In this document: positions 1 to 64,000 of the stretch, piece after piece | Layout: each line of letters starts with the position of its first letter | Position numbering within the stretch: the stretch's first letter is position 1 | Origin: Mesoflavibacter profundi | Lineage (GTDB): Bacteria > Bacteroidota > Bacteroidia > Flavobacteriales > Flavobacteriaceae | Length of the DNA stretch: 64,000 nt | Direction: 5' to 3' | Assembly: GCF_014764305.1 (NCBI RefSeq) | Contig: NZ_CP061703.1 | Location: 2,014,800 to 2,078,799, forward strand | The notes under the pieces: model-generated | Told to the model about the DNA's origin: nothing | Databases searched by the model: none | The model's input: only the letters and a program-made list of their open reading frames with translations | Program-made: the position numbers and the translations under genes

Positions 1-1
1 G

Positions 2-85
2 TTTTTTAGAGTTGGTTCTGTTATGTATCATATTGATAATACAGAATATTACATTGTTATTAAAGCACAAAACTTAAAAAAATAA
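2..85 (+). CDS. C-terminal end of an unidentified protein (partial)
   Basis: An open frame enters from the left edge and ends at TAA 83-85, giving about 27 residues that finish ...IVIKAQNLKK. The next ATG (86) abuts this stop, but that frame reaches its signal peptide only at 134, so 86-133 is more likely leader. The tail has the alternating hydrophobic pattern of a folded C-terminus (MYHIDNTEYYIVIKAQN). I do not recognise the family. That the frame is coding is inferred from its position and composition only. Confidence 0.45.
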   Translation, partial: FFRVGSVMYHIDNTEYYIVIKAQNLKK

Positions 86-133
86 ATGAGATTGAACTAC
101 AATAAGTATTTCAACCTTACAAAAGATAAAAAA

Positions 134-3100
134 ATGAAAAAATTTTTACTACCATTATTACTTCTAAATATTTGTTTTTCTTTTGCACAAGATGTTTTGA
201 TGCAAACTACCACAGTAAGCCAATGTGGTGGAGTTTTTTATGACTCAGGAGGAAGTGCAGCTAACTATTCTAACGACGAAAATTTTGTTCTAACTATTTG
301 TCCAGATGTTGCTGGTCAACAAGTCCAATTAGATTTTGTTGCTTTTAGTACGCAATTAAATTCTGACACGATGACTATCTATGATGGTGATAGTACAGCT
401 GCAAATGCATTTGGTACTTTTTCTGGTGGAGGAGCAGCTAATAACCCAGGTTTTGTGTCTGCAACACCTAATAATCCTACAGGATGTTTAACTATAGAAT
501 TTGTATCAGATGGATCAGCCAATACAACTGGTTGGGAAGCAAATATCTCTTGTTTTGAACCTTGTCAATCAATAGTTTCTCAATTAGATAGTGCTACACC
601 AGCACCAAACGGAGATGGTTATATAAGAGTATGTCCGGGAGATCCAATAACATTAAACGGTAGTGCTAATTTTTCTGTTGATGGTACAGGAGCAACTTAC
701 GAATGGGACTTAGGTGATGGTAATTTTGTCTCTGGTCAAACAGCTACTTTTTCTTATGCTACACCAGGAGTTTATATAGTAAATTTAAATGTTACAGATA
801 CTAATACAGATCCAGATCCTGCAGGATGTTCTAATACAAATTTAATAAATCAAGTAATACAAGTAAGCACAGAGCCTGATTTTACAGGAACTTCAGCTTC
901 TTCTGCTACTGCTTGTTTTGGAGAACAAGTAACTCTTACAGGAGTAGCAAACCAAGTTGAGTTTATTAATGATTGTACGCCTCCTGTAAGTGGTACAACG
1001 TTTTTGCCTGACGGTTCTGGAGCAACTTATCAAACATGTGTTACTGTAGATTGTTATGATTCAGGTTTAACACTTACTGATATTAATCAAATCATAGGAA
1101 TTTGTGTTAATATGGAGCATTCTTTTATGGGAGATTTAGATATCAATATAATAAGTCCCAATGGTCAAATGGCTGTTCTTAAAGGTTATCCTGGTGGAGG
1201 AGGTACATATCTAGGAGGAGCAAATGACGATGGTTCTAATACTCCTGGAGTTGGAGCAGATTATTGTTTTGCAAGTACAGGAACTGTTACTATTGAAAAC
1301 GGACCAACAATAATAGCTGGTAGTAACCCACCAAATAACTCTATAACACCTGGTACTTATTTACCTGAAGGTAACTTGTCTAATTTGTTAGGCAGTCCAC
1401 TTAACGGTGATTGGTGTATACAAATAATTGATAATCTAAGTATAGATAATGGTTATATTTTCTCTTGGAGTATTGAGTTTGATCCAACCTTACAGCCACC
1501 AGAGTATTCTTTTACTCCTGTAACTACTTCTGAAGCTTGGGATTCAGATCCTACAATAGTTAGTTCTTCTGGAAATGATATAACAGTACAACCTTCTGCT
1601 CCAGGACAATATTGTTATACTTACAGAGTTATGAATGATTTTGGATGTGAATATACAGAACAAGTATGTATAGATATTTATCCAGAAGTAGATAATGGTT
1701 TGCCTGATAATTTATTCATGTGTAATCCAGGAGCTCCTCCTTATATTTTTGATTTAACACAAAATGATGCTGTTTTAACAGCGCCTTCAGCAATACCTGC
1801 AGATTTAGTAATTACTTATCATGAATCCCAAACAGATGCTGATTCAGATATTAATGCTATTGCAAATCCATCAGCCTATAGTTCAACAGCAACTTTAGGT
1901 AATCCGCAAACTATCTATGTTAGAATTGAATATTTAAATACTAATTGTTTTGAAACAGAAACTTTTACATTAAATATTACAACTCAGCCTACCATCAATC
2001 CAGCGCCGGACATGGTACAATGTGACGATATGGATAATGATGGATTTATGCCATTTGATTTAGAGACTCAGACGCCATTAATATTAGGAACACAACCGGC
2101 ATCCAATTATGAAGTTACATATCATACTAGTTTTGCAGATGCAGATGGTGATGTAAACGCATTAATGAGTCCACATACTAATGTAACAAATCCAGAGCCA
2201 ATATATGTAAGGATAGAAGTTATAGGAGATGCGAGTTGTTATAATGTAACCACCACACCATTATTTAATTTAATAGTAAATTTAAACGACGATTCCAGTT
2301 ACACAGTAACACCAACATGCGATGGTGCTACGGTAAGTAATGTATCAACACCAGGCGGTACTTTTAGTTCACCAACCGGAGCAACAATAGATCCGGTAAC
2401 AGGACTGGTAACAGGCGCAGCATCAGGAGCGACGCATAGTATAAGTTATACAACAACAGGCGCATGTCCAACCACCACCACCGTAGACTTTACAGTATTA
2501 GTTACAGACGATCCAAGTTTTACCTTACAACCAACCTGTGATGGCGCTGTAGTAGATAGCGAAGCAACACCAGGAAGTTATGCCTTTAATCCAATACCAG
2601 GAGATGGAGCTACTATAGATACAGCAACAGGAACAATTTTAAATGCCACACCAGGAGCAACCTATACAGTAGAACACACAACTAACGGAGTTTGTCCAGC
2701 GAGTTCAACAGCAACCGTTACAGTGTATCCATTAGAAGATGCTAGTTTTGTACCAACAGCGACGTGTGATGGTGCGACAGTAACAATAACAGGCGATACC
2801 GGTGGTACATTTGTATTAAATCCAGATCCAGGATCACCAATAACAATAGACGCAGTAACGGGAACAGTAACAGGTGGAACTTATGGTGATACCTATACAA
2901 TAGAATATACTACAGGCGGACCATGTCCAGAAGTAAGTGCACAAAATGTAACAGTATTAGCGCAAGACGATCCAAGTTTTACAATGGTGCCAAACTGTGA
3001 TGGAGGAACAGTAGATAGTGTAGCAATGCCAGGCGGAACCTATACGTTTAATCCACCAGCACCATCAGGAGATACAGTACAGATAGATGCAAGTACAGGA

Positions 3101-6100
3101 GCAGTGACTATGGCCACACCAGGTACAAGTTATACGGTAGAGTATACAACAGCCACGCAATGTCCAGCAACCAGTACATTTGTATTAAATGTATTACCTG
3201 CAGATAATTCAAGTTTTAATTTAGACCCAACCTGTGATGGTGCAACAGCGACAGTAACAGGATTATCAGGCGGAACATTTGTGTTAACCACAACAGGAGC
3301 GACAATAGATGCAGCAACCGGAACAGTAACAGGAGCTTTACCAGGTTCAGTACATACTGTAGAATATACAACAAACGGACCATGTCCAACAACAACAACT
3401 CAAAATGTAACAGTACATCCAGAGGTAATAGCAATAGATCCAACACCATTAGAAGTTTGTGATGATAACACACCAGATGGAATTACACAAATAGACTTAA
3501 CATTAAAAGATACTGAAGTTACAGGCGGAGTAGCCTCATATGTTGCGAGTTATTATTTAACATTAACCGATGCAGAAACAGCAACAAATCCATTACCAAT
3601 TCCGTATACAAATCTAACTAACCCACAATTAATTTATGTAAGGGTAGAAGATGCAAATACAACGTGTTATGACACAACAACACTGGAATTACAGGTAGAG
3701 CAAGCACCAACCGCTTTTACCCCAACACCATTAGAGTATTGTGATCCAGACAGTGATGGTTTTGGTGAGTTTATGTTAACAGATGCAGATGGGCAAATAA
3801 CAGGAGGCGCAGCAGGATTGGTAGTAACCTATCATGAGACGATGAGTGATGCAGAGAATAATGTAAATGCATTAACAAGTCCATATGATAATATAGTAGT
3901 AAACACACAAACTATTTATGTGCGTGTAGAGAGTCAAACTATAGTAACCGATTGTGCTAGCTACGTAGATTTACAATTAATAGTAAACCCAACACCTCAA
4001 ATAGATATTACACCAACAGCATTAGAGGAGTGTGATGATGACACAGATGGGTTAGTAGCATTTGATTTAATACAATCTAATGATGAGATATTAAACTTAT
4101 TGGATTCAGATTCTAGTAACGATATAAATCCATCCGATGTGACCATAAGCTATTATCAAACACAAGCAGATGCACAAACACCATCAAATGCAATAGCAAC
4201 ACCATCAAACTACACCAACACAACACCAAATATGGAAACCATTTGGGTTCGTGTAGAGTATAATGCAACAGGATGTTATAAACTTACAGAGTTAGATCTA
4301 ATTGTAAATCCATTGCCAGTATTGGTGCAACCAGATCAATTAAATTTATGTGATTATAATAATCCAGGTGATGAGCAAGAAGCATTTACGTTGGAAGACG
4401 CAAATGCACAAATATTAAACGGTCAAACCGGAATTACCTTAACGTATTATGACACTCAGTTAGGTGCAGATACAGCAGATGCTACAGCACAAATATTTAG
4501 TCCATATACCAATGGACCAAATCCGCAAACGGTATATGTAAGAGCAGAAGATAATACTACAGGTTGTGTTAATACAATCACATTAGATTTAAGAGTTAAT
4601 CCATTACCATCACCAGTAGCGCCATCGCCATTAGTAGCATGTGATGAAGATAATGATGGGATTTATTCAGGATTTGATTTAGACAGTCAAACAGCAGGAA
4701 TTATAAATAACGAGCCAAACATAGTTTTAAGCTATCATGAGACCCAAGCAGATGCAGAAAATGGACAAAATACATTAAGTAGTCCTTATGAAAATATAGT
4801 AGAAAATGTTCAAACCATTTATATAAGAGCAGAGAATACGTTAACGGGATGTTATACGATAGTAACAATGGATTTAGTTGTAGAGCCATCACCAGAAGTT
4901 CCAGTAAATATACCAGATTATATTATATGTGATGATGATAACGACGGTTACAATCAATTTGATTTTGTAACAGTAATGACGCCACAAATCTTAGGGACAC
5001 AAGATCCATTAGATTTCACATTAACATATCATACCACACAAGCAGGAGCAGATACAGGTAATATGCCAATTGTTAATCCAGGAAATTATACGAATCAAAA
5101 TAACCCTCAAACCATATATGTGCGATTAGAAAGCAATGTTAATGGTTGTGTGACTACAGGTGAATTTGAGATTAGAGTAGAGTTTCCACCAGTACTAGTT
5201 CAACCAACACCATTAGAGATTTGTGATGAGTTAGACGCAGTATATTATGAGAATAATGATGGTTATGCGGTATTTGATTTAACGGTAAAAAATGATGAGA
5301 TAACGGGAGCAACAGCAAGTTGGACAGTTAGTTATTATGAAACATCATCAGACGCACAAACCGGAGTTAATGCAATACCAGATCCAACAATGTATCAAAA
5401 TACAGCATCAGGAGCGCAAACGGTATATGTAAGAGTTGTAGATTCAGATACAGGATGTTTCTCTTTAACCACATTAACCATTCGTGTGTTACCAAATCCA
5501 ACACCAAATCAAAATCCAACAGATTTAGAGTTGTGTGACGATACTAATATAGTAGGTCCAAATGATTTGATAGAGATGTTTGATTTAACGACTTATGAAA
5601 ACGTAACATTAAATGGCGAGCCAAATGTAACAGCAAGTTATTATACCGATTTAGATGATGCGTTAATGGGAGTAAACCCAATAGTAGCCCCAACAATGCA
5701 TACCAATGAAGATCCAGCTAATCCAGGAACCGCTATAAACCCTCAAACTATTTATATGAGAGTTACAAAAGGCGGTACAGGATGCTTTACTTTGGTAAAC
5801 TTTGATATTACAGTAAACCCATTACCAGAGGTAAGTCCAATAGAGGATTATATTATATGCGAATTAAACACAGATGAAGTAGCAGGATTTGATTTAGAAA
5901 GTAAAACAGATGAGATACTAAATGGTCAAGATGCGACAGTATTTACAGTAACCTATCACGAGAGTCAATCTGATGCAGATTCAGGAATAAACGCATTAGT
6001 AAGTCCATATTTTAACATCACAAATCCTCAAGAGATTTATGTCAACATAACCAATACAATAACAGGATGTGATGTAACAACAATGTTTAATATAGAAGTT

Positions 6101-7222
6101 AATGAAGCAGCGCAAGCTAATCAATCAATGCCAATCTATTATGAATGTGATGATAATATAGAGTTTGATGGAGATCCAACAGATGATCAAGCACAGTTTG
6201 ATTTAACCACGCAAAATGCAGATGTATTAATGGGTCAAGATCCAACTAATTATACAGTAACTTACTATGATAATTTACAAGATGCAGAAGCAGGAACAAA
6301 CCCAATACCAACAGTGTATGAAAACACATCTAATCCACAAATAATTTACGTAAGAGTAGATAATGACACAATGGAAGACGATGGAACAGGAACTATGGTA
6401 GATAGCTCTGTATGTTACGAAGTAGCAGAAATAACATTGTCAGTAAATCCATTACCAGTAGTAGATTTAGAGGCTAATTATCTATTATGTGTAAATACAA
6501 ATGGAACAGAAGTAATCAATCCATTAGTGATAGAAACAGGTTTAAACCCATCAGACTACACGTTTGAATGGACCTTAAACGGAACAGTAGTAGGAACAGG
6601 CAGCAGTATAGCACCAATCCAAGGAGGAAACTATACAGTAACCATAGAAGACAACGTAACAGGATGTATAAGTACCGATAATACAATCGTAGAAGAAAGT
6701 GCGCCGCCAAGTATACAAGCCGATGTAGTAACGCCAGCGTTTGCAGATGAGCATAGTATACAAGTAACAGCAACAGGAACAGGAATATCAGAATATGAAT
6801 TCCAATTAGATGGCGGTTCGTGGTATACAAACACACCAAATGATAACACGTATCTATTTAACGATGTAAGCGGAGGCGAACATACAATAACGGTAAGAGA
6901 TATAAATGGTTGTGGCGAGTCAAGTATAACAGTAATGGTTATGGATTACCCGCATTATTTCACACCAAATGGCGATGGTTATAATGAGACATGGCAGATT
7001 TACGGAATAAGCGATCAGCCAGATGCAGTTATCTATATATTTGATAGGTATGGGAAATTAATAAAGCAATTAAGTCCAATGGGCGAAGGATGGGATGGAA
7101 CTTATAATGGTAATCCATTACCAACAAGTGACTATTGGTTTACGGTAGAGTATAGAGAACCAGGCGAATCGCATGAGACAGCGAAGAAGCAATTTAGAGC
7201 ACACTTTACATTAAAACGATAA
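134..7222 (+). CDS. Giant type-B T9SS-secreted surface adhesin (CUB, PKD, P-domain, two repeat families)
   Basis: A 2362-residue cell-surface protein. I place the start at ATG 134 because a clean signal peptide (MKKFLLPLLLLNICFSFAQ) begins there; the frame is open 48 bases further upstream. Domains in order: CUB-like (about 25-140); PKD (about 150-245, YEWDLGDGNFVSG); proprotein-convertase P-like domain (about 330-465, MGDLDINIISPNG); two ~85-residue B repeats; five ~65-residue A repeats (core PTCDGATV...TIDAATGTV...VEYTT.G.CP); then ten more B repeats (core CDD..DG..FDLT...VTYY.T..DA...QTIYVRVE...C); an Ig-like stretch; and a CHU_C / gliding-motility type-B sorting domain over the last ~90 residues (YFTPNGDGYNETW...IYIFDRYGKLI). 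Such proteins are exported by Sec, passed through T9SS and attached to the cell surface. The function is probably adhesion; the ligand is unknown. Bidirectional terminators follow. Confidence 0.9.
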   Translation: MKKFLLPLLLLNICFSFAQDVLMQTTTVSQCGGVFYDSGGSAANYSNDENFVLTICPDVAGQQVQLDFVAFSTQLNSDTMTIYDGDSTAANAFGTFSGGGAANNPGFVSATPNNPTGCLTIEFVSDGSANTTGWEANISCFEPCQSIVSQLDSATPAPNGDGYIRVCPGDPITLNGSANFSVDGTGATYEWDLGDGNFVSGQTATFSYATPGVYIVNLNVTDTNTDPDPAGCSNTNLINQVIQVSTEPDFTGTSASSATACFGEQVTLTGVANQVEFINDCTPPVSGTTFLPDGSGATYQTCVTVDCYDSGLTLTDINQIIGICVNMEHSFMGDLDINIISPNGQMAVLKGYPGGGGTYLGGANDDGSNTPGVGADYCFASTGTVTIENGPTIIAGSNPPNNSITPGTYLPEGNLSNLLGSPLNGDWCIQIIDNLSIDNGYIFSWSIEFDPTLQPPEYSFTPVTTSEAWDSDPTIVSSSGNDITVQPSAPGQYCYTYRVMNDFGCEYTEQVCIDIYPEVDNGLPDNLFMCNPGAPPYIFDLTQNDAVLTAPSAIPADLVITYHESQTDADSDINAIANPSAYSSTATLGNPQTIYVRIEYLNTNCFETETFTLNITTQPTINPAPDMVQCDDMDNDGFMPFDLETQTPLILGTQPASNYEVTYHTSFADADGDVNALMSPHTNVTNPEPIYVRIEVIGDASCYNVTTTPLFNLIVNLNDDSSYTVTPTCDGATVSNVSTPGGTFSSPTGATIDPVTGLVTGAASGATHSISYTTTGACPTTTTVDFTVLVTDDPSFTLQPTCDGAVVDSEATPGSYAFNPIPGDGATIDTATGTILNATPGATYTVEHTTNGVCPASSTATVTVYPLEDASFVPTATCDGATVTITGDTGGTFVLNPDPGSPITIDAVTGTVTGGTYGDTYTIEYTTGGPCPEVSAQNVTVLAQDDPSFTMVPNCDGGTVDSVAMPGGTYTFNPPAPSGDTVQIDASTGAVTMATPGTSYTVEYTTATQCPATSTFVLNVLPADNSSFNLDPTCDGATATVTGLSGGTFVLTTTGATIDAATGTVTGALPGSVHTVEYTTNGPCPTTTTQNVTVHPEVIAIDPTPLEVCDDNTPDGITQIDLTLKDTEVTGGVASYVASYYLTLTDAETATNPLPIPYTNLTNPQLIYVRVEDANTTCYDTTTLELQVEQAPTAFTPTPLEYCDPDSDGFGEFMLTDADGQITGGAAGLVVTYHETMSDAENNVNALTSPYDNIVVNTQTIYVRVESQTIVTDCASYVDLQLIVNPTPQIDITPTALEECDDDTDGLVAFDLIQSNDEILNLLDSDSSNDINPSDVTISYYQTQADAQTPSNAIATPSNYTNTTPNMETIWVRVEYNATGCYKLTELDLIVNPLPVLVQPDQLNLCDYNNPGDEQEAFTLEDANAQILNGQTGITLTYYDTQLGADTADATAQIFSPYTNGPNPQTVYVRAEDNTTGCVNTITLDLRVNPLPSPVAPSPLVACDEDNDGIYSGFDLDSQTAGIINNEPNIVLSYHETQADAENGQNTLSSPYENIVENVQTIYIRAENTLTGCYTIVTMDLVVEPSPEVPVNIPDYIICDDDNDGYNQFDFVTVMTPQILGTQDPLDFTLTYHTTQAGADTGNMPIVNPGNYTNQNNPQTIYVRLESNVNGCVTTGEFEIRVEFPPVLVQPTPLEICDELDAVYYENNDGYAVFDLTVKNDEITGATASWTVSYYETSSDAQTGVNAIPDPTMYQNTASGAQTVYVRVVDSDTGCFSLTTLTIRVLPNPTPNQNPTDLELCDDTNIVGPNDLIEMFDLTTYENVTLNGEPNVTASYYTDLDDALMGVNPIVAPTMHTNEDPANPGTAINPQTIYMRVTKGGTGCFTLVNFDITVNPLPEVSPIEDYIICELNTDEVAGFDLESKTDEILNGQDATVFTVTYHESQSDADSGINALVSPYFNITNPQEIYVNITNTITGCDVTTMFNIEVNEAAQANQSMPIYYECDDNIEFDGDPTDDQAQFDLTTQNADVLMGQDPTNYTVTYYDNLQDAEAGTNPIPTVYENTSNPQIIYVRVDNDTMEDDGTGTMVDSSVCYEVAEITLSVNPLPVVDLEANYLLCVNTNGTEVINPLVIETGLNPSDYTFEWTLNGTVVGTGSSIAPIQGGNYTVTIEDNVTGCISTDNTIVEESAPPSIQADVVTPAFADEHSIQVTATGTGISEYEFQLDGGSWYTNTPNDNTYLFNDVSGGEHTITVRDINGCGESSITVMVMDYPHYFTPNGDGYNETWQIYGISDQPDAVIYIFDRYGKLIKQLSPMGEGWDGTYNGNPLPTSDYWFTVEYREPGESHETAKKQFRAHFTLKR

Positions 7223-7266
7223 TAAGAGAATACAACTAAGAATAAACAAACCACAAACAAAAGAAA

Positions 7267-7296
7267 AAGCCTGAACGAAAAGTTCAGGCTTTTTTA
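7267..7296 (+). terminator. Intrinsic terminator of the giant adhesin gene
   Basis: Perfect 10-bp stem AAGCCTGAAC / GTTCAGGCTT with a 5-base loop, then a T run, 45 bases after the adhesin stop. Confidence 0.9.
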
Positions 7297-7321
7297 ATAT
7301 TCAATAAAAAGAAAAGAAAGA

Positions 7322-7417
7322 TTACTTTACTTCAAAAGTTAATTTAAGATTAGCTCTAAACTCAATAACCTCGTCGTCTTTTACTATTGCGCTTTGGTAT
7401 ATGTAGATTAATGTAAT
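7322..7417 (-). pseudogene. Truncated dodecin remnant
   Basis: On the minus strand 31 codons stay open and end in TAA (7322-7324). The translation contains AIVKDDEVIEFRANLKLTF and ends in FEVK, the hallmark C-terminal strand of dodecins (small flavin-binding dodecameric proteins; usual tail roughly YRVNAKITFEVK). An in-frame stop at 7418-7420 and the lack of any start or of the first ~35 residues (the beta-alpha part) show that only the 3' half survives. It sits between two terminators, so it is probably silent. The call rests on motif recognition by eye. Confidence 0.7.
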
Positions 7418-7437
7418 TTATAAAGTATAAAAAAAAT

Positions 7438-7468
7438 AAATCCTGAATTAAAGATTCAGGATTTTTTT
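7438..7468 (-). terminator. Intrinsic terminator of the OmpP1-like gene
   Basis: AAATCCTGAAT / ATTCAGGATTT stem with a 5-base loop. T-rich tracts occur on both strands; on the minus strand it lies 16 bases past the porin stop. Confidence 0.85.
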
Positions 7469-7483
7469 ACATGTTAATTAAAG

Positions 7484-9004
7484 TTATAATTTAAAACCTA
7501 ATGATAAAGTAACATTAGAGTTAGTGTTTTCAACTGTAGTAAAATTTGCTAAGCCAACGTTAACAAAACGGTTATTTGTAGATTGTTTTGAATTACTGTA
7601 AGTTAAGTCTAATATGGTATTGCCAAAATCATAACCTAACCCAAATGAATATCCATTTAAATCTCCTATAGTTTCACCATCCTTATAAGGACTTTCTTCA
7701 AATCTATATCCGCCTCTAAAACTAAATTGTTTTAACTTGTATTCTGCACCAATTTTGTATGAATTAGCATTGGTTAATTCGTTAGACATTATATTGTTTT
7801 GTTGGTTAAAATACGCATCTGAAGTAGGTTTAAATTTAGTGTTGCTATAATTTTTAGTTGAATAGTCAAAGCTAATTAAACCATTTTGTCCAAAAACATA
7901 AGCAATACTAGTTGTTATTTTTGCAGGTGTTTGAAGTCTGTAGCTTGGATATACATTAATAATGTTTGGATTTACAATTTGATAAAAATCTCCATTTGTA
8001 TCATCTATAACATGAGTCTCTAAATATTGAGTAGTTTCTTCTTCAATGGTTAACCATGTTGGAGAATCATATGTAAAACCAGCTCTTAACTCAGGAGTGA
8101 TTTTCCAAATAGAACCTATTTGGAAAGAAAATCCATTTCCTGTAGTAGATAAGGTGTTGTCAAATAAAACTTCGTCTACAACCGTATTTGCGTTAGAGTT
8201 TGTTTCATAAAAACTAGTAAACTTATCGTAATTTATAAAGTGAGAATTTAAGTTAAGACCAATGTAAAAATTATCAGTGTATTGAGCAGAAGCATTAAAG
8301 CTAATCTTCCCGTTATAGCCCGTTGCACTATAATTGTAGGCTTGATTAAACGATCCAGGTGCGATATTAGAAGTGTAAACCGTATTGCTGTCATCAAAAG
8401 TTTCTGGTTCTAAAATGTAAGAGTCGTAACCTAAAAAAGCTTGTTGGTTTTGGTAACCATAAATAGCTCCAATTTCAGAATAAGCTTCTGTAGTTGTTTC
8501 GCCTGGTAAGGCCGAAATCTCGTCCAGTCTTAAGCCTTGAGCATTTGCTAAAAAATAATTATCTATAGAGCTTTGACTTGTCCCACTTGATGACCAGTCA
8601 TTATCATAATTTTTAAAGTTTTCATAAGTAATTCCTACAGAGAATTTTTTCCAAGGTGAAGAGTCGTTATTGTTTTTAAAAAGAAAAACTGCGCCACCTT
8701 GTGTAAAATCTATGTTCGAGTTTGAGTTTGATTGATTTCCATTAAAGTAACTAGTTTCATTTTTATTAGAGTTACTTTCTAAAGTGAATGTAGCGTGACT
8801 ACTAGTAAATACCGAAGATCCTGCAGGGTTTATGCTTACCGCACTAATATCGCCTCCTAAAGCGCCAAAAGCACCGCTTAAAGCTCTGTATCTAGCTGTT
8901 CCTTGTATGTCGTTTACAGAATATCTTAAAGCGTCTGTAGTTGTTTGAGCATTTAGATATAAACTAGATGCAATACATAAAGTTATTGTGAATATTTTTT
9001 TCAT
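7484..9004 (-). CDS. OmpP1/FadL/TodX-family outer-membrane transport protein
   Basis: 506 residues. The signal peptide MKKIFTITLCIASSLYLNAQ is followed by the typical N-terminal hatch region of flavobacterial OmpP1 proteins (NDIQGTARYRALSGAFGALG, then GGDISAVSINPAGSSVF). The rest is amphipathic beta strands rich in aromatics, ending in a strand with terminal hydrophobic residues (NVTLSLGFKL), as expected of a 14-stranded FadL barrel. FadL relatives import hydrophobic compounds such as long-chain fatty acids across the outer membrane; the substrate here cannot be read from sequence. Transcribed leftward with its own terminator at 7438-7468; the gene upstream (9076-10068) is separated by another terminator. 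Confidence 0.88.
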   Translation of the reverse strand: MKKIFTITLCIASSLYLNAQTTTDALRYSVNDIQGTARYRALSGAFGALGGDISAVSINPAGSSVFTSSHATFTLESNSNKNETSYFNGNQSNSNSNIDFTQGGAVFLFKNNNDSSPWKKFSVGITYENFKNYDNDWSSSGTSQSSIDNYFLANAQGLRLDEISALPGETTTEAYSEIGAIYGYQNQQAFLGYDSYILEPETFDDSNTVYTSNIAPGSFNQAYNYSATGYNGKISFNASAQYTDNFYIGLNLNSHFINYDKFTSFYETNSNANTVVDEVLFDNTLSTTGNGFSFQIGSIWKITPELRAGFTYDSPTWLTIEEETTQYLETHVIDDTNGDFYQIVNPNIINVYPSYRLQTPAKITTSIAYVFGQNGLISFDYSTKNYSNTKFKPTSDAYFNQQNNIMSNELTNANSYKIGAEYKLKQFSFRGGYRFEESPYKDGETIGDLNGYSFGLGYDFGNTILDLTYSNSKQSTNNRFVNVGLANFTTVENTNSNVTLSLGFKL

Positions 9005-9014
9005 AAAATTTTTA

Positions 9015-9060
9015 TTAAAAAAATAGTTAAAGCATTATTAGAATAATACTTTAACTATTT
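9015..9060 (-). terminator. Intrinsic terminator of the aromatic/Arg-rich lipoprotein gene
   Basis: Perfect 12-bp inverted repeat AAATAGTTAAAG / CTTTAACTATTT (9021-9032, 9049-9060). The loop itself pairs (ATTATT/AATAAT), and the minus-strand reading ends in a T7 run. Confidence 0.85.
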
Positions 9061-9075
9061 GTGTAAGTAATTTAA

Positions 9076-10068
9076 TTATCCTCTTCTACCGCCTCTAGAA
9101 CTGCTTCTGCTTGATCCTCTAAAAGATCTTGAAGAAGAGTTGGTTCTTGGAGTAGAATAATTATTATTTCTAGGAGTACTAGTTCTTGGTTTTACCGTGT
9201 TGTTTGTTCTTGGTCTACCTGTAGAATTAGTTCTTGGTCTTACTGTAGAATTTGATCTTGGTTTTACAGTAGAGTTGCTAGGTCTAACAGTAGAATTGTT
9301 ACTTCTTGGTCTTACAGATGTATTAGTTCTAGGTCTTACAGAAGTGCTTCTACTAGGTCTTGTAGCATTGTTGTTTAATATTCTAGAAGACGATCTTCCG
9401 TTTAACATGCTATTAGTTCTAGTCATAGTTCCTCTTCTACCTGCATTATAACTTATACCTCTTCTAGAGTATATACCATTATAATAAGGAGAATAACCAT
9501 AGTAAGCAGGATGGTAGGCGTAACCATAAAATCCTCCATACCAAAATGGATCGTAAAAGCCGGCATTCCATCCCCAATTGTTCCATCCCCAAGAATTCCA
9601 TCCCCAAGAATTCCATCTATTCCATCTATTCCATCTCCAATTATTCCATCCGTAATTATAAAAATATACATCAGTCCAATTACCCCATCCATATCTATAG
9701 AGTTGGTCTGTATAAACATCATTATATAAGTTTACTACAACTTGATTATTAGTTTCTCCCCAACCAGCATTTTGTTTTACGTTTGTAGAATCTGTATAAG
9801 TGCTTTGATAAGTATCTATATCCGTAAAAATATCACTCTCTTCAGTATTTAAATTTTCTACTTCTAAAGCTTTATCTCTAAAGTAATTTGTGTAATAGTT
9901 GTCATTTGATTCGTTATCAGTGATAATAACTTCGCTTTCAGAGGTTTCATAAATACCATCATTTGTTTGTCCAACATATTGGTAAGATCCGCAAGACGTT
10001 AATATAACTCCAATAATTACAAGTAAAATTGAAGGTTTATTTTTAAAAGAGTAATTAATTATTTTCAT
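9076..10068 (-). CDS. Lipoprotein with Trp/Tyr/Asn-rich centre and Arg-Pro-Arg repeat tail
   Basis: 330 residues from ATG 10068. The longer frame starts at 10095, but a TATTTTTG promoter element at 10098-10105 would place the transcript start inside it. A lysine-rich start and hydrophobic segment end in a lipobox (ILTSC). Residues ~120-190 are extraordinarily rich in Trp, Asn, Gly and Tyr (repeated NRWNSWGWN-type units, then Tyr/Gly-rich). The last ~100 residues are degenerate 10-11-mers of the type NSTVRPRT and end in SSRSSSRGGRRG. No enzymatic motif is visible. The composition suggests an extended, cell-envelope-anchored protein that could bind polyanions, but no function is assigned. Monocistronic. 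Confidence 0.8.
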   Translation of the reverse strand: MKIINYSFKNKPSILLVIIGVILTSCGSYQYVGQTNDGIYETSESEVIITDNESNDNYYTNYFRDKALEVENLNTEESDIFTDIDTYQSTYTDSTNVKQNAGWGETNNQVVVNLYNDVYTDQLYRYGWGNWTDVYFYNYGWNNWRWNRWNRWNSWGWNSWGWNNWGWNAGFYDPFWYGGFYGYAYHPAYYGYSPYYNGIYSRRGISYNAGRRGTMTRTNSMLNGRSSSRILNNNATRPSRSTSVRPRTNTSVRPRSNNSTVRPSNSTVKPRSNSTVRPRTNSTGRPRTNNTVKPRTSTPRNNNYSTPRTNSSSRSFRGSSRSSSRGGRRG

Positions 10069-10097
10069 AACATTATATTTTATATTGTTGAACATAA

Positions 10098-10105
10098 CAA
10101 AAATA
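10098..10105 (-). promoter_or_regulatory. -7 element of the lipoprotein promoter
   Basis: TATTTTTG on the minus strand matches the Bacteroidota TAnnTTTG consensus and lies 30 bases before ATG 10068. No clear -33 TTTG. Confidence 0.55.
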
Positions 10106-10168
10106 GTTAGTTTTGCTAAACTATTTTATTATTTAACATAGTCACAATATTTGTGCCAAAAAACCGAT

Positions 10169-11647
10169 ATGAGTAAAAAATTAACAAGTAGAGCAGAAGA
10201 TTATTCTAAATGGTATAACGAGTTGGTTGTAGAAGCTAATTTAGCTGAAAATTCAGCAGTTAGAGGTTGTATGGTTATTAAACCATATGGATATGCAATC
10301 TGGGAGAAAATGCAAGCAGAATTAGATAGAATGTTTAAGGAAACTGGTCATGAAAATGCATATTTTCCAATTTTTGTACCAAAAAAGCTTTTTGAAGCAG
10401 AAGAAAAAAATGCCGAAGGATTTGCAAAAGAATGTGCTGTTGTAACTCATTATAGGTTGCAAAATGATCCTGACAATCCAGGGAAATTAAGGGTAGATCC
10501 CGAAGCTAAACTAGAAGAAGAATTAGTGGTAAGACCTACAAGTGAAGCAATTATCTGGAACACATATAAAGGATGGATACAATCCTACAGGGATTTACCA
10601 ATTTTAGTAAATCAATGGGCAAATGTTGTAAGATGGGAAATGAGAACGCGTTTGTTTCTTAGAACTGCAGAGTTTTTATGGCAGGAAGGACATACTGCTC
10701 ATGCAACTAAAAAAGAAGCAATTTTAGAAGCAGAACAAATGAATGGTGTTTACGCTAAATTTGCTGAAAATTTTATGGCAATTCCAGTAATTCAAGGGTT
10801 AAAAACCGAAAGCGAAAGATTTGCTGGAGCAGTAGAAACTTACTGTATTGAAGCATTAATGCAAGATGGTAAAGCATTACAAGCAGGAACATCACATTTT
10901 CTAGGTCAAAACTTTGCCAAAGCTTTTGATGTGAAATTTACTTCTAAAGAAGGGAAACAAGATTATGTTTGGGCAACTTCATGGGGCGTATCTACTAGAT
11001 TAATGGGAGCATTAATTATGACACATAGTGATGATAAAGGCTTAGTGTTACCACCTAATTTAGCGCCTAATCAAGTTGTAATTGTGCCTATTTATAAAAA
11101 TGAAGATCAATTTGAACAAATAGCTAAAGTTGCTGAAGATATTATTAAAGAATTAAGAGCGCAAAATATTTCTGTGAAATTTGATAAAAGAGATACATTA
11201 CGACCAGGTGCAAAATTTGCACAACATGAATTACAAGGTGTTCCTTTAAGAATTGCAATAGGAGCAAGAGATTTAGAAAACGGAACGGTTGAATTAGCAA
11301 GAAGAGATACATTAACTAAAGACATAGTTTCGCTTGATGGAATCTCTACAACAGTTAAAGAATTACTTGAAGAAATACAAAACTCTTTATTCGATAAAGC
11401 TTTAAGTTTTAGAGACAATCATATAACTAAAGTTGATACTTTTGAAGAATTTAAAACTGTATTAAAAACTAAAGGAGGTTTTATTTCTGCTCATTGGGAC
11501 GGTACACCAGAAACAGAAAATAAAATCAAAGAGTTAACAAAAGCTACAATTAGATGCATGCCTCTTGATAGTGAAGAAGAACAAGGTATTTGTGTACTAT
11601 CAGGTAAGCCATCTAGTAAAAGAGTTTTATTTGCTAAGGCATATTAA
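10169..11647 (+). CDS. proS: Prolyl-tRNA synthetase (archaeal/eukaryal-type)
   Basis: 492 residues from ATG 10169 ([20 protein letters not shown]). Six further codons are open upstream but do not resemble family N-termini. It charges tRNA-Pro with proline in the cytoplasm. Class II features are visible: motif-2 region [20 protein letters not shown] with the TSEA entry ([11 protein letters not shown]), a motif-3-like C-terminal portion of the catalytic core, an anticodon-binding domain (VVIVPIYK...), and the short ProS-type-3 C-terminal domain ending in KAY. There is no bacterial-type editing insertion; the length fits the archaeal/eukaryal-like class common in Bacteroidota. Followed by tandem promoters for the tRNA-Glu/rpsT unit. 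Confidence 0.95.
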
Positions 11648-11677
11648 AGAATTAATTTAAAAATTTTAAAAAAATTG

Positions 11678-11707
11678 TTGCAAGACTTAAAAATAGTTGT
11701 ATTTTTG
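11678..11707 (+). promoter_or_regulatory. Upstream promoter P1 of tRNA-Glu/rpsT
   Basis: TTG (11678-11680), 19-base spacer, TATTTTTG (11700-11707): a full match to the Bacteroidota housekeeping promoter. Confidence 0.75.
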
Positions 11708-11760
11708 CATCCGCAATGGAAACATTGTGGCGTTATTTTGAAATAAAATTTAAATATTTT

Positions 11761-11790
11761 TTGCAAGTATTAAAATAAGTTTTATATTTG
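11761..11790 (+). promoter_or_regulatory. Proximal promoter P2 of tRNA-Glu/rpsT
   Basis: TTG (11761-11763), 19-base spacer, TATATTTG (11783-11790), about 20 bases before the tRNA 5' end. Both promoters share TTGCAAG at the -33 region. Confidence 0.8.
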
Positions 11791-11809
11791 CGCTCTCAAA
11801 ATGGTAAAT

Positions 11810-11881
11810 GGCCCGTTCGTCTATCGGCTAGGACGCCAGGTTTTCATCCTGGTAAGAGGGGTTCGATTCCCCTACGGGCTA
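11810..11881 (+). tRNA. tRNA-Glu (anticodon TTC)
   Basis: A 72-base cloverleaf. The acceptor GGCCCGT pairs with ACGGGCT (G-U at pair 1), the D-arm contains the TCGGCTAGGA-type loop, the anticodon stem CCAGG / CCTGG encloses TTTTCAT (anticodon TTC), and the T-arm is GGGG-TTCGATT-CCCC. Discriminator A; CCA is not encoded. It is probably co-transcribed with rpsT, which starts 25 bases downstream. Confidence 0.97.
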
Positions 11882-11906
11882 CAATTTTTTTAATAAAGAA
11901 ACACAA

Positions 11907-12158
11907 ATGGCAAATCATAAGTCAGCATTAAAAAGAATAAGAAGTAACGAAGCTAAGCGTCTAAGAAATAGATATCAGCATAAGACTACTCGTAATGCGG
12001 TAAAGAAATTACGTGAAATGGAAAACAAGAAGGAAGCTGAAGAGTTGTTTCCATCTGTTGTGTCTATGTTAGATAAGCTTGCTAAGAAAAACATTATACA
12101 CGCTAACAAAGCTGCTAATTTAAAATCTAGCTTAGCTAAACACGTAGCTGCATTATAA
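11907..12158 (+). CDS. rpsT: 30S ribosomal protein S20
   Basis: 83 residues and very basic. The opening [20 protein letters not shown] is the S20 signature, and the C-terminal [18 protein letters not shown] is the usual helix. It binds 16S rRNA in the small subunit. It lies directly behind tRNA-Glu with no terminator between, so the two very likely share the tandem promoters. An intrinsic terminator follows. Confidence 0.98.
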
Positions 12159-12181
12159 TAATTTTCAGTTATATAATATTA

Positions 12182-12210
12182 TAAAGCTTCACTTTTGTGA
12201 AGCTTTTTTT
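12182..12210 (+). terminator. Intrinsic terminator of rpsT
   Basis: AAGCTTCAC / GTGAAGCTT stem with a short T loop and a T7 run. Confidence 0.9.
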
Positions 12211-12240
12211 ATTAAATTAATTTTATATAGAATTAATAAA

Positions 12241-12270
12241 AAAAGCCTAGAAATTATCTAGGCTTTTTTT
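12241..12270 (-). terminator. Intrinsic terminator of rho
   Basis: AAAAGCCTAGA / TCTAGGCTTTT stem with loop AATTA. It is A/T flanked on both sides, so it can work in both directions. Confidence 0.88.
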
Positions 12271-12291
12271 AGTTATATATAGGATTTAATT

Positions 12292-13938
12292 TTAACCATT
12301 CATAGAGATTAAAAACTCTTCATTGTTTTGCGTTTGTTTAAATCTTTCATTTATAAACTCCATTGCTTCTACAGGGTTCATGTCTGCAAGGTATTTTCTC
12401 ATAACCCACATACGTTGTACAGTATTGTCATCTAAAAGTAAGTCGTCACGACGTGTACTTGAAGAAGTAAGATCGATTGCTGGGAAAATTCTTCTATTAG
12501 CAATTTTTCTGTCTAATTGAAGTTCCATATTACCCGTACCTTTAAACTCTTCAAAGATTACTTCATCCATTTTAGAACCTGTATCTGTTAAAGCAGTAGC
12601 TATAATGGTTAAAGATCCGCCATTTTCTATATTTCTTGCAGCTCCAAAAAATCGTTTTGGTTTGTGCAATGCATTTGCATCTACACCACCAGAAAGAATT
12701 TTACCAGATGCTGGTTGTACCGTATTGTATGCTCTAGCTAGTCTTGTTATAGAGTCTAATAGAATTACAACATCATGACCACATTCTACTAATCGTTTAG
12801 CTTTTTCTAATACAATATTTGCTATTCTTACATGTTCATGAGCTTCTTTATCAAAAGTAGAAGCGATAACTTCACCTCTTACATTTCTTTGCATATCTGT
12901 TACCTCTTCAGGACGTTCATCAATAAGAAGTATCATTTGATATACTTCAGGATGATTTGCTGCTATTGCATTAGCAACGTCTTTTAGTAACATGGTTTTA
13001 CCTGTTTTAGGTTGAGAGACTATCATACCACGTTGCCCTTTTCCTATAGGAGAAAATAAGTCCATTATTCTTGTAGAAATGGTGCTTTGTTTTTCTGCTA
13101 TATTAAATTTTTCTTTTGGAAATAAAGGTGTTAAGTGTTCAAAAGATACTCGGTCTCTTACAACATTTGGGTTTTGCCCGTTTATTTTGTTTACCTTAAT
13201 TAATGGGAAATATTTTTCTCCTTCTTTTGGTGGTCTTACATTACCAAGAACTGTGTCTCCCGTTTTTAATCCAAATAGCCTTATTTGTGATTGCGATACA
13301 TAAATATCATCCGGTGATGATAAATAATTGTAATCAGAACTTCTTAAAAACCCATATCCATCTTGCATGATGTCTAATACACCTTCACTTTCGATAATTG
13401 CATCAAATTCAAAATCAGGTTCTCTATAACGATTACGGCTGTCTTTATTACCGTTGTTATTGTTTTTCTGATTGTTGTTTTGATTATTATTTTGGTTGTT
13501 ATTTTTGTTCTGGTTATTATTTTTTTGACGATTATTTTTTTGAGTATTTGTGTTGTCTTTAGTTTTATCGTCTTTTTTAGTTTCGTTTTGGTTAGCCTTA
13601 TTTTTTTGATTGTTTTGAGCTGGTTTTTTTGTTTGCTCTTTTTTTTCTGTCTTACTGCTATCCTTAGTTTCAAGTTCTAGTTTTGCTTGATTATCTGTTT
13701 TTGAAGCAGTAGTAGGTTTGCTAACTCTAGCTCTTTTTTGTCTTTGAGGTTTTGGCTTGTTTTCTTTTTCTTCTTTTTTTACCTCTAATACAGCTTTAGG
13801 ATCTGCTGCTTGTTTGTCTAGTATTTGATAAACTAGATCTAATTTTTTCATAGAGCGAAATTTAGGTACGCTCAATTTTTTAGCTATTTCCTGTAATTCA
13901 GGAAGCTTCATTTCTTTTAATTGTGAGATTTCAAACAT
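12292..13938 (-). CDS. rho: Transcription termination factor Rho with Asn/Gln/Lys-rich insertion
   Basis: 548 residues, against about 420 for the enterobacterial protein. The N-terminal Rho_N helical domain (about 1-45) is followed by a ~120-residue low-complexity insertion (about 50-170; Lys/Glu, then nearly pure Asn/Gln/Lys). Next come the RNA-binding cold-shock domain ([17 protein letters not shown]) and the RecA-like ATPase: Walker [13 protein letters not shown] near residue 310, [13 protein letters not shown], and [11 protein letters not shown] with the Q/R-loop region [20 protein letters not shown]. It is a hexameric RNA translocase that ends transcription. Disordered insertions in Rho are known from Bacteroides, where they support condensate formation; the same role here is an inference. 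Divergent from DUF4293. Confidence 0.97.
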
Positions 13939-14048
13939 TGATACGTTGAATTAACTTGATATGTTAATGAAAATTTTTTTTGATTAAGTTTTTTCTTGAA
14001 GATAATTAGATAAACTTCTGAAGAAGTAACGCTTTGCGTGTCTGAGAG

Positions 14049-14067
14049 TTGCATAACGTTAATGCAA
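14049..14067. promoter_or_regulatory. Palindrome in the rho/DUF4293 divergent gap
   Basis: TTGCAT-AACGTTA-ATGCAA, a nearly perfect dyad about 80 bases upstream of the DUF4293 -7 element. It could be an operator or an RNA hairpin in the rho leader. No known factor recognised. Confidence 0.35.
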
Positions 14068-14117
14068 TAATACAACTTTTATTTTAATTTTTTATTCTTT
14101 ATTTATAAAAGAAACTA

Positions 14118-14125
14118 TATTTTTG
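14118..14125 (+). promoter_or_regulatory. -7 element of the DUF4293 gene
   Basis: TATTTTTG, 24 bases before ATG 14150. No convincing -33 box. Confidence 0.5.
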
Positions 14126-14149
14126 TAGTCCTAAAAATTAAAAATTATT

Positions 14150-14563
14150 ATGCTTCAACGCATTCAAACATTGTATTTGTTAGTAGTTACCATTATATCT
14201 GGAGCATTAATTTTTGTGTTTAATCTTTGGACTACTACAGAAGGTACAGTTATTTTTGCAAAAGATGAATTGCCTGCAATTGGGTTATTTGTTGGTTCTG
14301 CGATTTTATCTGTAATTTCTATATTCAATTTTAAAAATAGGAAATCTCAATTTATGTTGGGACGACTTAACATGATATTAAACTTAATTTTACTAGGATT
14401 TTTCGTATATCGAATACTAAACACATCTGGAGAAGCTACTGCGGTTTCTGAGAAAGGTGTTGGGATTTTTCTTCCTGTTATTTCTATCGTATTCTTGGTT
14501 CTAGCCAATAGAGCCATAAAAAAGGATGAAGATCTTGTAAAATCAGTAGATAGATTACGATAA
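14150..14563 (+). CDS. DUF4293 family membrane protein
   Basis: 137 residues. Four hydrophobic segments are visible (about 8-28, 45-62, 70-90 and 105-125), starting MLQRIQTLYLLVVTIISGAL, the characteristic opening of DUF4293 proteins of Bacteroidota. The family is an inner-membrane protein of unknown function and is regularly found beside rho, as here. The short cytoplasmic tail is charged (RAIKKDEDLVKSVDRLR). A bidirectional terminator separates it from the convergent phosphodiesterase. Confidence 0.85.
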   Translation: MLQRIQTLYLLVVTIISGALIFVFNLWTTTEGTVIFAKDELPAIGLFVGSAILSVISIFNFKNRKSQFMLGRLNMILNLILLGFFVYRILNTSGEATAVSEKGVGIFLPVISIVFLVLANRAIKKDEDLVKSVDRLR

Positions 14564-14591
14564 ACCTATCATCTTAGTAGTATTAGTGCGA

Positions 14592-14624
14592 AAAAAACCG
14601 AAGTGAATAACTTCGGTTTTTTTA
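14592..14624. terminator. Bidirectional intrinsic terminator (DUF4293 / phosphodiesterase)
   Basis: AAAACCGAAGT / ACTTCGGTTTT-type stem flanked by A7 and T7. Its right edge touches the stop codon of the convergent gene. Confidence 0.9.
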
Positions 14625-15116
14625 TTTTCTATCATATTGTATAACTTCTAGATTATCAATCTTGCCATTATCTATTGTAAAACGGAGCATTGTACGTACT
14701 TTATGAAACCCATGAATACCTATTGCACCAGGATTTATATGTAATAATCCTAATTTTTTATCTGGCATCACTTTTAAAATGTGTGAATGACCACAAATAA
14801 ATAATTTTGGTGGATTTAATTTTATTTCTTCTTTAACTCTAATATTATACCTGCCAGGATAACCGCCAATATGTGTAATCCAAACATCAACACCTTCTAT
14901 GGTAAAACGGTTATGTTCTGGGAATTCTGCTCTTGCTTTATCTCCATCTATATTTCCCCAAACAGCACGCAAAGGTTTTAATTTTTGTATTTGATCTGTA
15001 ACACTTAAATCTCCAATATCACCAGCATGCCATACTTCGTCAGCATTTTTAACATGCTTTAATATGGTATTGTCAATATAGCTGTGCGTATCTGATAGTA
15101 GTAGTATTTTTTTCAT
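14622..15116 (-). CDS. YfcE/MJ0936-type metallophosphoesterase
   Basis: 164 residues. All blocks of the calcineurin-like phosphoesterase fold are present: LLSDTHSYID (metal ligands D, H), HAGDIGDLS, VWGNIDGD (catalytic Asn; the family usually has GN[CH]D, here GNID), ITHIGGYP and ICGHSHI. Members use two metal ions to hydrolyse phosphodiesters or phosphomonoesters; the substrate is unknown, though small cytoplasmic proteins of this type include cyclic-nucleotide and general phosphodiesterases. Monocistronic and divergent from truA. Confidence 0.9.
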   Translation of the reverse strand: MKKILLLSDTHSYIDNTILKHVKNADEVWHAGDIGDLSVTDQIQKLKPLRAVWGNIDGDKARAEFPEHNRFTIEGVDVWITHIGGYPGRYNIRVKEEIKLNPPKLFICGHSHILKVMPDKKLGLLHINPGAIGIHGFHKVRTMLRFTIDNGKIDNLEVIQYDRK

Positions 15117-15212
15117 CTATAATTAAACTATTCTTAAAACTTGTAGTATCAAGCTTTCAACTTGTGTCTTTATATTATCTTTGCATTTCAATTTGTAAAA
15201 ATAAGGGTTTAA

Positions 15213-15962
15213 TTGAGATATTTTATAGAATTATCTTATAACGGAAAAGCTTATCACGGTTGGCAAAATCAACCTAACGCAATTTCTGTACAAGAAGTTT
15301 TAGAAAACGCTTTAACTGTTTTACTTAATAGTCCAACTTCTATTGTTGGAGCAGGACGAACAGATGCAGGCGTACATGCAAAGCAAATATTTGCTCATTT
15401 TGATGCTAAAGATGAAGTAGATTGCAATCAATTAATCTATAAACTGAATTCGTTTTTACCTAAAGATATTGCAATTCATGATGTTTTTGCAGTGCAAAAA
15501 GATGCTCATGCGCGTTTTGATGCTATAAGCAGAAGTTATTTGTATAGAATTTCACTTAAAAAAAATGCGTTTAATACAGAGCAAGCTTATTTTGTAAAAC
15601 AAAAACTTGATGTTTGTAAAATGAATGAAGCTGCGCAAATCTTATTGAATTATAAAGATTTTCAATGTTTTTCTAAAGTGCATACAGATGTAAAAACGTA
15701 TAATTGTGATATAAAACATGCAGCGTTTACAGTTGTGGAAGACGAGCTTCATTTTACCATAAAAGCAGATCGTTTTTTGCGTAATATGGTACGAGCAATT
15801 GTTGGAACACTAATAAATATTGGTGTTGGAAAGATAGAAGTTAATCAAATACATGATATTATTGCTTCTAAAAATCGTGGAGAAGCAGGTTTTTCTGTTC
15901 CTGCGCACGGTTTGTATTTAACAGAAGTAGAATATCCTGATTATATAAAACTTAATGAGTAA
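15213..15962 (+). CDS. truA: tRNA pseudouridine(38-40) synthase TruA
   Basis: 249 residues. The start must be TTG 15213: the codon immediately before it (15210-15212) is an in-frame TAA, and the first residues RYFIELSYNGKAYHGWQ match TruA N-termini. An AAGGG at about 15204-15207 could help this weak start. The catalytic motif GAGRTDAGVHA carries the nucleophile Asp51; the rest follows the two-domain TruA fold to VPAHGLYLTEVEYP. It converts U38-40 of the tRNA anticodon arm to pseudouridine. It overlaps the next gene by 8 bases, indicating translational coupling. Confidence 0.96.
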   Translation: MRYFIELSYNGKAYHGWQNQPNAISVQEVLENALTVLLNSPTSIVGAGRTDAGVHAKQIFAHFDAKDEVDCNQLIYKLNSFLPKDIAIHDVFAVQKDAHARFDAISRSYLYRISLKKNAFNTEQAYFVKQKLDVCKMNEAAQILLNYKDFQCFSKVHTDVKTYNCDIKHAAFTVVEDELHFTIKADRFLRNMVRAIVGTLINIGVGKIEVNQIHDIIASKNRGEAGFSVPAHGLYLTEVEYPDYIKLNE

Positions 15963-17721
15963 GTCTAAAGAAAATATATTTGACGTTAATTTATTTAAAC
16001 GTCTTTTTAAATACACAAAACCATATCGTCCAGTATTTTATGGTTTAATAGTTTCTGTTTTAATTTTAGGAGCATTAAGTATTGCTTCACCATTATTAGT
16101 ACGTCAAATCGTAGATCAGCATTTAGTAAAACAAGACTACGATGGTTTTGTTAGTTTAATTGTGGTAATGGCTGTGCTATTATTAGCATTAGTCGTGTTT
16201 CAGTTATTTTTTATCTATTATTCGTCTTGGTTAGGATTAAAAATGGTAAAAGATATACGTGTAAAATTATTTGATCACATGCTAAGCTTTAAAATGAAAT
16301 ACTTTAACAACTCTTCTGTTGGAGTACTAATTACTAGAGCTGTAACAGATATGGAACGTATTTCTTCTGTATTTGGTGACGGATTGTTTTCTATAATAAG
16401 AGACTTGTTAATCATGCTTGTTGTTTCTGCAACAATGCTTTATGTGAATTGGCAATTAGCATTAATTGTATTTGTCATGTTGCCAATTATTCTTTACGCA
16501 ACAAAAGTGTTTCAGCGTTATATGAAACAAGCTTTTGAAGAGATTAGAAATGAAGTTTCTAACCTTAACTCCTTTGTGCAAGAACGAGTAACAGGTATGA
16601 AAATTCTACAACTATTTACTAGAGAAATTACCGAGTATAAAAATTTTAAAGAAATAAATACAAGACACAAAAATGCGTGGTTAAAAACGGTTTGGTATAA
16701 CTCGATATTTTTTGCGGTATTAGAAGTATTATCTGCTTTAACGATAGGAGCAGTCGTGTATTTTGGTGGTTTAAAAGTGATTATAGGCGGAACAGTTTCG
16801 GCAGGAGATTTATTTATGTTTATATCTATGACGCCAATGTTATTTAGACCATTGCGTCAAATAGCAGATAAGTTTAGTACACTTCAAATGGGACTCGTTG
16901 CTGCCAATAGAGTCTTTAAAATATTAGATACGACATCGCAAATTGACAATTCAGGAACTATTGTGGCTGATAATTTAAAAGGTGAAATTTCATTCAAAGA
17001 TGTTCATTTTAGATATGTAGAAGACGAAGAAGTTTTAAAAGGAATTTCTTTTGAAGTAACCGCAGGACAAACCGTTGCTATTGTTGGTGCAACTGGCGCA
17101 GGAAAAAGTACAGTAATTAATTTATTAAATCGTTTTTACGAAATTAATAAAGGCGAAATCAAAATAGATTCTGTAAATATTAAAGATTTTACTTTAGGAT
17201 CTTTAAGACAGCAAACAGCAGTAGTATTACAAGATGTGTTTTTGTTTGCAGATACTATTTTAAGCAACATCACATTAAATAATCCAGATATTACCGAAAC
17301 GCAAGTTATGCAAGCTGCAAAAGATATTGGAATACACGATTTTATAATGAGTTTACCAAACGGTTATCATTACAATGTAAAAGAACGTGGTGTAATGTTA
17401 TCTTCTGGGCAACGCCAGTTAATATCGTTTTTGCGTGCTTATGTCACCAATCCAAGTATTTTAGTACTTGATGAGGCAACATCTTCTGTAGATTCTCATT
17501 CCGAACAATTAATTCAAAATGCGACCGATAAGATTACTAAAGGTCGTACTTCTATAGTAATTGCTCACCGTTTGGCAACCATACAAAAAGCAGATAATAT
17601 TATTGTAATGGATAATGGTCAAATTGTAGAGCAAGGAACACATCAAGAGTTACTTAAAAAGGAAAATGGTTACTACAGAAACCTTTACGAAGTTCAGTTT
17701 TTAAAATCTGAAGTGGCTTAA
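15955..17721 (+). CDS. MsbA-like ABC exporter (TM-NBD half-transporter)
   Basis: 588 residues. The N-terminal six-helix exporter domain (about 20-320) is followed by one nucleotide-binding domain: Walker A GATGAGKST, Q-loop VVLQDVFLFADT, signature LSSGQRQ (a variant of LSGGQ), Walker B ILVLDEATSSVD and H-loop IAHRL. It would homodimerise to export lipids or drugs; the MsbA/BmrA resemblance is general and the substrate is not determined. It is coupled to truA by an 8-base overlap and converges on cdaA with a 4-base overlap, so no terminator fits between. Confidence 0.92.
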   Translation: MSKSKENIFDVNLFKRLFKYTKPYRPVFYGLIVSVLILGALSIASPLLVRQIVDQHLVKQDYDGFVSLIVVMAVLLLALVVFQLFFIYYSSWLGLKMVKDIRVKLFDHMLSFKMKYFNNSSVGVLITRAVTDMERISSVFGDGLFSIIRDLLIMLVVSATMLYVNWQLALIVFVMLPIILYATKVFQRYMKQAFEEIRNEVSNLNSFVQERVTGMKILQLFTREITEYKNFKEINTRHKNAWLKTVWYNSIFFAVLEVLSALTIGAVVYFGGLKVIIGGTVSAGDLFMFISMTPMLFRPLRQIADKFSTLQMGLVAANRVFKILDTTSQIDNSGTIVADNLKGEISFKDVHFRYVEDEEVLKGISFEVTAGQTVAIVGATGAGKSTVINLLNRFYEINKGEIKIDSVNIKDFTLGSLRQQTAVVLQDVFLFADTILSNITLNNPDITETQVMQAAKDIGIHDFIMSLPNGYHYNVKERGVMLSSGQRQLISFLRAYVTNPSILVLDEATSSVDSHSEQLIQNATDKITKGRTSIVIAHRLATIQKADNIIVMDNGQIVEQGTHQELLKKENGYYRNLYEVQFLKSEVA

Positions 17722-18503
17722 ACCAAATCTTTTTTCAAGATGTCTGCTAATTCTGTAGTATCAGTAAAAGGCAAAAATTCGCCATCTCTAAAACACGAAA
17801 TTTGTCCAGTTTCTTCACTTACTGCAATAGCGATAGCATCAGTACGTTCGGTAACACCAACAGCAGCACGATGACGTAAACCAAAACGTTGTGGTATATT
17901 TTTTTCGTTATTTACGGGTAATATGACACGTGTTGCTTTTACTATATTATCTTGAATAATAATTGCGCCATCATGTAATGGGCTATTCTTAAAAAATATA
18001 CTTTCTATGATAGGTTGTGTGACTTTAATATTCATCTCGTCACCAGTATTAGCTAAAAAATCAAGGTTGTTATTACGCTCTAAAACAATTAATGCACCAG
18101 TTTTTGATGCGCTCATTTTATTACAAGCCGAAATTATGGCATCTACATCTGTAGTTGCGCTTTCTTCCATTTTTAAAAATTTAAGCTGACTAAAAAACTT
18201 ACGTTTGCTCGCAAAATTGGTAGAGCCAATCATTAATAAAAACTTTCTTATTTCTTGCTGAAATACAACAATTAAAGCAAACATACCTACGCTAATAAAA
18301 CCTCCAAGAATGTTACTTAATAGTTGCATTTGTAAGGCTTGTGTAATTTTCCAGATAATATAAATAATTACAATACCAATAAAGATATTTATGGCAACTG
18401 TACCTTTAACTAATTTGTAAACGTAATAGAGTAGCAGTGCAACTAGAATAACATCGATAACATCTATTAAACTAAATTTTAAAATGTCGTTTACTATTTC
18501 CAA
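17718..18503 (-). CDS. cdaA: Diadenylate cyclase CdaA
   Basis: 261 residues. Three N-terminal membrane helices (about 10-75) precede a DAC/DisA_N domain with its two diagnostic motifs, SPLHDGAIII and GLRHRAAVGVTE. It condenses two ATP into cyclic di-AMP, the second messenger controlling turgor, K+ transport and wall homeostasis. It is the last gene of a leftward folP / lipoprotein / cdaA unit (36-base gap to the previous gene), an arrangement common in Bacteroidota, where cdaA follows folP. Confidence 0.95.
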   Translation of the reverse strand: MEIVNDILKFSLIDVIDVILVALLLYYVYKLVKGTVAINIFIGIVIIYIIWKITQALQMQLLSNILGGFISVGMFALIVVFQQEIRKFLLMIGSTNFASKRKFFSQLKFLKMEESATTDVDAIISACNKMSASKTGALIVLERNNNLDFLANTGDEMNIKVTQPIIESIFFKNSPLHDGAIIIQDNIVKATRVILPVNNEKNIPQRFGLRHRAAVGVTERTDAIAIAVSEETGQISCFRDGEFLPFTDTTELADILKKDLV

Positions 18504-18539
18504 AGGTTTGCTGTTTTTTGTAAAATTAATGAAATTGAA

Positions 18540-19196
18540 TTAAAAAATATACTCGTTGTTATCAATAACTACGGTTTCAAAATTTAAGTTTTGAAGTTTA
18601 CTTTTTATTGTAATGTATTCTTGAAATTTTAAGTGTTTATTTAAATGAAGTGTCAAAACAATATTTTCTTCACTATTACTAAAATTACTTTCAAGTTGAA
18701 TAATTAAATCATCAACATTAACTTCTGTAAGCTTTAAATCTTGATGTTGAAGTGTAATGTTATTTAAACTGTTAATTGCTAATATGCTATTGTTTTTAGG
18801 ATTGATTTTTTCAATATAATTTACATTAGTAAACTCAATAAACCCTAAATTTTTAATGCTGGTATCATTACAAGTGTAATAGTTTTTTGCTGCTTCGTTT
18901 TTGTGCATTTTTGCATTTCGTTTTTTGTCTTGCAAAAATTTAATTTTTGGTATGGCTTGCTCTAAAGTCAAGCGTTTATCTACATTAAATAACCAGTTGG
19001 TAGAGATAATTAAATTTTTTCTATTAAGTTCAACACTGTCTGGTTGTGTTTCGTTATAAAAAATATATGCAGGCGAAACATCTAAAATTTCACTTATTTT
19101 AGCGTGTTGTACTTCTGGTAATTGGATAACTTTTTCGTTTCCACAGGACCATAAAAAGAGCGTGATTAATCCTGTTAATCCTATTTTTTTAAGCAT
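18540..19196 (-). CDS. Lipoprotein of the folP-cdaA operon, unknown function
   Basis: 218 residues from ATG 19196, where a hydrophobic stretch ends in the lipobox LFLWSC. The longer frame (to 19280) lies inside folP and has no signal. It overlaps the 3' end of folP by 8 bases, so it is translationally coupled. The mature part starts with a polar region (GNEKVIQLPEVQHAKISEIL), followed by beta-rich and short helical segments; the last ~70 residues read like an alternating strand/helix pair (LTLHLNKHLKFQEYITIKSK) loosely similar to ExbD/TolR periplasmic domains, but I cannot confirm that. Function unknown. Confidence 0.75.
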   Translation of the reverse strand: MLKKIGLTGLITLFLWSCGNEKVIQLPEVQHAKISEILDVSPAYIFYNETQPDSVELNRKNLIISTNWLFNVDKRLTLEQAIPKIKFLQDKKRNAKMHKNEAAKNYYTCNDTSIKNLGFIEFTNVNYIEKINPKNNSILAINSLNNITLQHQDLKLTEVNVDDLIIQLESNFSNSEENIVLTLHLNKHLKFQEYITIKSKLQNLNFETVVIDNNEYIF

Positions 19197-20013
19197 GTAA
19201 TTGGTTGTAAAGTGTGATACATTCTTTGGCTTCTTTAACATCATGCGCGCGTAAAATTTTAGCACCTTTTTGTAACGCAATCATGTGTAAAGCTGTTGTT
19301 CCGTTTAGTGCATTTTGAGCTGTTGTGTCTAGTGTTTTGTATATCATCGATTTACGAGATATGCCAACCAAAAGTGGTAAATCGGCGATATTTAAAAGCT
19401 CTAATTGGTTTAAAAGTTCAAAATTTTGCTGTGTAGTTTTGGCAAATCCAAAACCAGGATCTAAAATTAAATCTATTATACCTAAAGCTCTTGCTTTGCT
19501 AATACGATCAGAAAAATAAAGATTAACATCTTTAGTTAAATTGTCATATTCTGTAAGCGTTTGCATGGTTTGTGGTGTACCACGCATATGCATCATAATG
19601 TATGGTACACTTAGTTTTGCAACTGTTTCTAGCATGTTTTTATCTAAAAATCCTGCCGAAATATCATTAATCAAACTCGCGCCTGCATTAATGGTTTGTT
19701 TGGCAACTTCACTTCTAAAAGTGTCTACAGAAATAATAATTTCTGGAAAATGTTTCATTAGTAACTCGATAATAGGAATTATGCGCTGCAATTCTTCATC
19801 TTCAGTAACAAAATCTGCATTAGGTCTAGAGCTGTAAGCGCCAACGTCTATAAAGGTAGCGCCTTGATTAAGCATAGTTTCTACTTGATTTAAAATAGAA
19901 TTTTCGTCTTTATAGTGTCCGCCATCATAAAAAGAATCTGGAGTTACATTTAAAATACCCATTACTTTTGGTAAGCTTAAATCAACTAGTTGTCCTTTAC
20001 AATTTATTGTCAT
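19189..20013 (-). CDS. folP: Dihydropteroate synthase
   Basis: 274 residues, a complete TIM-barrel. Visible motifs are MGILNVTPDSFYDGG (loop 1), DVGAYSSRPNA (loop 2; the family usually has GESTRPG), VSVDTFRSEVA, LINDISAG, LDPGFGFAKT and LLVGISRKSMI (pABA/pterin-pyrophosphate site). It joins p-aminobenzoate to dihydropterin pyrophosphate in folate synthesis and is the sulfonamide target. It is the first gene of the operon with the lipoprotein and cdaA, and divergent from the DUF1599 gene. Confidence 0.96.
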   Translation of the reverse strand: MTINCKGQLVDLSLPKVMGILNVTPDSFYDGGHYKDENSILNQVETMLNQGATFIDVGAYSSRPNADFVTEDEELQRIIPIIELLMKHFPEIIISVDTFRSEVAKQTINAGASLINDISAGFLDKNMLETVAKLSVPYIMMHMRGTPQTMQTLTEYDNLTKDVNLYFSDRISKARALGIIDLILDPGFGFAKTTQQNFELLNQLELLNIADLPLLVGISRKSMIYKTLDTTAQNALNGTTALHMIALQKGAKILRAHDVKEAKECITLYNQLHA

Positions 20014-20128
20014 AAGTACATGTATAATAGAAGTTGGGATATCTTATAAAAACTTTAATCCCTAAACTTTGAACTTTAAAAATTTTTATGCGAAATTTAC
20101 GCAAATTATCAAGATAAGAACATCATTT

Positions 20129-20668
20129 ATGCAAGATACTTCCAAACAATACGATGCAGTAATTAAAATTTGTCGTGATCTTTTTAAAAAGAAAATGTCC
20201 GACTATGGTAGTGCATGGCGTATTTTAAGATTACCTTCTTTAACAGACCAGATTTTTATTAAAGCACAACGTATAAGAGGTTTACAACAAAATGATGTAA
20301 GAAAAGTTGACGAAGGTGAACAAAGCGAATTTATTGGCATTATCAACTACTGTATTATGGCATTAATACAATTAGAAAAAGGTGTTGTAGAGCAACCAGA
20401 TATGCAATTAGAAGACGCTTTAGAATTGTATGATAAGCACGTAAATATCACAAAAACATTAATGGAAAATAAAAATCATGATTATGGCGAAGCTTGGCGT
20501 GATATGCGCGTTAGTAGCCTAACAGATTTAATTTTACAAAAGTTATTACGTGTAAAACAAATTGAAGATAACCAAGGAAAAACATTGGTAAGCGAAGGTA
20601 TAGATGCCAATTATCAAGATATGGTAAACTATGCAGTGTTTTCTATGATTCATTTAAACGAAAAATAA
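20129..20668 (+). CDS. DUF1599 protein (duplicated domain)
   Basis: 179 residues from ATG 20129 (MQDTSKQYDAVIKICRDLF). The frame is open 60 bases further up, but that extension overlaps the folP promoter region and is not family-like. Two tandem copies of the DUF1599 unit carry the signature DYG[SE]AWR near residues 25 and 118, each followed by a SLTD-I--K--R block. The family has been linked by domain databases to nucleotide modification; no activity is established. It is conserved in Bacteroidota just upstream of BT_3928/tpiA, as here. Confidence 0.85.
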   Translation: MQDTSKQYDAVIKICRDLFKKKMSDYGSAWRILRLPSLTDQIFIKAQRIRGLQQNDVRKVDEGEQSEFIGIINYCIMALIQLEKGVVEQPDMQLEDALELYDKHVNITKTLMENKNHDYGEAWRDMRVSSLTDLILQKLLRVKQIEDNQGKTLVSEGIDANYQDMVNYAVFSMIHLNEK

Positions 20669-20670
20669 CT

Positions 20671-20740
20671 GTTATTCCTGCGTAGGTAGGAAAACATAAA
20701 TAATATTAACTAAATATATTTCTGTCTAGTCAGAAATAAC
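20671..20740. repeat. REP-like composite hairpin
   Basis: A degenerate ATTCCTGCG..GG.AGGAA element (compare 47183-47204) and a second hairpin ATTTCTG / CAGAAAT. The ends GTTATT...AATAAC are also complementary. It fills the gap between the DUF1599 and BT_3928 genes. Confidence 0.5.
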
Positions 20741-20748
20741 AAAGCACT

Positions 20749-22050
20749 ATGAAAGTTGTAGTTGGATTTTTAAGAATTTTTGTCGGAATATTTTTTATTA
20801 TTTCAGGATTTATAAAGCTAAATGATCCTATAGGATTTGCTTTTAAACTAGAAGAATATTTTGGACCAACCGTTTTAGATTTACCATTTTTTACACCATA
20901 TGCTTTAATCATTTCTATAGTTGTTGTGGTTTTAGAAGTGCTTTTAGGTGTGTTTTTAATTATTGGTTACAAGAAGAAATTTACGTTATGGAGCTTGTTG
21001 TTAATGATTATTTTCTTCACGTTTTTAACTTTTTATTCGGCATATTTTAATAAAGTAAAAGATTGTGGTTGTTTTGGTGACGCTATGAAAATGGATCCAT
21101 GGGAAAGCTTTGGTAAAGATGTTGTATTGTTAGTTATGATACTTATCATTTTTGCAGGACAAAAATACATTAAGCCTTTTTTCAATAAATTTATAACGAC
21201 TATTATAGCATTAATTAGCTTTATAGCATGTTTAGGCTTTGCCTATCATGTATTAATGCATTTGCCAACAATAGATTTTAGACCATTTAAAGTAGGTAAT
21301 AATATTACCGAAAAAATGATAATTCCAGAAGATGCGCCACAAGCAGTAATAGAGTATACTTGGACGTTTAACGAAAACGGTAAAGATGTAGAATACGTTA
21401 CAAATGGAAGTTATCCAACATCTTCAGGAAAATACATAAAAGTAGAAACTAAGACTATAAAAGAAGGTTATGAGCCGCCAATACACGATTTTTCTATCGA
21501 AAAAGATGGCGAAGATTATACAGAAGATATCTTAAATAGACCAAATGTAATTTTAATTGTAAACTATAATTTAGCAACTGCCGAAACACAAGGTTTAGAA
21601 GCAATAAAAGTATTTACAGATAAAGCAATTGCTAACGGTTACGATGTAATAGGCTTAACAGCAACAGGTCCAGAAGAAGTAAAAACAATAACAACTAAAT
21701 ATGGATTAGGTTATGATTATTATTTCTGTGACGAAACTGCATTAAAAACAATTATACGTTCTAATCCAGGAATATTAAAGCTTAAAAAAGGAACAATCAT
21801 TCAAAAGAAACATTGGAATGATGTAGATGAAATTGAATTACCTAAAGTAGAAAGACCTAAAAAAGAAGAAATAATAGCCTATTTTATTAATGATAGTATA
21901 GCAACAAAAAGCCAAATGGATAGTTTAGATCCAAATACTATAGATAAAATGGATGTAATTAAAGAAGGTGCTATTTTAGATTCTTTAAACCAAACTTCTA
22001 GCGTAAATTACAACGGTATAATTAAAATTACGCTTAACAATCAACAATAA
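20749..22050 (+). CDS. BT_3928-family protein (DoxX/MauE-like membrane domain plus periplasmic domain)
   Basis: 433 residues. Four or five membrane helices in the first ~170 residues form a DoxX/MauE-like domain with the motif DCGCFGDAM on a loop, a Cys pair typical of MauE/VKOR-related redox or quinone-linked proteins. Residues ~180-370 form an alpha/beta domain (NVILIVNYNLATAETQG, GYDVIGLTATGPEEV) suggesting a thioredoxin-like fold without an obvious CxxC. The family is conserved before tpiA in Bacteroidota; the role is unknown. Only 11 bases precede the next gene, so they form an operon. Confidence 0.85.
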   Translation: MKVVVGFLRIFVGIFFIISGFIKLNDPIGFAFKLEEYFGPTVLDLPFFTPYALIISIVVVVLEVLLGVFLIIGYKKKFTLWSLLLMIIFFTFLTFYSAYFNKVKDCGCFGDAMKMDPWESFGKDVVLLVMILIIFAGQKYIKPFFNKFITTIIALISFIACLGFAYHVLMHLPTIDFRPFKVGNNITEKMIIPEDAPQAVIEYTWTFNENGKDVEYVTNGSYPTSSGKYIKVETKTIKEGYEPPIHDFSIEKDGEDYTEDILNRPNVILIVNYNLATAETQGLEAIKVFTDKAIANGYDVIGLTATGPEEVKTITTKYGLGYDYYFCDETALKTIIRSNPGILKLKKGTIIQKKHWNDVDEIELPKVERPKKEEIIAYFINDSIATKSQMDSLDPNTIDKMDVIKEGAILDSLNQTSSVNYNGIIKITLNNQQ

Positions 22051-22061
22051 ATTATAGACTT

Positions 22062-23138
22062 CTGATAAGTTATTTACTAAATAAAACTAGTTATGCATTA
22101 TTCACACTATTTGGTGTAGTAACAGTTATTTTCTTTTTATTTAGTGTCTTGCCTGGTGATCCAGCACAAATGATGTTAGGACAAAACGAGGATAGTGAAC
22201 AGTTGGCAATTGTCAAAAAAAAATATGGATTTGACAAGCCAATTACAACACAATATCTATACTATTTAAATGATTTATCACCAATTTCCTTTCATTCAAA
22301 AAAAGAAGACGATTACACATTTTTAAGACCAAATAAATACACAGCAACCAAACTATTTTCTTTAGGAAATATCACAACGGTTATAAAGTTCTCATATTTA
22401 AGAGAAAGCTTTACAAAACAAGGTAAAAAAGTAAGTCAAGTTCTTTCAGAAACCTTACCAAATACCTTTGTGTTGGCATTTACTGCCATCACAATAGCTT
22501 TAATTTTAGGAGTGTTTTTGGGTATAATTTCAGCATTAAAAAAAGATACATTTTTAGATAAAAGCATACAAATATTAAGCAATTTAGGGATGAGCGTACC
22601 ATCATTTTTTAGCGCCATATTATTTGCATGGTTTTTTGGGTTTGTATTACATAAGTACACTAATTTAGAGATGACAGGTAGTTTGTATGAGCTTGACGAC
22701 TTTGGTGAGCAAATACACATCAAATGGAAAAACCTTATTCTTCCTGCTTTTGTGTTAGGAATACGTCCATTAGCAGTCGTCATTCAATTAATGCGAAATT
22801 CGTTACTAGAAGTTTTTAATCAAGATTACATTCGCACTGCAAAAGCAAAAGGATTATCACAATTTCAAATTATAAAAAATCACGCAATAAAAAACGCACT
22901 AAATCCAGTGGTAACAGCAATTTCTGGTTGGTTTGCTAGTATGTTAGCAGGCGCAGTTTTTGTAGAGTATATTTTTGGTTGGAACGGATTAGGAAAAGAA
23001 ATAGTTAACGCATTAAATACCTTAGATTTACCAGTAATAATGGGATCTGTACTAATAATTGCTTTACTATTCATAATAATTAATATTTTTGTAGATATCA
23101 TTTACGGTTGGTTAGATCCAAAAGTAAAATTAGAGTAA
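22062..23138 (+). CDS. DppB-type peptide ABC transporter permease (non-canonical start)
   Basis: About 358 residues. The only conventional start in frame is TTG 22149, but it would delete the first membrane helix, which is plainly encoded upstream (YALFTLFGVVTVIFFLFSVL then PGDPAQMMLG, the invariant DppB N-terminus). The frame opens after a stop at 22035-22037 and contains no ATG, GTG or TTG before 22149. The best alignment to relatives uses CTG 22062 (then ISYLLNKTSYAL). Six membrane helices are visible, and the EAA loop is QDYIRTAKAKGLSQFQII, the coupling site for the ATPase. Compared with enterobacterial DppB there is an extra ~80-residue periplasmic loop. The substrate is probably oligopeptides; no ATPase or binding protein is adjacent. 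Confidence 0.8.
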   Translation: MISYLLNKTSYALFTLFGVVTVIFFLFSVLPGDPAQMMLGQNEDSEQLAIVKKKYGFDKPITTQYLYYLNDLSPISFHSKKEDDYTFLRPNKYTATKLFSLGNITTVIKFSYLRESFTKQGKKVSQVLSETLPNTFVLAFTAITIALILGVFLGIISALKKDTFLDKSIQILSNLGMSVPSFFSAILFAWFFGFVLHKYTNLEMTGSLYELDDFGEQIHIKWKNLILPAFVLGIRPLAVVIQLMRNSLLEVFNQDYIRTAKAKGLSQFQIIKNHAIKNALNPVVTAISGWFASMLAGAVFVEYIFGWNGLGKEIVNALNTLDLPVIMGSVLIIALLFIIINIFVDIIYGWLDPKVKLE

Positions 23139-23139
23139 A

Positions 23140-23160
23140 AATTCCTGCGAAAGCAAGGGA
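23140..23160. repeat. REP-like fragment
   Basis: ATTCCTGCGAAAGCAAGGGA, a decayed copy of the hairpin that is perfect at 47184-47203 (ATTCCTGC-GAAA-GCAGGAAT), located just after the permease stop. Confidence 0.5.
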
Positions 23161-23281
23161 GCTCATAACAGACAAATAAAATTACAATAGTGTTTAAAAC
23201 TTTAAAAAATCAGTTTTTCACTAATAAAATAAAAGTTTAATTAAAAAGAAGGTAGTAATTACTGCATTCGCCAGAATAAAC

Positions 23282-24031
23282 ATGAGAAAAAATATCGTCG
23301 CAGGAAACTGGAAAATGAATAATGATTTAGCCCAAACAGAAGGCTTATTAACAGATTTGCAAAAGCAAACACAAACCAGTGAAGCAGAAGTAATGGTAGC
23401 GCCATCATTTACTAACCTTTGGCATGCATTTCAATCCTTACGCACATCTAATATAGAAGTGGTAGCGCAAAATATGCACTTTGCAGATAATGGAGCTTAC
23501 ACAGGAGAAGTTAGTGCATCAATGTTAAAAAGTGTAGGCATACAAACAGTTATATTAGGACATAGCGAGCGACGTGCTTACTTTAACGAAACAGATGCAA
23601 TATTAGCTAAAAAAGTAGATGCAGCATTAGCAAATACAATGCGAGTAATTTTCTGTTTTGGAGAAGAGTTGGAAGACCGCAAAGCAAATAAAGAAGAAGC
23701 AGTTGTAAAATCGCAAATAAGCAATGCGTTATTTCATCTAGAAGCAGACGCATTTAAAAACATTGTTTTAGCCTACGAGCCAGTATGGGCAATAGGAACA
23801 GGCGAAACTGCAACACCAGAACAAGCACAAGACATGCACGCATTTATACGTAAAACTTTATCAGAAAAATATGGTGAAGAAGTCGCAAATAGCGTATCAA
23901 TACTTTATGGCGGAAGCGTAAAACCAAACAACGCAAAAGAAATTTTCTCAAAACCAGATGTAGATGGAGGATTAATAGGAGGCGCATCATTAAAAGCCCA
24001 AGATTTTTTCGAAATCGTAAACGCATTTTAA
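23282..24031 (+). CDS. tpiA: Triosephosphate isomerase
   Basis: 249 residues, the normal family length. Catalytic landmarks are GNWKMN (Lys), ILGHSERR (electrophilic His), AYEPVWAIGTG (catalytic Glu plus the start of the mobile loop 6) and YGGSVKPNNA with GGLIGGASL (phosphate binding). It interconverts dihydroxyacetone phosphate and glyceraldehyde 3-phosphate in glycolysis and gluconeogenesis as a cytoplasmic dimer. It is downstream of the BT_3928/permease pair and upstream of prmA, with a REP-like hairpin in each flanking gap. Confidence 0.98.
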   Translation: MRKNIVAGNWKMNNDLAQTEGLLTDLQKQTQTSEAEVMVAPSFTNLWHAFQSLRTSNIEVVAQNMHFADNGAYTGEVSASMLKSVGIQTVILGHSERRAYFNETDAILAKKVDAALANTMRVIFCFGEELEDRKANKEEAVVKSQISNALFHLEADAFKNIVLAYEPVWAIGTGETATPEQAQDMHAFIRKTLSEKYGEEVANSVSILYGGSVKPNNAKEIFSKPDVDGGLIGGASLKAQDFFEIVNAF

Positions 24032-24053
24032 AATACTAATTATAGTGTTACCC

Positions 24054-24089
24054 TTTGCCTGATTTAAGTCAGGCAAAGCGTCGCGCTTT
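24054..24089. repeat. Double hairpin after tpiA
   Basis: TTTGCCTGA / TCAGGCAAA (9 bp) immediately followed by AAAGCG-TCG-CGCTTT. The two share AAA, so the stems are mutually exclusive at their junction. It is REP-like; a T7 run at about 24101 might also make it a weak terminator. Confidence 0.5.
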
Positions 24090-24175
24090 CCATTATATCT
24101 TTTTTTCGTACCTCAAAAAAGGATGTCATTTCAATCGCTAACACGGGATTATCCGTAAAATAAATAGCAAAACCA

Positions 24176-25015
24176 ATGTCAAATATTATCTATAAAGGTT
24201 ACTATTTTAAAGTAGAACCATTACAACCAGCTGTAGAAATTTTAATAGCCGAACTAGGATACGCTGGCTTTGAAAGTTTTGTCGAAACCGAAGAAGGAGT
24301 AACAGCATACATCCAAAAAGACGAGTGGAATGAAAATATCTTAGAAGATATTCAAATATTAAAATCTGAAGAGTTTGATATATCCTACACGCATGAAGAT
24401 ATAGAACAAACCAATTGGAATGCAGAATGGGAAAAAAACTTTAACCCAATAGTAGTAGATAATCAATGTGCAGTACGTGCGCCATTTCATGAAAAATTTG
24501 ACACAGAATTTGATATTGTTATAGAACCAAAGATGAGCTTTGGAACAGGACATCATGAAACAACACACATGATGATTCAATATATTCTGCAAAACAATTT
24601 TAAAGACCAATCGGTTTTAGATATGGGTTGTGGTACAGCGGTTTTGGCAATACTTACAGAAATGAAAGGCGCCAATAAAATAGATGCTATAGATATAGAT
24701 AACTGGTGTTATTTAAACAGCTTAGAAAATGTAGAGCGTAATAACTGTAATAATATAGCGGTTTACGAAGGTGATGCGACTTTACTTACAGATCAGCAAT
24801 ACGACACAATAATTGCAAACATAAACAGGAACATTTTATTGCAAGACATAAATGTATATGCAAAGCGATTAAACGCTAATGGTAGCTTGTTTTTAAGTGG
24901 TTTTTATCAAGAAGATATTCCGCTAATAGAAAAAGAATGTAATAGTAACAACCTTGTATTAAAAACAACATTAAATAAAAACAATTGGGTTGCACTTCAT
25001 TTTGTAAAAAAATAA
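24176..25015 (+). CDS. prmA: Ribosomal protein L11 methyltransferase
   Basis: 279 residues. The N-terminal substrate-recognition domain (about 1-95) is followed by a class I SAM methyltransferase: MSFGTGHHETT (the diagnostic PrmA linker), LDMGCGTAVLAIL (motif I), IDAIDIDNW (motif II) and IIANINRNIL (the catalytic N-x-N-type motif IV). It trimethylates amino groups of L11 near the GTPase centre. The ATG at 24176 fits the family start. Located between tpiA and the HEIGH protease; probably its own unit. Confidence 0.95.
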   Translation: MSNIIYKGYYFKVEPLQPAVEILIAELGYAGFESFVETEEGVTAYIQKDEWNENILEDIQILKSEEFDISYTHEDIEQTNWNAEWEKNFNPIVVDNQCAVRAPFHEKFDTEFDIVIEPKMSFGTGHHETTHMMIQYILQNNFKDQSVLDMGCGTAVLAILTEMKGANKIDAIDIDNWCYLNSLENVERNNCNNIAVYEGDATLLTDQQYDTIIANINRNILLQDINVYAKRLNANGSLFLSGFYQEDIPLIEKECNSNNLVLKTTLNKNNWVALHFVKK

Positions 25016-25240
25016 GCATAAAAGACAATGTTCGATAAAATGCATAAAATTTTAACACAAAAACCCTTAATTCTCTTTATTTTACGGTGTAAACCGCAAA
25101 TTTCATCAATCTAATTACCTTACCTTTATCATGATAATTATCTCACATAAGATTAATAGCATTATCCCTTAAACTAACATTAATTTTTGTGTGACACATT
25201 TTACGTAAAGCAACCATTTATTAATTTAAAATTCAAAACA

Positions 25241-26077
25241 ATGAAAAAAATTAAATTTATGGCTTTAGGTAGCCTATGTCTAATTTTAGGATTACAATCA
25301 TGTCAAACTACAGAAGATTCTGCAATCGTTGAAGAAGAAGCTTTAACAAAAGAATTATCTACAGAGCTTTTAGAGAAGCTAGCGCAAGCACAAATTAATA
25401 CAGACGATGTAAAATATGTAGACTTTTTATTGCCAGATGGTAGTACTACAGAAATGATTGAGGTAGAAGGAGATATTTATATGACCGAAAGTCAGATATT
25501 AAATATGAAAACTACCGCAAGCGAAAACAGTCGTAATTATCGTACCAATAATCTTGTGTCGCAAGGTAAAACTATTACAATAATTGGTTATACTGGTGGC
25601 GGCGGTTATGGGCTTTCTTCTAAAGAAAGAACTGCGTTACAATGGGCAGTAAATAATTACAATGCTTTAAGCGGTGTTTCAATATCGTTTCAACTAACGT
25701 TCGGAACTAATTATTCTAATAAAGACATGGTCGTGTATCATAATCCAAGTCAATCTGGTGCAGGTGGATCTGCAGGATTTCCAGAAAATGGTAATCCATA
25801 CAAATGGGTACAGATATATGGTTTAGATAACTATGATACAAATGTTGTAGAGCACGTAATTACTCATGAAATTGGACATTCTGTTGGATTTAGACATACA
25901 GATTGGTTTAATAGAGCAAGTTGTGGACAAAACGTAAACGAAGGAGCTGGATCTATAGGTGCTATAGATTTAGGCGGTAATAGTCCAGAAACTTCTGTAA
26001 TGTTAGCGTGTTTTAGCAGTAACGAAGATGGAGAATTTGGAGTCGATGATATTAATGGCTTGCAAATAATGTATTAA
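25241..26077 (+). CDS. M57-type HEIGH metalloprotease lipoprotein
   Basis: 278 residues from ATG 25241. The upstream open frame has no signal; this start gives a lysine-rich signal with lipobox GLQSC. The zinc site is VITHEIGHSVGFRHTDW, i.e. HExxHxxGxxH with the HEIGH residues that name the family. A propeptide-like region lies at about 25-105, then the catalytic domain. It also has a Cys pair after the zinc site (ASCGQN and LACFSS). It probably cleaves proteins in the periplasm or at the surface; the targets are unknown. A strong terminator follows. Confidence 0.88.
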   Translation: MKKIKFMALGSLCLILGLQSCQTTEDSAIVEEEALTKELSTELLEKLAQAQINTDDVKYVDFLLPDGSTTEMIEVEGDIYMTESQILNMKTTASENSRNYRTNNLVSQGKTITIIGYTGGGGYGLSSKERTALQWAVNNYNALSGVSISFQLTFGTNYSNKDMVVYHNPSQSGAGGSAGFPENGNPYKWVQIYGLDNYDTNVVEHVITHEIGHSVGFRHTDWFNRASCGQNVNEGAGSIGAIDLGGNSPETSVMLACFSSNEDGEFGVDDINGLQIMY

Positions 26078-26090
26078 TTAATCCCTAAGT

Positions 26091-26125
26091 AAAAAGACCT
26101 TTGTTAGCTCAAAGGTCTTTTTTTT
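26091..26125 (+). terminator. Intrinsic terminator of the HEIGH protease gene
   Basis: AAAAAGACCTTTG / CAAAGGTCTTTTT stem, loop TTAGCT, long T run. Confidence 0.92.
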
Positions 26126-26163
26126 GTATTTAAATATTTCTTATTTTTATAAAAAATATAGTT

Positions 26164-26439
26164 ATGAGTACTATTGAAAAAATTAAAGAAGAATACTTAG
26201 TAGATACTTTAGAGAAAAAAAATAATGAAATTGTTTTATACAATGATGATGTAAACACCTTTGATCATGTTATAGATACACTAATTTATGCTTGTGATCA
26301 CACGCCAGAACAAGCAGAGCAATGTTCTATATTGGTTCACTATAAAGGTAAGTGTACTGTAAAAACAGGTGATTATGATGATCTAAAACCAAGATGCAGT
26401 AAGTTGCTTGAAGCAGGCTTAAGTGCAGAAATAATTTAA
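26164..26439 (+). CDS. clpS: ClpS adaptor of the Clp protease
   Basis: 91 residues. The core LYNDDVNTFDHVIDTLIYAC and the following HTPEQAEQCSILVHYKGKC match ClpS, including the N-degron-binding Asn/Asp pair (DDVNTFD) and the His region. It delivers N-end-rule substrates to ClpAP/ClpCP in the cytoplasm. The flexible N-terminus is charged. It is flanked by terminators on both sides and is therefore monocistronic; clpA/clpC is not in the window. Confidence 0.95.
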   Translation: MSTIEKIKEEYLVDTLEKKNNEIVLYNDDVNTFDHVIDTLIYACDHTPEQAEQCSILVHYKGKCTVKTGDYDDLKPRCSKLLEAGLSAEII

Positions 26440-26443
26440 TATA

Positions 26444-26468
26444 AAGCGCCAGATATGGCGCTTTTTTA
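26444..26468 (+). terminator. Intrinsic terminator of clpS
   Basis: AGCGCCA / TGGCGCT stem, loop GATA, T6 run; overlaps the stop codon of the convergent DUF2892 gene. Confidence 0.85.
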
Positions 26469-26669
26469 TTTCTTCCGACAAGTGTTAATTCCTATTAACG
26501 AATAGATTGGACAAAAATTAATAAAACTTGTGATTAAAAATATAATTGCTATAACCATTAAAATATAAGCAATGGTGCCTTCAATAACATTTAAAAAATA
26601 TAATATAGCGATAATAATTGCGGTTAAAACTCTTAAACTTTTGTCTAATGCGCCCATGTTTTTATTCAT
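26466..26669 (-). CDS. DUF2892 (YgaP-like) small membrane protein
   Basis: 67 residues: a short polar N-terminus (MNKNMGALDKSLRVL), two closely spaced membrane helices (about 15-55) and the tail FCPIYSLIGINTCRKK. The DxxxR start, hairpin of helices and C-P-x-Y...C pattern are those of DUF2892, found alone or fused to rhodanese domains. The function is unknown; the two Cys may be redox active. Separated from upstream tRNA-Arg by a terminator. Confidence 0.82.
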   Translation of the reverse strand: MNKNMGALDKSLRVLTAIIIAILYFLNVIEGTIAYILMVIAIIFLITSFINFCPIYSLIGINTCRKK

Positions 26670-26721
26670 AACAATCTTGTTATTAATTGGTTAGGCTTAA
26701 ATTTAACTAATGTAAATAAAA

Positions 26722-26747
26722 AAAGCAAGCTAAAATTAGCTTGCTTT
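26722..26747 (-). terminator. Intrinsic terminator of tRNA-Arg
   Basis: AAAGCAAGCTA / TAGCTTGCTTT stem just past the tRNA 3' end on the minus strand, ending in a T run. Confidence 0.88.
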
Positions 26748-26754
26748 AAAGTAG

Positions 26755-26828
26755 TGACCTCGACAGGATTCAAACCTGTAACCTTCTGAGCCGTAATCAG
26801 ATGCGCTATTCAGTTGCGCCACGAGGCC
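26755..26828 (-). tRNA. tRNA-Arg (anticodon ACG)
   Basis: A 74-base cloverleaf on the minus strand: acceptor GGCCTCG with CGAGGTC (one G-U), D-stem GCGC/GCGC, anticodon stem TCTGA/TCAGA enclosing TTACGGC (anticodon ACG), T-arm ACAGG-TTTGAAT-CCTGT. Discriminator A; CCA is not encoded. Confidence 0.96.
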
Positions 26829-26843
26829 TTTTTTTTGTGGGTG

Positions 26844-26875
26844 CAAATATATTTCTTTTTTATTTAAACTTCAAA
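26844..26875 (-). promoter_or_regulatory. Promoter of tRNA-Arg
   Basis: Minus strand TTTTG, 20-base spacer, TATATTTG (-7 at 26844-26851), about 16 bases before the tRNA 5' end. Confidence 0.75.
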
Positions 26876-26891
26876 ATTAATAGGGATAAAT

Positions 26892-27044
26892 TTAATCTAA
26901 CGCATTTTTTGTAACATAAAGTTTCCATCCAAAGATTAGTAATTGCAGTTTAGTTGCTTTACTTAAATCTAATCTTTTCTTAGTATAACTAGGTAGTACA
27001 AGTTTGTTAAGTTTAGATAATGCTTTAAAAATTGTTTTTTTCAT
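26892..27044 (-). CDS. Conserved-looking 50-residue basic protein, unknown function
   Basis: 50 residues from ATG 27044. An earlier ATG at 27089 is excluded because a perfect promoter lies at 27060-27090, placing the transcript start after it. Basic N-terminus (MKKTIFKALSKLNKLVLPSY), then KKRLDLSKATKLQLLIFGW and KLYVTKNALD. It resembles small uncharacterised proteins I associate with Flavobacteria; one amphipathic and one hydrophobic helix are likely. No function can be assigned. A clean own promoter supports a real gene. Confidence 0.7.
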   Translation of the reverse strand: MKKTIFKALSKLNKLVLPSYTKKRLDLSKATKLQLLIFGWKLYVTKNALD

Positions 27045-27059
27045 AATAACACCTTTTTG

Positions 27060-27090
27060 CAAAGCTATGTGTTTTGTTTGTAAAGCCAAA
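27060..27090 (-). promoter_or_regulatory. Promoter of the 50-residue protein gene
   Basis: Minus strand TTTG, 19-base spacer, TAGCTTTG (27060-27067): an exact match to the Bacteroidota consensus, 16 bases before ATG 27044. Confidence 0.8.
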
Positions 27091-27573
27091 TTAGTTTAAA
27101 AAAAGGTAAAACTTATTCTAGACTAAGTTTTACGTTTTGTTTTTAGACTATAATCGATGTTATAATATCGATTATAAATTTGGCAATTGTTAGCATAGTT
27201 GTTTGGTTTAAGGGTTAATATTACAGTCACATTTTGTGATTGTTTTTTGAAGATATATTTTTTAAATGTTTACTTCCAAGAAAAAAGTTGAAAATCTATA
27301 AAATTCACTTTAACTTATAAACTAAATAAACGTTATCGGTTTTAATATTTTTAAACATCTCTTAATTAAAATTATAATCTGTAAGTTTAAATTGAATTTA
27401 TTATTTAAATATGTAATAATTCAAGGCGTTTTTTTGTAGTGTTTTTTTAAAATAAGGGACTTTTTGTCTGTAAAAAGCAGTTTCTGTTCATTTTGGTTTA
27501 TTTAAATAAATCCTAACAACTTAAATATTAACTTATTTATAGTAGTATATTTGCAAAAATAATTCTCCTAAAA
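27091..27573. other. Long AT-rich intergenic region with two palindromes
   Basis: About 480 bases with no supportable gene. It contains a perfect 10-bp dyad TATAATCGAT / ATCGATTATA with an 8-base centre (27149-27176), and TCACA-TTT-TGTGA (27227-27239), a Crp/Fnr-like dyad in outward arrangement. The nuclease gene has a TATATTTG -7 element at 27546-27553. The dyads could be operators for either divergent gene. Confidence 0.5.
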
Positions 27574-29523
27574 ATGAAACATTTATTAAAAATCTCATGT
27601 TTACTATTCATATGTTTTGGGTATTCTCAAACAGTAGTAATAAATGAGCTAGATTGTGATACACCAGGTATAGACTACCAAGAATTTATAGAGTTAAAAT
27701 CCGAAACTCCAAATTTTCCATTAGACGGTTATGTGTTAGTGTTTTTTAACGGATCTACTTCAGGAGGCGATAGTAGTTATTATGCGTTAGACTTAGATGG
27801 AGCTGTTACAGATGTAAATGGTTTATTGTTAATTGGTAGTGATACGGTTAACCCATATCCGCAAGTGTTTATTGGTGAAAATTTAATTCAAAACGGAGCA
27901 GATGCAATAGCTATTTATTTAGGGAATGACTATGATTTCCCAATTGGGACATTGGCAACACAAACCAATTTAGTAGATGCTTTAGTGTATGATACTAGCG
28001 ATGCAGATGATACAGGCTTGATGGCTTTATTAGGTGTTACAGAGCAGATAAATGAAGGACCAGGAAATAACACAAACTCAATACAGCGTAATAACGATGG
28101 ATCATATACGTCAACTACGCCAACTCCAAGACAGTTAAATGATGGTAGTGGAATTGTATTAAATGCTTTAGAAATTTCTACAAATCAAATTATGATAGAC
28201 GAAGGATTATCTTTTGATATCACTTTTACAGCGCAACAAAATGTGGATTCTGATTATTCATTTTCATTTACATTAAATAACCAGTCTTTTGATACATTCG
28301 ATTTTACAGGAAATACATCATTAACCATTTTAAGTGGTCAAAATCAAGTAACAACAACTATTACTTTAGTAGACGATGCATTAGATGAAGGTGATGAAGA
28401 ACCATTAATTAGATTTGATAATTTGCCAACACCATTAATTCCTTATAATAATAACATTAAATTAAGGGTTGTAGATAACGATTTTACAGTTGCACCATTT
28501 GGTTCTCCAGTAAATCCAACTTATGGATTAGTGTCAAGTACGCAACCGGCAGGTTATTATGATAGTATAGATGGATTGTCAGGAGCAGCTTTAGAGCAAG
28601 CTCTGCAAGATATTGTAGCAGATCCTAATGTAGTTAGAGCACAAACCTATGCGGATATAATAGATATTTTGCAAGAAGCCGATCAAAACCCTGAAAATTC
28701 TAATCAGGTTTGGTTAGTTTATACAGAGCAAGGTAGAGCAAAATTAGATTTTCAAAATAACGCTAGTAATGTTGCAAAATGGAATAGAGAACATACTTTT
28801 CCAAGATCTTTGGCAGGATATAATAGTATTGAAGCAGATGATACACGCGACGGAAAAGATATTTTTTGGGCAACAAAAGCAGATTCTTTAAGACATGGTA
28901 ATAGCGATGCGCATGCATTAAGAGCAGCAGATGGACCTGAAAATAGTTTAAGAGGAAATCAACATTACGGACAATACAATGGTCCTAGCGGCACGTTAGG
29001 TAGCTTTAAAGGTGATGTTGCTAGAAGTGTTTTATTTCTTCAAATAAGGTATAACGGATTAAGTGTAGTTAATGGTTATCCTAGTGTTTCTGGACAAATG
29101 GGTGATTTAGCTACTTTGCTAGATTGGCATAGAAATGATCCGCCTGACGATTTTGAAATGAATCGAAATAATGTGGTTTATGAATGGCAATTTAACCGTA
29201 ACCCATTTATAGATCAACCAGATTTAGTAGAATATATTTGGGGAACAAATGTTGGTGATACCTGGAATCAAAACTTAAATACAGATACTTTTGAAACATC
29301 TTCTATTAAGTTATTTCCAAATCCAATAACAGACAAGCTTTATGTTTCAGGTAAAGAACAAAATTACAATATCTCTGTGTTTTCTTCTGAAGGACGATTA
29401 GTACTAAAACAACAAGTTGCTAATAACAACTACATAGATTTAAAAGTTGCAAGTGGCTTATATTTAGTTAAAATTGAAACTGAAAACAATAAAAGTCTAA
29501 TAAGGAAAATAATAAAAAAATAG
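27574..29523 (+). CDS. T9SS-secreted endonuclease I with lamin-tail domain
   Basis: 649 residues. Signal peptide (MKHLLKISCLLFICFGYSQ); lamin-tail domain (about 20-150, VVINELDCDTPGIDYQEFIE); Calx-beta-like domain (about 210-310); endonuclease I / EndA-NucM domain (about 320-560) with the beta-beta-alpha-metal motif WNREHTFPRSLAG and the later Asn/Asp-rich block GNSDAHALRAADG; and a type A T9SS sorting domain over the last ~75 residues (IKLFPNPITDKLYVSG ... GLYLVKI). It is exported by T9SS and would degrade extracellular DNA or RNA for nutrients or matrix turnover. A terminator follows directly. Confidence 0.93.
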   Translation: MKHLLKISCLLFICFGYSQTVVINELDCDTPGIDYQEFIELKSETPNFPLDGYVLVFFNGSTSGGDSSYYALDLDGAVTDVNGLLLIGSDTVNPYPQVFIGENLIQNGADAIAIYLGNDYDFPIGTLATQTNLVDALVYDTSDADDTGLMALLGVTEQINEGPGNNTNSIQRNNDGSYTSTTPTPRQLNDGSGIVLNALEISTNQIMIDEGLSFDITFTAQQNVDSDYSFSFTLNNQSFDTFDFTGNTSLTILSGQNQVTTTITLVDDALDEGDEEPLIRFDNLPTPLIPYNNNIKLRVVDNDFTVAPFGSPVNPTYGLVSSTQPAGYYDSIDGLSGAALEQALQDIVADPNVVRAQTYADIIDILQEADQNPENSNQVWLVYTEQGRAKLDFQNNASNVAKWNREHTFPRSLAGYNSIEADDTRDGKDIFWATKADSLRHGNSDAHALRAADGPENSLRGNQHYGQYNGPSGTLGSFKGDVARSVLFLQIRYNGLSVVNGYPSVSGQMGDLATLLDWHRNDPPDDFEMNRNNVVYEWQFNRNPFIDQPDLVEYIWGTNVGDTWNQNLNTDTFETSSIKLFPNPITDKLYVSGKEQNYNISVFSSEGRLVLKQQVANNNYIDLKVASGLYLVKIETENNKSLIRKIIKK

Positions 29524-29530
29524 GATAATT

Positions 29531-29566
29531 TAAACCCGAATTATTTAATTCGGGTTTATTTTTTTT
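29531..29566 (+). terminator. Intrinsic terminator of the nuclease gene
   Basis: TAAACCCGAATT / AATTCGGGTTTA stem, loop ATTT, then a T-rich run. Confidence 0.9.
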
Positions 29567-29581
29567 AGTCTAAAAGAATAA

Positions 29582-29612
29582 TTGTAATACAATATATCAA
29601 ACTGTATCTTCG
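29582..29612 (+). promoter_or_regulatory. Promoter of the Na/Ca exchanger gene
   Basis: TTG (29582-29584), 20-base spacer, TATCTTCG (29605-29612; one mismatch to TAnnTTTG), 16 bases before the ATG. Confidence 0.5.
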
Positions 29613-29627
29613 CATAAAATTATTAAT

Positions 29628-30569
29628 ATGAGTATTGTTTTTTTAATCTTAGGATTTGTGCTTTTAGTAGTAGGAGGAGAATATTTAGTGCGATCTTCTG
29701 TAGCGTTATCCTTCAAACTTAATATTTCAAAAATAATAATAGGTATGACGGTTGTGTCCTTTGCAACGTCTGCGCCAGAATTGTTGGTTAGCTTACAGGC
29801 TGCATTAAACGGTTCTCCAGCTATTGCAATAAATAATGTAGTTGGATCTAATATCGCTAATATTGGTTTGGTTTTAGGTGTTACAGCTATAGTAGGAGCA
29901 ATTGGTATAGATAAATCGTTTTATAAATTAACTTGGCCTGTCATGATTTTATTTTCTGTAGTGCTTTATTATTTCTTATGGAATGATAGCCAGTTAATTC
30001 CTATTGAAGGCGCCATTTTATTTATTGCATTAATAATTTTTGTGGTTTATTTAATTAAGAGCCAAAATTCAACTGAAGAATTAGAAGATGTAGACGATGC
30101 GTTGTCTGCTGTATCTTCATTTAAAATACTAGTTTGGTTGTTAATTGGTGCTTTGGCATTATTTTTTGGAAGTGAATGGTTGGTTAAAGGTGCAACGCAA
30201 ATAGCAACACAACTTGGAGTTAGTGAAGCTGTAATTGGTGTAACTATGATTGCAATTGGGACAAGTGTACCAGAATTAGCAGCTTCTGTTATTGCAGCTG
30301 CAAAACAAGAAAAAGCTATTTCTTTAGGTAATTTAATTGGGTCAAATATATTTAATATAGGTTCAGTTTTAGGCTTAACTTCAATTGTAAAAACTATTCC
30401 AATAGAAGAACCTTTAATTTTAAGTCGAGATATTTTTTGGATGCTGCTTTTTGCAGCAGTGATACTTCCTTTAGGTTTGATACCTAAAAAAAATACAATA
30501 GATAAGTTTAAAGGTTTTGCTTTGGTAGTGGTTTACGCTGTATTTATTTTTATTGTTTTTAAAGGTTAA
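29628..30569 (+). CDS. Calcium/sodium antiporter (CaCA family, YrbG-like)
   Basis: 313 residues, about ten membrane helices in two inverted halves. Both ion-binding alpha repeats are clear: GMTVVSFATSAPELLVS in the first half and GVTMIAIGTSVPELAAS in the second, each followed by GSNI[AF]NI. The acidic cytoplasmic loop between halves is STEELEDVDD. It exchanges Ca2+ (or K+) for Na+ at the inner membrane. Single gene, flanked by terminators. Confidence 0.93.
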   Translation: MSIVFLILGFVLLVVGGEYLVRSSVALSFKLNISKIIIGMTVVSFATSAPELLVSLQAALNGSPAIAINNVVGSNIANIGLVLGVTAIVGAIGIDKSFYKLTWPVMILFSVVLYYFLWNDSQLIPIEGAILFIALIIFVVYLIKSQNSTEELEDVDDALSAVSSFKILVWLLIGALALFFGSEWLVKGATQIATQLGVSEAVIGVTMIAIGTSVPELAASVIAAAKQEKAISLGNLIGSNIFNIGSVLGLTSIVKTIPIEEPLILSRDIFWMLLFAAVILPLGLIPKKNTIDKFKGFALVVVYAVFIFIVFKG

Positions 30570-30582
30570 GCAGAAATAAAAA

Positions 30583-30614
30583 AAAACGCTTTCAAAATGA
30601 TGAAAGCGTTTTTT
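30583..30614. terminator. Bidirectional terminator (antiporter / glutamine synthetase II)
   Basis: AAAACGCTTTCA / TGAAAGCGTTTT stem, loop AAATGA, A-rich on the left and T-rich on the right; serves both convergent genes. Confidence 0.9.
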
Positions 30615-30635
30615 AGGATTTAACAATAATAATGT

Positions 30636-31655
30636 TTAACTAATATTTGCAGATTTAACCGTTTTTACAATTCTTCCTGCTATTTTGTATGGATCTCCGT
30701 TAGATGCTGGTCTACGATCTTCTAACCAACCTTTCCAGCCTTTTTCTACTGTAATAATTGGAATTCTAATTGATGCACCTCTATCTGAAACTCCGTAACT
30801 AAAGTCGTTAATAGATGCAGTTTCGTGATCACCAGTTAATCTTTGATCATTAAATTCTCCGTAAACAGCAATATGTTCTGCAACTACAGGTCTAAAAGCT
30901 TCACATATTTTCATGTAAGTGTCTTTATCGCCACAAGTTCTTAATACTGTGTTAGAGAAGTTAGCATGCATTCCAGAACCATTCCAATCCATTTCTTTTC
31001 CTAATGGTTTTGGATGGTATTCTATATAATATCCGTATTTTTCTGTTAATCTATCTAATAAATATCTAGCAACCCAAATTTCGTCTCCAGCTTTTTTAGC
31101 ACCTTTAGCAAATAATTGAAATTCCCATTGACCAGATGCAACCTCTTGGTTAATACCTTCAAAGTTTAATCCAGCTTCGATACATAAATCAGCGTGTTCT
31201 TCAACTAAAGCTCTACCATGTGTATTTCTTCCACCTACAGAGCAATAATATAAACCTTGAGGAGCAGGATAACCACCAACAGGAAATCCTAAAGGTAATT
31301 GAGTTTTCTTATCCATGATAAAGTACTCTTGCTCAAAACCAAACCAGAAATCGTTATCATCATCGTCAATAGTTGCTCTACCGTTAGAAACATGAGGTGT
31401 ACCATCTGGATTTAAAACTTCAGTCATTACTAAATATCCATTTTTTCTAGCTGGATCAGGATAAATAGCAACAGGTTTTAAAAGACAGTCTGAAGAGTCT
31501 CCTGTAGCTTGTTTTGTTGAGCTACCATCAAAAGACCAAATTGGACAATCTTCTAATTTACCGCTAAAATTGTCTTCAACTTTAGTTTTACTTCTCATGT
31601 TTTGAGTTGGATGGTAACCATCTAACCAAATGTACTCTAATTTAGATTTACTCAT
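30636..31655 (-). CDS. Glutamine synthetase, type II (eukaryote-like)
   Basis: 339 residues, the short GSII length. Motifs: EYIWLDGYHPTQNMRSKTK (beta-grasp domain), IWSFDGSSTKQA, FWFGFEQEYF (metal ligands), NFEGINQEVASGQWEFQ, DWNGSGMHANFS and SDRGASIRIP. It forms glutamine from glutamate, ammonia and ATP in the cytoplasm. It is divergent from a type III enzyme 186 bases away, so two unrelated glutamine synthetases sit head to head. A TATATTTG element lies 32 bases upstream of the ATG. Confidence 0.95.
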   Translation of the reverse strand: MSKSKLEYIWLDGYHPTQNMRSKTKVEDNFSGKLEDCPIWSFDGSSTKQATGDSSDCLLKPVAIYPDPARKNGYLVMTEVLNPDGTPHVSNGRATIDDDDNDFWFGFEQEYFIMDKKTQLPLGFPVGGYPAPQGLYYCSVGGRNTHGRALVEEHADLCIEAGLNFEGINQEVASGQWEFQLFAKGAKKAGDEIWVARYLLDRLTEKYGYYIEYHPKPLGKEMDWNGSGMHANFSNTVLRTCGDKDTYMKICEAFRPVVAEHIAVYGEFNDQRLTGDHETASINDFSYGVSDRGASIRIPIITVEKGWKGWLEDRRPASNGDPYKIAGRIVKTVKSANIS

Positions 31656-31687
31656 GGTATAAAATTTTTATTAGTTATAGTTGCATG

Positions 31688-31695
31688 CAAATATA
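31688..31695 (-). promoter_or_regulatory. -7 element of the GSII gene
   Basis: Minus strand TATATTTG, preceded by AT-rich sequence without a clear -33 box, in the GSII/GSIII divergent gap. Confidence 0.55.
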
Positions 31696-31764
31696 ATAGT
31701 TTTTTAATTCGACCTATATAAAAATATGGGTGTAAGTTTTAATTTTATCAAAAACTTGTTAATA

Positions 31765-31783
31765 ACCCTATTTTTTTTAGGGT
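31765..31783. promoter_or_regulatory. Small dyad in the GSII/GSIII gap
   Basis: ACCCTA-(T7)-TAGGGT, a 6-bp dyad between the two divergent glutamine synthetase genes. It could be an operator for a shared nitrogen regulator. Speculative. Confidence 0.3.
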
Positions 31784-31841
31784 GTAATAATTTTAAAGTA
31801 TAAAAAATTGTAATTTCGCAATTGTAAATTAATAAAACGAT

Positions 31842-34028
31842 ATGTCAACATTAAGATTTCATGCAGTAAAACAATCGTTACAGCATAAACCAATATTTAT
31901 AGAAGAAAATAAAAGAAGATCAGAATTATTTGGTCAAAATGTGTTTAATGAAGCAACAATGAGGCAATACCTTACAAAAGAGGCTTTTGTAAGTGTTATG
32001 GATGCTGTTAAGTTAGGAAAAAAAATAGATCGTGTAGTTGCAGATCATATTTCAACTGGAATGAAAGAATGGGCAATTTCTAAAGGCGCTACACATTACA
32101 CGCATTGGTTTCAACCCTTAACTGGAGCAACTGCAGAAAAACATGATGCTTTTTTTGAAACTATAGAAGGAGGAATGTCTATTGAAAAATTTGGAGGTAA
32201 TCAATTAGTGCAGCAAGAACCTGATGCATCTAGCTTTCCTAATGGCGGAATTAGAAATACGTTTGAAGCAAGAGGTTATACAGCTTGGGATCCAACATCG
32301 CCAGCTTTTATTTATGGTACAACACTTTGTATACCAACTGTTTTTGTTGCTTATACGGGAGAAGCATTAGATTATAAAACACCTTTACTTAGAGCATTAC
32401 AAGCTGTAGATAGTGCTGCTGTCGCAGTTTGTAAATATTTTGACAAAAATGTAAAAAAAGTAAATGCGTCTTTGGGTTGGGAACAAGAATATTTTTTAAT
32501 TGACAGAAGTTTAGCCATGTCAAGACCAGATATTGTTTTAACAGGAAGAACACTTTTAGGTCATGCGCCAGCTAAAGGACAACAATTAGACGATCATTAT
32601 TTCGGGACTATTCCAAATCGTGCGATGTCTTTTATGCGTGATTTAGAAACCGAATGTATGTTACTAGGTATACCTGTAAAAACTAGACATAATGAAGTCG
32701 CGCCAAACCAATTTGAATTAGCGCCAATTTTTGAAGAAGTAAATCTTGCGGTAGATCATAACTCGTTACTAATGGATGTTATGGATAAAATTGCAGCAAG
32801 ACATAATTTTAAAGTTTTATTTCACGAAAAACCATTTGCAGGCGTTAACGGATCTGGTAAACATAATAATTGGAGTTTAAGTACAGATACAGGAGTTAAT
32901 CTATTAAGTCCAGGAAAAACACCAATGAGCAACCTTCAATTTTTAACCTTTTTTATTAATACCATTAAAGCGGTTTGTGATAATGAAGAGTTGTTAAGAG
33001 CGTCTATCGCATCTGCAAGTAATGATCATAGATTAGGAGCAAATGAAGCGCCACCAGCAATAATTTCGGTATTTATAGGAGAGCAATTAACTAAAACTTT
33101 AAACGAGTTAGAAAACGTAACCGATGGTAAATTGTCTCCAGAAGAAAAAACAGATTTAAAACTAAACGTGGTTGGTAAAATACCAGACGTTCTTTTAGAT
33201 AATACAGATAGAAACAGAACATCGCCATTTGCCTTCACAGGTAATAAATTTGAATTTAGAGCTGTAGGGTCTACCGCTAACTGTGCAAATCCAATGACCG
33301 TGTTAAATACCATAGTTGCAAAACAATTAATAGAATTTAAAGCAGAAGTTGATAAGTTAGTAGATAAGAAAAAAATGAAAAAAGACGATGCTATCTTTAA
33401 TATTTTAAGAGAGTATATTAAGCAATCTAAAACTATTCTTTTTGAAGGAAACGGTTATGGAGAAGCATGGGAAAAAGAAGCAAATAAACGCGGTTTAAGT
33501 AATAATAAAACAACGCCTTTAGCATTAAAAGCAAAAATCTCTAAAAAATCTTTAGCGCTTTTTGAAGAATTAGGCGTAATGAATAAAATTGAAGCTGAAG
33601 CACGTTACGAAATAGAAATGGAAGAGTACGCAATGCGTGTACAAATAGAAGGACGTGTTCTAGGTGATATTGCTAGAAACCATGTTGTGCCAACAGCAGT
33701 AAAATATCAAAATACCTTAATAAAGAATGTTCAAGGGTTAAAGGATATTTATGGAAAAGAATTTAAAAAAGTAGCAAAAGAACAATTGCTTATTATAGAA
33801 GAAATATCCAGTCATATAGAAGCTATTAATTCTAGTGTTACAAAAATGACAGCATCAAGAAAAGAAGCAAATGCAGTTGAAGATATTTATAAAAAATCGG
33901 TGTTGTATTGTGATAAAGTTAAACCCTTCTTTGATCAAATAAGATATCATTGTGATAAGTTAGAATTATTAGTCGATGACCAGTTATGGCCATTAACAAA
34001 ATATAGAGAATTATTATTCACTAAATAA
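31842..34028 (+). CDS. glnN: Glutamine synthetase, type III
   Basis: 728 residues, the large GSIII form of Bacteroidota and cyanobacteria. Seen: the N-terminal GSIII region (MSTLRFHAVKQSLQHKP, WFQPLTGATAEKHDAF), LGWEQEYFLIDRSL (metal-binding Glu), RHNEVAPNQFELAPIFEE, GVNGSGKHNNWSLS and the C-terminal GSIII-specific helical domain (KMTASRKEANAVEDIY, DQLWPLTKYRELL). It makes glutamine as a double-ring dodecamer. It sits opposite the type II enzyme, suggesting related but separately tuned nitrogen assimilation. Terminator directly after. Confidence 0.96.
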   Translation: MSTLRFHAVKQSLQHKPIFIEENKRRSELFGQNVFNEATMRQYLTKEAFVSVMDAVKLGKKIDRVVADHISTGMKEWAISKGATHYTHWFQPLTGATAEKHDAFFETIEGGMSIEKFGGNQLVQQEPDASSFPNGGIRNTFEARGYTAWDPTSPAFIYGTTLCIPTVFVAYTGEALDYKTPLLRALQAVDSAAVAVCKYFDKNVKKVNASLGWEQEYFLIDRSLAMSRPDIVLTGRTLLGHAPAKGQQLDDHYFGTIPNRAMSFMRDLETECMLLGIPVKTRHNEVAPNQFELAPIFEEVNLAVDHNSLLMDVMDKIAARHNFKVLFHEKPFAGVNGSGKHNNWSLSTDTGVNLLSPGKTPMSNLQFLTFFINTIKAVCDNEELLRASIASASNDHRLGANEAPPAIISVFIGEQLTKTLNELENVTDGKLSPEEKTDLKLNVVGKIPDVLLDNTDRNRTSPFAFTGNKFEFRAVGSTANCANPMTVLNTIVAKQLIEFKAEVDKLVDKKKMKKDDAIFNILREYIKQSKTILFEGNGYGEAWEKEANKRGLSNNKTTPLALKAKISKKSLALFEELGVMNKIEAEARYEIEMEEYAMRVQIEGRVLGDIARNHVVPTAVKYQNTLIKNVQGLKDIYGKEFKKVAKEQLLIIEEISSHIEAINSSVTKMTASRKEANAVEDIYKKSVLYCDKVKPFFDQIRYHCDKLELLVDDQLWPLTKYRELLFTK

Positions 34029-34033
34029 AATTA

Positions 34034-34062
34034 TAGCTCCTTTAATAAAGGAGCTTTTTTTA
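34034..34062 (+). terminator. Intrinsic terminator of glnN
   Basis: AGCTCCTTTA / TAAAGGAGCT stem with a T7 run. Confidence 0.9.
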
Positions 34063-34112
34063 TAAATTATCAATTAGGGTTGTGTTTTATTAAGAATAGC
34101 ATAAAAAAATCA

Positions 34113-34128
34113 TACGTAGACCTACGTA
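34113..34128. promoter_or_regulatory. TACGTA-N4-TACGTA operator of curlin gene 1
   Basis: TACGTAGACCTACGTA; with flanking A/T it is a perfect 8-2-8 dyad. It ends 193 bases before the curlin-1 ATG. A second TACGTA-N4-TACGTA site ends 194 bases before the curlin-2 ATG. The shared motif, one-turn spacing and distance argue for a common regulator. Confidence 0.65.
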
Positions 34129-34283
34129 TTTTTAATTTATTATTAATAATTAGAGAGTAAATATATGTAGGATTAATATTACGTAAAATTGTATTTTATC
34201 GATATTATTAAAATGTATAACGATTAAATTCTTAAAAAAGGATTCAAAAATTAAGCTGTTCAAAATTAGCGTATTAAATGCTT

Positions 34284-34291
34284 TATATTTG
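34284..34291 (+). promoter_or_regulatory. -7 element of curlin gene 1
   Basis: TATATTTG, starting 37 bases before the ATG, followed by a ~28-base leader (AAAGCTATTAATCAATAAAA...) that is identical in front of curlin gene 2. No good -33 box, consistent with an activator-dependent promoter. Confidence 0.65.
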
Positions 34292-34320
34292 TAAAGCTAT
34301 TAATCAATAAAATATTCACA

Positions 34321-35340
34321 ATGAAAAAATTAATTTTCAGTGCAGCTGCACTTATGTGCGGATCTTTAATGTTTGCACAATCAAACGACAGTGACGTTAA
34401 TCAAGTTGGAAACACAAACTCTTCAGTTGTTTCTCAAACAGGTATGACAAATTATTCTACAGTAGAACAATGGGGAGATTTAAACTCTGCAGATGTAATG
34501 CAGGATGGAACTTCAAATTATTCTGATGTAGATTCTTTAGGAGACGAAAACACAGCTATGGCTTCTCAAACAGGAGATTTCAACAGTTCTGAAATTCACC
34601 AAGGATACGGTACAGGAGCTGGTTTAAATGACGGTAATACAGGATCTATTGTTCAAGCAGGAGATTCTAATTATGGTCACATAGATCAATATGGTGACGC
34701 AGATGGATCGGATGATAATACTTCAGCTATTTCTCAAACAGGAAATTATAACTATGCATATAATTATCAGTATGGAGATTTTAATTCGTCTAGCCAATCT
34801 CAAGATGGAGATTTTAATACATCTGTTGCTAATCAGTATGGAGATGCTAACTATTCTATGACAGATCAAATAGGAGATAGTAATACTGTCTATGTTAATC
34901 AAACAGGAGACAACAATATCTCTAATGAATGGCAATGGGGAGATTCAAACTATAGTACAATAGATCAAGTGGGTAATTTTAATGTAGGTGAAAATGCTCA
35001 GTTAGGTAATGATAACGACTCAGATATTGATCAAATTGGAGATGGTAATTATGCTGGTGCTGGTCAATATGGTGACGATAATGAAAGTAATATAATGCAA
35101 ACAGGAGATGATAACTATGCTTTAACTTTACAATATGGAACTATGCATGTTTCTAATGTAACACAAACAGGAGATTTAAATACATCATATGTAATGCAAG
35201 ATGGATTACAACATTTATCTAATGTTACTCAAACAGGAAATGATAACATAAGTGATGTTGGTCAATTCGGAACTACACATGTAAGTAATGTATCACAAAT
35301 AGGAAATAATAATTCTTCTATTGTTACACAAAACGACTAA
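34321..35340 (+). CDS. Curlin-repeat amyloid subunit 1
   Basis: 339 residues. Signal peptide MKKLIFSAAALMCGSLMFAQ, then 28 curlin half-repeats of about 11 residues, consensus N-x-S-x-V-x-Q-x-G-D/N-x, which pair to the ~22-residue strand-turn-strand units of CsgA/CsgB. Repeats are strict except for longer turns near residues 95-110 and 125-135. The last four repeats contain His (THVSNV) and end SIVTQND, nearly the same as the end of curlin 2. It should be secreted unfolded through CsgG and polymerise into cross-beta fibres. Own promoter and operator; tandem terminators follow. Assigned by repeat pattern and by the csgEFG genes downstream. Confidence 0.9.
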   Translation: MKKLIFSAAALMCGSLMFAQSNDSDVNQVGNTNSSVVSQTGMTNYSTVEQWGDLNSADVMQDGTSNYSDVDSLGDENTAMASQTGDFNSSEIHQGYGTGAGLNDGNTGSIVQAGDSNYGHIDQYGDADGSDDNTSAISQTGNYNYAYNYQYGDFNSSSQSQDGDFNTSVANQYGDANYSMTDQIGDSNTVYVNQTGDNNISNEWQWGDSNYSTIDQVGNFNVGENAQLGNDNDSDIDQIGDGNYAGAGQYGDDNESNIMQTGDDNYALTLQYGTMHVSNVTQTGDLNTSYVMQDGLQHLSNVTQTGNDNISDVGQFGTTHVSNVSQIGNNNSSIVTQND

Positions 35341-35362
35341 AACTGTTAAGTATATACAATAC

Positions 35363-35391
35363 AAAACCTCGATTTTTATCGAGGTTTTTTT
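35363..35391 (+). terminator. First of two tandem terminators after curlin gene 1
   Basis: AAACCTCGAT / ATCGAGGTTT stem, loop TTTT, T7 run. Confidence 0.92.
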
Positions 35392-35396
35392 ATATA

Positions 35397-35429
35397 GACT
35401 AATCTTTGCCAGATTAGTCTTTTTTTTTA
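35397..35429 (+). terminator. Second tandem terminator after curlin gene 1
   Basis: GACTAATCT / AGATTAGTC stem, loop TTGCC, T9 run, 5 bases after the first. Two strong terminators in a row insulate curlin gene 2 from curlin gene 1. Confidence 0.9.
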
Positions 35430-35451
35430 TCTAATAATATAAGCTTAAATG

Positions 35452-35467
35452 TACGTAGGTGTACGTA
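35452..35467. promoter_or_regulatory. TACGTA-N4-TACGTA operator of curlin gene 2
   Basis: TACGTAGGTGTACGTA, ending 194 bases before ATG 35661; the counterpart of 34113-34128. The remaining AT-rich gap 35468-35623 shows nothing else I can support. Confidence 0.65.
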
Positions 35468-35623
35468 TATACTGTTGTTATTCAGTATTTAAGCTGTTTT
35501 TTATTTGTAGGAAAAAACTTTCTTGAAAATGCTTTTTACCGATAAAAAAATAATACATAACGAATAATTGCTTGTTTATTAAAACTTAATTAGGACATCT
35601 AATTTTACGATTAAAAAAATATC

Positions 35624-35631
35624 TATATTTG
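35624..35631 (+). promoter_or_regulatory. -7 element of curlin gene 2
   Basis: TATATTTG at exactly the same distance from the ATG as in curlin gene 1, followed by the same leader. Confidence 0.65.
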
Positions 35632-35660
35632 AAAAGCTATTAATCAATAAAATATTCACA

Positions 35661-37163
35661 ATGAAAAAATTATTTTTCAGTGCAGCTGCACTTATGTGTG
35701 GAACTGTAATGTTCGCACAATCAAACACAAGTACTGTTTCAACTATAGGAAACGGAAACTCTTCAACTGTTGGTCAAACAGGATTAACAAACAACTCTTT
35801 AGTAACTCAAGAAGGAGACGACAACATGTCTACTGTTGATCAATTAGGAACATCTAACGATTCTGAAGTTAGACAAGCTTACAGCTCTAACGACAATACT
35901 AGTGATGTAGATCAAGATGGAGATTTTAACGATTCTTTTGTATGGCAGGATGGAGATGATAACGTTTCTTCAGTAGATCAAGATGGAGATAGTAATGACT
36001 CTTATGTTGATCAATGGGGAGATGCAAACTCTAGTTCTGTAGATCAAGAAGGAGATAATAATGGTTCTATAGTTTTACAAGGTTACAACGGTGACAATCA
36101 CACAAGTGATGTAGATCAAGACGGTGATGATAACGATTCTTACGTTTATCAAACTGGAGATGGTAACGATTCTACTGTATTACAAGACGGAGATATGAAT
36201 GATTCTGATGTATCTCAATATGGTAACAGTAATGAATCTACTGTATGGCAAGGTACAACAGGAGATAACAATGATAGTGATGTTTATCAATCTGGAGATG
36301 ATAACGATTCTTTTGTATGGCAAGATGGTAATGATAACTTATCTGATGTTGATCAAATAGGAACAGATAATGACTCATACTTAGATCAATGGGGAGATTT
36401 TAATACTAGCTCTGTAATGCAAGATGGTAATAATAATGATAGTGATGTTTATCAAGGTTACCAAGGAGATTACAATACTAGTGCTGTAGATCAAATAGGA
36501 GATGATAACATTTCTTATGTAAGACAAGATGGAGGAAACAACAATTCAGATGTTGATCAAACAGGAAACATGAATGATTCTGATGTAGATCAAGAAGGAT
36601 TCTTTAATGGTAGTTTAGTTTCTCAAACTGGAGATTCTAACATTTCTACTACAGATCAAGACGGAGATGCAAATGGTTCTACTCAAATTCAATTTGGAAA
36701 TGATAACGAGTCTTATGTAACTCAAGATGGTAACAACAATGGATCTTTTGTAGCTCAAGTTGGTGATATGAACGATTCTTTTGTAGATCAAACAGGAAAC
36801 CTTAACGGTTCTTCAGTTGCTCAAAATGGAGATAGTAATATTTCTGATGTAGATCAAATTGGAAATGCTAATGGTTCTTCAGTTGCTCAAGCTGGAAATG
36901 ATAACGAATCTTACGTTATGCAAACAGGAGACTTAAACACTTCTACTGTAGCACAAACAGGAGATTTACACTTATCTACAGTTACTCAAACAGGAATGCT
37001 TAACATTAGTGATGTTGCACAAGATGGATTAAGCCATACAAGTGATGTATTACAAGATGGTATGGGTAACAACAGTATAGTTTCTCAAACTGGGAATACT
37101 CATGTAAGTGATGTTGACCAAATTGGTAACAACAACTCATCTGTTGTAACTCAAATGGACTAA
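35661..37163 (+). CDS. Curlin-repeat amyloid subunit 2 (large, Asp-rich)
   Basis: 500 residues, more than three times E. coli CsgA. The signal peptide (MKKLFFSAAALMCGTVMFAQ) is almost identical to subunit 1 at DNA level. It is followed by 43 half-repeats of the type DNDSYVDQWGD. Extended 13-residue units with GY/GT turns recur at half-repeats 5, 11, 16 and 22, giving a super-repeat of about 5.5 units in the N-terminal half. Very acidic: Asp occupies many turn and outward positions, which would discourage premature aggregation and could bind cations. The C-terminus (THVSDVDQIGNNNSS...) matches subunit 1. Probably the main fibre subunit; that ranking is inferred. Confidence 0.9.
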   Translation: MKKLFFSAAALMCGTVMFAQSNTSTVSTIGNGNSSTVGQTGLTNNSLVTQEGDDNMSTVDQLGTSNDSEVRQAYSSNDNTSDVDQDGDFNDSFVWQDGDDNVSSVDQDGDSNDSYVDQWGDANSSSVDQEGDNNGSIVLQGYNGDNHTSDVDQDGDDNDSYVYQTGDGNDSTVLQDGDMNDSDVSQYGNSNESTVWQGTTGDNNDSDVYQSGDDNDSFVWQDGNDNLSDVDQIGTDNDSYLDQWGDFNTSSVMQDGNNNDSDVYQGYQGDYNTSAVDQIGDDNISYVRQDGGNNNSDVDQTGNMNDSDVDQEGFFNGSLVSQTGDSNISTTDQDGDANGSTQIQFGNDNESYVTQDGNNNGSFVAQVGDMNDSFVDQTGNLNGSSVAQNGDSNISDVDQIGNANGSSVAQAGNDNESYVMQTGDLNTSTVAQTGDLHLSTVTQTGMLNISDVAQDGLSHTSDVLQDGMGNNSIVSQTGNTHVSDVDQIGNNNSSVVTQMD

Positions 37164-37202
37164 TAACAAGTTAAGATTAAGTTCTTTTAGTTAATTTTAT
37201 AA

Positions 37203-37240
37203 AAAAGGTATAAGAGCATTAATTTGCTCTTATACTTTTT
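37203..37240 (+). terminator. Terminator-like hairpin between curlin 2 and the export operon
   Basis: GTATAAGAGCA / TGCTCTTATAC (11 bp) with a 6-base loop and only T5. No good promoter follows before 37283, so partial read-through may supply the downstream genes. Confidence 0.7.
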
Positions 37241-37282
37241 ATAAACAACACTATTTTGTAACTTATACCAAATTAGTTAGTT

Positions 37283-37780
37283 ATGAAAAAAATATTAAGT
37301 ATAATTATCCTTAATTTAGTTTTTGCATTTAGTAGTAGCGCGCAAACTTTTGTTAATGATAATGCATCAAATACAACAGCTGAAGCATTGTCTAACAGCC
37401 AAGCAAATATGTTGTTAGTTAATCAAACACAAATAGCGCAACAAAATAATGTGTTTATTACTCAAATAGGAGATAGTAATGTTTCTAATACTAAAATTAA
37501 ATCTCAGGATAGTAATGTAACTGTTATTCAAAACGGAAATGATAACTCTACATTTGTTAATTTAAATGTAAATACTATTGACCAATCGATTTTACAAAAC
37601 GGAAATAATAATACTGTTTTTGATACCAGTTTTTTACAGTCTCAAGTAAGAGAGGCAACAATTGTTCAAAATGGTGACAATCAAAATTTAACCATTTTTG
37701 GAAACAACTCTTTATCAGATAAAATAAAAGTTTCTATGCAGGGACAAAGTCAATCTGTAATAATTAGAAATTTCGATTAG
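37283..37780 (+). CDS. Minor curlin-like protein (candidate nucleator, CsgB role)
   Basis: 165 residues. Signal peptide MKKILSIIILNLVFAFSSSAQ, then a spacer (about 22-55) and irregular curlin-like repeats (VFITQIGDSNVSN, VTVIQNGNDNSTFVN, SILQNGNNNTVF, ATIVQNGDNQNLTI), ending with a basic/hydrophobic last unit (KVSMQGQSQSVIIRNFD). The fewer, less regular repeats and a divergent C-terminal unit resemble CsgB, which anchors and nucleates CsgA. It is the first gene of the csgEFG operon (4-base gap to csgE). The nucleator role is inferred from context. Confidence 0.75.
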   Translation: MKKILSIIILNLVFAFSSSAQTFVNDNASNTTAEALSNSQANMLLVNQTQIAQQNNVFITQIGDSNVSNTKIKSQDSNVTVIQNGNDNSTFVNLNVNTIDQSILQNGNNNTVFDTSFLQSQVREATIVQNGDNQNLTIFGNNSLSDKIKVSMQGQSQSVIIRNFD

Positions 37781-37784
37781 TCAC

Positions 37785-38594
37785 ATGTTTAAATTTGATA
37801 AAAAGCAAGTTGTTTTAAGTATAGTTTGTGTAATTTTTATGCATGCAATTACACTTGCTCAAATTATCAATAAAGACATTGAAGCAAAAATAAGAACAGA
37901 AAAAAATGATGGTTTTATAACAATTGTAGGAACTGCATTTAATAAAACCGAAATTACAGAAAGCCTAGTTTATAAATTATCTGTAATAAAAAAAGATTCG
38001 CTAGGCAACTCTTCCAAAAACGACCAAGAAGGTAGATTTGTAATACAAGCAAATCAAAAATTAGATTTATCTTCTACCGTAATTAATAGTCCAAAACATA
38101 CAAAAACCACATTACTTTTATTAATCTACAATTTAGATAAAAAGTTAATTGGAAAAGATAGAATAGTTTTAAATGATGATGGAAGTGATCAAGCATTTAA
38201 GAAAAAAATTCTTTCAGATATAAATTTAAAAACAAACCCTAAAGCAACACAACAAACTGTAGATGTAAGCAGTACAAAAGAAGATGGAGTAGAAATAAAA
38301 GGGTTGGTATTAGAAGAAACAAAAACAAAACCAGGTAGAGATTTTTACAAACTTTTTTATAACTTGTATACTGTAAATAATATAAACGCAAATAAAATTG
38401 TAAAAATAAAAGAGGTTTTAGCTCTAGGTAGAAATACTAAAATAGAAGTTTTAGTAGGCGAAAAAAAGGTGTTCGAATTTTTTGTAAGACCAAGTATTGA
38501 CTATTTAACCAAAGTCAATGATCAAGCCATATTAAGAGTGTACAAATACTTAAAAAATTTAGAAGAAAGCGCAGATATACAACAGCGCTACTAA
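37785..38594 (+). CDS. csgE: Curli assembly protein CsgE with N-terminal CsgH-like domain
   Basis: 269 residues, about twice E. coli CsgE (129). Signal peptide to about residue 26. The C-terminal half (about 155-265; GRDFYKLFYNLYTVNNINA, EVLVGEKKVFEFFVRPS) is CsgE, the periplasmic cap that guides curlins into the CsgG pore. The N-terminal half (about 30-130) reads as a seven-strand beta domain with the pattern YKLSVIKKDSLGNSS...Q.GRF typical of CsgH, the CsgC-like anti-amyloid chaperone. So chaperone and adaptor appear fused, and no separate csgC/csgH is present. The CsgH assignment is by eye. Gap of 10 bases to csgF. Confidence 0.85.
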   Translation: MFKFDKKQVVLSIVCVIFMHAITLAQIINKDIEAKIRTEKNDGFITIVGTAFNKTEITESLVYKLSVIKKDSLGNSSKNDQEGRFVIQANQKLDLSSTVINSPKHTKTTLLLLIYNLDKKLIGKDRIVLNDDGSDQAFKKKILSDINLKTNPKATQQTVDVSSTKEDGVEIKGLVLEETKTKPGRDFYKLFYNLYTVNNINANKIVKIKEVLALGRNTKIEVLVGEKKVFEFFVRPSIDYLTKVNDQAILRVYKYLKNLEESADIQQRY

Positions 38595-38604
38595 TTTATA
38601 TATT

Positions 38605-39009
38605 ATGAAAACGCTATTAATCACCGTTTGCATGTTAGTTGGATACGCTAGCATTGGACAGCAATTAACTTACCAGCCAATAAATCCAGCATTTGGAGGC
38701 GATACTTTTAACTATCAATGGTTACTTAGTTCTGCTAATTCGCAAAACTCATTTGAAGATCCAGATGCAAAAAATGATAATGCTCAAGGATCAGAATTAG
38801 ATCAATTTGCAGAAAGTTTAAATCGTCAAGTGTTAAGTTCGTTATCAAGAACACTATTTAGTTCGCAATTAGGAGAAGGATTAGAAGAAGGAACATTTAC
38901 ATTCGGGAATTTAACTTTAGAAATTTATGACTCTGCCGAAGGTTTAGTAGTAAATATCCTAGATGTAACCACAGGAGACGAAACCCAAATTATAGTCCCA
39001 AATCCATAA
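38605..39009 (+). CDS. csgF: Curli assembly protein CsgF
   Basis: 134 residues. The signal peptide (ending GYASIGQQ) is followed directly by the CsgF signature LTYQPINPAFGGDTFNYQWL, the N-terminal segment that inserts into the CsgG barrel to form the second constriction. Then a polar linker, a helix (LDQFAESLNRQVLSSLSRTL) and C-terminal beta strands (TFTFGNLTLEIYDSAEG). It couples secretion to nucleation at the cell surface by localising the nucleator. Tightly spaced between csgE and csgG. Confidence 0.95.
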   Translation: MKTLLITVCMLVGYASIGQQLTYQPINPAFGGDTFNYQWLLSSANSQNSFEDPDAKNDNAQGSELDQFAESLNRQVLSSLSRTLFSSQLGEGLEEGTFTFGNLTLEIYDSAEGLVVNILDVTTGDETQIIVPNP

Positions 39010-39024
39010 CTAATCAAAATTAAC

Positions 39025-40512
39025 ATGTTAAAACTTAAGTCTGCTATAGCAGTTATTTTACTACTTGCTTTAACAGGTTGTGGCGCATTTTTTAATCAGC
39101 CTTATCAACAACAAAGAGCAAGAGTTGGCGAAGTTACACCAGTCTCAGAAAAACTAGTAAACTTTCCTTTACCACAAGAACCAGTAGTTGCTGGTGTTTA
39201 TAATTTTAAAGATCAAACAGGACAATATAAATCTGTAGAAAACGGAAGTACTTTTAGTACAGCTGTATCGCAAGGCGGAACAACAATGCTAATAAAAGCA
39301 TTAGAAGATTCTAAATGGTTTACTTTAATAGAAAGAGAAAATTTAAGTAATCTTTTAAATGAAAGAAACATAATAAGAAATACACGTTCAGAATACCGTA
39401 AAAATCAAAACCCAAACGAGCCTAACTTACCACCATTATTATACGCAGGTGTATTGTTAGAAGGCGGTATTATTTCGTACGATACCAATATAATTACTGG
39501 TGGCGCAGGCGCAAGATATTTTGGTGTTGGCGCATCTACACAATATAGAGAAGATAGAATTAGTGTGTATTTAAGAGCTGTAAATACATCAAATGGTAAA
39601 ATATTAAAAACGGTTTATATATCTAAAACCATATTGTCTCAAGCAGTATCTGCAAATTTATTCAAGTATGTGAATTTTCAAAGGTTGTTAGAAACAGAAA
39701 TAGGATTTACAAAAAACGAACCAGTACAACTAGCTTTAAAAGAAGCGATAGAAAAAGCTGTAGAAGCTTTAATAATAGAAGGAATTAAAGACGAATTATG
39801 GTTGCCAAGAGCAAGTGAAGAAGCTACAGCAACCATTATTAAAAATTACGAAGATGAAAAAGCAGAAGCTGAAGCTACACAAATTTACGAACGCTTTTTA
39901 ACAGAGCGAAGAGGTCAAAATGCCATCACAGCAGCTGCAGGAATTAGTCTTATTAACGGAGATTTACCAGATCCACAACCACAATTAAATGTAAAATTAG
40001 GATTTAAACGTCAGTTAAATTCTCATCTAAATTTAGATTTCACTTTCAATAAATTCAACTTAGAAAATAAAACCGTTTTTAACCAAGGATTTATGTCTTT
40101 CGATCTTAATTTAAATTACAACATTCTACCATATGATAAGTTAACACCATATTTGTTTTTTGGCGTAGGTACCAATGCTACAAATAATTTTGAGCAGATA
40201 GATCCTAAAATACAAGCAGGTTTAGGACTAGAATACTTGGTAAAAGAAAATATTGGTGTTTATCTATATGGAGAGCATAATCTTGCCTTTAGTGATCAAT
40301 TAGATAATATAGACGCAGGAACTATGGATGACATGTTTTATAGATTTGGCGTTGGTATAAATTATTATTTAACACAACCATCTACTCAATTTAATAAAAA
40401 GAAAGAGTTAGAAAGATTAAAAAAGAAAGAAATAAAAGCATTAAAAAGAGAGAACAGAAGGAAGATGCAGGAAGAATTAAAGTCAAATAGAAAATCCAAA
40501 TCAAACAACTAG
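39025..40512 (+). CDS. csgG: Curli secretion channel CsgG with C-terminal barrel-like extension
   Basis: 495 residues against 277 for E. coli CsgG. Lipobox LALTGC, then the CsgG domain (about 20-265): VAGVYNFKDQTGQYK, WFTLIERENLSNLLNERNII, YAGVLLEGGIISYDTN and VYLRAVNTSNGKILKTV. It forms the nonameric outer-membrane pore. Residues ~295-450 are beta-rich with repeated aromatic strands (LNVKLGFKRQLNSHLNLDF, TPYLFFGVGTNA, IGVYLYGEHNLAF, FYRFGVGINYYL), like a small OMP barrel; residues ~455-495 are a Lys/Arg-rich helix. The extension's role is unknown. Overlap-free operon position between csgF and the terminal lipoprotein. Confidence 0.93.
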   Translation: MLKLKSAIAVILLLALTGCGAFFNQPYQQQRARVGEVTPVSEKLVNFPLPQEPVVAGVYNFKDQTGQYKSVENGSTFSTAVSQGGTTMLIKALEDSKWFTLIERENLSNLLNERNIIRNTRSEYRKNQNPNEPNLPPLLYAGVLLEGGIISYDTNIITGGAGARYFGVGASTQYREDRISVYLRAVNTSNGKILKTVYISKTILSQAVSANLFKYVNFQRLLETEIGFTKNEPVQLALKEAIEKAVEALIIEGIKDELWLPRASEEATATIIKNYEDEKAEAEATQIYERFLTERRGQNAITAAAGISLINGDLPDPQPQLNVKLGFKRQLNSHLNLDFTFNKFNLENKTVFNQGFMSFDLNLNYNILPYDKLTPYLFFGVGTNATNNFEQIDPKIQAGLGLEYLVKENIGVYLYGEHNLAFSDQLDNIDAGTMDDMFYRFGVGINYYLTQPSTQFNKKKELERLKKKEIKALKRENRRKMQEELKSNRKSKSNN

Positions 40513-40515
40513 ATA

Positions 40516-42003
40516 ATGAAAAAGACAATAAATATATTATCGCTTTTATGTGTAATTATCTTTGTTTCAGGTTGTAGTGAAGATAAAATTGAATTAACAG
40601 GACGAGGTATATTAGTAGGTAAAGTAGTTTCTCAAGGCGATAATACACCTTTAGAAAACGCAAGAGTATCAACAAGTCCTAATACAAGTATTGTATTTAC
40701 AGATGAAAACGGAAACTACCAAATATCAGATATAGAAGTTGGAACTTACTCTGTTCAAGCTCAAAAAGAAGGTTATTTAACCAAGTTTGAGTCTGCAACT
40801 ATCAACGATGATGCAACAACCAATATAGTTTTCGAGTTGGATGTGGAAACAGCAAATAACGATGCGCCAAATGCACCAACATTAGTAACACCATCTAACA
40901 ACACGATAGATACAGATTTAATAGTAGAATTAACATGGGAAGGATCAGATCCTGAAGAAGATCAATTAACTTATAGTGTACAACTTTTAAATGATCAAAA
41001 CAGTGATGTTTTACAGTATTCTGATCTTACAGATACTACCTTAACAGTGTCAGGATTAATGTATAACACAAAATATTTTTGGCAAGTCACAGCAACAGAT
41101 GGTATAAATAATCCTGTAGCAAGTACAGTTTTTAATTTTACAACCTTAGAGTTTCCAGAACATCGTGTGTTTTTTACAAGAAAAATTAATGGAAATAATG
41201 TAATATTTTCTTCAGATGAAAGTGGTAATACACTTCAATTAACTTCGGCAAATACCAATTCTTGGAGACCAAGAAGAGCAAGCTCTGTAGATAAATTAGC
41301 TTTTTTAAGTAATAATGGCGGACAAACCCATTTATTTACAATGGATTTAGATGGATCTAATATATCACAAGTTACCAATGCGGTAGCTGTAAATGGATTT
41401 AATTTAGAAGAAATTGACTTCGAATGGAAAGACAACGACACCAAACTACTGTTTCCAAATTTTGACAAATTATACGAAATAGAAGTGTCTGGAACAGGAT
41501 TAACACAATTATATCAAACTATTAATGGGCATTTTATTACAGAAGTAGATTGGAATCCTGCCTCAAATAAAATAGCATTAAAAACAAATGATAATTCAGG
41601 TTATCAAGTAGAAATTTTTACAATAAATCTTTCTGGAGTAGTACAAGATATTGTGCTGCAAGGTGTTAATGGTGCGGCAGGAGGATTGGATTTTTCTTAT
41701 GATGGTACTAAGCTAGTATACACATACGATTTGTCTGCAAATCAAAATGTAGATTATAGGCAATTTAATTCTAATATGTTTATATACGATTTAACAACAA
41801 CAACAGCAACCAATATATCTTTAACAAAACCAGCAGGAACAAACGATTTAGATCCGCAATTTTCGCCAAACGAGGCACAATTAATATTTGTAAACACGTC
41901 TAACGATGGTGTTTCGCAAAGAAATATTATGACAATAGATATTTCAGATTTAAGTATAAGAGAATTGTTTTTAGAAGATGGAAAAATGCCTGACTGGAAG
42001 TAA
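40516..42003 (+). CDS. Lipoprotein with carboxypeptidase-regulatory, Fn3 and TolB-like propeller domains
   Basis: 495 residues. Lipobox FVSGC; carboxypeptidase-regulatory-like domain (about 30-110, GILVGKVVSQGDNTPLENA...GNYQISDIEVGTYSVQAQ); Fn3-like domain (about 115-210, DAPNAPTLVTPSNN...TKYFWQVTATDG); then PD40/TolB-like blades (about 215-490, RVFFTRKINGN, AFLSNNGGQTHLFTMDLDG, SYDGTKLVYTY, FSPNEAQLIFV). It starts 3 bases after csgG, so it is the last gene of the curli operon. It is probably exposed at the outer membrane and may anchor or organise fibres; that role is inferred only from position and architecture. Confidence 0.85.
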   Translation: MKKTINILSLLCVIIFVSGCSEDKIELTGRGILVGKVVSQGDNTPLENARVSTSPNTSIVFTDENGNYQISDIEVGTYSVQAQKEGYLTKFESATINDDATTNIVFELDVETANNDAPNAPTLVTPSNNTIDTDLIVELTWEGSDPEEDQLTYSVQLLNDQNSDVLQYSDLTDTTLTVSGLMYNTKYFWQVTATDGINNPVASTVFNFTTLEFPEHRVFFTRKINGNNVIFSSDESGNTLQLTSANTNSWRPRRASSVDKLAFLSNNGGQTHLFTMDLDGSNISQVTNAVAVNGFNLEEIDFEWKDNDTKLLFPNFDKLYEIEVSGTGLTQLYQTINGHFITEVDWNPASNKIALKTNDNSGYQVEIFTINLSGVVQDIVLQGVNGAAGGLDFSYDGTKLVYTYDLSANQNVDYRQFNSNMFIYDLTTTTATNISLTKPAGTNDLDPQFSPNEAQLIFVNTSNDGVSQRNIMTIDISDLSIRELFLEDGKMPDWK

Positions 42004-42032
42004 AATAAACCAACCACATCAAATAAACTGTA

Positions 42033-42067
42033 AAAGCGCACATAAATAATTTGTGTGCTTTTTTTTT
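42033..42067 (+). terminator. Intrinsic terminator of the curli export operon
   Basis: AAGCGCACA / TGTGTGCTT stem (one G-T), loop TAAATAATT, then T8. Its right arm overlaps the purM promoter. Confidence 0.85.
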
Positions 42068-42080
42068 ATAAATATCTTTG
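42051..42080 (+). promoter_or_regulatory. Promoter of the purM-like gene
   Basis: TTG (42051-42053), 19-base spacer, TATCTTTG (42073-42080), 18 bases before the ATG. It is embedded in the preceding terminator. Confidence 0.75.
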
Positions 42081-42097
42081 TGGCTTAACACAACAAC

Positions 42098-43276
42098 ATG
42101 AGTTCCGAAATTTCTAAAAGATATAGCCAAAGAGGCGTTTCTGCATCTAAAGAAGATGTGCACAACGCAATAAAAAATATAGATAAAGGATTGTTTCCTA
42201 AAGCCTTTTGTAAAATTGTACCTGATTATCTAACTAACGATTCTGATTATTGTTTAATCATGCATGCAGATGGCGCTGGAACAAAATCGTCTTTAGCTTA
42301 CATGTATTGGAAAGAAACAGGTGATTTATCTGTTTGGAAAGGTATTGCTCAAGATGCATTAATAATGAATATTGACGACTTACTTTGTGTTGGAGCAACC
42401 GATAATATCATGTTGTCGTCTACCATTGGAAGAAATAAAAATTTGATTCCTGGAGAAGTTATTTCTGCAATAATTAATGGAACAGAAGAGTTAATCGAAG
42501 ATTTAAAAACATTTGGAGTTACTATACATTCTACAGGAGGAGAAACTGCAGATGTTGGTGATTTAGTAAGAACAATAATTGTAGACTCTACTGTAACTGC
42601 TAGAATGAAGCGAAAAGACGTTATAGACAATGCAAATATACAATCTGGTGATGTAATTGTTGGATTAGAAAGTTTTGGTCAAGCATCTTACGAGAAGTTT
42701 TATAACGGTGGTATGGGAAGTAACGGACTTACATCTGCCAGACATGATGTGTTTAATAAGTATTTAGCAAAAAAATATCCTGAAAGTTTTGATGCGTCTG
42801 TACCAGAAGATTTAGTGTATTCTGGACAAGTAAAATTAACAGATGAGGTAGAAGATTCGCCAATAGATGCTGGTAAATTAGTGTTATCTCCAACACGTAC
42901 TTATGCACCAATTATTAAAGAGATTCTTTCTAAATATACAAGTGAAGATATACACGGAATGATTCATTGTAGTGGCGGAGCGCAAACAAAAATTCTTCAT
43001 TTTATAGATAATTTACATGTGATTAAAGATAACATGTTTTCTATTCCACCATTATTTAAATTAATACAAGAACAGTCAAAAACAGACTGGAAAGAGATGT
43101 ATCAAGTATTTAACTGTGGTCATAGAATGGAATTGTATGTAAAACCAGAAGTGGCAGAAGATATTATAAAAATTTCTAAATCCTTTAATGTTGAAGCTCA
43201 AGTGATTGGTCGTGTAGAAGCAGCTTCAAAAAAACAACTTACAATAGAAAGTGAATACGGTACGTTTACTTACTAA
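42098..43276 (+). CDS. purM: Phosphoribosylformylglycinamidine cyclo-ligase (AIR synthase)
   Basis: 392 residues, the longer PurM variant of Bacteroidota. Seen: YSQRGVSASKEDVHNAI at the N-terminus, the ATP/substrate loop MHADGAGTKSSLAYMYW, NIDDLLCVGATDN, IHSTGGETADVGDLVRT, GDVIVGLESFGQA and SNGLTSARHDVF. It closes the imidazole ring (FGAM to AIR, ATP-dependent) in purine synthesis. Has its own promoter; DUF3078 follows after 14 bases and is probably co-transcribed. Confidence 0.93.
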   Translation: MSSEISKRYSQRGVSASKEDVHNAIKNIDKGLFPKAFCKIVPDYLTNDSDYCLIMHADGAGTKSSLAYMYWKETGDLSVWKGIAQDALIMNIDDLLCVGATDNIMLSSTIGRNKNLIPGEVISAIINGTEELIEDLKTFGVTIHSTGGETADVGDLVRTIIVDSTVTARMKRKDVIDNANIQSGDVIVGLESFGQASYEKFYNGGMGSNGLTSARHDVFNKYLAKKYPESFDASVPEDLVYSGQVKLTDEVEDSPIDAGKLVLSPTRTYAPIIKEILSKYTSEDIHGMIHCSGGAQTKILHFIDNLHVIKDNMFSIPPLFKLIQEQSKTDWKEMYQVFNCGHRMELYVKPEVAEDIIKISKSFNVEAQVIGRVEAASKKQLTIESEYGTFTY

Positions 43277-43290
43277 TCAAACTATTATTT

Positions 43291-44235
43291 ATGAGATTTT
43301 TCCTGACTATCCTTACATTTTTAACCGCTCAAATTTTATTCGCTCAAACAGATTCTATTGTTAAAAACCTTGATACATTAAAGTGGAAACAGGTTAATAG
43401 AGTTGGTATGGATATTAATGAAGTAACCTTTGTTAATTGGAGTGCTGGTGGAGCAAATTCTATTTCAGCTTTATTAGCTATAAATTCAAGTTTAAGATAT
43501 AAAAAAAACAATTTAATTTGGTTTAATGCTATAAAAACAAGATATGGTGTTAATAAACAAGAAAGCCAAAAATTAAGAAAAACAGAAGACGAATTAGAGT
43601 TAATTTCAACTATTGGTTATAGAAGAGATACGTTAACTAATTGGTATTTTTCTGGACGTTTTAATTTTAAAACTCAATATTCTAACGGGTATAATTATCC
43701 AAATAGAGATAATCCAATTTCTAGATTTATGTCACCAGGTTATGTGTTTTTAGGTGGCGGAGCAGAGTATGGTAAAAACATAGAAAAACTGTCTTTTTAT
43801 TTATCGCCATTAACATTTAAAGGAACTTTTGTTTTAGATCAATCCTTAGCAGATAAAGGTGCGTTTGGTGTGACTCCAGCAGTTTATGATACTGATGGTA
43901 ATAAATTGGTAGATGGAGAAACTGTTAGGACAGAAATGGGAATTTTAATTACTAATGCTTACGAGGCACAAGTAATGGATAATATTTATTTAAGAAACCA
44001 ATTAAGTCTTTATACAGATTATCTAAACAGTTTTGGTAATATAGATGTAGATTGGGAAGTTGTATTTGATTTTAAAGTAAACGATTTTGTAAAAGCAACA
44101 TTAGGCTCTCATATAAAGTATGATAATGATGTTAAGATTATTGAAGAAACAGATACCGAAGACGAATTTGTAGAAAAAGGTGCATCTGTACAATGGAAAC
44201 AGCTTTTAGGTATTGGAGTTGTTGTAGATTTTTAA
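43291..44235 (+). CDS. DUF3078 beta-rich envelope protein
   Basis: 314 residues. Signal peptide (MRFFLTILTFLTAQILFAQ), then W..VNRVGMDINEVTFVNWSAGG, the recognisable DUF3078 opening, and a series of amphipathic beta strands with aromatic girdle residues (YFSGRFNFKTQYSNGY, KLSFYLSPLTFKGTFV, FVKATLGSHIKYDNDV). It ends in a strand with a C-terminal Phe (GIGVVVDF), as outer-membrane barrels do. Probably an outer-membrane protein of unknown function. It converges on the ABC ATPase gene with a single base between. Confidence 0.85.
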   Translation: MRFFLTILTFLTAQILFAQTDSIVKNLDTLKWKQVNRVGMDINEVTFVNWSAGGANSISALLAINSSLRYKKNNLIWFNAIKTRYGVNKQESQKLRKTEDELELISTIGYRRDTLTNWYFSGRFNFKTQYSNGYNYPNRDNPISRFMSPGYVFLGGGAEYGKNIEKLSFYLSPLTFKGTFVLDQSLADKGAFGVTPAVYDTDGNKLVDGETVRTEMGILITNAYEAQVMDNIYLRNQLSLYTDYLNSFGNIDVDWEVVFDFKVNDFVKATLGSHIKYDNDVKIIEETDTEDEFVEKGASVQWKQLLGIGVVVDF

Positions 44236-44236
44236 A

Positions 44237-44896
44237 CTACAAAGTTCCAAAACTTAAATAATTATAAGACTCCAACTCCTTAATGTGATTTATTAGTTTA
44301 GTGCAGCCATTTTTTAATAAATAAATTTGGTCTGCAATATCTATAACTTCATTATAACTATGATCTGTTAATACAATAGCTTTTGTCTTATTAACTCTTT
44401 TTATTATCTGTTTTATTTTTTCTATGTAAATAGGAGAAATATTAGAAAACGGTTCGTCTAACAAGACTAAATTAGAAGGTGTATTTAAGATTAAATAAAT
44501 TTCAATTACGCGTCTTTCTCCGCCAGATAAATAATTAATTGTTTTGCTCTTGTATGTCTTAAATTCTGGGAATTTAGCTTCAAAATCTTTCCAGCTAACC
44601 TTATAAAGCTTAAAAAGTTTGTTAATATTAATTTGATTAGGCGTAAAATAAAATTGAGGTAAATAAGCCACTTGATTAGTTAAATAAAGTGCCTTAGTAA
44701 TAGGTTTATTATTAATTCTAATCAACGCGTATTTGGAAGATAAAGATCCAAAAATAATAGATAGTAAACAGCTTTTGCCACAACCATTACGTCCTAAAAT
44801 TCCGGTAATTGTATTAGTTTGTGCTTTTAGGTAAACACCATTTAAAATGGTTTTTTTATTAAAATAAAGTTCTACATTATCAATTTCAAAAACCAA
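44237..44896 (-). CDS. ABC transporter ATP-binding protein
   Basis: 219 residues, one nucleotide-binding domain: Walker A GILGRNGCGKSCLL, Q-loop VAYLPQFYFTPNQ, signature YLSGGERRV, Walker B LVLLDEPFSN, H-loop VLTDHSYNEV. The Asn after Walker B replaces the usual Leu-Asp context of the D-loop. It lies 3 bases behind a 97-residue membrane protein that may be its partner; no full-size permease is adjacent, so the transported substrate, or a non-transport role, cannot be judged. Confidence 0.85.
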   Translation of the reverse strand: MVFEIDNVELYFNKKTILNGVYLKAQTNTITGILGRNGCGKSCLLSIIFGSLSSKYALIRINNKPITKALYLTNQVAYLPQFYFTPNQININKLFKLYKVSWKDFEAKFPEFKTYKSKTINYLSGGERRVIEIYLILNTPSNLVLLDEPFSNISPIYIEKIKQIIKRVNKTKAIVLTDHSYNEVIDIADQIYLLKNGCTKLINHIKELESYNYLSFGTL

Positions 44897-44899
44897 AAT

Positions 44900-45193
44900 C
44901 TAAATAAAAGTTGAAATTAAACTTACAAAAAGGATGGTAATCACTGCATCAATTAAATAAATACTAGCAAACAATTTAAAATTAGAAATCCCTAAATTAT
45001 TAAAGAAAATTAAGCGCTGTTTAGCTTTGGTTTGACTAATAAAATAATATAAAAAACAAAGTATAAAAAGCTTGTTTACAAGTATTAAAGCAATGTTTTG
45101 TATCCCTAAAATTAAAAATATAACATTTATAACAACAGACCAATTTATAATTGGACGGTAGAAAAATAGTACAGATTTAAACAAGTTAGTCAT
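44900..45193 (-). CDS. Small membrane protein next to the ABC ATPase
   Basis: 97 residues with three probable membrane helices (about 15-35, 38-55 and 75-97) and a basic loop QTKAKQRLIFFNNLGISN between the second and third. I do not recognise a family. The loop, with LxNLGIS followed by a helix, is loosely like the coupling segment of ABC permeases. The 3-base gap to the ATPase suggests the two work together, but no homology supports this. Confidence 0.65.
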   Translation of the reverse strand: MTNLFKSVLFFYRPIINWSVVINVIFLILGIQNIALILVNKLFILCFLYYFISQTKAKQRLIFFNNLGISNFKLFASIYLIDAVITILFVSLISTFI

Positions 45194-45288
45194 GGCTTTA
45201 GAACGTTAATTTAATGTAAATATTTTAATGTGTAGAGCATTCATTCAATATTATTATTAACTTAGAGTGATAATTGCCCAACTAACCA

Positions 45289-45984
45289 ATGAGCAAAAAA
45301 ACGCTATTAATACTAACCATTCTTATTGCTATTGTAAATTTTATTTCGGTAGCTTACTTCTCTTTGTTTGCTAATCGATTAATACGATTATTAACAATAT
45401 TGTTTTATTTTGTTTTACTTTTTAATTTCCATCAGAAGTATAGTAAATACGTACGTTTAGCGTTTATACCTTTTATCATATCTAGTGTATTGGTTTTTAA
45501 CTATGAAAATGTACTTTTTAATTGTTTAACCTCTTTAGTAAAAATAGTTGGTTATCTATTACTATTTATAATCGCAATAAAAAAGTTTAATTACAGCAAA
45601 ACCAATAAATTAATATTCATTTTTTTTATGTTTTTGGCATTGCTTAATCTTTACGCATTAAGCCAATTAGTTCATTTTGTAGAGCATTTAAATAGTGATT
45701 ACCCTTTACATAGATATGTAATTTATACACACGGGATTGTATTATTAATACTATGTTTTTTTACAGGAAATGCCAATTTTACAAAACCATCCAAACGTAC
45801 TTTGTATTTTTCTTTAATGGTGTTTGGGTTTGCATTTTCAGATCTATCTGCAGTGTTGGCTTATTATTTTGATATACTTCCATTATCAATATTCCACAGG
45901 TTTTTGTTTGTTTTTTCATGTTATTATTCGGTAAGATATATCATGACAAGAGACTATCCTAAAGTGAAAAATTACCTAAAATAA
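45289..45984 (+). CDS. Polytopic membrane protein (YhhN-like, tentative)
   Basis: 231 residues, seven or eight membrane helices with short basic loops. Start ATG 45289 (MSKKTLLILTILIAIVNFIS). The overall spacing and late segment GFAFSDLSAVLAYYFDILP resemble the YhhN/TMEM86 lysoplasmalogenase family (S-D motif in a late helix), but conserved residues are too few to be sure. The function is open. Divergent from the ABC pair; prfA follows with its own promoter. Confidence 0.6.
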   Translation: MSKKTLLILTILIAIVNFISVAYFSLFANRLIRLLTILFYFVLLFNFHQKYSKYVRLAFIPFIISSVLVFNYENVLFNCLTSLVKIVGYLLLFIIAIKKFNYSKTNKLIFIFFMFLALLNLYALSQLVHFVEHLNSDYPLHRYVIYTHGIVLLILCFFTGNANFTKPSKRTLYFSLMVFGFAFSDLSAVLAYYFDILPLSIFHRFLFVFSCYYSVRYIMTRDYPKVKNYLK

Positions 45985-46023
45985 ATCACTACAAAGCAAT
46001 AGATATTCAATACACAATAAATA

Positions 46024-46066
46024 TTGCAAATTCATAAATTATCGTATTTTTGTTGCTCAACAAAAA
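46024..46066 (+). promoter_or_regulatory. prfA promoter with overlapping dyad
   Basis: TTG (46024-46026), 18-base spacer, TATTTTTG (46045-46052). Overlapping the -7 box and start point is the dyad TTTTTGTTG-CT-CAACAAAAA (46047-46066), positioned as a repressor site would be. It ends 5 bases before the ATG. Confidence 0.6.
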
Positions 46067-46071
46067 GATAG

Positions 46072-47148
46072 ATGTTAGACAAGTTACAAATTGTAAAACA
46101 ACGTTTTGATGAGGTTAGTGATTTAATTATTCAACCGGATATTATATCAGATCAAAAGCGTTATGTAGAGTTAAATAAAGAATATAAAGACCTTCGTGTG
46201 TTAATGGACAAACGCGAAGAGTATATAGAGCTTACCAATAATTTAAAAGAAGCAGAAGAAATTATCTCTGACGGAAGCGATGCCGAAATGGTCGAAATGG
46301 CAAAAATGCAATACGACGAAGCTAAAGACGGAATTCCAAAATTAGAAGAAGAAATCCGTATGCTTCTTATCCCTAAAGATCCGCAAGATGCTAAAAATGC
46401 GGTAGTCGAATTACGTGCTGGAACAGGTGGAGACGAAGCAAGTATCTTTGCAGGAGATTTATTTAGAATGTATAGCAAATATTGCGAAGGTAAAGGCTGG
46501 AAAGTAGATGTTGTAGATTATAGCGAAGGTACAAATGGCGGTTTTAAAGAAATTCAATTTGAAGTGTCTGGAGAAGACGTTTACGGAACTTTAAAATTTG
46601 AAGCTGGTGTACATCGTGTACAACGTGTCCCACAAACCGAAACTCAAGGTCGTGTACATACCAGTGCAGCAACATGTATGGTATTTCCAGAAGCAGAAGA
46701 GTTTGATGTAGAGATAGATCCTAAAGATGTTCGTATAGATTATTTCTGTTCTTCAGGACCTGGTGGACAATCTGTAAACACAACCTATTCGGCAGTACGT
46801 TTAACACATATTCCAACAGGATTAGTAGCGCAATGTCAAGACCAAAAGTCGCAACATAAAAACAAAGAAAAAGCGTTTAAAGTATTACGTTCTAGATTGT
46901 ACGATTTAGAGTTAGCAAAGAAGATGGAAGAAGAAGCTGCTTTAAGAGGAACAATGGTAACAAGTGGTGATAGAAGTGCAAAGATTAGAACTTACAACTA
47001 TCCGCAAGGACGTGTTACAGATCACCGTATTGGATTAACATTATACGATTTGTCAAATATCGTAAACGGAGATATTCAAAAAATTATAGACGAATTACAG
47101 CTAGCAGAAAACACAGAAAAGTTAAAAGCTAGTGACGAAACTATTTAA
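46072..47148 (+). CDS. prfA: Peptide chain release factor 1
   Basis: 358 residues, the normal RF1 length. Helical domain 1 (1-~110) precedes the core with [20 protein letters not shown], whose P-x-T tripeptide (PQT) marks RF1 rather than RF2 (SPF), and the catalytic [11 protein letters not shown] that triggers peptidyl-tRNA hydrolysis. It reads UAA and UAG stops. A terminator and a REP-like hairpin follow, before pyrF. Confidence 0.97.
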
Positions 47149-47151
47149 AAT

Positions 47152-47177
47152 CAAGCCTCTTTTTTGAGGCTTTTTTA
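47152..47177 (+). terminator. Intrinsic terminator of prfA
   Basis: AAGCCTC / GAGGCTT stem, T-loop, T6 run, a few bases past the stop. Confidence 0.9.
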
Positions 47178-47182
47178 TTTGT

Positions 47183-47204
47183 CATTCCTGCGAAAGCAGG
47201 AATC
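47183..47204. repeat. REP-like palindrome, intact copy
   Basis: ATTCCTGC-GAAA-GCAGGAAT, a perfect 8-bp stem with a GAAA tetraloop (47184-47203). Decayed relatives lie at 20671 and 23140. Confidence 0.7.
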
Positions 47205-47258
47205 TATAAAAAAGAAAATAAAACTAAGATTAACATCTTTTTAGTCTGTATATCAATC

Positions 47259-48074
47259 ATGACAACACAACAACTAATAGACCAAATCAAAAAAAAGAAA
47301 TCCTTCCTTTGTGTTGGGTTAGATGTAGATTTAAATAAAATTCCTCAACATTTATTACAAACCGAAGATCCAATTTTCGAGTTTAATAAAGCCATAATAG
47401 ATGCAACACATCATCTTTGTGTGGCATACAAACCAAATATTGCATTTTTTGAAGCTTACGGTTTAAAAGGTTGGCAAGCTTTAGAAAAAACAATCAATTA
47501 TTTAAACGAAAATCATCCAGAAATTTTCACAATAGCAGATGCAAAACGTGGTGATATAGGTAATACAAGTACCATGTATGCAAAAGCTTTTTTTGAAGAT
47601 TTAGCGTTTGATAGCGTGACAATTGCGCCATATATGGGTAAAGATTCAGTCGAACCTTTTTTAGCGTTTAAAGACAAACACACCATTCTTTTAGCATTAA
47701 CATCTAATCAAGGTGCATTCGATTTTCAAACTAAGCTTGTAGAAGGTAAAGAACTTTACAAACAAGTATTAGAAACGTCTAAAACTTACACAAATTCAGA
47801 AAACTTAATGTACGTAGTTGGTGCTACAAAAGCTGAATATCTATCTGAAATAAGGCAAATAATACCAGATAGTTTCTTGTTAGTTCCTGGAGTTGGAGCA
47901 CAAGGCGGTAATCTTCAAGACGTGTGTAAATATGGTATGACTAAAGATGTAGGATTATTAATCAACTCGTCTAGAGGAATTATTTATGCTTCAAATCAAG
48001 AAGATTTTGCACAAGCAGCAGCTCAAAAAGCAGAAGCGTTACAAAAAGAAATGCAAGCAATTTTAGAAGCGTAA
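47259..48074 (+). CDS. pyrF: Orotidine 5'-phosphate decarboxylase (type 2)
   Basis: 271 residues, the longer subfamily 2 form. Seen: [28 protein letters not shown], the catalytic block [12 protein letters not shown] (Asp-x-Lys...Asp), [15 protein letters not shown] and VPGVGAQGG with [11 protein letters not shown] (phosphate grip). It converts OMP to UMP, the last pyrimidine step. The last base of its stop is shared with the ATG of the next gene, so the two are translationally coupled. Confidence 0.96.
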
Positions 48075-48874
48075 TGATTGACCAATTGGGTAATCCAATA
48101 GATATAAGTGTTACGCCAAAACGCATAGTTAGTTTAGTGCCTTCTCAAACCGAATTACTTTATGATTTAGGTTTAGAAGAAAGCATTGTTGGTATTACTA
48201 AATTTTGTGTGCATCCATTTCATTTTAAAAGCACCAAACAAATAGTTGGCGGAACTAAAAACATTAAAATAGATAAAATAAAGCAGCTTAATCCTGATAT
48301 TATTTTATGTAATAAAGAAGAAAATACGCCAGAAATTGTGAAGGCTTGTCAAGAGATTTGTCAAGTTCATGTGTCAGATATTGTAACCATAGAAGACTGT
48401 TTACAATTAATAACAGATTATGGTGTCATCTTTAAAAAACGCACTAATGCACAACGTATTACAGATAAAATTCAATTTCATCTAAATAATTTTAAAACAT
48501 TTATTAAAGACCAAGACGTTTTAAAAGTTGCTTATTTTATATGGAGAGAACCTTGGATGGTGGCAGCAAATAATACGTTTATCAATCATTTACTTCAATT
48601 AAATAAATACGACAACATTTACGCCAATTTAGAGCGTTATCCTGAAGTCGAAATAAAAAAAATAAGATTAGAAGGCGATCCAGAAATTGTCTTTTTATCA
48701 AGCGAACCTTATCCTTTTAAAGACGAACATGCTTTTGAAATTGGTCGTAAAACACATCACGCAAAAACCGTTTTTGTAGACGGAGAATATTTTTCGTGGT
48801 ATGGCTCTAGACTAATAAAAGCGTTTGACTATTTTATTAAACTAAGACATAGATTGGGAAGTATCTCTGACTAA
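48074..48874 (+). CDS. Helical-backbone metal receptor / BtuF-like binding protein
   Basis: 266 residues: two alpha/beta lobes joined by a long helix (TNAQRITDKIQFHLNNFKTFI). Seen: PKRIVSLVPSQTELLYDLGL and VVG-type VGITKFCVHP, then LNPDIILCNKEEN, and the second lobe YFIWREPWMVAANNTFINHLL. This is the TroA/BtuF fold that binds cobalamin, haem or siderophore-metal in ABC import. There is no signal peptide or lipobox, so it appears cytoplasmic, which is odd for a binding protein but seen in some flavobacterial members. One-base overlap with pyrF; converges with the next gene. Confidence 0.82.
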   Translation: MIDQLGNPIDISVTPKRIVSLVPSQTELLYDLGLEESIVGITKFCVHPFHFKSTKQIVGGTKNIKIDKIKQLNPDIILCNKEENTPEIVKACQEICQVHVSDIVTIEDCLQLITDYGVIFKKRTNAQRITDKIQFHLNNFKTFIKDQDVLKVAYFIWREPWMVAANNTFINHLLQLNKYDNIYANLERYPEVEIKKIRLEGDPEIVFLSSEPYPFKDEHAFEIGRKTHHAKTVFVDGEYFSWYGSRLIKAFDYFIKLRHRLGSISD

Positions 48875-49039
48875 AAATTTAAGCTTATTTAATTTATCAA
48901 GAATTTTAATAGCTCTAAATTCAGACATATCACTTTCTTCATGATTAGTTTGGCGTAGGTTATAAGCTTCTTCAACAAGTTGCTTGTATCGCTTGTTAAG
49001 CTTTAGTTGTTGCTGCTTTAAAAGATCACGACGACTCAT
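48842..49039 (-). CDS. Lacal_2735-like small helical protein
   Basis: 65 residues and highly charged; a coiled-coil pattern LNKRYKQLVEEAYNLRQTN...AIKILDKLNKL matches the small Lacal_2735-type proteins of Flavobacteriaceae (K-Y-x-x-L-x-E-A-x-x-L with a later S-D block, here ESDMSEF). Function unknown. Its 3' end overlaps the convergent BtuF-like gene by 33 bases. A terminator-bearing leader or small RNA lies just upstream. Confidence 0.65.
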   Translation of the reverse strand: MSRRDLLKQQQLKLNKRYKQLVEEAYNLRQTNHEESDMSEFRAIKILDKLNKLKFLVRDTSQSMS

Positions 49040-49121
49040 ATTTATTGGGTTGATTTTCAGTTATTTAAATTAGTTTATTTATTTGAAGAAAAAAAATAAA
49101 ATCTAATTTTTTTGCATAAAA

Positions 49122-49216
49122 AAAAGAGTCTATATCATTTCCCTAAATACAGACTCTTTAAATAACTAACTAAACTAACTCAAGTAAAAGAAAACGATAA
49201 CGTCTTTACTCTTGTG
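49122..49216 (-). ncRNA. Candidate small RNA or attenuated leader
   Basis: On the minus strand a -7-like CATCTTTG (49222-49229; one mismatch) is followed by ~95 bases without an ORF. These contain tandem AACTA-type repeats (49163-49180 on the plus strand) and end in a hairpin AAAGAGTCT / AGACTCTTT with a 19-base loop and a T8 run. This is the shape of a short independent transcript, or of an attenuator before the Lacal_2735-like gene at 49039. No RNA family was confirmed. Confidence 0.45.
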
Positions 49217-49286
49217 CGATGCAAAGATGTTACAATTTCTAATTTCAAATGTTACGTTAACATTATGCAATCATTATTTTAAAAAG

Positions 49287-49988
49287 TTAATCTTGTAACG
49301 CAAATACTTTTTTAAGCAAATCAGTTGCTCTAGAGCTTACTTTATTACGTATTTCGCCTTCTTCAACAGCAATCATGGTGTAAACACCTTTTAAAGCTTC
49401 GGTTGTAACGTAATCTGTTAAATCTGGATTTACATTATTTGTAAACGGAATATTATTGTACTTGTTAATTAAGTTTTCCCAAATTTGATCAGCACCAACT
49501 TTAGCAAAACTGTTTTTAATTACAGGATTAAATTTATTATAAAGTTCGGTTTGTGTTCTTGATTTTAAATACTCTGTAGCAGCTTTATCGTTACCCAATA
49601 AAATGTTTTTAGCATCGGTAAACGTAATGCCTTTAACAGCGTTTACAAAAATAGGAGTTGCTTCGCTAACAGCATCTTCCGCAGCACGATTTAATACTTT
49701 AAGACCTTCGTCTGCAAGACTACTTAATCCAATATCACGTAAAGCTTTATCTACTTTTTGTAATTCTTCAGGAAGTAAAATTTTAACCAATTCGTTTTTA
49801 TAAAACCCATCGGTTTGAGTTAATTTAGACACTTGTTTGTCTATTCCTAAATCTAAAGCTTGACGTAAACCGTTAGCTATATCCAATTCAGATACTGTTC
49901 CGCCTTGTGGTAATTGGCTAACAACACCTTGTAATTCTGCACAAGAAGTGACAGAAATTAGTAATATAAAAGCAAAAATTCGTTTCAT
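49287..49988 (-). CDS. DUF4197 lipoprotein
   Basis: 233 residues. The signal sequence ends in the lipobox SVTSCAEL. The mature part is all-helical with the DUF4197 landmarks ISxGLRQAL-type IANGLRQALDLGIDKQVSKL, KILLPEELQKVDKALRDIG, FNRAAEDA-like LNRAAEDAVSEATPIF, and DYVTTEALKGVYTMIAVEE near the C-terminus. Periplasmic or outer-membrane anchored, function unknown. It stands alone, with structured inverted repeats upstream. Confidence 0.88.
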   Translation of the reverse strand: MKRIFAFILLISVTSCAELQGVVSQLPQGGTVSELDIANGLRQALDLGIDKQVSKLTQTDGFYKNELVKILLPEELQKVDKALRDIGLSSLADEGLKVLNRAAEDAVSEATPIFVNAVKGITFTDAKNILLGNDKAATEYLKSRTQTELYNKFNPVIKNSFAKVGADQIWENLINKYNNIPFTNNVNPDLTDYVTTEALKGVYTMIAVEEGEIRNKVSSRATDLLKKVFALQD

Positions 49989-50032
49989 TATAAAATATTT
50001 AGAGGCTAAAGGTACTAATTATTAGGGCAAAT

Positions 50033-50076
50033 ATTTTGTTAAACTTAAGTTGTCTTCAACGTAAGTTTAACAAAAT
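50033..50076. repeat. Long perfect inverted repeat between purU and DUF4197
   Basis: ATTTTGTTAAACTTA / TAAGTTTAACAAAAT, 15 bp perfect, continued after one mismatch by GTTG-TCTT-CAAC. No T run on the minus strand, so it is not a standard terminator. Confidence 0.6.
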
Positions 50077-50097
50077 ACCACGCTTTCGGCAGTCGCT

Positions 50098-50130
50098 TTT
50101 TTGTGTTGCATAGGTGCAACAACACAAAAA
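50098..50130. repeat. Second hairpin between purU and DUF4197
   Basis: TTTTTGTG-TTGCA-TAGG-TGCAA-(CAA bulge)-CACAAAAA. It is 41 bases past the purU stop on the minus strand; possibly a purU transcript end or a REP-like element. Confidence 0.5.
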
Positions 50131-50171
50131 GAGCTTCAACAAAGCCTCAATCGTTTTTGCAAAGCCAAGGA

Positions 50172-51020
50172 TTAAGAAAAAATCACAGTCTTATTATTAA
50201 ACACCATAACTTTTCTTTTTAAATGAAGTTTAATAGCATTAGCTAAAACTATTTTTTCAAGATCTCTTCCTTTGGCAATCAAATCTTCAATAGCATGTGT
50301 ATGTGATACGCGTTCTACATCTTGTTCAATTATTGGACCAGCATCTAATGCTTCGGTTACATAATGGCTTGTCGCACCAATAATTTTCACACCACGTTTG
50401 TAAGCGCTATGATAAGGTTTTGCACCAACAAAAGCTGGTAAAAACGAGTGATGTATATTAATAATTTTATTAGGATACACATCAATTAATCTATTAGAAA
50501 CAATTTGCATATAACGCGCTAAAACAATAAAGTTTACATGGTGTTTTTTTAATAATTCTAATTGCTTTGTTTCGGCTTCTTCTTTCGTGTCTTTAGTCAC
50601 AGGAATGTGATAAAACGGTATGTTAAAGCTATCTGCAATTGGTTTTAATGTGTTATGATTGCTAATTATAAATGGGATATTTACATGTAATTCACCACTA
50701 TTATAGCGACCTAAAATATCGTATAAGCAATGATCATATTTAGAAACAAAAATGGCCATATTAGGCAAATCTTCGGTGTCGTAAATGCGCCATTTCATCT
50801 TAAATTTTTCAGCTAAAACCGATTTAAAATTAGCTTTAAATGCCATCATGTTAAATTGTTCAAACTCACTTTCTAGACGCATAAAAAATATATCTTGTTC
50901 TCGGTCTACGTGTTGGTCAATATAAACAATGTTTCCGTTGTTATTTGCTATAAAATTGGTAACAGCTGCAATAATTCCAGATTGGTCATTGCAATTAATT
51001 AAAAGCGTTATTTTAGTCAT
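50172..51020 (-). CDS. purU: Formyltetrahydrofolate deformylase
   Basis: 282 residues. The N-terminal ACT domain (about 1-75; LLINCNDQSGIIAAVTNFIA) precedes a formyl-transferase-type catalytic domain with IAIFVSKYDHCLYDIL, PFIISNHNTLKPI, the catalytic block KIINIHHSFLPAFVGAKPY and the Asp motif ATSHYVTEALDAGPIIEQD. It hydrolyses 10-formyl-THF to formate and THF, balancing one-carbon pools and supplying formate for purine synthesis. Divergent from the mutase gene. Confidence 0.96.
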   Translation of the reverse strand: MTKITLLINCNDQSGIIAAVTNFIANNNGNIVYIDQHVDREQDIFFMRLESEFEQFNMMAFKANFKSVLAEKFKMKWRIYDTEDLPNMAIFVSKYDHCLYDILGRYNSGELHVNIPFIISNHNTLKPIADSFNIPFYHIPVTKDTKEEAETKQLELLKKHHVNFIVLARYMQIVSNRLIDVYPNKIINIHHSFLPAFVGAKPYHSAYKRGVKIIGATSHYVTEALDAGPIIEQDVERVSHTHAIEDLIAKGRDLEKIVLANAIKLHLKRKVMVFNNKTVIFS

Positions 51021-51166
51021 AGATCACTTGCATAGTTAGTTAACTAAATTACTATAAAACAGACGAAAAAAAATCTTTATTTATTCTTTTAGAATATTTT
51101 AATTTTAATCGCAATTTTTTTGAATTATCCGTAAATTGCAGCTCTTAAAAAGATAGATTTTTACGA

Positions 51167-54100
51167 ATGGAACAAATCGCACCATACAAACCAAAACATA
51201 AAGTACGTATCGTAACCGCAGCATCACTTTTTGATGGGCACGATGCATCCATAAATATCATGCGCCGTATTATTCAATCTACTGGCGTAGAAGTTATTCA
51301 TTTAGGGCATGACCGTAGTGTAGAAGAAGTTGTAAACACAGCTATTCAAGAAGATGTAAATGCTATAGCATTAACATCTTATCAAGGCGGACATAACGAG
51401 TATTTTAAATACATGTACGACCTTTTAAATGAAAAAGGCGCTGGACACATCAAAATTTTTGGTGGTGGCGGCGGAGTAATTCTTCCTTCTGAAATTAAAG
51501 AATTGATGGATTACGGGATTACACGTATCTACTCGCCAGACGATGGTCGTGAGCTTGGATTACAAGGTATGATTAATGATCTTGTGCAACAATCGGACTT
51601 TGCAATAGGTGATAAGCTTGAGGTAAAAGTTGAAGATTTAGCAAAGAAAAATCCAAAAGATTTAGCGCGAGTAATTTCTTCTGCCGAGAATTTTCCTGAA
51701 GTAGCTAAAGACACTTTAGATCAAATACATAATAAAAATAAAACATCAAAAACACCAGTTTTAGGAATTACCGGTACTGGTGGCGCAGGAAAATCGAGTT
51801 TGGTAGACGAGCTTGTTAGACGTTTTTTAATCGATTTTCCAGAAAAAACCATAGGTTTAATTTCAGTAGATCCATCAAAACGAAAAACTGGTGGCGCATT
51901 GCTAGGTGATCGTATTCGTATGAATGCCATTAATTCACCTCGTGTGTATATGCGTAGTTTGGCAACACGTCAATCTAACTTAGCTTTATCAAAATATGTT
52001 AATGAAGCGGTTGAGGTTTTAAAAGCTGCCGAATACGATTTAATTATTTTAGAAACGTCTGGTATCGGTCAATCTGATACCGAAATTATAGAACATTCTA
52101 ATGTTTCACTTTACGTGATGACGCCAGAATTTGGTGCTGCTACACAGCTTGAAAAGATTGATATGCTTGACTTTGCAGATTTAGTAGCTATCAATAAGTT
52201 TGACAAAAGAGGCGCTTTAGATGCTTTAAGAGATGTGCGTAAACAATACATGCGTAACAATAACCTTTGGGACATTCCGCAAGATAAATTGCCTGTTTTT
52301 GGGACTATCGCATCGCAGTTTAATGATCCAGGAATGAATACGTTGTACAAAACGGTAATGGATAAATTAGTTGAAAATACTGAAGCCGATTTAAATTCTA
52401 CATTTGAAATTACAGATCAAATGAGTGAGAAGGTTTTTGTTATTCCACCAAACCGTACACGTTACTTATCAGAAATAGCAGAGAGCAATCGCGCTTATGA
52501 TAATACTGCTGAAGTTCAAGTTGAAGTCGCTCAAAAATTATATGGAATTTATAAGACGATATGTTCAGTTGGTGATGTCACCTTGAGCGCAGTCGAAAAG
52601 TCTTTTTTAGGAAAACAAGGTTTAGATCAAGATGAGATCCTGAATCAAGTTCAGGATGACAAAAAGGATTTTATCAAACTACTTATCTCAGAATTTGACC
52701 GTGTCAAACTAAACTTAGATCCATACAATTGGGAAGTCATCACAGGTTGGGAAGACAAAGTAAACAAATACAAAGCGCCAATTTATAGTTTTAAAGTTCG
52801 TGATAAAGAAATAAAGATTGAAACGCATACCGAGTCGCTTTCGCATTTACAAATTCCAAAAGTAGCGTTGCCAAAGTATCAAGCTTGGGGAGATATTTTA
52901 AAATGGACTTTGCAAGAAAATGTTCCTGGAGAATTTCCATATACTTCAGGATTGTACCCATTTAAACGTAAAGGTGAAGATCCAGCACGTATGTTTGCTG
53001 GCGAAGGTGGACCAGAACGTACCAATAAGCGTTTTCATTATGTAAGTCAAGGTATGCCAGCAAAGCGATTATCTACAGCTTTTGATAGTGTAACACTTTA
53101 TGGTAACGATCCAGATTTACGTCCAGATATTTATGGTAAAATTGGTAATGCAGGTGTAAGTATTTGCTGTTTAGACGATGCTAAAAAACTGTATTCAGGA
53201 TTTAATTTAGCAGATGTAAAAACATCGGTAAGTATGACTATTAATGGTCCTGCACCAATGTTATTAGGCTTTTTTATGAATGCTGCAATAGACCAACAAT
53301 GCGAGATTTATATCAAAGAAAATGGTCTTGAAAAAGACATTGAAGCTAAAATAGCTAAGATATACAAAGATAAAGGCGTAGAACGACCACAATACCATGG
53401 AGGTTTACCAGAAGGTAACGACGGTTTAGGGTTAATGTTATTAGGTGTTACTGGTGATCAAGTCTTACCAGAAGCTGTTTATAACGATATTAAAACCAAA
53501 ACTATTGCTCAAGTTAGAGGTACAGTTCAAGCCGATATTTTAAAAGAAGATCAAGCTCAAAATACGTGTATATTCTCAACAGAGTTTGCATTACGTTTAA
53601 TGGGTGATGTGCAAGAGTATTTTATAGATAATAATGTGCGTAACTTCTATTCGGTATCTATTTCTGGTTACCATATTGCAGAAGCTGGAGCAAATCCAAT
53701 TACACAGTTAGCGTTAACGTTATCTAATGGTTTCACTTACGTGGAATATTATTTAAGTCGTGGTATGGACATCAATAAGTTTGGACCAAACTTATCCTTC
53801 TTTTTTTCAAACGGAATCGATCCAGAATACGCCGTAATTGGTCGTGTGGCTAGACGTATTTGGGCAAAAGCTTTAAAAAATAAATACGGTGCCAATGCTA
53901 GAGCTCAGATGTTAAAATACCACATCCAAACATCTGGTCGTAGTTTACACGCGCAAGAGATAGATTTTAATGATATTCGTACAACGTTGCAAGCACTTTA
54001 CGCGATTTACGATAACTGTAACTCGTTGCATACCAATGCATATGACGAAGCGATTACAACACCAACAGAAGAATCTGTACGTCGTGCTATGGCAATTCAG

Positions 54101-54610
54101 TTAATCATCAATAAAGAGCTAGGATTAGCAAAGAATGAAAATCCGTTACAAGGTTCTTTCATAATCGAAGAACTAACCGATTTAGTTGAAGAAGCTGTTT
54201 TAGCAGAATTTGATCGTATTACAGAACGTGGCGGCGTTTTAGGTGCTATGGAAACGATGTACCAACGTAGTAAAATTCAAGAAGAAAGTCTGTACTATGA
54301 AACATTAAAACACAACGGAGATTTCCCAATAATTGGTGTAAATACCTTCTTAAGTAGTAAAGGATCGCCAACTGTTATACCTGCGGAAGTGATTAGAGCA
54401 ACAGAAGAAGAGAAGCAAAATCAGATTAAAACCTTAGAAAATTTACACAAAGGAAATGAAACTGAAAATATGCTTAAAGAGCTTCAGCAAAAAGCCATAA
54501 ACAACGAAAATATTTTTGAAGCCTTAATGGATGTTTGTAAAGTATGTAGTTTAGGTCAAATCACTTCAGCATTATTTGAAGTTGGTGGACAATATAGAAG
54601 AAATATGTAA
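51167..54610 (+). CDS. icmF: Fused B12-dependent acyl-CoA mutase (IcmF type)
   Basis: 1147 residues. Order: N-terminal cobalamin-binding domain (about 10-140; [15 protein letters not shown], the family form of DxHxxG, and [11 protein letters not shown]); MeaB-like G-protein chaperone domain (about 190-420; Walker [45 protein letters not shown]); variable linker; catalytic TIM-barrel mutase (about 560-1130; [59 protein letters not shown]). It interconverts isobutyryl- and n-butyryl-CoA or a related acyl-CoA pair, with self-repair by the GTPase. Residues ~470-498 are translated from two palindromic repeat elements. Confidence 0.93.
52574..52660 (+). repeat. Two REP-like palindromes translated inside icmF
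   Basis: Element A (about 52574-52607) contains CACCTTGAGCGCAGTCGAAA; element B (52631-52660) contains the perfect hairpin ATCCTGAA-TCAAG-TTCAGGAT (52637-52657). Both read in frame (VTLSAVEKS and [10 protein letters not shown]) and together add about 29 residues to the linker between the GTPase and mutase domains. These are typical intergenic repeat motifs of Flavobacteria; a relative of A lies downstream at about 54652-54680. Confidence 0.7.
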
Positions 54611-54651
54611 GCAGATAGCTGCTTTTTGATGTTTCAAAACGCGTGCGAATC

Positions 54652-54680
54652 GTTTATACTGAGCAAAATCGAAGTATCTT
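54652..54680 (+). repeat. REP-like element downstream of icmF
   Basis: ATACTGAGCAAAATCGAAGTAT: ends ATACT/AGTAT complementary, core TGAGCxxAxTCGAA shared with element A inside icmF. Confidence 0.55.
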
Positions 54681-54754
54681 TTAAGTAAACTTTTTTTTGA
54701 ATTTTTTAGAATTGTAAATATCGTTTACTTTAGTGAAAAAATACTAGCTAATAG

Positions 54755-54789
54755 AAAAGACAATCTTGTAATAAAGATTGTCTTTTTTT
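54755..54789 (+). terminator. Intrinsic terminator between icmF and the RES/Xre genes
   Basis: AAAAGACAATCTT / AAGATTGTCTTTT stem, 6-base loop, T7 run. Confidence 0.9.
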
Positions 54790-54839
54790 ATTCCTCTAGT
54801 TTAATAATTAAGTTAAAAAGGGATAAAAATTATTAAAGC

Positions 54840-54874
54840 ACGACAAAAATAGTTATATTTGTGACAAATGTCGT
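54840..54874 (+). promoter_or_regulatory. RES/Xre promoter with overlapping operator dyads
   Basis: TATATTTG (54854-54861) is the -7 element. It is enclosed by ACGACA (54840-54845) and TGTCGT (54869-54874), and overlapped by TTTGT-G-ACAAA (54858-54868). Nested dyads around the start point are what an autorepressing antitoxin would bind. Confidence 0.6.
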
Positions 54875-54878
54875 TGTT

Positions 54879-55382
54879 ATGAAAGCGTATAAAACAGAAA
54901 ATACAATACATAGTTTGGCTAATGAGCCAGAACAGTTTTATAATTTAAACTCTAAGTATGATAAAATGGTTAGTGTTTTAGGAGGAAGTTTAAATTTAGG
55001 ACAACCAATTAATAATGAATTAGATCTTATAGATATTAGCCGTAAAGGATTACCTAAGTCTGTAATAGTAACATTAAGTGGTTTATTGGGTATTTCTATG
55101 GAGAAAATGAGTGATTTAATTCATATTTCACATCGTACAATACAGCGTAAAAAATCTGATGATTTACTTAATGTTTATAGTACAGAGCAAATCCTAGAAA
55201 TTGCAGAAGTTATTACTAAAGGTATAGAAGTATTTAATTCTTTAGAAGTATTTACAAAGTGGTTACATCAAGATATTAGATATCTAAATTTTCAAAAACC
55301 ATTAAATTATTTAGATACTAGTTTTGGTACTAAAATGGTTTTGGATATTCTTGGACGTATAGAACACGGTGTATATTCTTAA
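54879..55382 (+). CDS. Xre/MbcA/ParS-type antitoxin of the RES system
   Basis: 167 residues from ATG 54879. A GTG 18 bases earlier overlaps the -7 box and is unlikely to be transcribed. N-terminal region, then a helix-turn-helix (about 65-105: SGLLGISMEKMSDLIHISHRTIQRK) and the C-terminal toxin-binding DUF2384 domain (VFNSLEVFTKWLHQDIRYLN, ending GRIEHGVYS). It neutralises the RES toxin by covering its active site and represses the operon. Four bases separate it from the toxin start. Confidence 0.9.
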   Translation: MKAYKTENTIHSLANEPEQFYNLNSKYDKMVSVLGGSLNLGQPINNELDLIDISRKGLPKSVIVTLSGLLGISMEKMSDLIHISHRTIQRKKSDDLLNVYSTEQILEIAEVITKGIEVFNSLEVFTKWLHQDIRYLNFQKPLNYLDTSFGTKMVLDILGRIEHGVYS

Positions 55383-55386
55383 AATC

Positions 55387-55845
55387 ATGAGATTATTTAG
55401 AATAGCCAAAAAAAATTACATCAAAGATTTAAGTGGTGAAGGCGCTAGGTTATTTGGTGGACGATGGAATAAAAGAGGCACAAATATGCTTTATTTTTCG
55501 ACGTCTTTATCTTTATGTGTTTTAGAAGTTTTAGTTCATTTTAATCAAGATTTAGCGCCAACTGATCTTTATTTTATAGAGATAGATGTACCAGATAAAT
55601 TAATCAATGACGAAGAAAATTTCACTGAAATTTCAGAATATTTAAGAGTAAATCCGCCACATCATAGTACTCAAAATTATGGTACTAATTGGGCAGATGA
55701 AGGTGCTAGTTTGGGACTTAAAGTACCTTCGGCAATTCTTCCTTTAGAAAATAATGTGATTATTAATCCCAAACATTCAGAAATTAAAAAAATAAAAATT
55801 ATAAGATCCGAGCTATTAAATTTAGATGCTAGAGTATTTTTATAA
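55387..55845 (+). CDS. RES-domain toxin (NAD-degrading)
   Basis: 152 residues from ATG 55387; the frame is open six codons earlier but would overlap the antitoxin. RES motifs: GARLFGGRWNKRGTNMLYFS (Arg, Gly-Gly-Arg-Trp-Asn, Tyr), LSLCVLEVLVHF (Glu) and GASLGLKVPSAILPLENNVIINP (Ser/Pro block). Family members deplete NAD+ by phosphorolysis or hydrolysis to arrest growth. Organised antitoxin-first as usual for RES/Xre pairs. All key residues appear intact, so it is probably active. Confidence 0.9.
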   Translation: MRLFRIAKKNYIKDLSGEGARLFGGRWNKRGTNMLYFSTSLSLCVLEVLVHFNQDLAPTDLYFIEIDVPDKLINDEENFTEISEYLRVNPPHHSTQNYGTNWADEGASLGLKVPSAILPLENNVIINPKHSEIKKIKIIRSELLNLDARVFL

Positions 55846-55878
55846 TTCAAACTAAAATTTAATTGTAAACTAAATTAC

Positions 55879-56505
55879 ATGTCTTTTAAAAAATATCATC
55901 CCTTATTAAAAGAATCTTTAGAAAAATTAGGCATAGAAACACCTAATGAGTTTCAGAAAAAAATATTACCCATTATAAAAAGTGGTGCAGATGTCTATGG
56001 GATTGGACCAAAAGGTTGCGGTAAAACAACAGCTTTGATTATTTCTGTGATTCAAAAATTAAAAGCTGAAGCGTTTGAAGATTCGCCAAGAGCATTAATT
56101 TTAGTTAAGGACAAGCAAGAAGCGTTACAGTTAAAAGAAAAATTTGAAGCTTTTACTGCTAATACAGACTTAAGAATTTATTGCGCTTATGCTGCAAAAA
56201 ACTTAGAAACACAACGTGAAGATATTTATTATGGTGTAGATATTTTAATAGCAACACCAAAGCAATTAAGCAAATTATACCACTTAAATAGTGTGCATAC
56301 AGGCGAATTAAAATTGTTTATCGTCCATGATGCAGATTTTATAAATAGAGATAATAACCATAATTACATTTTACGTTTAACCGAAAGTACGCCAAAAGCG
56401 CAATTTGTAATCTTCTCAGAAAACTTCAATTCAAAAATAGCTGCTTATCAAGATAGCTTTATGTTTAATGCTAGAATGGTGAAGGTGAAATCTCAAATTT
56501 TATAA
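55879..56505 (+). CDS. Orphan DEAD-like helicase N-terminal domain
   Basis: 208 residues, only the first RecA-like domain of a DEAD-box helicase. Q-motif-like start (LEKLGIETPNEFQKKILP), motif I GPKGCGKTT, Ib IATPKQL (TPxR position altered), motif II VHDAD in place of DEAD, motif III SEN in place of SAT; then it stops, with no second RecA domain. Start and stop look natural, so it is a stand-alone single-domain protein rather than a frameshift. The altered motif II suggests weak or no unwinding; it may bind RNA or ATP only. Function unknown. Confidence 0.75.
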   Translation: MSFKKYHPLLKESLEKLGIETPNEFQKKILPIIKSGADVYGIGPKGCGKTTALIISVIQKLKAEAFEDSPRALILVKDKQEALQLKEKFEAFTANTDLRIYCAYAAKNLETQREDIYYGVDILIATPKQLSKLYHLNSVHTGELKLFIVHDADFINRDNNHNYILRLTESTPKAQFVIFSENFNSKIAAYQDSFMFNARMVKVKSQIL

Positions 56506-56537
56506 TACCTATAACATACTTTCTTTTTATTACCAAG

Positions 56538-56545
56538 TAGCTTTG
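56538..56545 (+). promoter_or_regulatory. -7 element of the VOC protein gene
   Basis: TAGCTTTG, 28 bases before ATG 56574. Confidence 0.5.
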
Positions 56546-56573
56546 CAAAATATTATAATTATAAAACAAAGTT

Positions 56574-57086
56574 ATGACAACATATCCAAAACGATTTTCG
56601 CACATTGGTATTACAGTACCAGATATTAATAAAGCTGCAAAATTTTATTCAGAAGTAATGGGTTGGTACACCATTATGCCACCATCTTTAGTAAAAAAAG
56701 AAACCGATACCGCTATAGGGCAAATGTGTATAGATGTGTTTGGTGACGACTGGGAAACCTTTGAAATTGCACATTTGGCAACGTCTGACGGTATAGGTGT
56801 AGAGCTATTTAGTTTTCCTCACGGAAAAAAAGAAGCACCAGAATTTAATCCATTCAATACAGGTTTGTTTCATTTTTGTGTACAAGATCCTGATATTGAA
56901 GGTTTAATTGAAAAAATTGTTGCTGCTGGCGGAAAACAACGTATGCCAATTAGAGAATATTATCCAAACGATAAGCCTTATAAAATGTGTTATGTAGAAG
57001 ATCCTTTTGGGATTGTTTTCGAGATTTATACACACAGTTATGAGTTAACCTATTCTTCTGGTGCTTATGCAAATGAAGACAAATAA
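56574..57086 (+). CDS. VOC/glyoxalase-family protein
   Basis: 170 residues, two beta-alpha-beta-beta-beta modules. Metal ligands of the vicinal oxygen chelate fold are visible: FSHIGITVPDINKAAKFYSEVMGW (His), GVELFSFPHGKK (Glu), TGLFHFCVQDPDIEGL (His) and DPFGIVFEIYTHSYE (Glu). Could be a lactoylglutathione-lyase-like detoxifier, dioxygenase or isomerase; the reaction cannot be fixed from sequence. It lies 11 bases before the Yellow/MRJP-like lipoprotein, so it is probably co-transcribed. Confidence 0.85.
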   Translation: MTTYPKRFSHIGITVPDINKAAKFYSEVMGWYTIMPPSLVKKETDTAIGQMCIDVFGDDWETFEIAHLATSDGIGVELFSFPHGKKEAPEFNPFNTGLFHFCVQDPDIEGLIEKIVAAGGKQRMPIREYYPNDKPYKMCYVEDPFGIVFEIYTHSYELTYSSGAYANEDK

Positions 57087-57097
57087 AATAGTTTAAA

Positions 57098-58183
57098 ATG
57101 AAAAAGATAATTATATTATTGTTATCTGTAGCATCTTTTTTTGCTTGTAAAAATGATACACAAAAAGACAAAGAAGCTATTGAAACTACAGAATCAATTT
57201 CTGAAAATAAGCAAGAGGTTGTTGAAGTTGCCAGTTTTAAAGGTCAGCAAGTTACAGGTGTAACAGTTACAGAAAACGGACGTGTGTTTGCTAACTTTCC
57301 TAGATGGCGTGATACGGTTAAATATTCGGTAGTCGAGGTGTTTGAAGATGGTTCATCTAAGTCGTACCCAAATGATACTTGGAATTTATGGCAACCAGAC
57401 GATCAGCCAAAAGACGATCAATTTTTAGGTGTACAATCTGTAGTTGCTTTTGAGGATAAATTATATATTTTAGATACGAGAAATCCTAAATTTTCTGGTG
57501 TTGTAGATGCGCCAAGAGTGTTTGTGTTCAACTTAAACACTAATACTTTAGAGCAAACTTACAAGTTAGATAAAGATAGTTATCATAGCGATTCTTACAT
57601 TAACGATTTGCGTGTAGACAAGGTAAATAATAAACTATATTTTACAGATTCTGGTCACGCAGGATTAGTCGCTTTAGATTTAAACACAGGAAAAAGTATT
57701 CGAATTTTAGATAACCACAAAAGTACAACAGCGGAAGTCTCTGAGCTTACTTTTGATAACGCTATTTGGAAAAATACAGTACATTCTGACGGAATAGCGT
57801 TTGACCAAAAAAAGCAACGCTTATTTTACCACGCACTAACAGGTTACAGTTTATACTCTATTCCTGTGAGTAGTTTCAATTTAAAAGATAAAGCTAAAAT
57901 TGAAGCTTCTGTAACATTTGAAGCCAAAACTGCAGCACCAGACGGAATGATTTTTGATCAAAAGGGTAATCTGTATTATGCCGATTTAGAACACAATAAA
58001 ATTGATTATATCACACCAAACGGCACTATTAAAACATTAATTGAAGGCGATAAGGTAAAATGGGCAGATACTTTTAGTATTTACGATGGGTATTTGTATT
58101 ACACCAATTCTAGAATTAACGAGGCTTCAGGCGATATAAGTGACTTAAAATTCACTATAAATAAAGTTGAATTACCAAAATAG
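57098..58183 (+). CDS. Yellow/MRJP-like (L-dopachrome tautomerase-related) lipoprotein
   Basis: 361 residues. Lipobox SFFAC, an acidic spacer, then a six-bladed propeller with the Yellow/major-royal-jelly signature RVFANFPRWRDTVKYSVVEV, DTWNLWQPDDQP, VQSVVAFEDKLYILDTRNP, YINDLRVDKVNNKLYFTDSG and SDGIAFDQKKQRLFYHALTG. Bacterial members are periplasmic or outer-membrane proteins of unknown reaction, related to SMP-30 lactonases. In an operon behind the VOC protein. Confidence 0.86.
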   Translation: MKKIIILLLSVASFFACKNDTQKDKEAIETTESISENKQEVVEVASFKGQQVTGVTVTENGRVFANFPRWRDTVKYSVVEVFEDGSSKSYPNDTWNLWQPDDQPKDDQFLGVQSVVAFEDKLYILDTRNPKFSGVVDAPRVFVFNLNTNTLEQTYKLDKDSYHSDSYINDLRVDKVNNKLYFTDSGHAGLVALDLNTGKSIRILDNHKSTTAEVSELTFDNAIWKNTVHSDGIAFDQKKQRLFYHALTGYSLYSIPVSSFNLKDKAKIEASVTFEAKTAAPDGMIFDQKGNLYYADLEHNKIDYITPNGTIKTLIEGDKVKWADTFSIYDGYLYYTNSRINEASGDISDLKFTINKVELPK

Positions 58184-58223
58184 CTTAAGAATTATGCATC
58201 TTTTTTAAAGTTTTATCGTCTAT

Positions 58224-58252
58224 TAAGTGAACCTTAAAAATTTATTCACTTA
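58224..58252 (+). promoter_or_regulatory. Inverted repeat abutting the metallothionein-like start codon
   Basis: TAAGTGAA / TTCACTTA, 8 bp with a 13-base centre, whose last base is the A of ATG 58252. It could be a repressor operator or a 5' hairpin controlling translation. No TAnnTTTG element is seen upstream. Confidence 0.5.
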
Positions 58253-58356
58253 TGAGAACAGATAAATCTTGTAATTGTAATTGCGAACCATGTAAAAACG
58301 GAAGATGTGCAGACTGTACTTGTCAAAATTGTACATGTACAAATTGTAATTGTTAA
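58252..58356 (+). CDS. Metallothionein-like Cys-rich peptide
   Basis: 34 residues with 11 cysteines in C-x-C and C-x-x-C spacing: CNCNCEPC ... CADCTCQNCTCTNCNC. No other recurrent feature. This is the composition of a bacterial metallothionein binding Zn, Cu or Cd in thiolate clusters, though it matches none of the classical SmtA layouts I know (no His). It lies 57 bases before a SigZ-type sigma factor that itself ends in a Cys-rich tail, so the two probably form a metal- or thiol-responsive unit. Too short for standard gene calling; evidence is the clean Cys pattern. Confidence 0.8.
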   Translation: MRTDKSCNCNCEPCKNGRCADCTCQNCTCTNCNC

Positions 58357-58360
58357 ACCT

Positions 58361-58404
58361 AAAATCGGCTTAAGTTTTTTTGAAAATTTAAGCTGATTTT
58401 TTTT
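58361..58404 (+). terminator. Terminator-like hairpin between the Cys-rich peptide and sigZ
   Basis: AATCGGCTTAA / TTAAGCTGATT (one G-T pair), then T8. It ends 9 bases before the sigZ ATG, so it can both end transcription and occlude the sigZ start. Confidence 0.8.
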
Positions 58405-58412
58405 ATTAAAAT

Positions 58413-58952
58413 ATGACTACAAAGCACGTTTGGGATACATATGCTCAGGATATAAAACGCTTTATCTTAAGTAAAACTAAAGATGAAAGCGTTGCAGATG
58501 ATATTTTGCAAGAGACTTTTATAAAAGTACATACCAAATTACAAACCTTGAAGAATGATGATAAACTAATACCATGGTTATTTTCTGTCGCGCGCTATAC
58601 GCTTATGGACTACTTTAAAACTAAAAAAATTAAGGTAGAGCTAAATGATTTTGAAGTAACAGACACTTTAGAAAACCATGAGCATACAGAAAAAGATTGC
58701 TTAAGAGGCATTTTAGTCAATCTTCCTAAAAAATACAGAGAACCTATTTTCTTGTCAGACATTATGGGTTTAAAACAAAAAGAAGTCGCTAAGCGTTTAA
58801 ATCTTTCATTATCTACCGTAAAATCTCAAATACAACATGGCAGAAAGCAAATAGCACGAGGTTTTATGGATTGTTGTGGTTACGAAATGAACAATGATGG
58901 TTATTTGGTTGGCGAATTAAAGGACAAGGACGATTGTAAGATTTGCAATTAA
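58413..58952 (+). CDS. sigZ: ECF sigma factor, SigZ type
   Basis: 179 residues. Sigma-70 region 2 (VWDTYAQDIKRFILSKTKDESVADDILQETFIKVHTKL ..., core DDILQETFIKV) and region 4 HTH (LPKKYREPIFLSDIMGLKQKEVAKRL, STVKSQIQHGRKQI). A SigZ-specific tail DCCGYEMN...KDDCKICN holds four Cys and could bind metal or sense redox, replacing a separate anti-sigma factor; none is seen nearby. It directs RNA polymerase to an unknown regulon, which may include the adjacent metallothionein-like gene. Converges with the next gene by a 4-base overlap. Confidence 0.9.
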   Translation: MTTKHVWDTYAQDIKRFILSKTKDESVADDILQETFIKVHTKLQTLKNDDKLIPWLFSVARYTLMDYFKTKKIKVELNDFEVTDTLENHEHTEKDCLRGILVNLPKKYREPIFLSDIMGLKQKEVAKRLNLSLSTVKSQIQHGRKQIARGFMDCCGYEMNNDGYLVGELKDKDDCKICN

Positions 58953-59344
58953 AGCGTCATCATCCAATTACGTTGTAACTTTCTAAATACTCTAAGTTCT
59001 TTTTTTAACAACGGAAGAAAGTCTTTACCATTGCTATTACAGGTTTCTAAACGTTTACAATTTCTGTAAAGTCGGTTAGTTAAACGTCTTACAGAAGCAG
59101 CATGTTTGTGCTTTTTATCTGTATGTCTGTGTAATTCGGCATTAATAATTTCTGGTGCTAAAGACACAGATTGCTGTACAATATCTCCAGAAAAATAGAT
59201 GTTTTTATCTTCTTGTCCATCTTCATATAAATAGGAAAGATCCTGACTTAAATAGGTCGAAATACTTCTAGACAACACAAATATTTGCATTGCTTGCTTG
59301 TAAATAGGTAAGTCTGAAAGATGAGAAGGTACTTGAGCCGACAT
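58949..59344 (-). CDS. Helical-bundle protein, unknown function
   Basis: 131 residues, almost wholly helical: LPIYKQAMQIFVLSRSISTYL, then DIVQQSVSLAPEIINAE, a basic third segment (KHKHAASVRRLTNRLYRNC) and KKELRVFRKLQRNWM. The first part resembles the opening of the four-helix-bundle proteins encoded in 23S intervening sequences (S23/avd type), but the rest is more basic. I cannot assign a function. It lies convergent to sigZ and divergent from the Lrp gene. Confidence 0.6.
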   Translation of the reverse strand: MSAQVPSHLSDLPIYKQAMQIFVLSRSISTYLSQDLSYLYEDGQEDKNIYFSGDIVQQSVSLAPEIINAELHRHTDKKHKHAASVRRLTNRLYRNCKRLETCNSNGKDFLPLLKKELRVFRKLQRNWMMTL

Positions 59345-59384
59345 TTTTTTATTTTTCTTTTACTCAAAATTAAAGACTAGTTTG

Positions 59385-59392
59385 TATTTTTG
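59385..59392 (+). promoter_or_regulatory. -7 element of the Lrp-family gene
   Basis: TATTTTTG, followed within 11 bases by the long dyad at 59403-59430. Confidence 0.55.
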
Positions 59393-59402
59393 TCTTTAGA
59401 AA

Positions 59403-59430
59403 TTAAAGTAAAAATATGTTTTTACTTTAA
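59403..59430 (+). promoter_or_regulatory. Perfect 12-bp dyad, probable Lrp autoregulatory operator
   Basis: TTAAAGTAAAAA-TATG-TTTTTACTTTAA, immediately downstream of the likely transcription start and 33 bases before the ATG. AT-rich dyads of this size suit Lrp/AsnC dimers. Confidence 0.55.
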
Positions 59431-59462
59431 AAATTAAATTATTTTCTGTTAATTCTTTTAAA

Positions 59463-59903
59463 ATGAATATCGATACACTTAACTGGAAGATTTTAAAGTG
59501 TTTACAACAAAACGCAAGACAGTCTAATGCCGAAATTGGTAGGCAAGTCGGTATTACATCACCAGCAGTTTCTGAACGTATAAAGAAAATGGAAGATTTA
59601 GGAATTATCCAAAATCATATTACATTAATATCACCTTTTGAAGTTGGTTATCAGTTAAAAGCATTAATTACATTACAAGCTTTTATGGGAAAACTAAAAC
59701 CGTTTTTAGAAAAGGTAAAAACGTTTGATGAAGTGGTAAATTGCTATCGAATTACAGGTAACGAAAACATCGTTATGGAAGTAATCTTAAAAAACCAAAA
59801 GCATTTAGAGAGTTTTATAGATCAGTTAATTGTTTATGGGGAATGTAAAACGCAAATTATCTTATCTCATGTGGTAAAAAACAATGCTATAAAAAAGCTT
59901 TAG
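59463..59903 (+). CDS. Lrp/AsnC-family transcription regulator
   Basis: 146 residues. N-terminal winged HTH (about 3-55; LNWKILKCLQQNARQSNAEIGRQVGITSPAVSERI, key block ITSPAVSERIKKMEDLGII) and C-terminal RAM/AsnC ligand domain (FDEVVNCYRITGNENIVMEVI, with the conserved TGxxD/N turn). Binds small molecules such as amino acids and works as an octamer. It probably represses itself through the dyad upstream. Converges with ypdA by a 4-base overlap. Confidence 0.92.
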   Translation: MNIDTLNWKILKCLQQNARQSNAEIGRQVGITSPAVSERIKKMEDLGIIQNHITLISPFEVGYQLKALITLQAFMGKLKPFLEKVKTFDEVVNCYRITGNENIVMEVILKNQKHLESFIDQLIVYGECKTQIILSHVVKNNAIKKL

Positions 59904-60871
59904 TTTTTAGAGGCAATATCTTCTGCAATTAGCTTTGCATGAATACGAGAATTCTCGATAAACCATTTGTGTGTTTCCATACCACCACAAATAACACCAG
60001 CAAGATACAGTCCTTCAACATTAGATTCCATAGTATCTGGATTGTAATTTGGGATGTGTTTTTCGTCTTCAGAAAATTTAATACCAACGTGTTCTAAAAA
60101 CTTAAAGTTAGGTTGGTAACCTGTTAATGCAACAACATAATCATTAGGTAGTTTTTTGTTGCCTTCTGGTGTTTTAATTTCAATAAAATCTGTGTCAATA
60201 GACGTGATTTCAGAATTAAAATAAGCTTTAATGCTACCTTCTTCAATTCGGTTTAAAATATCTGGTCTTACCCAATATTTAACACGTTCGCCAATAGTTT
60301 CACCTCTAACGATCATAGTTACGTTTCCGCCTTTACGGTAAATTTCTAAAGCAGCATCTACAGACGAATTACTTGCACCAACAATCGCTATATTTTGTAA
60401 GGTAAACGGATGCGCCTCTTTGTAATAATGAAATACTTTTGGCAATTCTTCACCAGGAATATTCAACAAATTTGGAATATCATAAAAGCCAGTTGCGATA
60501 ATTACTTGTTTAGCGCTATAATTATTTTTGTTCGTAGAGATTTCAAAATACTTATTAGTTTTAGTAATCGTTTTAACTTCTTCGTATAAATTAATATTTA
60601 GATTATTAGAAGTTGTTACACGTCGGTAATACTCTAAAGCCTCATTACGTGTAGGTTTTGGGTTATTACTAATAAACGGAATGTTATCTATTTCCAATTT
60701 TTCTGAAGTTGAAAAAAACGTCATATTTAAAGGATAATTAAATAACGAATTGGTTAACGCACCTTTTTCTATTACTAAATAATTCCAGTTATTTTTCTTA
60801 CACTCTAAAGCGCAGGCAATACCAATTGGTCCTGCGCCAATTATAATAACATCTAGGTTTTTGTTTTTCAT
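59900..60871 (-). CDS. ypdA: YpdA-type bacillithiol-disulfide reductase
   Basis: 323 residues, a two-Rossmann flavoprotein: FAD site VIIIGAGPIGIACALEC, NADPH site NIAIVGASNSSVDAALEIYRKGG, and the closing FAD motif EGLYLAGVICGG. NMTFFSTSEKLEI and the absence of a CxxC between the dinucleotide domains separate YpdA from thioredoxin reductase. It reduces bacillithiol disulfide with NADPH; bacillithiol is made by many Bacteroidota. Single gene; the cytoplasmic thiol-redox role fits with the nearby metallothionein/SigZ genes, though linkage is only positional. Confidence 0.92.
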   Translation of the reverse strand: MKNKNLDVIIIGAGPIGIACALECKKNNWNYLVIEKGALTNSLFNYPLNMTFFSTSEKLEIDNIPFISNNPKPTRNEALEYYRRVTTSNNLNINLYEEVKTITKTNKYFEISTNKNNYSAKQVIIATGFYDIPNLLNIPGEELPKVFHYYKEAHPFTLQNIAIVGASNSSVDAALEIYRKGGNVTMIVRGETIGERVKYWVRPDILNRIEEGSIKAYFNSEITSIDTDFIEIKTPEGNKKLPNDYVVALTGYQPNFKFLEHVGIKFSEDEKHIPNYNPDTMESNVEGLYLAGVICGGMETHKWFIENSRIHAKLIAEDIASKN

Positions 60872-60946
60872 CGTAACACAAATTTAATGATAAAACATGC
60901 GGTATTATAATAACAAATTACAATTAACAAACATTTAAAATTCTGT

Positions 60947-62176
60947 TTAGTAGTGTTTGATTACAGCAGGTTTGTTTTTTGTTGAGCTCATAAATATTTT
61001 TAAAATAAATAATAAAAACATACAAGCTACACCAACAAATGTAAAGATATACCAAGTGTTATCAAATCCATAATTGCTTACGCTTTCTAAGCCTAATTTG
61101 TGACCAAAAATGTGAGCAAAAGAAAACGCAATAGAGTATAATGCCATATATTCTCCTTGATTGCCTTTTTTAGCCTGTTGTAAAGCAAATGCATTGGCAA
61201 AAGGAAACGCAATCATTTCTCCAACCGTCATTAAAAACATACCAATAATTAGTATGCCAGTCCACGTTGTAAAATTTAAAATTAAAAGACTTAAACTTGT
61301 TAAAAATGCTCCAAAAAGAATAAGACTAGTTTTTTTAAATCTTGTAGTTTCCAACCATTTTATAAGAGGCATTTCTAATAAAAAGATAAAAAAACCATTA
61401 GCACCTAAAAGTAAACCAATTTCAGGTTCGGTTAGAAAGTGACTGTCTCTATAATAAATTGGCATGGTAGAGAAATATTGCAAGAACATAACTCCAAATA
61501 AGAATAAGGCAAATAGGAAGATAATAAAAGCTTTGTCTTTGTATGCTGAGTAAGGCTCTTCTACTTTAACTTCGTCTAAAACTTTAGATTTTTTAGGATT
61601 TAATAGTTGAATTAACAGTAAAGTAGCCAAAATACAAGTTATACCATCTACCCAAAATAATCCATTGTAACCTAAACCAGCAATAATTAATCCGCCAACT
61701 GCAGGACCAGCTGAAAAACCTAAGTTTATAGCTAATCTAATTAAAGTAACGCTTCTTGTTTTGTTTTCGGGTTTACTGTATGCGCTTAATGCCACAAACA
61801 TAGCAGGTCTAAACATATCTGCAACTAGCATTAAAACAAAAATACCAATAGATAGACTTATTACAGTTTTTAAATATTGCAGGTAAATAAATAATAATCC
61901 AGATACAAATAGGCTAAATACCATAATTTTATAGTAGCCAATTTTATCAGTTATTTTTCCGCCTAACCAAGATCCAACAACAGATCCTAATCCAAAAGCA
62001 GTCATAATAGATCCTACGGTAGATGTAGAAAAACTTAAATCTTCTGTAAGATACAACGATAAAAAAGGAATAACCATTGTACCTGCGCGATTAATTAAAG
62101 TGATTAAAGCTAGCCACCAAACTTCTCTTGATAACCCTTTAAAAGTGTTTAAATAAAGTGTTAGTAATCTTTTCAT
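60947..62176 (-). CDS. MFS exporter (DHA1-like)
   Basis: 409 residues from ATG 62176 (MKRLLTLYLNTFKGLSREVWW). The frame is open to 62239 but that extension crosses a terminator hairpin. Twelve membrane helices. The A motif between helices 2 and 3 is GSWLGGKITDKIGYYKIMVF; helix 4/5 region DMFRPAMFVALSAYSKPENKTRSVTLIRLAINLGFSAGPA has motif C-like GPAVGG. The MdtH/YfcJ-like arrangement suggests export of drugs or metabolites. Preceded by a leader with small ORF and terminator, so expression is probably attenuated. Confidence 0.9.
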   Translation of the reverse strand: MKRLLTLYLNTFKGLSREVWWLALITLINRAGTMVIPFLSLYLTEDLSFSTSTVGSIMTAFGLGSVVGSWLGGKITDKIGYYKIMVFSLFVSGLLFIYLQYLKTVISLSIGIFVLMLVADMFRPAMFVALSAYSKPENKTRSVTLIRLAINLGFSAGPAVGGLIIAGLGYNGLFWVDGITCILATLLLIQLLNPKKSKVLDEVKVEEPYSAYKDKAFIIFLFALFLFGVMFLQYFSTMPIYYRDSHFLTEPEIGLLLGANGFFIFLLEMPLIKWLETTRFKKTSLILFGAFLTSLSLLILNFTTWTGILIIGMFLMTVGEMIAFPFANAFALQQAKKGNQGEYMALYSIAFSFAHIFGHKLGLESVSNYGFDNTWYIFTFVGVACMFLLFILKIFMSSTKNKPAVIKHY

Positions 62177-62224
62177 TATTTTTTGATTGATTTGAAAAAG
62201 ACCAACTTGTTGATGAACCAAAAT

Positions 62225-62255
62225 AAAAAAGTCCAACATTTAAGTCGGACTTTTT
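62225..62255 (-). terminator. Terminator in the MFS leader (attenuator candidate)
   Basis: Minus strand stem AAAAAGTCC / GGACTTTTT with a 12-base loop and a T run, between the leader ORF and the exporter ATG. Confidence 0.75.
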
Positions 62256-62282
62256 ATATTAATAGTATTGATATTTAAATAA

Positions 62283-62366
62283 TCAAAACATATAAAGCGT
62301 CCTTCTTCTATTGCAATCCTTGATAGAAGTGGTTTGTTGCTTACAATATGTGTTGACTCTTTTCAT
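62283..62366 (-). CDS. Putative 27-residue leader peptide of the MFS exporter
   Basis: ATG 62366 to TGA 62283 encodes MKRVNTYCKQQTTSIKDC then NRRRTLYMF. It starts about 16 bases after the likely transcript start given by TAGCTTTG (62388-62395), contains a hairpin CTTCTAT / ATAGAAG (62305-62329), and ends 27 bases before the terminator at 62255. Its position is that of a leader peptide whose stalled translation would favour read-through. The alternative is that the RNA structure itself senses a ligand and the ORF is accidental. Confidence 0.45.
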   Translation of the reverse strand: MKRVNTYCKQQTTSIKDCNRRRTLYMF

Positions 62367-62387
62367 TCTTTTCTTAAAAGTTTAAAT

Positions 62388-62395
62388 CAAAGCTA
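62388..62395 (-). promoter_or_regulatory. -7 element of the MFS leader transcript
   Basis: Minus strand TAGCTTTG; no clear -33 box. Confidence 0.5.
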
Positions 62396-62416
62396 AGTAA
62401 AATTTTTAATAAGTCG

Positions 62417-62424
62417 TATTTTTG
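62417..62424 (+). promoter_or_regulatory. -7 element of the DUF1684 gene
   Basis: TATTTTTG, 26 bases before ATG 62451; back-to-back with the MFS leader promoter. Confidence 0.6.
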
Positions 62425-62450
62425 AAACTAAATAATTTAATTTTTTAAAA

Positions 62451-63053
62451 ATGAAAAACTTCTTTTCTATTTTCTGTGTTGTACTAATAATTTTTAACTG
62501 TAAAGAAGGTAAACAACCAATTTTAGGAGCAACTGATTGGCAAAAAGATCAAAACGCCATGTTTAAAGATGCTTCTAAATCGCCTTTAAAAGATAGAGAT
62601 AGACAAAATTTTAAAGGTTTAGATTTTTTTCAATTTGATAGTACTTTTGTTGCTAAAGCAACATTAAAACGCACACCAAACTCTAAATGGTTTAAAATGA
62701 AAAGGACCTTAAATGAAACTACAGACGAGCGTGTTTATGGTGTTTTAAACTTTCAATTAAAAGGAAAAGCATATACACTTAATGTCTATCAAGGTAAAGA
62801 GTTAATGACAAAAGAAGGCTTTGAGGATTATTTATTCTTACCTTTTTTGGATGATACTAACGGAGATACAACATATGGCGGCGGTCGTTATATAGATTTA
62901 AGAATACCAGAAGGTAATACTATAGAAATAGATTTTAATAAAGCATACAACCCATATTGCGCTTATAACGAAAAATTTTCTTGCCCAATTGTTCCAAGAG
63001 AAAATTATCTTGATGTTGCTGTAAAAGCTGGTGTTAAAGTGTTTAAAAAATAA
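62451..63053 (+). CDS. DUF1684 lipoprotein
   Basis: 200 residues. Signal with lipobox-like IIFNC, then the DUF1684 pattern: WQKDQNAMFKDASKSPLKDRDRQNFKGLDFF near the N-terminus (core SPLKDRDRQNFKGLDFF), a beta-rich centre (VYGVLNFQLKGKAYTLNVYQ, LFLPFLDDTNGDTTYGGGRY) and the closing IDFNKAYNPYCAYNEKFSCP with PRENYLDVAVKAG. Function unknown; widespread in Bacteroidota and actinobacteria. Converges with crcB one base away. Confidence 0.9.
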   Translation: MKNFFSIFCVVLIIFNCKEGKQPILGATDWQKDQNAMFKDASKSPLKDRDRQNFKGLDFFQFDSTFVAKATLKRTPNSKWFKMKRTLNETTDERVYGVLNFQLKGKAYTLNVYQGKELMTKEGFEDYLFLPFLDDTNGDTTYGGGRYIDLRIPEGNTIEIDFNKAYNPYCAYNEKFSCPIVPRENYLDVAVKAGVKVFKK

Positions 63054-63054
63054 T

Positions 63055-63420
63055 TTATTTAGCTAGCCAGATACCTAAAAACACCGCTAAAAATCCTAAA
63101 ATAAAACTGGCGATAGTATAGATAGCAAAGCTGGTAAAGTCGCCACTTTTTAAAAACAAATGGTTTTCATAAGCAAAGGTAGAAAAGGTAGTGAAACCGC
63201 CACAAAAACCAGTTGCTAGTAATAAGGTTTGATTCTGGTTTAGGCTATTATTTTTAAGCGCATATCCTAAAATAAATCCAATTAAAAGCGAACCTAAAAT
63301 ATTAGCTAAAAATGTACCATAAGGTATTCCGGATTGATTGCTGTTTAGCCATTTACCAATAATAAAACGTAGTACACTACCAAAGCCACCACCAATAAAA
63401 ACTAATATTAGTTGTTTCAT
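63055..63420 (-). CDS. crcB: Fluoride exporter CrcB/Fluc
   Basis: 121 residues, four membrane helices: GGGFGSVLRFIIGKWLN at the start, GTFLANILGSLLIGF, and the diagnostic GFCGGFTTFSTFAYE (Na+/fluoride track with the Phe-box). Forms a dual-topology dimer channel that lets F- leave the cell. No fluoride riboswitch is visible upstream because the gene begins 1 base after the preceding GyrI-like gene, so the two are co-transcribed. Confidence 0.94.
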   Translation of the reverse strand: MKQLILVFIGGGFGSVLRFIIGKWLNSNQSGIPYGTFLANILGSLLIGFILGYALKNNSLNQNQTLLLATGFCGGFTTFSTFAYENHLFLKSGDFTSFAIYTIASFILGFLAVFLGIWLAK

Positions 63421-63421
63421 G

Positions 63422-64000
63422 CTATTCTACAGGCATATAGATTTCTGTAATCCATTTTGCAGGGTTAGGCTCATTTGATGGATCGGTAACGTAGCTTTCA
63501 ATAGCAACACCATCTTCATCAAATACAAGATTGTACTGTTCTATATACTTCATGCCTTTATCCCAAGCTTCTTTTAGGTTGCTGTAATCGCCTTTTAGTG
63601 TCGTTTTTACAGCCTTAAAAGGTTCTAATTGACCAGTTAAAATGTCGCTTGTTGTTGTGACTACTTTATTTGGTGTTGGCATTGCACAAGAAAACATAAC
63701 AGTATTATTTTCTTCATCCCATTTGTGATAAATTACAAATGCAGATCCAGAAACTGTTATATTATTTTTAGCTACAAACTGACCAACTTTAGGTAGCATT
63801 TCTGCCATTTTTTTTTGAAAATCACTAATCTTACAAGACGTTGTATTGTATAAATAATAACCGCCACTATGTTCTGTAACACCATTAATTTCAATATTAT
63901 ATTGTCTAATTTGTGTTGTTGTAACGCTATCTAATTTTTCTAATCCGCGTTCAAAATCTGGACCAATCATTTTATCAAATCCGCCAGACATTAAACCAAA
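63422..64000 (-). CDS. GyrI-like effector-binding protein (5' end outside window)
   Basis: The frame remains open through the right edge; the Met at 63991 is internal-looking (FGL before it, then MSGGFDKMIGPDFERGLEKL), so at least an N-terminal part, probably an SRPBCC domain, is missing. The visible ~190 residues carry a GyrI/AraC effector-binding domain: GGYYLYNTTSCKISDFQKKM, GSAFVIYHKWDEENNTVMF, YSNLKEAWDKGMKYI and the closing ITEIYMPVE. Such domains bind small hydrophobic ligands. Likely first gene of a unit with crcB. Confidence 0.8.
   Translation of the reverse strand, partial: FGLMSGGFDKMIGPDFERGLEKLDSVTTTQIRQYNIEINGVTEHSGGYYLYNTTSCKISDFQKKMAEMLPKVGQFVAKNNITVSGSAFVIYHKWDEENNTVMFSCAMPTPNKVVTTTSDILTGQLEPFKAVKTTLKGDYSNLKEAWDKGMKYIEQYNLVFDEDGVAIESYVTDPSNEPNPAKWITEIYMPVE

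Follow-up and report, generated by a model that had tools for sequence, protein, structure and literature searches.

A putative operator shared by curlin genes and predicted small RNAs, and a candidate response regulator that may bind it, in Mesoflavibacter profundi

Functional amyloids known as curli build biofilms, and the 64,000-nucleotide stretch of Mesoflavibacter profundi DNA considered here (the window) raises the question of what controls them in a marine flavobacterium. According to the available portions of a 2012 survey, csgD was missing from all Bacteroidetes genera examined except Spirosoma (PMC3521004). The genes concerned lie in one row on the plus strand, beginning with curlin gene 1 (34321..35340; 339 aa, 10 repeat matches, PF07012 E 2.2e-43) and curlin gene 2 (35661..37163; 500 aa, 19 repeat matches, PF07012 E 2.5e-68), continuing with a 165-aa protein (37283..37780) for which a Pfam search gave no match and the NCBIfam CsgA model only faint similarity (16.9 bits, cut-off 160), and ending with a CsgE-like gene (37785..38594; PF10627 E 9.6e-11), CsgF (38605..39009; PF10614 E 5.1e-36) and CsgG (39025..40512; PF03783 E 1.3e-66). 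With curlin repeats, CsgE, CsgF and CsgG all recognized by Pfam in a single row, this is a curli (type VIII) locus.

A motif search places one copy of TACGTA-N4-TACGTA, the putative operator, before each curlin gene, TACGTAGACCTACGTA at 34113..34128 and TACGTAGGTGTACGTA at 35452..35467, both on the plus strand, and these are the only exact copies in the window; 100 shuffles yielded no match. The first-pass annotation had reported one such site per curlin gene, 193 or 194 bases before the ATG, together with a -7 element starting 37 bases before it, and both statements hold: the ATG position minus the site end is 193 and 194 (ATGs at 34321 and 35661, with 192 and 193 bases in between), and TATATTTG, which I take to be a Bacteroidetes-type -7 element, matches the plus strand at 34284..34291 and 35624..35631, beginning 37 before each ATG. 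A script for such a -7 core located one for 22 curlin genes in 16 genomes, this one included, and the predicted transcript starts, GCTATTAATCAAT, fall at 34296..34308 and 35636..35648 (plus strand), so that the putative operator lies 167-168 nt upstream of both. For simple activation, this is unusually far. The claim that the two genes share their site at the same distance is accurate within the genus (167-168 nt from site to GCTATTAAT) and loosens to 159-195 nt across the relatives measured. Similarly, the claim that the upstream regions had diverged outside the two motifs is right between the site and the -7 element, where 94 of 162 aligned columns are identical (shuffled mean 88.8, maximum 96), but not from the -7 element to the ATG, where 39 of 40 bases agree and conservation therefore extends beyond the motifs. 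As a mark unique to the regulon, GCTATTAAT was rejected, since it occurs at 54 genomic places against 16 for its control, with a -7 element at six among the 30 places listed of those 54.

The 3.09-Mb genome holds seven exact copies of TACGTA-N4-TACGTA and none of a reversed control, and the motif is not randomly distributed; two stand before the curlins, one before an unknown gene and four in a tandem cluster directly behind a single regulator gene, six of the seven being intergenic and one lying over that regulator's stop codon. Encoded outside the window (C1:1605270-1605911, stop included), the regulator is a 213-aa protein with a receiver (Response_reg E 9.5e-25) and a GerE, or LuxR-type, helix-turn-helix domain (E 4.8e-12), and its phosphoacceptor aspartate, D54, is invariant in 81 orthologues, a combination that places it among the NarL/FixJ-type response regulators; by sequence, its best PDB chains are VraR (5hev) and NarL (1a04). 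It was rejected as a CsgD orthologue (44.6 bits on the CsgD equivalog model, cut-off 250) and scores 99.3 bits on the NCBIfam GacA/UvrY model, with a cut-off of 280. No kinase gene was found beside it, and in locus L274 the regulator gene has a 4-base overlap with a kinase gene (HisKA_3, HATPase). Each of the four tandem units behind the gene is headed by the putative operator (in two of them the 16-mer is identical to TACGTAGACCTACGTA, read on the regulator's strand) and is followed after exactly 35 nt, an interval that holds a -7-like element, by a candidate small RNA that starts with GCUAUUAAU or a near variant, resembling the GCTATTAATCAAT of the predicted curlin transcripts, and contains a hairpin with a GGG tip and a terminator hairpin; a 34-aa hydrophobic ORF comes after the last unit.

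I consider it likely, with a probability of roughly 0.75, that this NarL/LuxR-type regulator binds TACGTA-N4-TACGTA as its operator and co-controls the curlins and the small RNAs. Judged from sequence, the regulator phosphorylated at D54 would bind the operator as a dimer and would activate the small RNAs and also, from its more distant position, the curlins, and fibre subunits and a small-RNA programme would thereby be switched together. The proposal that the site marks an undescribed curli regulator has thus gained a good candidate, but the site is not specific to curli, given that four of its seven genomic copies head candidate small RNA genes and that in relatives it also precedes various non-curlin genes. 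The first-pass annotation also saw the 16-mer as a direct repeat seating a dimer on one face of the helix; this is only one possible reading, because TACGTA is self-palindromic and the 16-mer can also be read as two inverted heptamers separated by 2 bp. NarL-family dimers use such a 7-2-7 arrangement, and the 16-mer fits it; among 60 distinct locus/N4 combinations, positions 7 and 10 are complementary in 31 (24.9 expected) and positions 8 and 9 in nine (25.7 expected), and the inner bases would favour a dyad only modestly. Helical phasing was rejected as a link between the array and curlin placements, the 132-133 nt concerned amounting to 12.6-12.7 turns, no whole number.

Distance also bears on the sign of the proposed control. 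At most array units the site lies 35 nt before the RNA, against 159-195 nt before the predicted start at the curlins, so the regulatory sign need not agree, and the regulator might activate the small RNAs only and repress the curlins from its distant site. This is conceivable but unlikely: at such a distance the site leaves the promoter uncovered, so that repression would require looping, and no second site with at most one mismatch was found nearer than 159 nt to the predicted curlin starts of this genome and the relatives measured.

Binding by the regulator that heads the array can be weighed across the Flavobacteriaceae, where 74 of 81 loci together have 188 sites with at most one mismatch (some overlapping) in the first 1.5 kb downstream of the regulator, with five in the 280 kb beyond and none in 451 kb upstream, the regulator gene included; the reversed control gave none downstream and four in all. 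Loci named here are the best 80 of 239. Among 149 family genomes, the 78 with the regulator hold 204 exact sites (control 29) and the 71 without it 31 (control 20), an association between site presence and regulator with a Fisher p of 6e-10, uncorrected for phylogeny, and 20 of the 78 have no exact site. The idea that the site would be conserved before the curlin genes of relatives also found support, since in near genera it precedes 15 of 22 genes in 12 of 15 genomes (13 of 20 genes plus the two of this genome), the seven genes without it being all four in G009, G010 and G012 and one each in G008, G013 and G015. A set of 13 more distant genomes with the regulator has 38 curlin genes, of which 30 are without a site, as are all eight in regulator-negative genomes, and the difference between 8/38 and 0/8 is not significant (p 0.32). 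Curlins were searched for in 24 genomes of the named loci, this genome and G001 (G002, with the same curlin places as G001, was excluded), and sites in 23 of the 24 and G001; a curlin gene was counted when an ORF of at least 100 aa in the fetched stretches carried at least four QxGxxN motifs, and in 10 of the 26 genomes searched Pfam detected no curlin. Curlin starts in G016 and G017 were shifted 69 nt downstream to the signal-peptide ATG, and G011, found via its site, stands outside the 15 of 22, its site lying 212 bp upstream of a curlin-like gene without a Pfam match.

It is decidedly unlikely, on these data, that a different LuxR-type regulator, paralogous or stand-alone, binds the site and that the array is merely another of its targets. 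NarL-type paralogues of 38-45% identity in G102, G106, G129 and G148 do have TACGTA-N4-TACGTA behind them, so site specificity may be shared; eight regulator-negative genomes hold at least two sites; and the variants behind the regulator and before the curlin differ in G037 (TACGTG..CACGTA and TACGTA..TACGTA, respectively) and G097 (TACGTG..TACGTA and TACGTA..TACGTA), leaving agreement in two of the four distant genomes with curlin sites, namely G088 and G098, both of which have TACGTG-N4-TACGTA after the regulator as well as upstream of three curlin genes per genome (one of these six curlin sites is read on the other strand). Against this, 74 of 81 loci have the site immediately after one orthologous gene, with none upstream of it, and array-type RNA is found again next to a further two regulator-like genes, in each case with its own, different dyad 34-35 nt upstream (TACTCAA-N-TTGAGTA heading the copies that adjoin a PAS-LuxR protein gene, TACGG-N4-CCGTA those that adjoin a gene for a 221-aa protein), which suggests a rule that each regulator sits beside its own site.

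The candidate small RNAs themselves, with a promoter-like element, a fixed start motif and a covarying terminator, may be regarded as predicted RNA genes. Their 35-nt spacing from the site recurs at 82 of 105 exact sites and at 181 of 246 sites with up to two mismatches, and their length in relatives is about 65-71 nt, with ends that are script-defined through a required T-run (55 of 198 array stretches with the start motif were left out because the script found none). Changes on both sides occur in 13 of 21 pairs, the terminator included, and paired cells reach 95.8% in the RNA alignment against 86.5% in shuffles, counts that lean to the canonical type since the 32 model RNAs were hand-picked from 48 diverse ones, all holding GGG[AG]. 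Among 139 distinct array RNAs, 112 contain GGA and 100 GGGA, and the consensus structure places two G of the GGG in the loop, with the third forming part of a closing U-G pair. The RNA model recovers, among the matches listed, three of the four units of this genome at E<=0.01, and reaches 44 of 78 regulator-positive and 3 of 71 negative genomes at E<=1e-5, or 54 and 23 at the run limit of E 0.01; a limit of E<=1e-6 was set post hoc, with the list already seen, and other limits were counted too. Rfam returned nothing above thresholds for the array of this genome and, in five loci at E<=1, seven matches all under the gathering score, one of which, to sroH at the array edge in L025, has 21 of 80 bits on the minus strand; in the published literature covered, which mostly excludes subscription journals, no recognized description of the site, the regulator or the RNA was found.

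Under a simple filter, 64 of the best 80 of 239 loci have a hydrophobic ORF of about 31-52 aa after the array, and in the deep loci L221, L232 and L274 the site stands directly before this ORF with no RNA unit, as would be expected if the hairpin units served this small hydrophobic-protein gene as leader or attenuator sequences and were not free small RNAs. That reading is improbable for the units as a whole, as up to eight tandem sites occur in one locus (L025) and RNA copies also adjoin the other regulator-like genes; the last array unit may nevertheless act in this way, and the RNA may have begun as such a leader downstream of the regulator gene, with tandem multiplication following later. 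Palindromic hexamers such as TACGTA are of the type recognized by nucleases and methylases, but a structural DNA element or restriction/methylation site without any regulator is hardly credible when the genome has seven exact copies only, placed as described, the array keeps a fixed distance to -7-like elements and the site is tied to one regulator gene family-wide.

If the regulator does co-control curlins and small RNAs, the latter would probably base-pair with mRNAs of other surface proteins and not with curlin mRNAs, for which duplex energy gave no support as pairing targets (they ranked 70 and 81 among 84 start regions from the window, L005 and L006). The complement AATTCTCCC occurs at 14 genomic places against four for the reversed control; three belong to the array itself. 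The remaining 11 comprise seven antisense to genes, two in sense orientation close to a start codon (that of an OmpA-family gene, +29, L325, or that of a short ORF, +9, L336) and two of neither kind, which makes these matches no more than a weak lead to possible targets. The 17 non-array RNA copies were hand-picked among the matches listed, and the 221-aa protein may be a second response regulator. I see an even chance that, in Flavobacteriaceae, at least three different regulators share one RNA family as their output, on which separate signals converge while the first regulator also drives curli.

The site-regulator pairing suggests how marine flavobacteria may control curli fibres, and several known systems offer comparison. 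In Gammaproteobacteria, the NarL-family response regulator GacA/UvrY binds a palindrome ahead of the RsmY, RsmZ or CsrB small RNAs, whose loops are of the GGA type, and the arrangement proposed here would be similar, perhaps including the loops; here, in contrast, the site is different, the RNAs stand in tandem behind the regulator and the curlins are apparently direct targets. A Csr/Rsm sponge reading is disfavoured, since CsrA (PF02599) was found in none of the 149 family genomes, this one included (3 of 14 control genomes match), and the RNAs are thus unlikely to be CsrA sponges. CsgD, the enterobacterial curli master regulator, is likewise a LuxR-type helix-turn-helix protein over curlin genes, a role that the candidate here would share, but its site differs from TACGTA-N4-TACGTA, and the regulator gene here lies outside the curli row and heads a small-RNA array. 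Response regulators also drive several near-identical small RNAs in the cases of CiaR with the csRNAs and LuxO with Qrr, and the arrangement proposed here is similar, although regulators, RNAs and phyla differ and the RNAs are in tandem, adjacent to their regulator and present beside other regulator-like genes too. If true, these predictions would describe a widespread flavobacterial regulatory RNA without an Rfam match, in a family without detected CsrA, and its position next to several regulators would recommend it as a natural model of signal integration in Bacteroidota. For Bacteroidetes curli control without csgD, as outlined in the accessible portions of the 2012 survey (PMC3521004), a single testable candidate regulator, its site and its other targets can now be named. 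FopS of Bacteroides thetaiotaomicron, in the available sections of its description, is a set of multi-copy small RNAs with genes at multiple loci, acting on outer-membrane protein mRNAs and with a regulator mentioned there only as unknown, and by that description it resembles the present RNAs in being multi-copy, about 65-70 nt long and from Bacteroidota (PMC11697453). Rfp18 of Flavobacterium psychrophilum, for which the available text predicts secreted-protein and adhesin mRNAs as targets, is similarly a flavobacterial small RNA, set apart by its description through at least three stem-loops against two in the RNAs described here (PMC9723704).

Re-reading the sequence upheld the first-pass annotation on the two sites of the form TACGTA-N4-TACGTA at 34113-34128 and 35452-35467, their distances to the ATGs of curlin genes 1 and 2, and both TATATTTG elements; no other exact match to the site lies in the window and 100 shuffles gave none at all, and by Pfam the two curlin genes are followed by those for CsgE, CsgF and CsgG. 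The added statement that only the two motifs are conserved holds from site to -7 element, where the two stretches resemble each other no more than shuffled sequence does, but fails from the -7 element to the ATG, where 39 of 40 bases are identical. Across the 3.09-Mb genome the exact site occurs at 7 places, against 0 for the reversed motif: the two curlin places, one lying 116 bases upstream of a 301-aa ORF that has no Pfam or NCBIfam match, and a tandem cluster of four with spacings of 154, 159 and 152.

Directly preceding this cluster is the gene of a 213-aa NarL/LuxR-type response regulator (contig C1:1605270-1605911) with receiver and GerE domains (Pfam), its stop codon overlapped by the nearest site. 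Each unit of the array reads, on the regulator strand, site, exactly 35 bases including a -7-like element, GCTATTAAT (one unit has GCTATAAAT), a stretch with GGGA and a hairpin resembling a terminator; the same order recurs in 80 named relatives (the best 80 of 239 loci found via the regulator), one locus having up to 8 exact sites. Over these and our own, 81 loci altogether, the 1.5 kb downstream of the regulator contain 188 sites when up to one mismatch is tolerated, compared with 0 over the 451 kb of upstream sequence and 5 over 280 kb lying farther downstream, and the reversed motif gives 0 downstream and 4 in total; 7 of the 81 have no downstream site at this tolerance, and at up to two mismatches 80 of 81 have at least one, with the start motif 33-37 nt beyond. 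Residue D54 of the regulator is invariant.

The arrays yielded 143 candidate small RNAs (139 distinct, mostly 65-71 nt, 100 of these containing GGGA), 55 more stretches being excluded where a T-run was not recognisable. An alignment of 32 hand-chosen members shows GCTATTAATTAGTTCTTAGGGAGAATTA and then the terminator hairpin, and its consensus has two helices, with both sides changed in 13 of 21 pairs; 95.8% of its cells pair, against 86.5% in shuffles and at most 63% in slid versions. Because the first helix hardly varies, a single pair provides its covariation and the terminator supplies the remainder. Rfam gave no match in the array at its own thresholds and only chance-level ones at E≤1. 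A model built from aligned array RNAs matches 3 of the 4 units in our own genome and nothing outside the array at E≤0.01.

Among 149 family genomes from 148 genera, 78 carry the regulator (E≤1e-35), in which 204 exact sites and 29 control matches were counted, compared with 31 and 20 in the 71 negative genomes. At least one site is found in 58/78 positive and 17/71 negative genomes, and the RNA model matches 54/78 and 23/71 at E≤0.01, 44/78 and 3/71 at E≤1e-5, all as raw genome counts that ignore kinship. Negative genomes matching at the stricter level are G073 (site and RNA present, regulator not found), G065 (site and RNA present) and G145, in which an aspartyl-protease-like gene, so named by eye, runs directly into an RNA copy where neither regulator nor site was seen.

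Seventeen RNA copies away from arrays, hand-chosen among the matches listed, bear on what the regulator binds. Ten (L259-L264, L269, L271, L272) adjoin a PAS-LuxR-like protein of 255-257 aa (in the one tested by Pfam, GerE matches and PAS falls just under cut-off), and each of the ten has TACTCAA-N-TTGAGTA upstream, at exactly 35 nt from the RNA start; three (L265, L270) adjoin a 221-aa protein, whose sole match in the one tested is a receiver below the Pfam cut-off, and their RNA begins 34 nt after a TACGG-N4-CCGTA-like dyad, which is imperfect in one case. The other four show a TACGTA-type site in L266, L268 and L273 and none in L267. That this arrangement recurs, each regulator next to an RNA headed by a dyad of its own, is a main reason for regarding the adjacent regulator as the probable binder of TACGTA-N4-TACGTA. 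NarL-type paralogues of 38-45% identity (L218, L219, L220, L223, L292; genomes G106, G102, G129, G148) also have the site behind them, before other genes.

The expectation that the site would be non-random and conserved before curlin genes of relatives was borne out by the genome counts and in near genera, and less so in distant genomes. In the 15 near-genus genomes with Pfam-detected curlins, 15 of 22 curlin genes in 12 genomes (ours included) have an upstream site, the remainder having none within 1.5 kb at one mismatch, among them all four curlin genes of G009, G010 and G012. The congeneric G001 has three sites behind its regulator and one 194 bases from the ATG of its curlin gene, a place identical in G002 (the genome with the Mesoflavibacter zeaxanthinifaciens locus). 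The predicted transcript start follows the site at a distance of 167-170 in Mesoflavibacter, in several Olleya genes and in two genes of Lacinutrix; the range over all curlin genes measured is 159-195. In 13 further regulator-positive genomes a site lies at most 320 bp before 8 of 38 curlin genes, against 0 of 8 in six regulator-negative ones, a contrast that is not significant (p 0.32). Of the four distant genomes that have curlin sites, two show matching variants: G088 and G098 carry TACGTG-N4-TACGTA behind the regulator as well as before curlins, but G037 and G097 have the TACGTG variant at the regulator and the TACGTA variant at the curlin.

In 40 stretches around non-array sites from six relatives, sites fall almost always outside ORFs of at least 80 aa and often precede lipoprotein-like, secreted, ATPase-like and other genes (names read by eye), once a curlin-like gene of G011; the regulon therefore seems wider than curli and variable among species, as judged from sequence. 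Extra sites in L198, L210 and L212 (Bizionia and a relative) stand before TIR-type-, GTPase- or ATPase-looking genes, again by eye, which are perhaps defence genes.

Upstream of the regulator a DTGAS motif occurs within 1.2 kb in all 80 named loci (best 80 of 239). In our own genome the gene is an aspartyl-protease family member (Pfam) with a TPR-CHAT gene beyond, and this retropepsin-like protease and TPR-CHAT protein (L005 10966-13954, minus strand), which precede the regulator in place of a kinase, possibly form with it an unusual signalling set. In L274 a kinase gene (HisKA_3 and HATPase, the sole such gene checked by Pfam) shares 4 bases with the start of the regulator gene; among 20 deep loci viewed by eye, 7 have a similar large gene there and 13 an aspartyl-protease-like one. 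Beyond the array, 64 of 80 scanned loci (best 80 of 239) have a hydrophobic ORF, about 31-52 aa long (ours at C1:1604577-1604681, minus strand), which may encode a membrane peptide belonging to this system, and three tested had no Pfam match above cut-off. Several deep loci without RNA units have the site directly before this ORF. The RNA may have arisen as its leader and then been duplicated in tandem.

The favoured reading has a phosphorylated dimer of the regulator activating the small RNAs from about -43 and, from about -175, the curlins, both counted from predicted starts, and the RNAs might, at a guess, base-pair with surface-protein mRNAs. One OmpA-family gene is a lead as target; curlin mRNAs are not predicted as targets. 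The small RNA core is complementary to AATTCTCC at 27561-27574 of the window, immediately ahead of the ATG (27574) of a 649-aa ORF; among 84 start regions tested, that of this ORF gave the lowest duplex energy. A Flavo-1 RNA (RF01705) lies at 24075-24153 (minus strand) of the window, and another in the stretch L006 (11194-11265).

In GacA-Rsm and LuxO-Qrr a response regulator drives several similar small RNAs. Unlike in the Csr/Rsm system, the Csr partner CsrA was not found in the 149 family genomes, which makes a role of the RNAs as CsrA sponges unlikely; the regulator's scores fall far short of both the GacA/UvrY and the CsgD cut-offs. For these reasons the system is placed under neither GacA-Rsm nor LuxO-Qrr, its likeness to them lying in a response regulator that is here predicted to drive several alike small RNAs.
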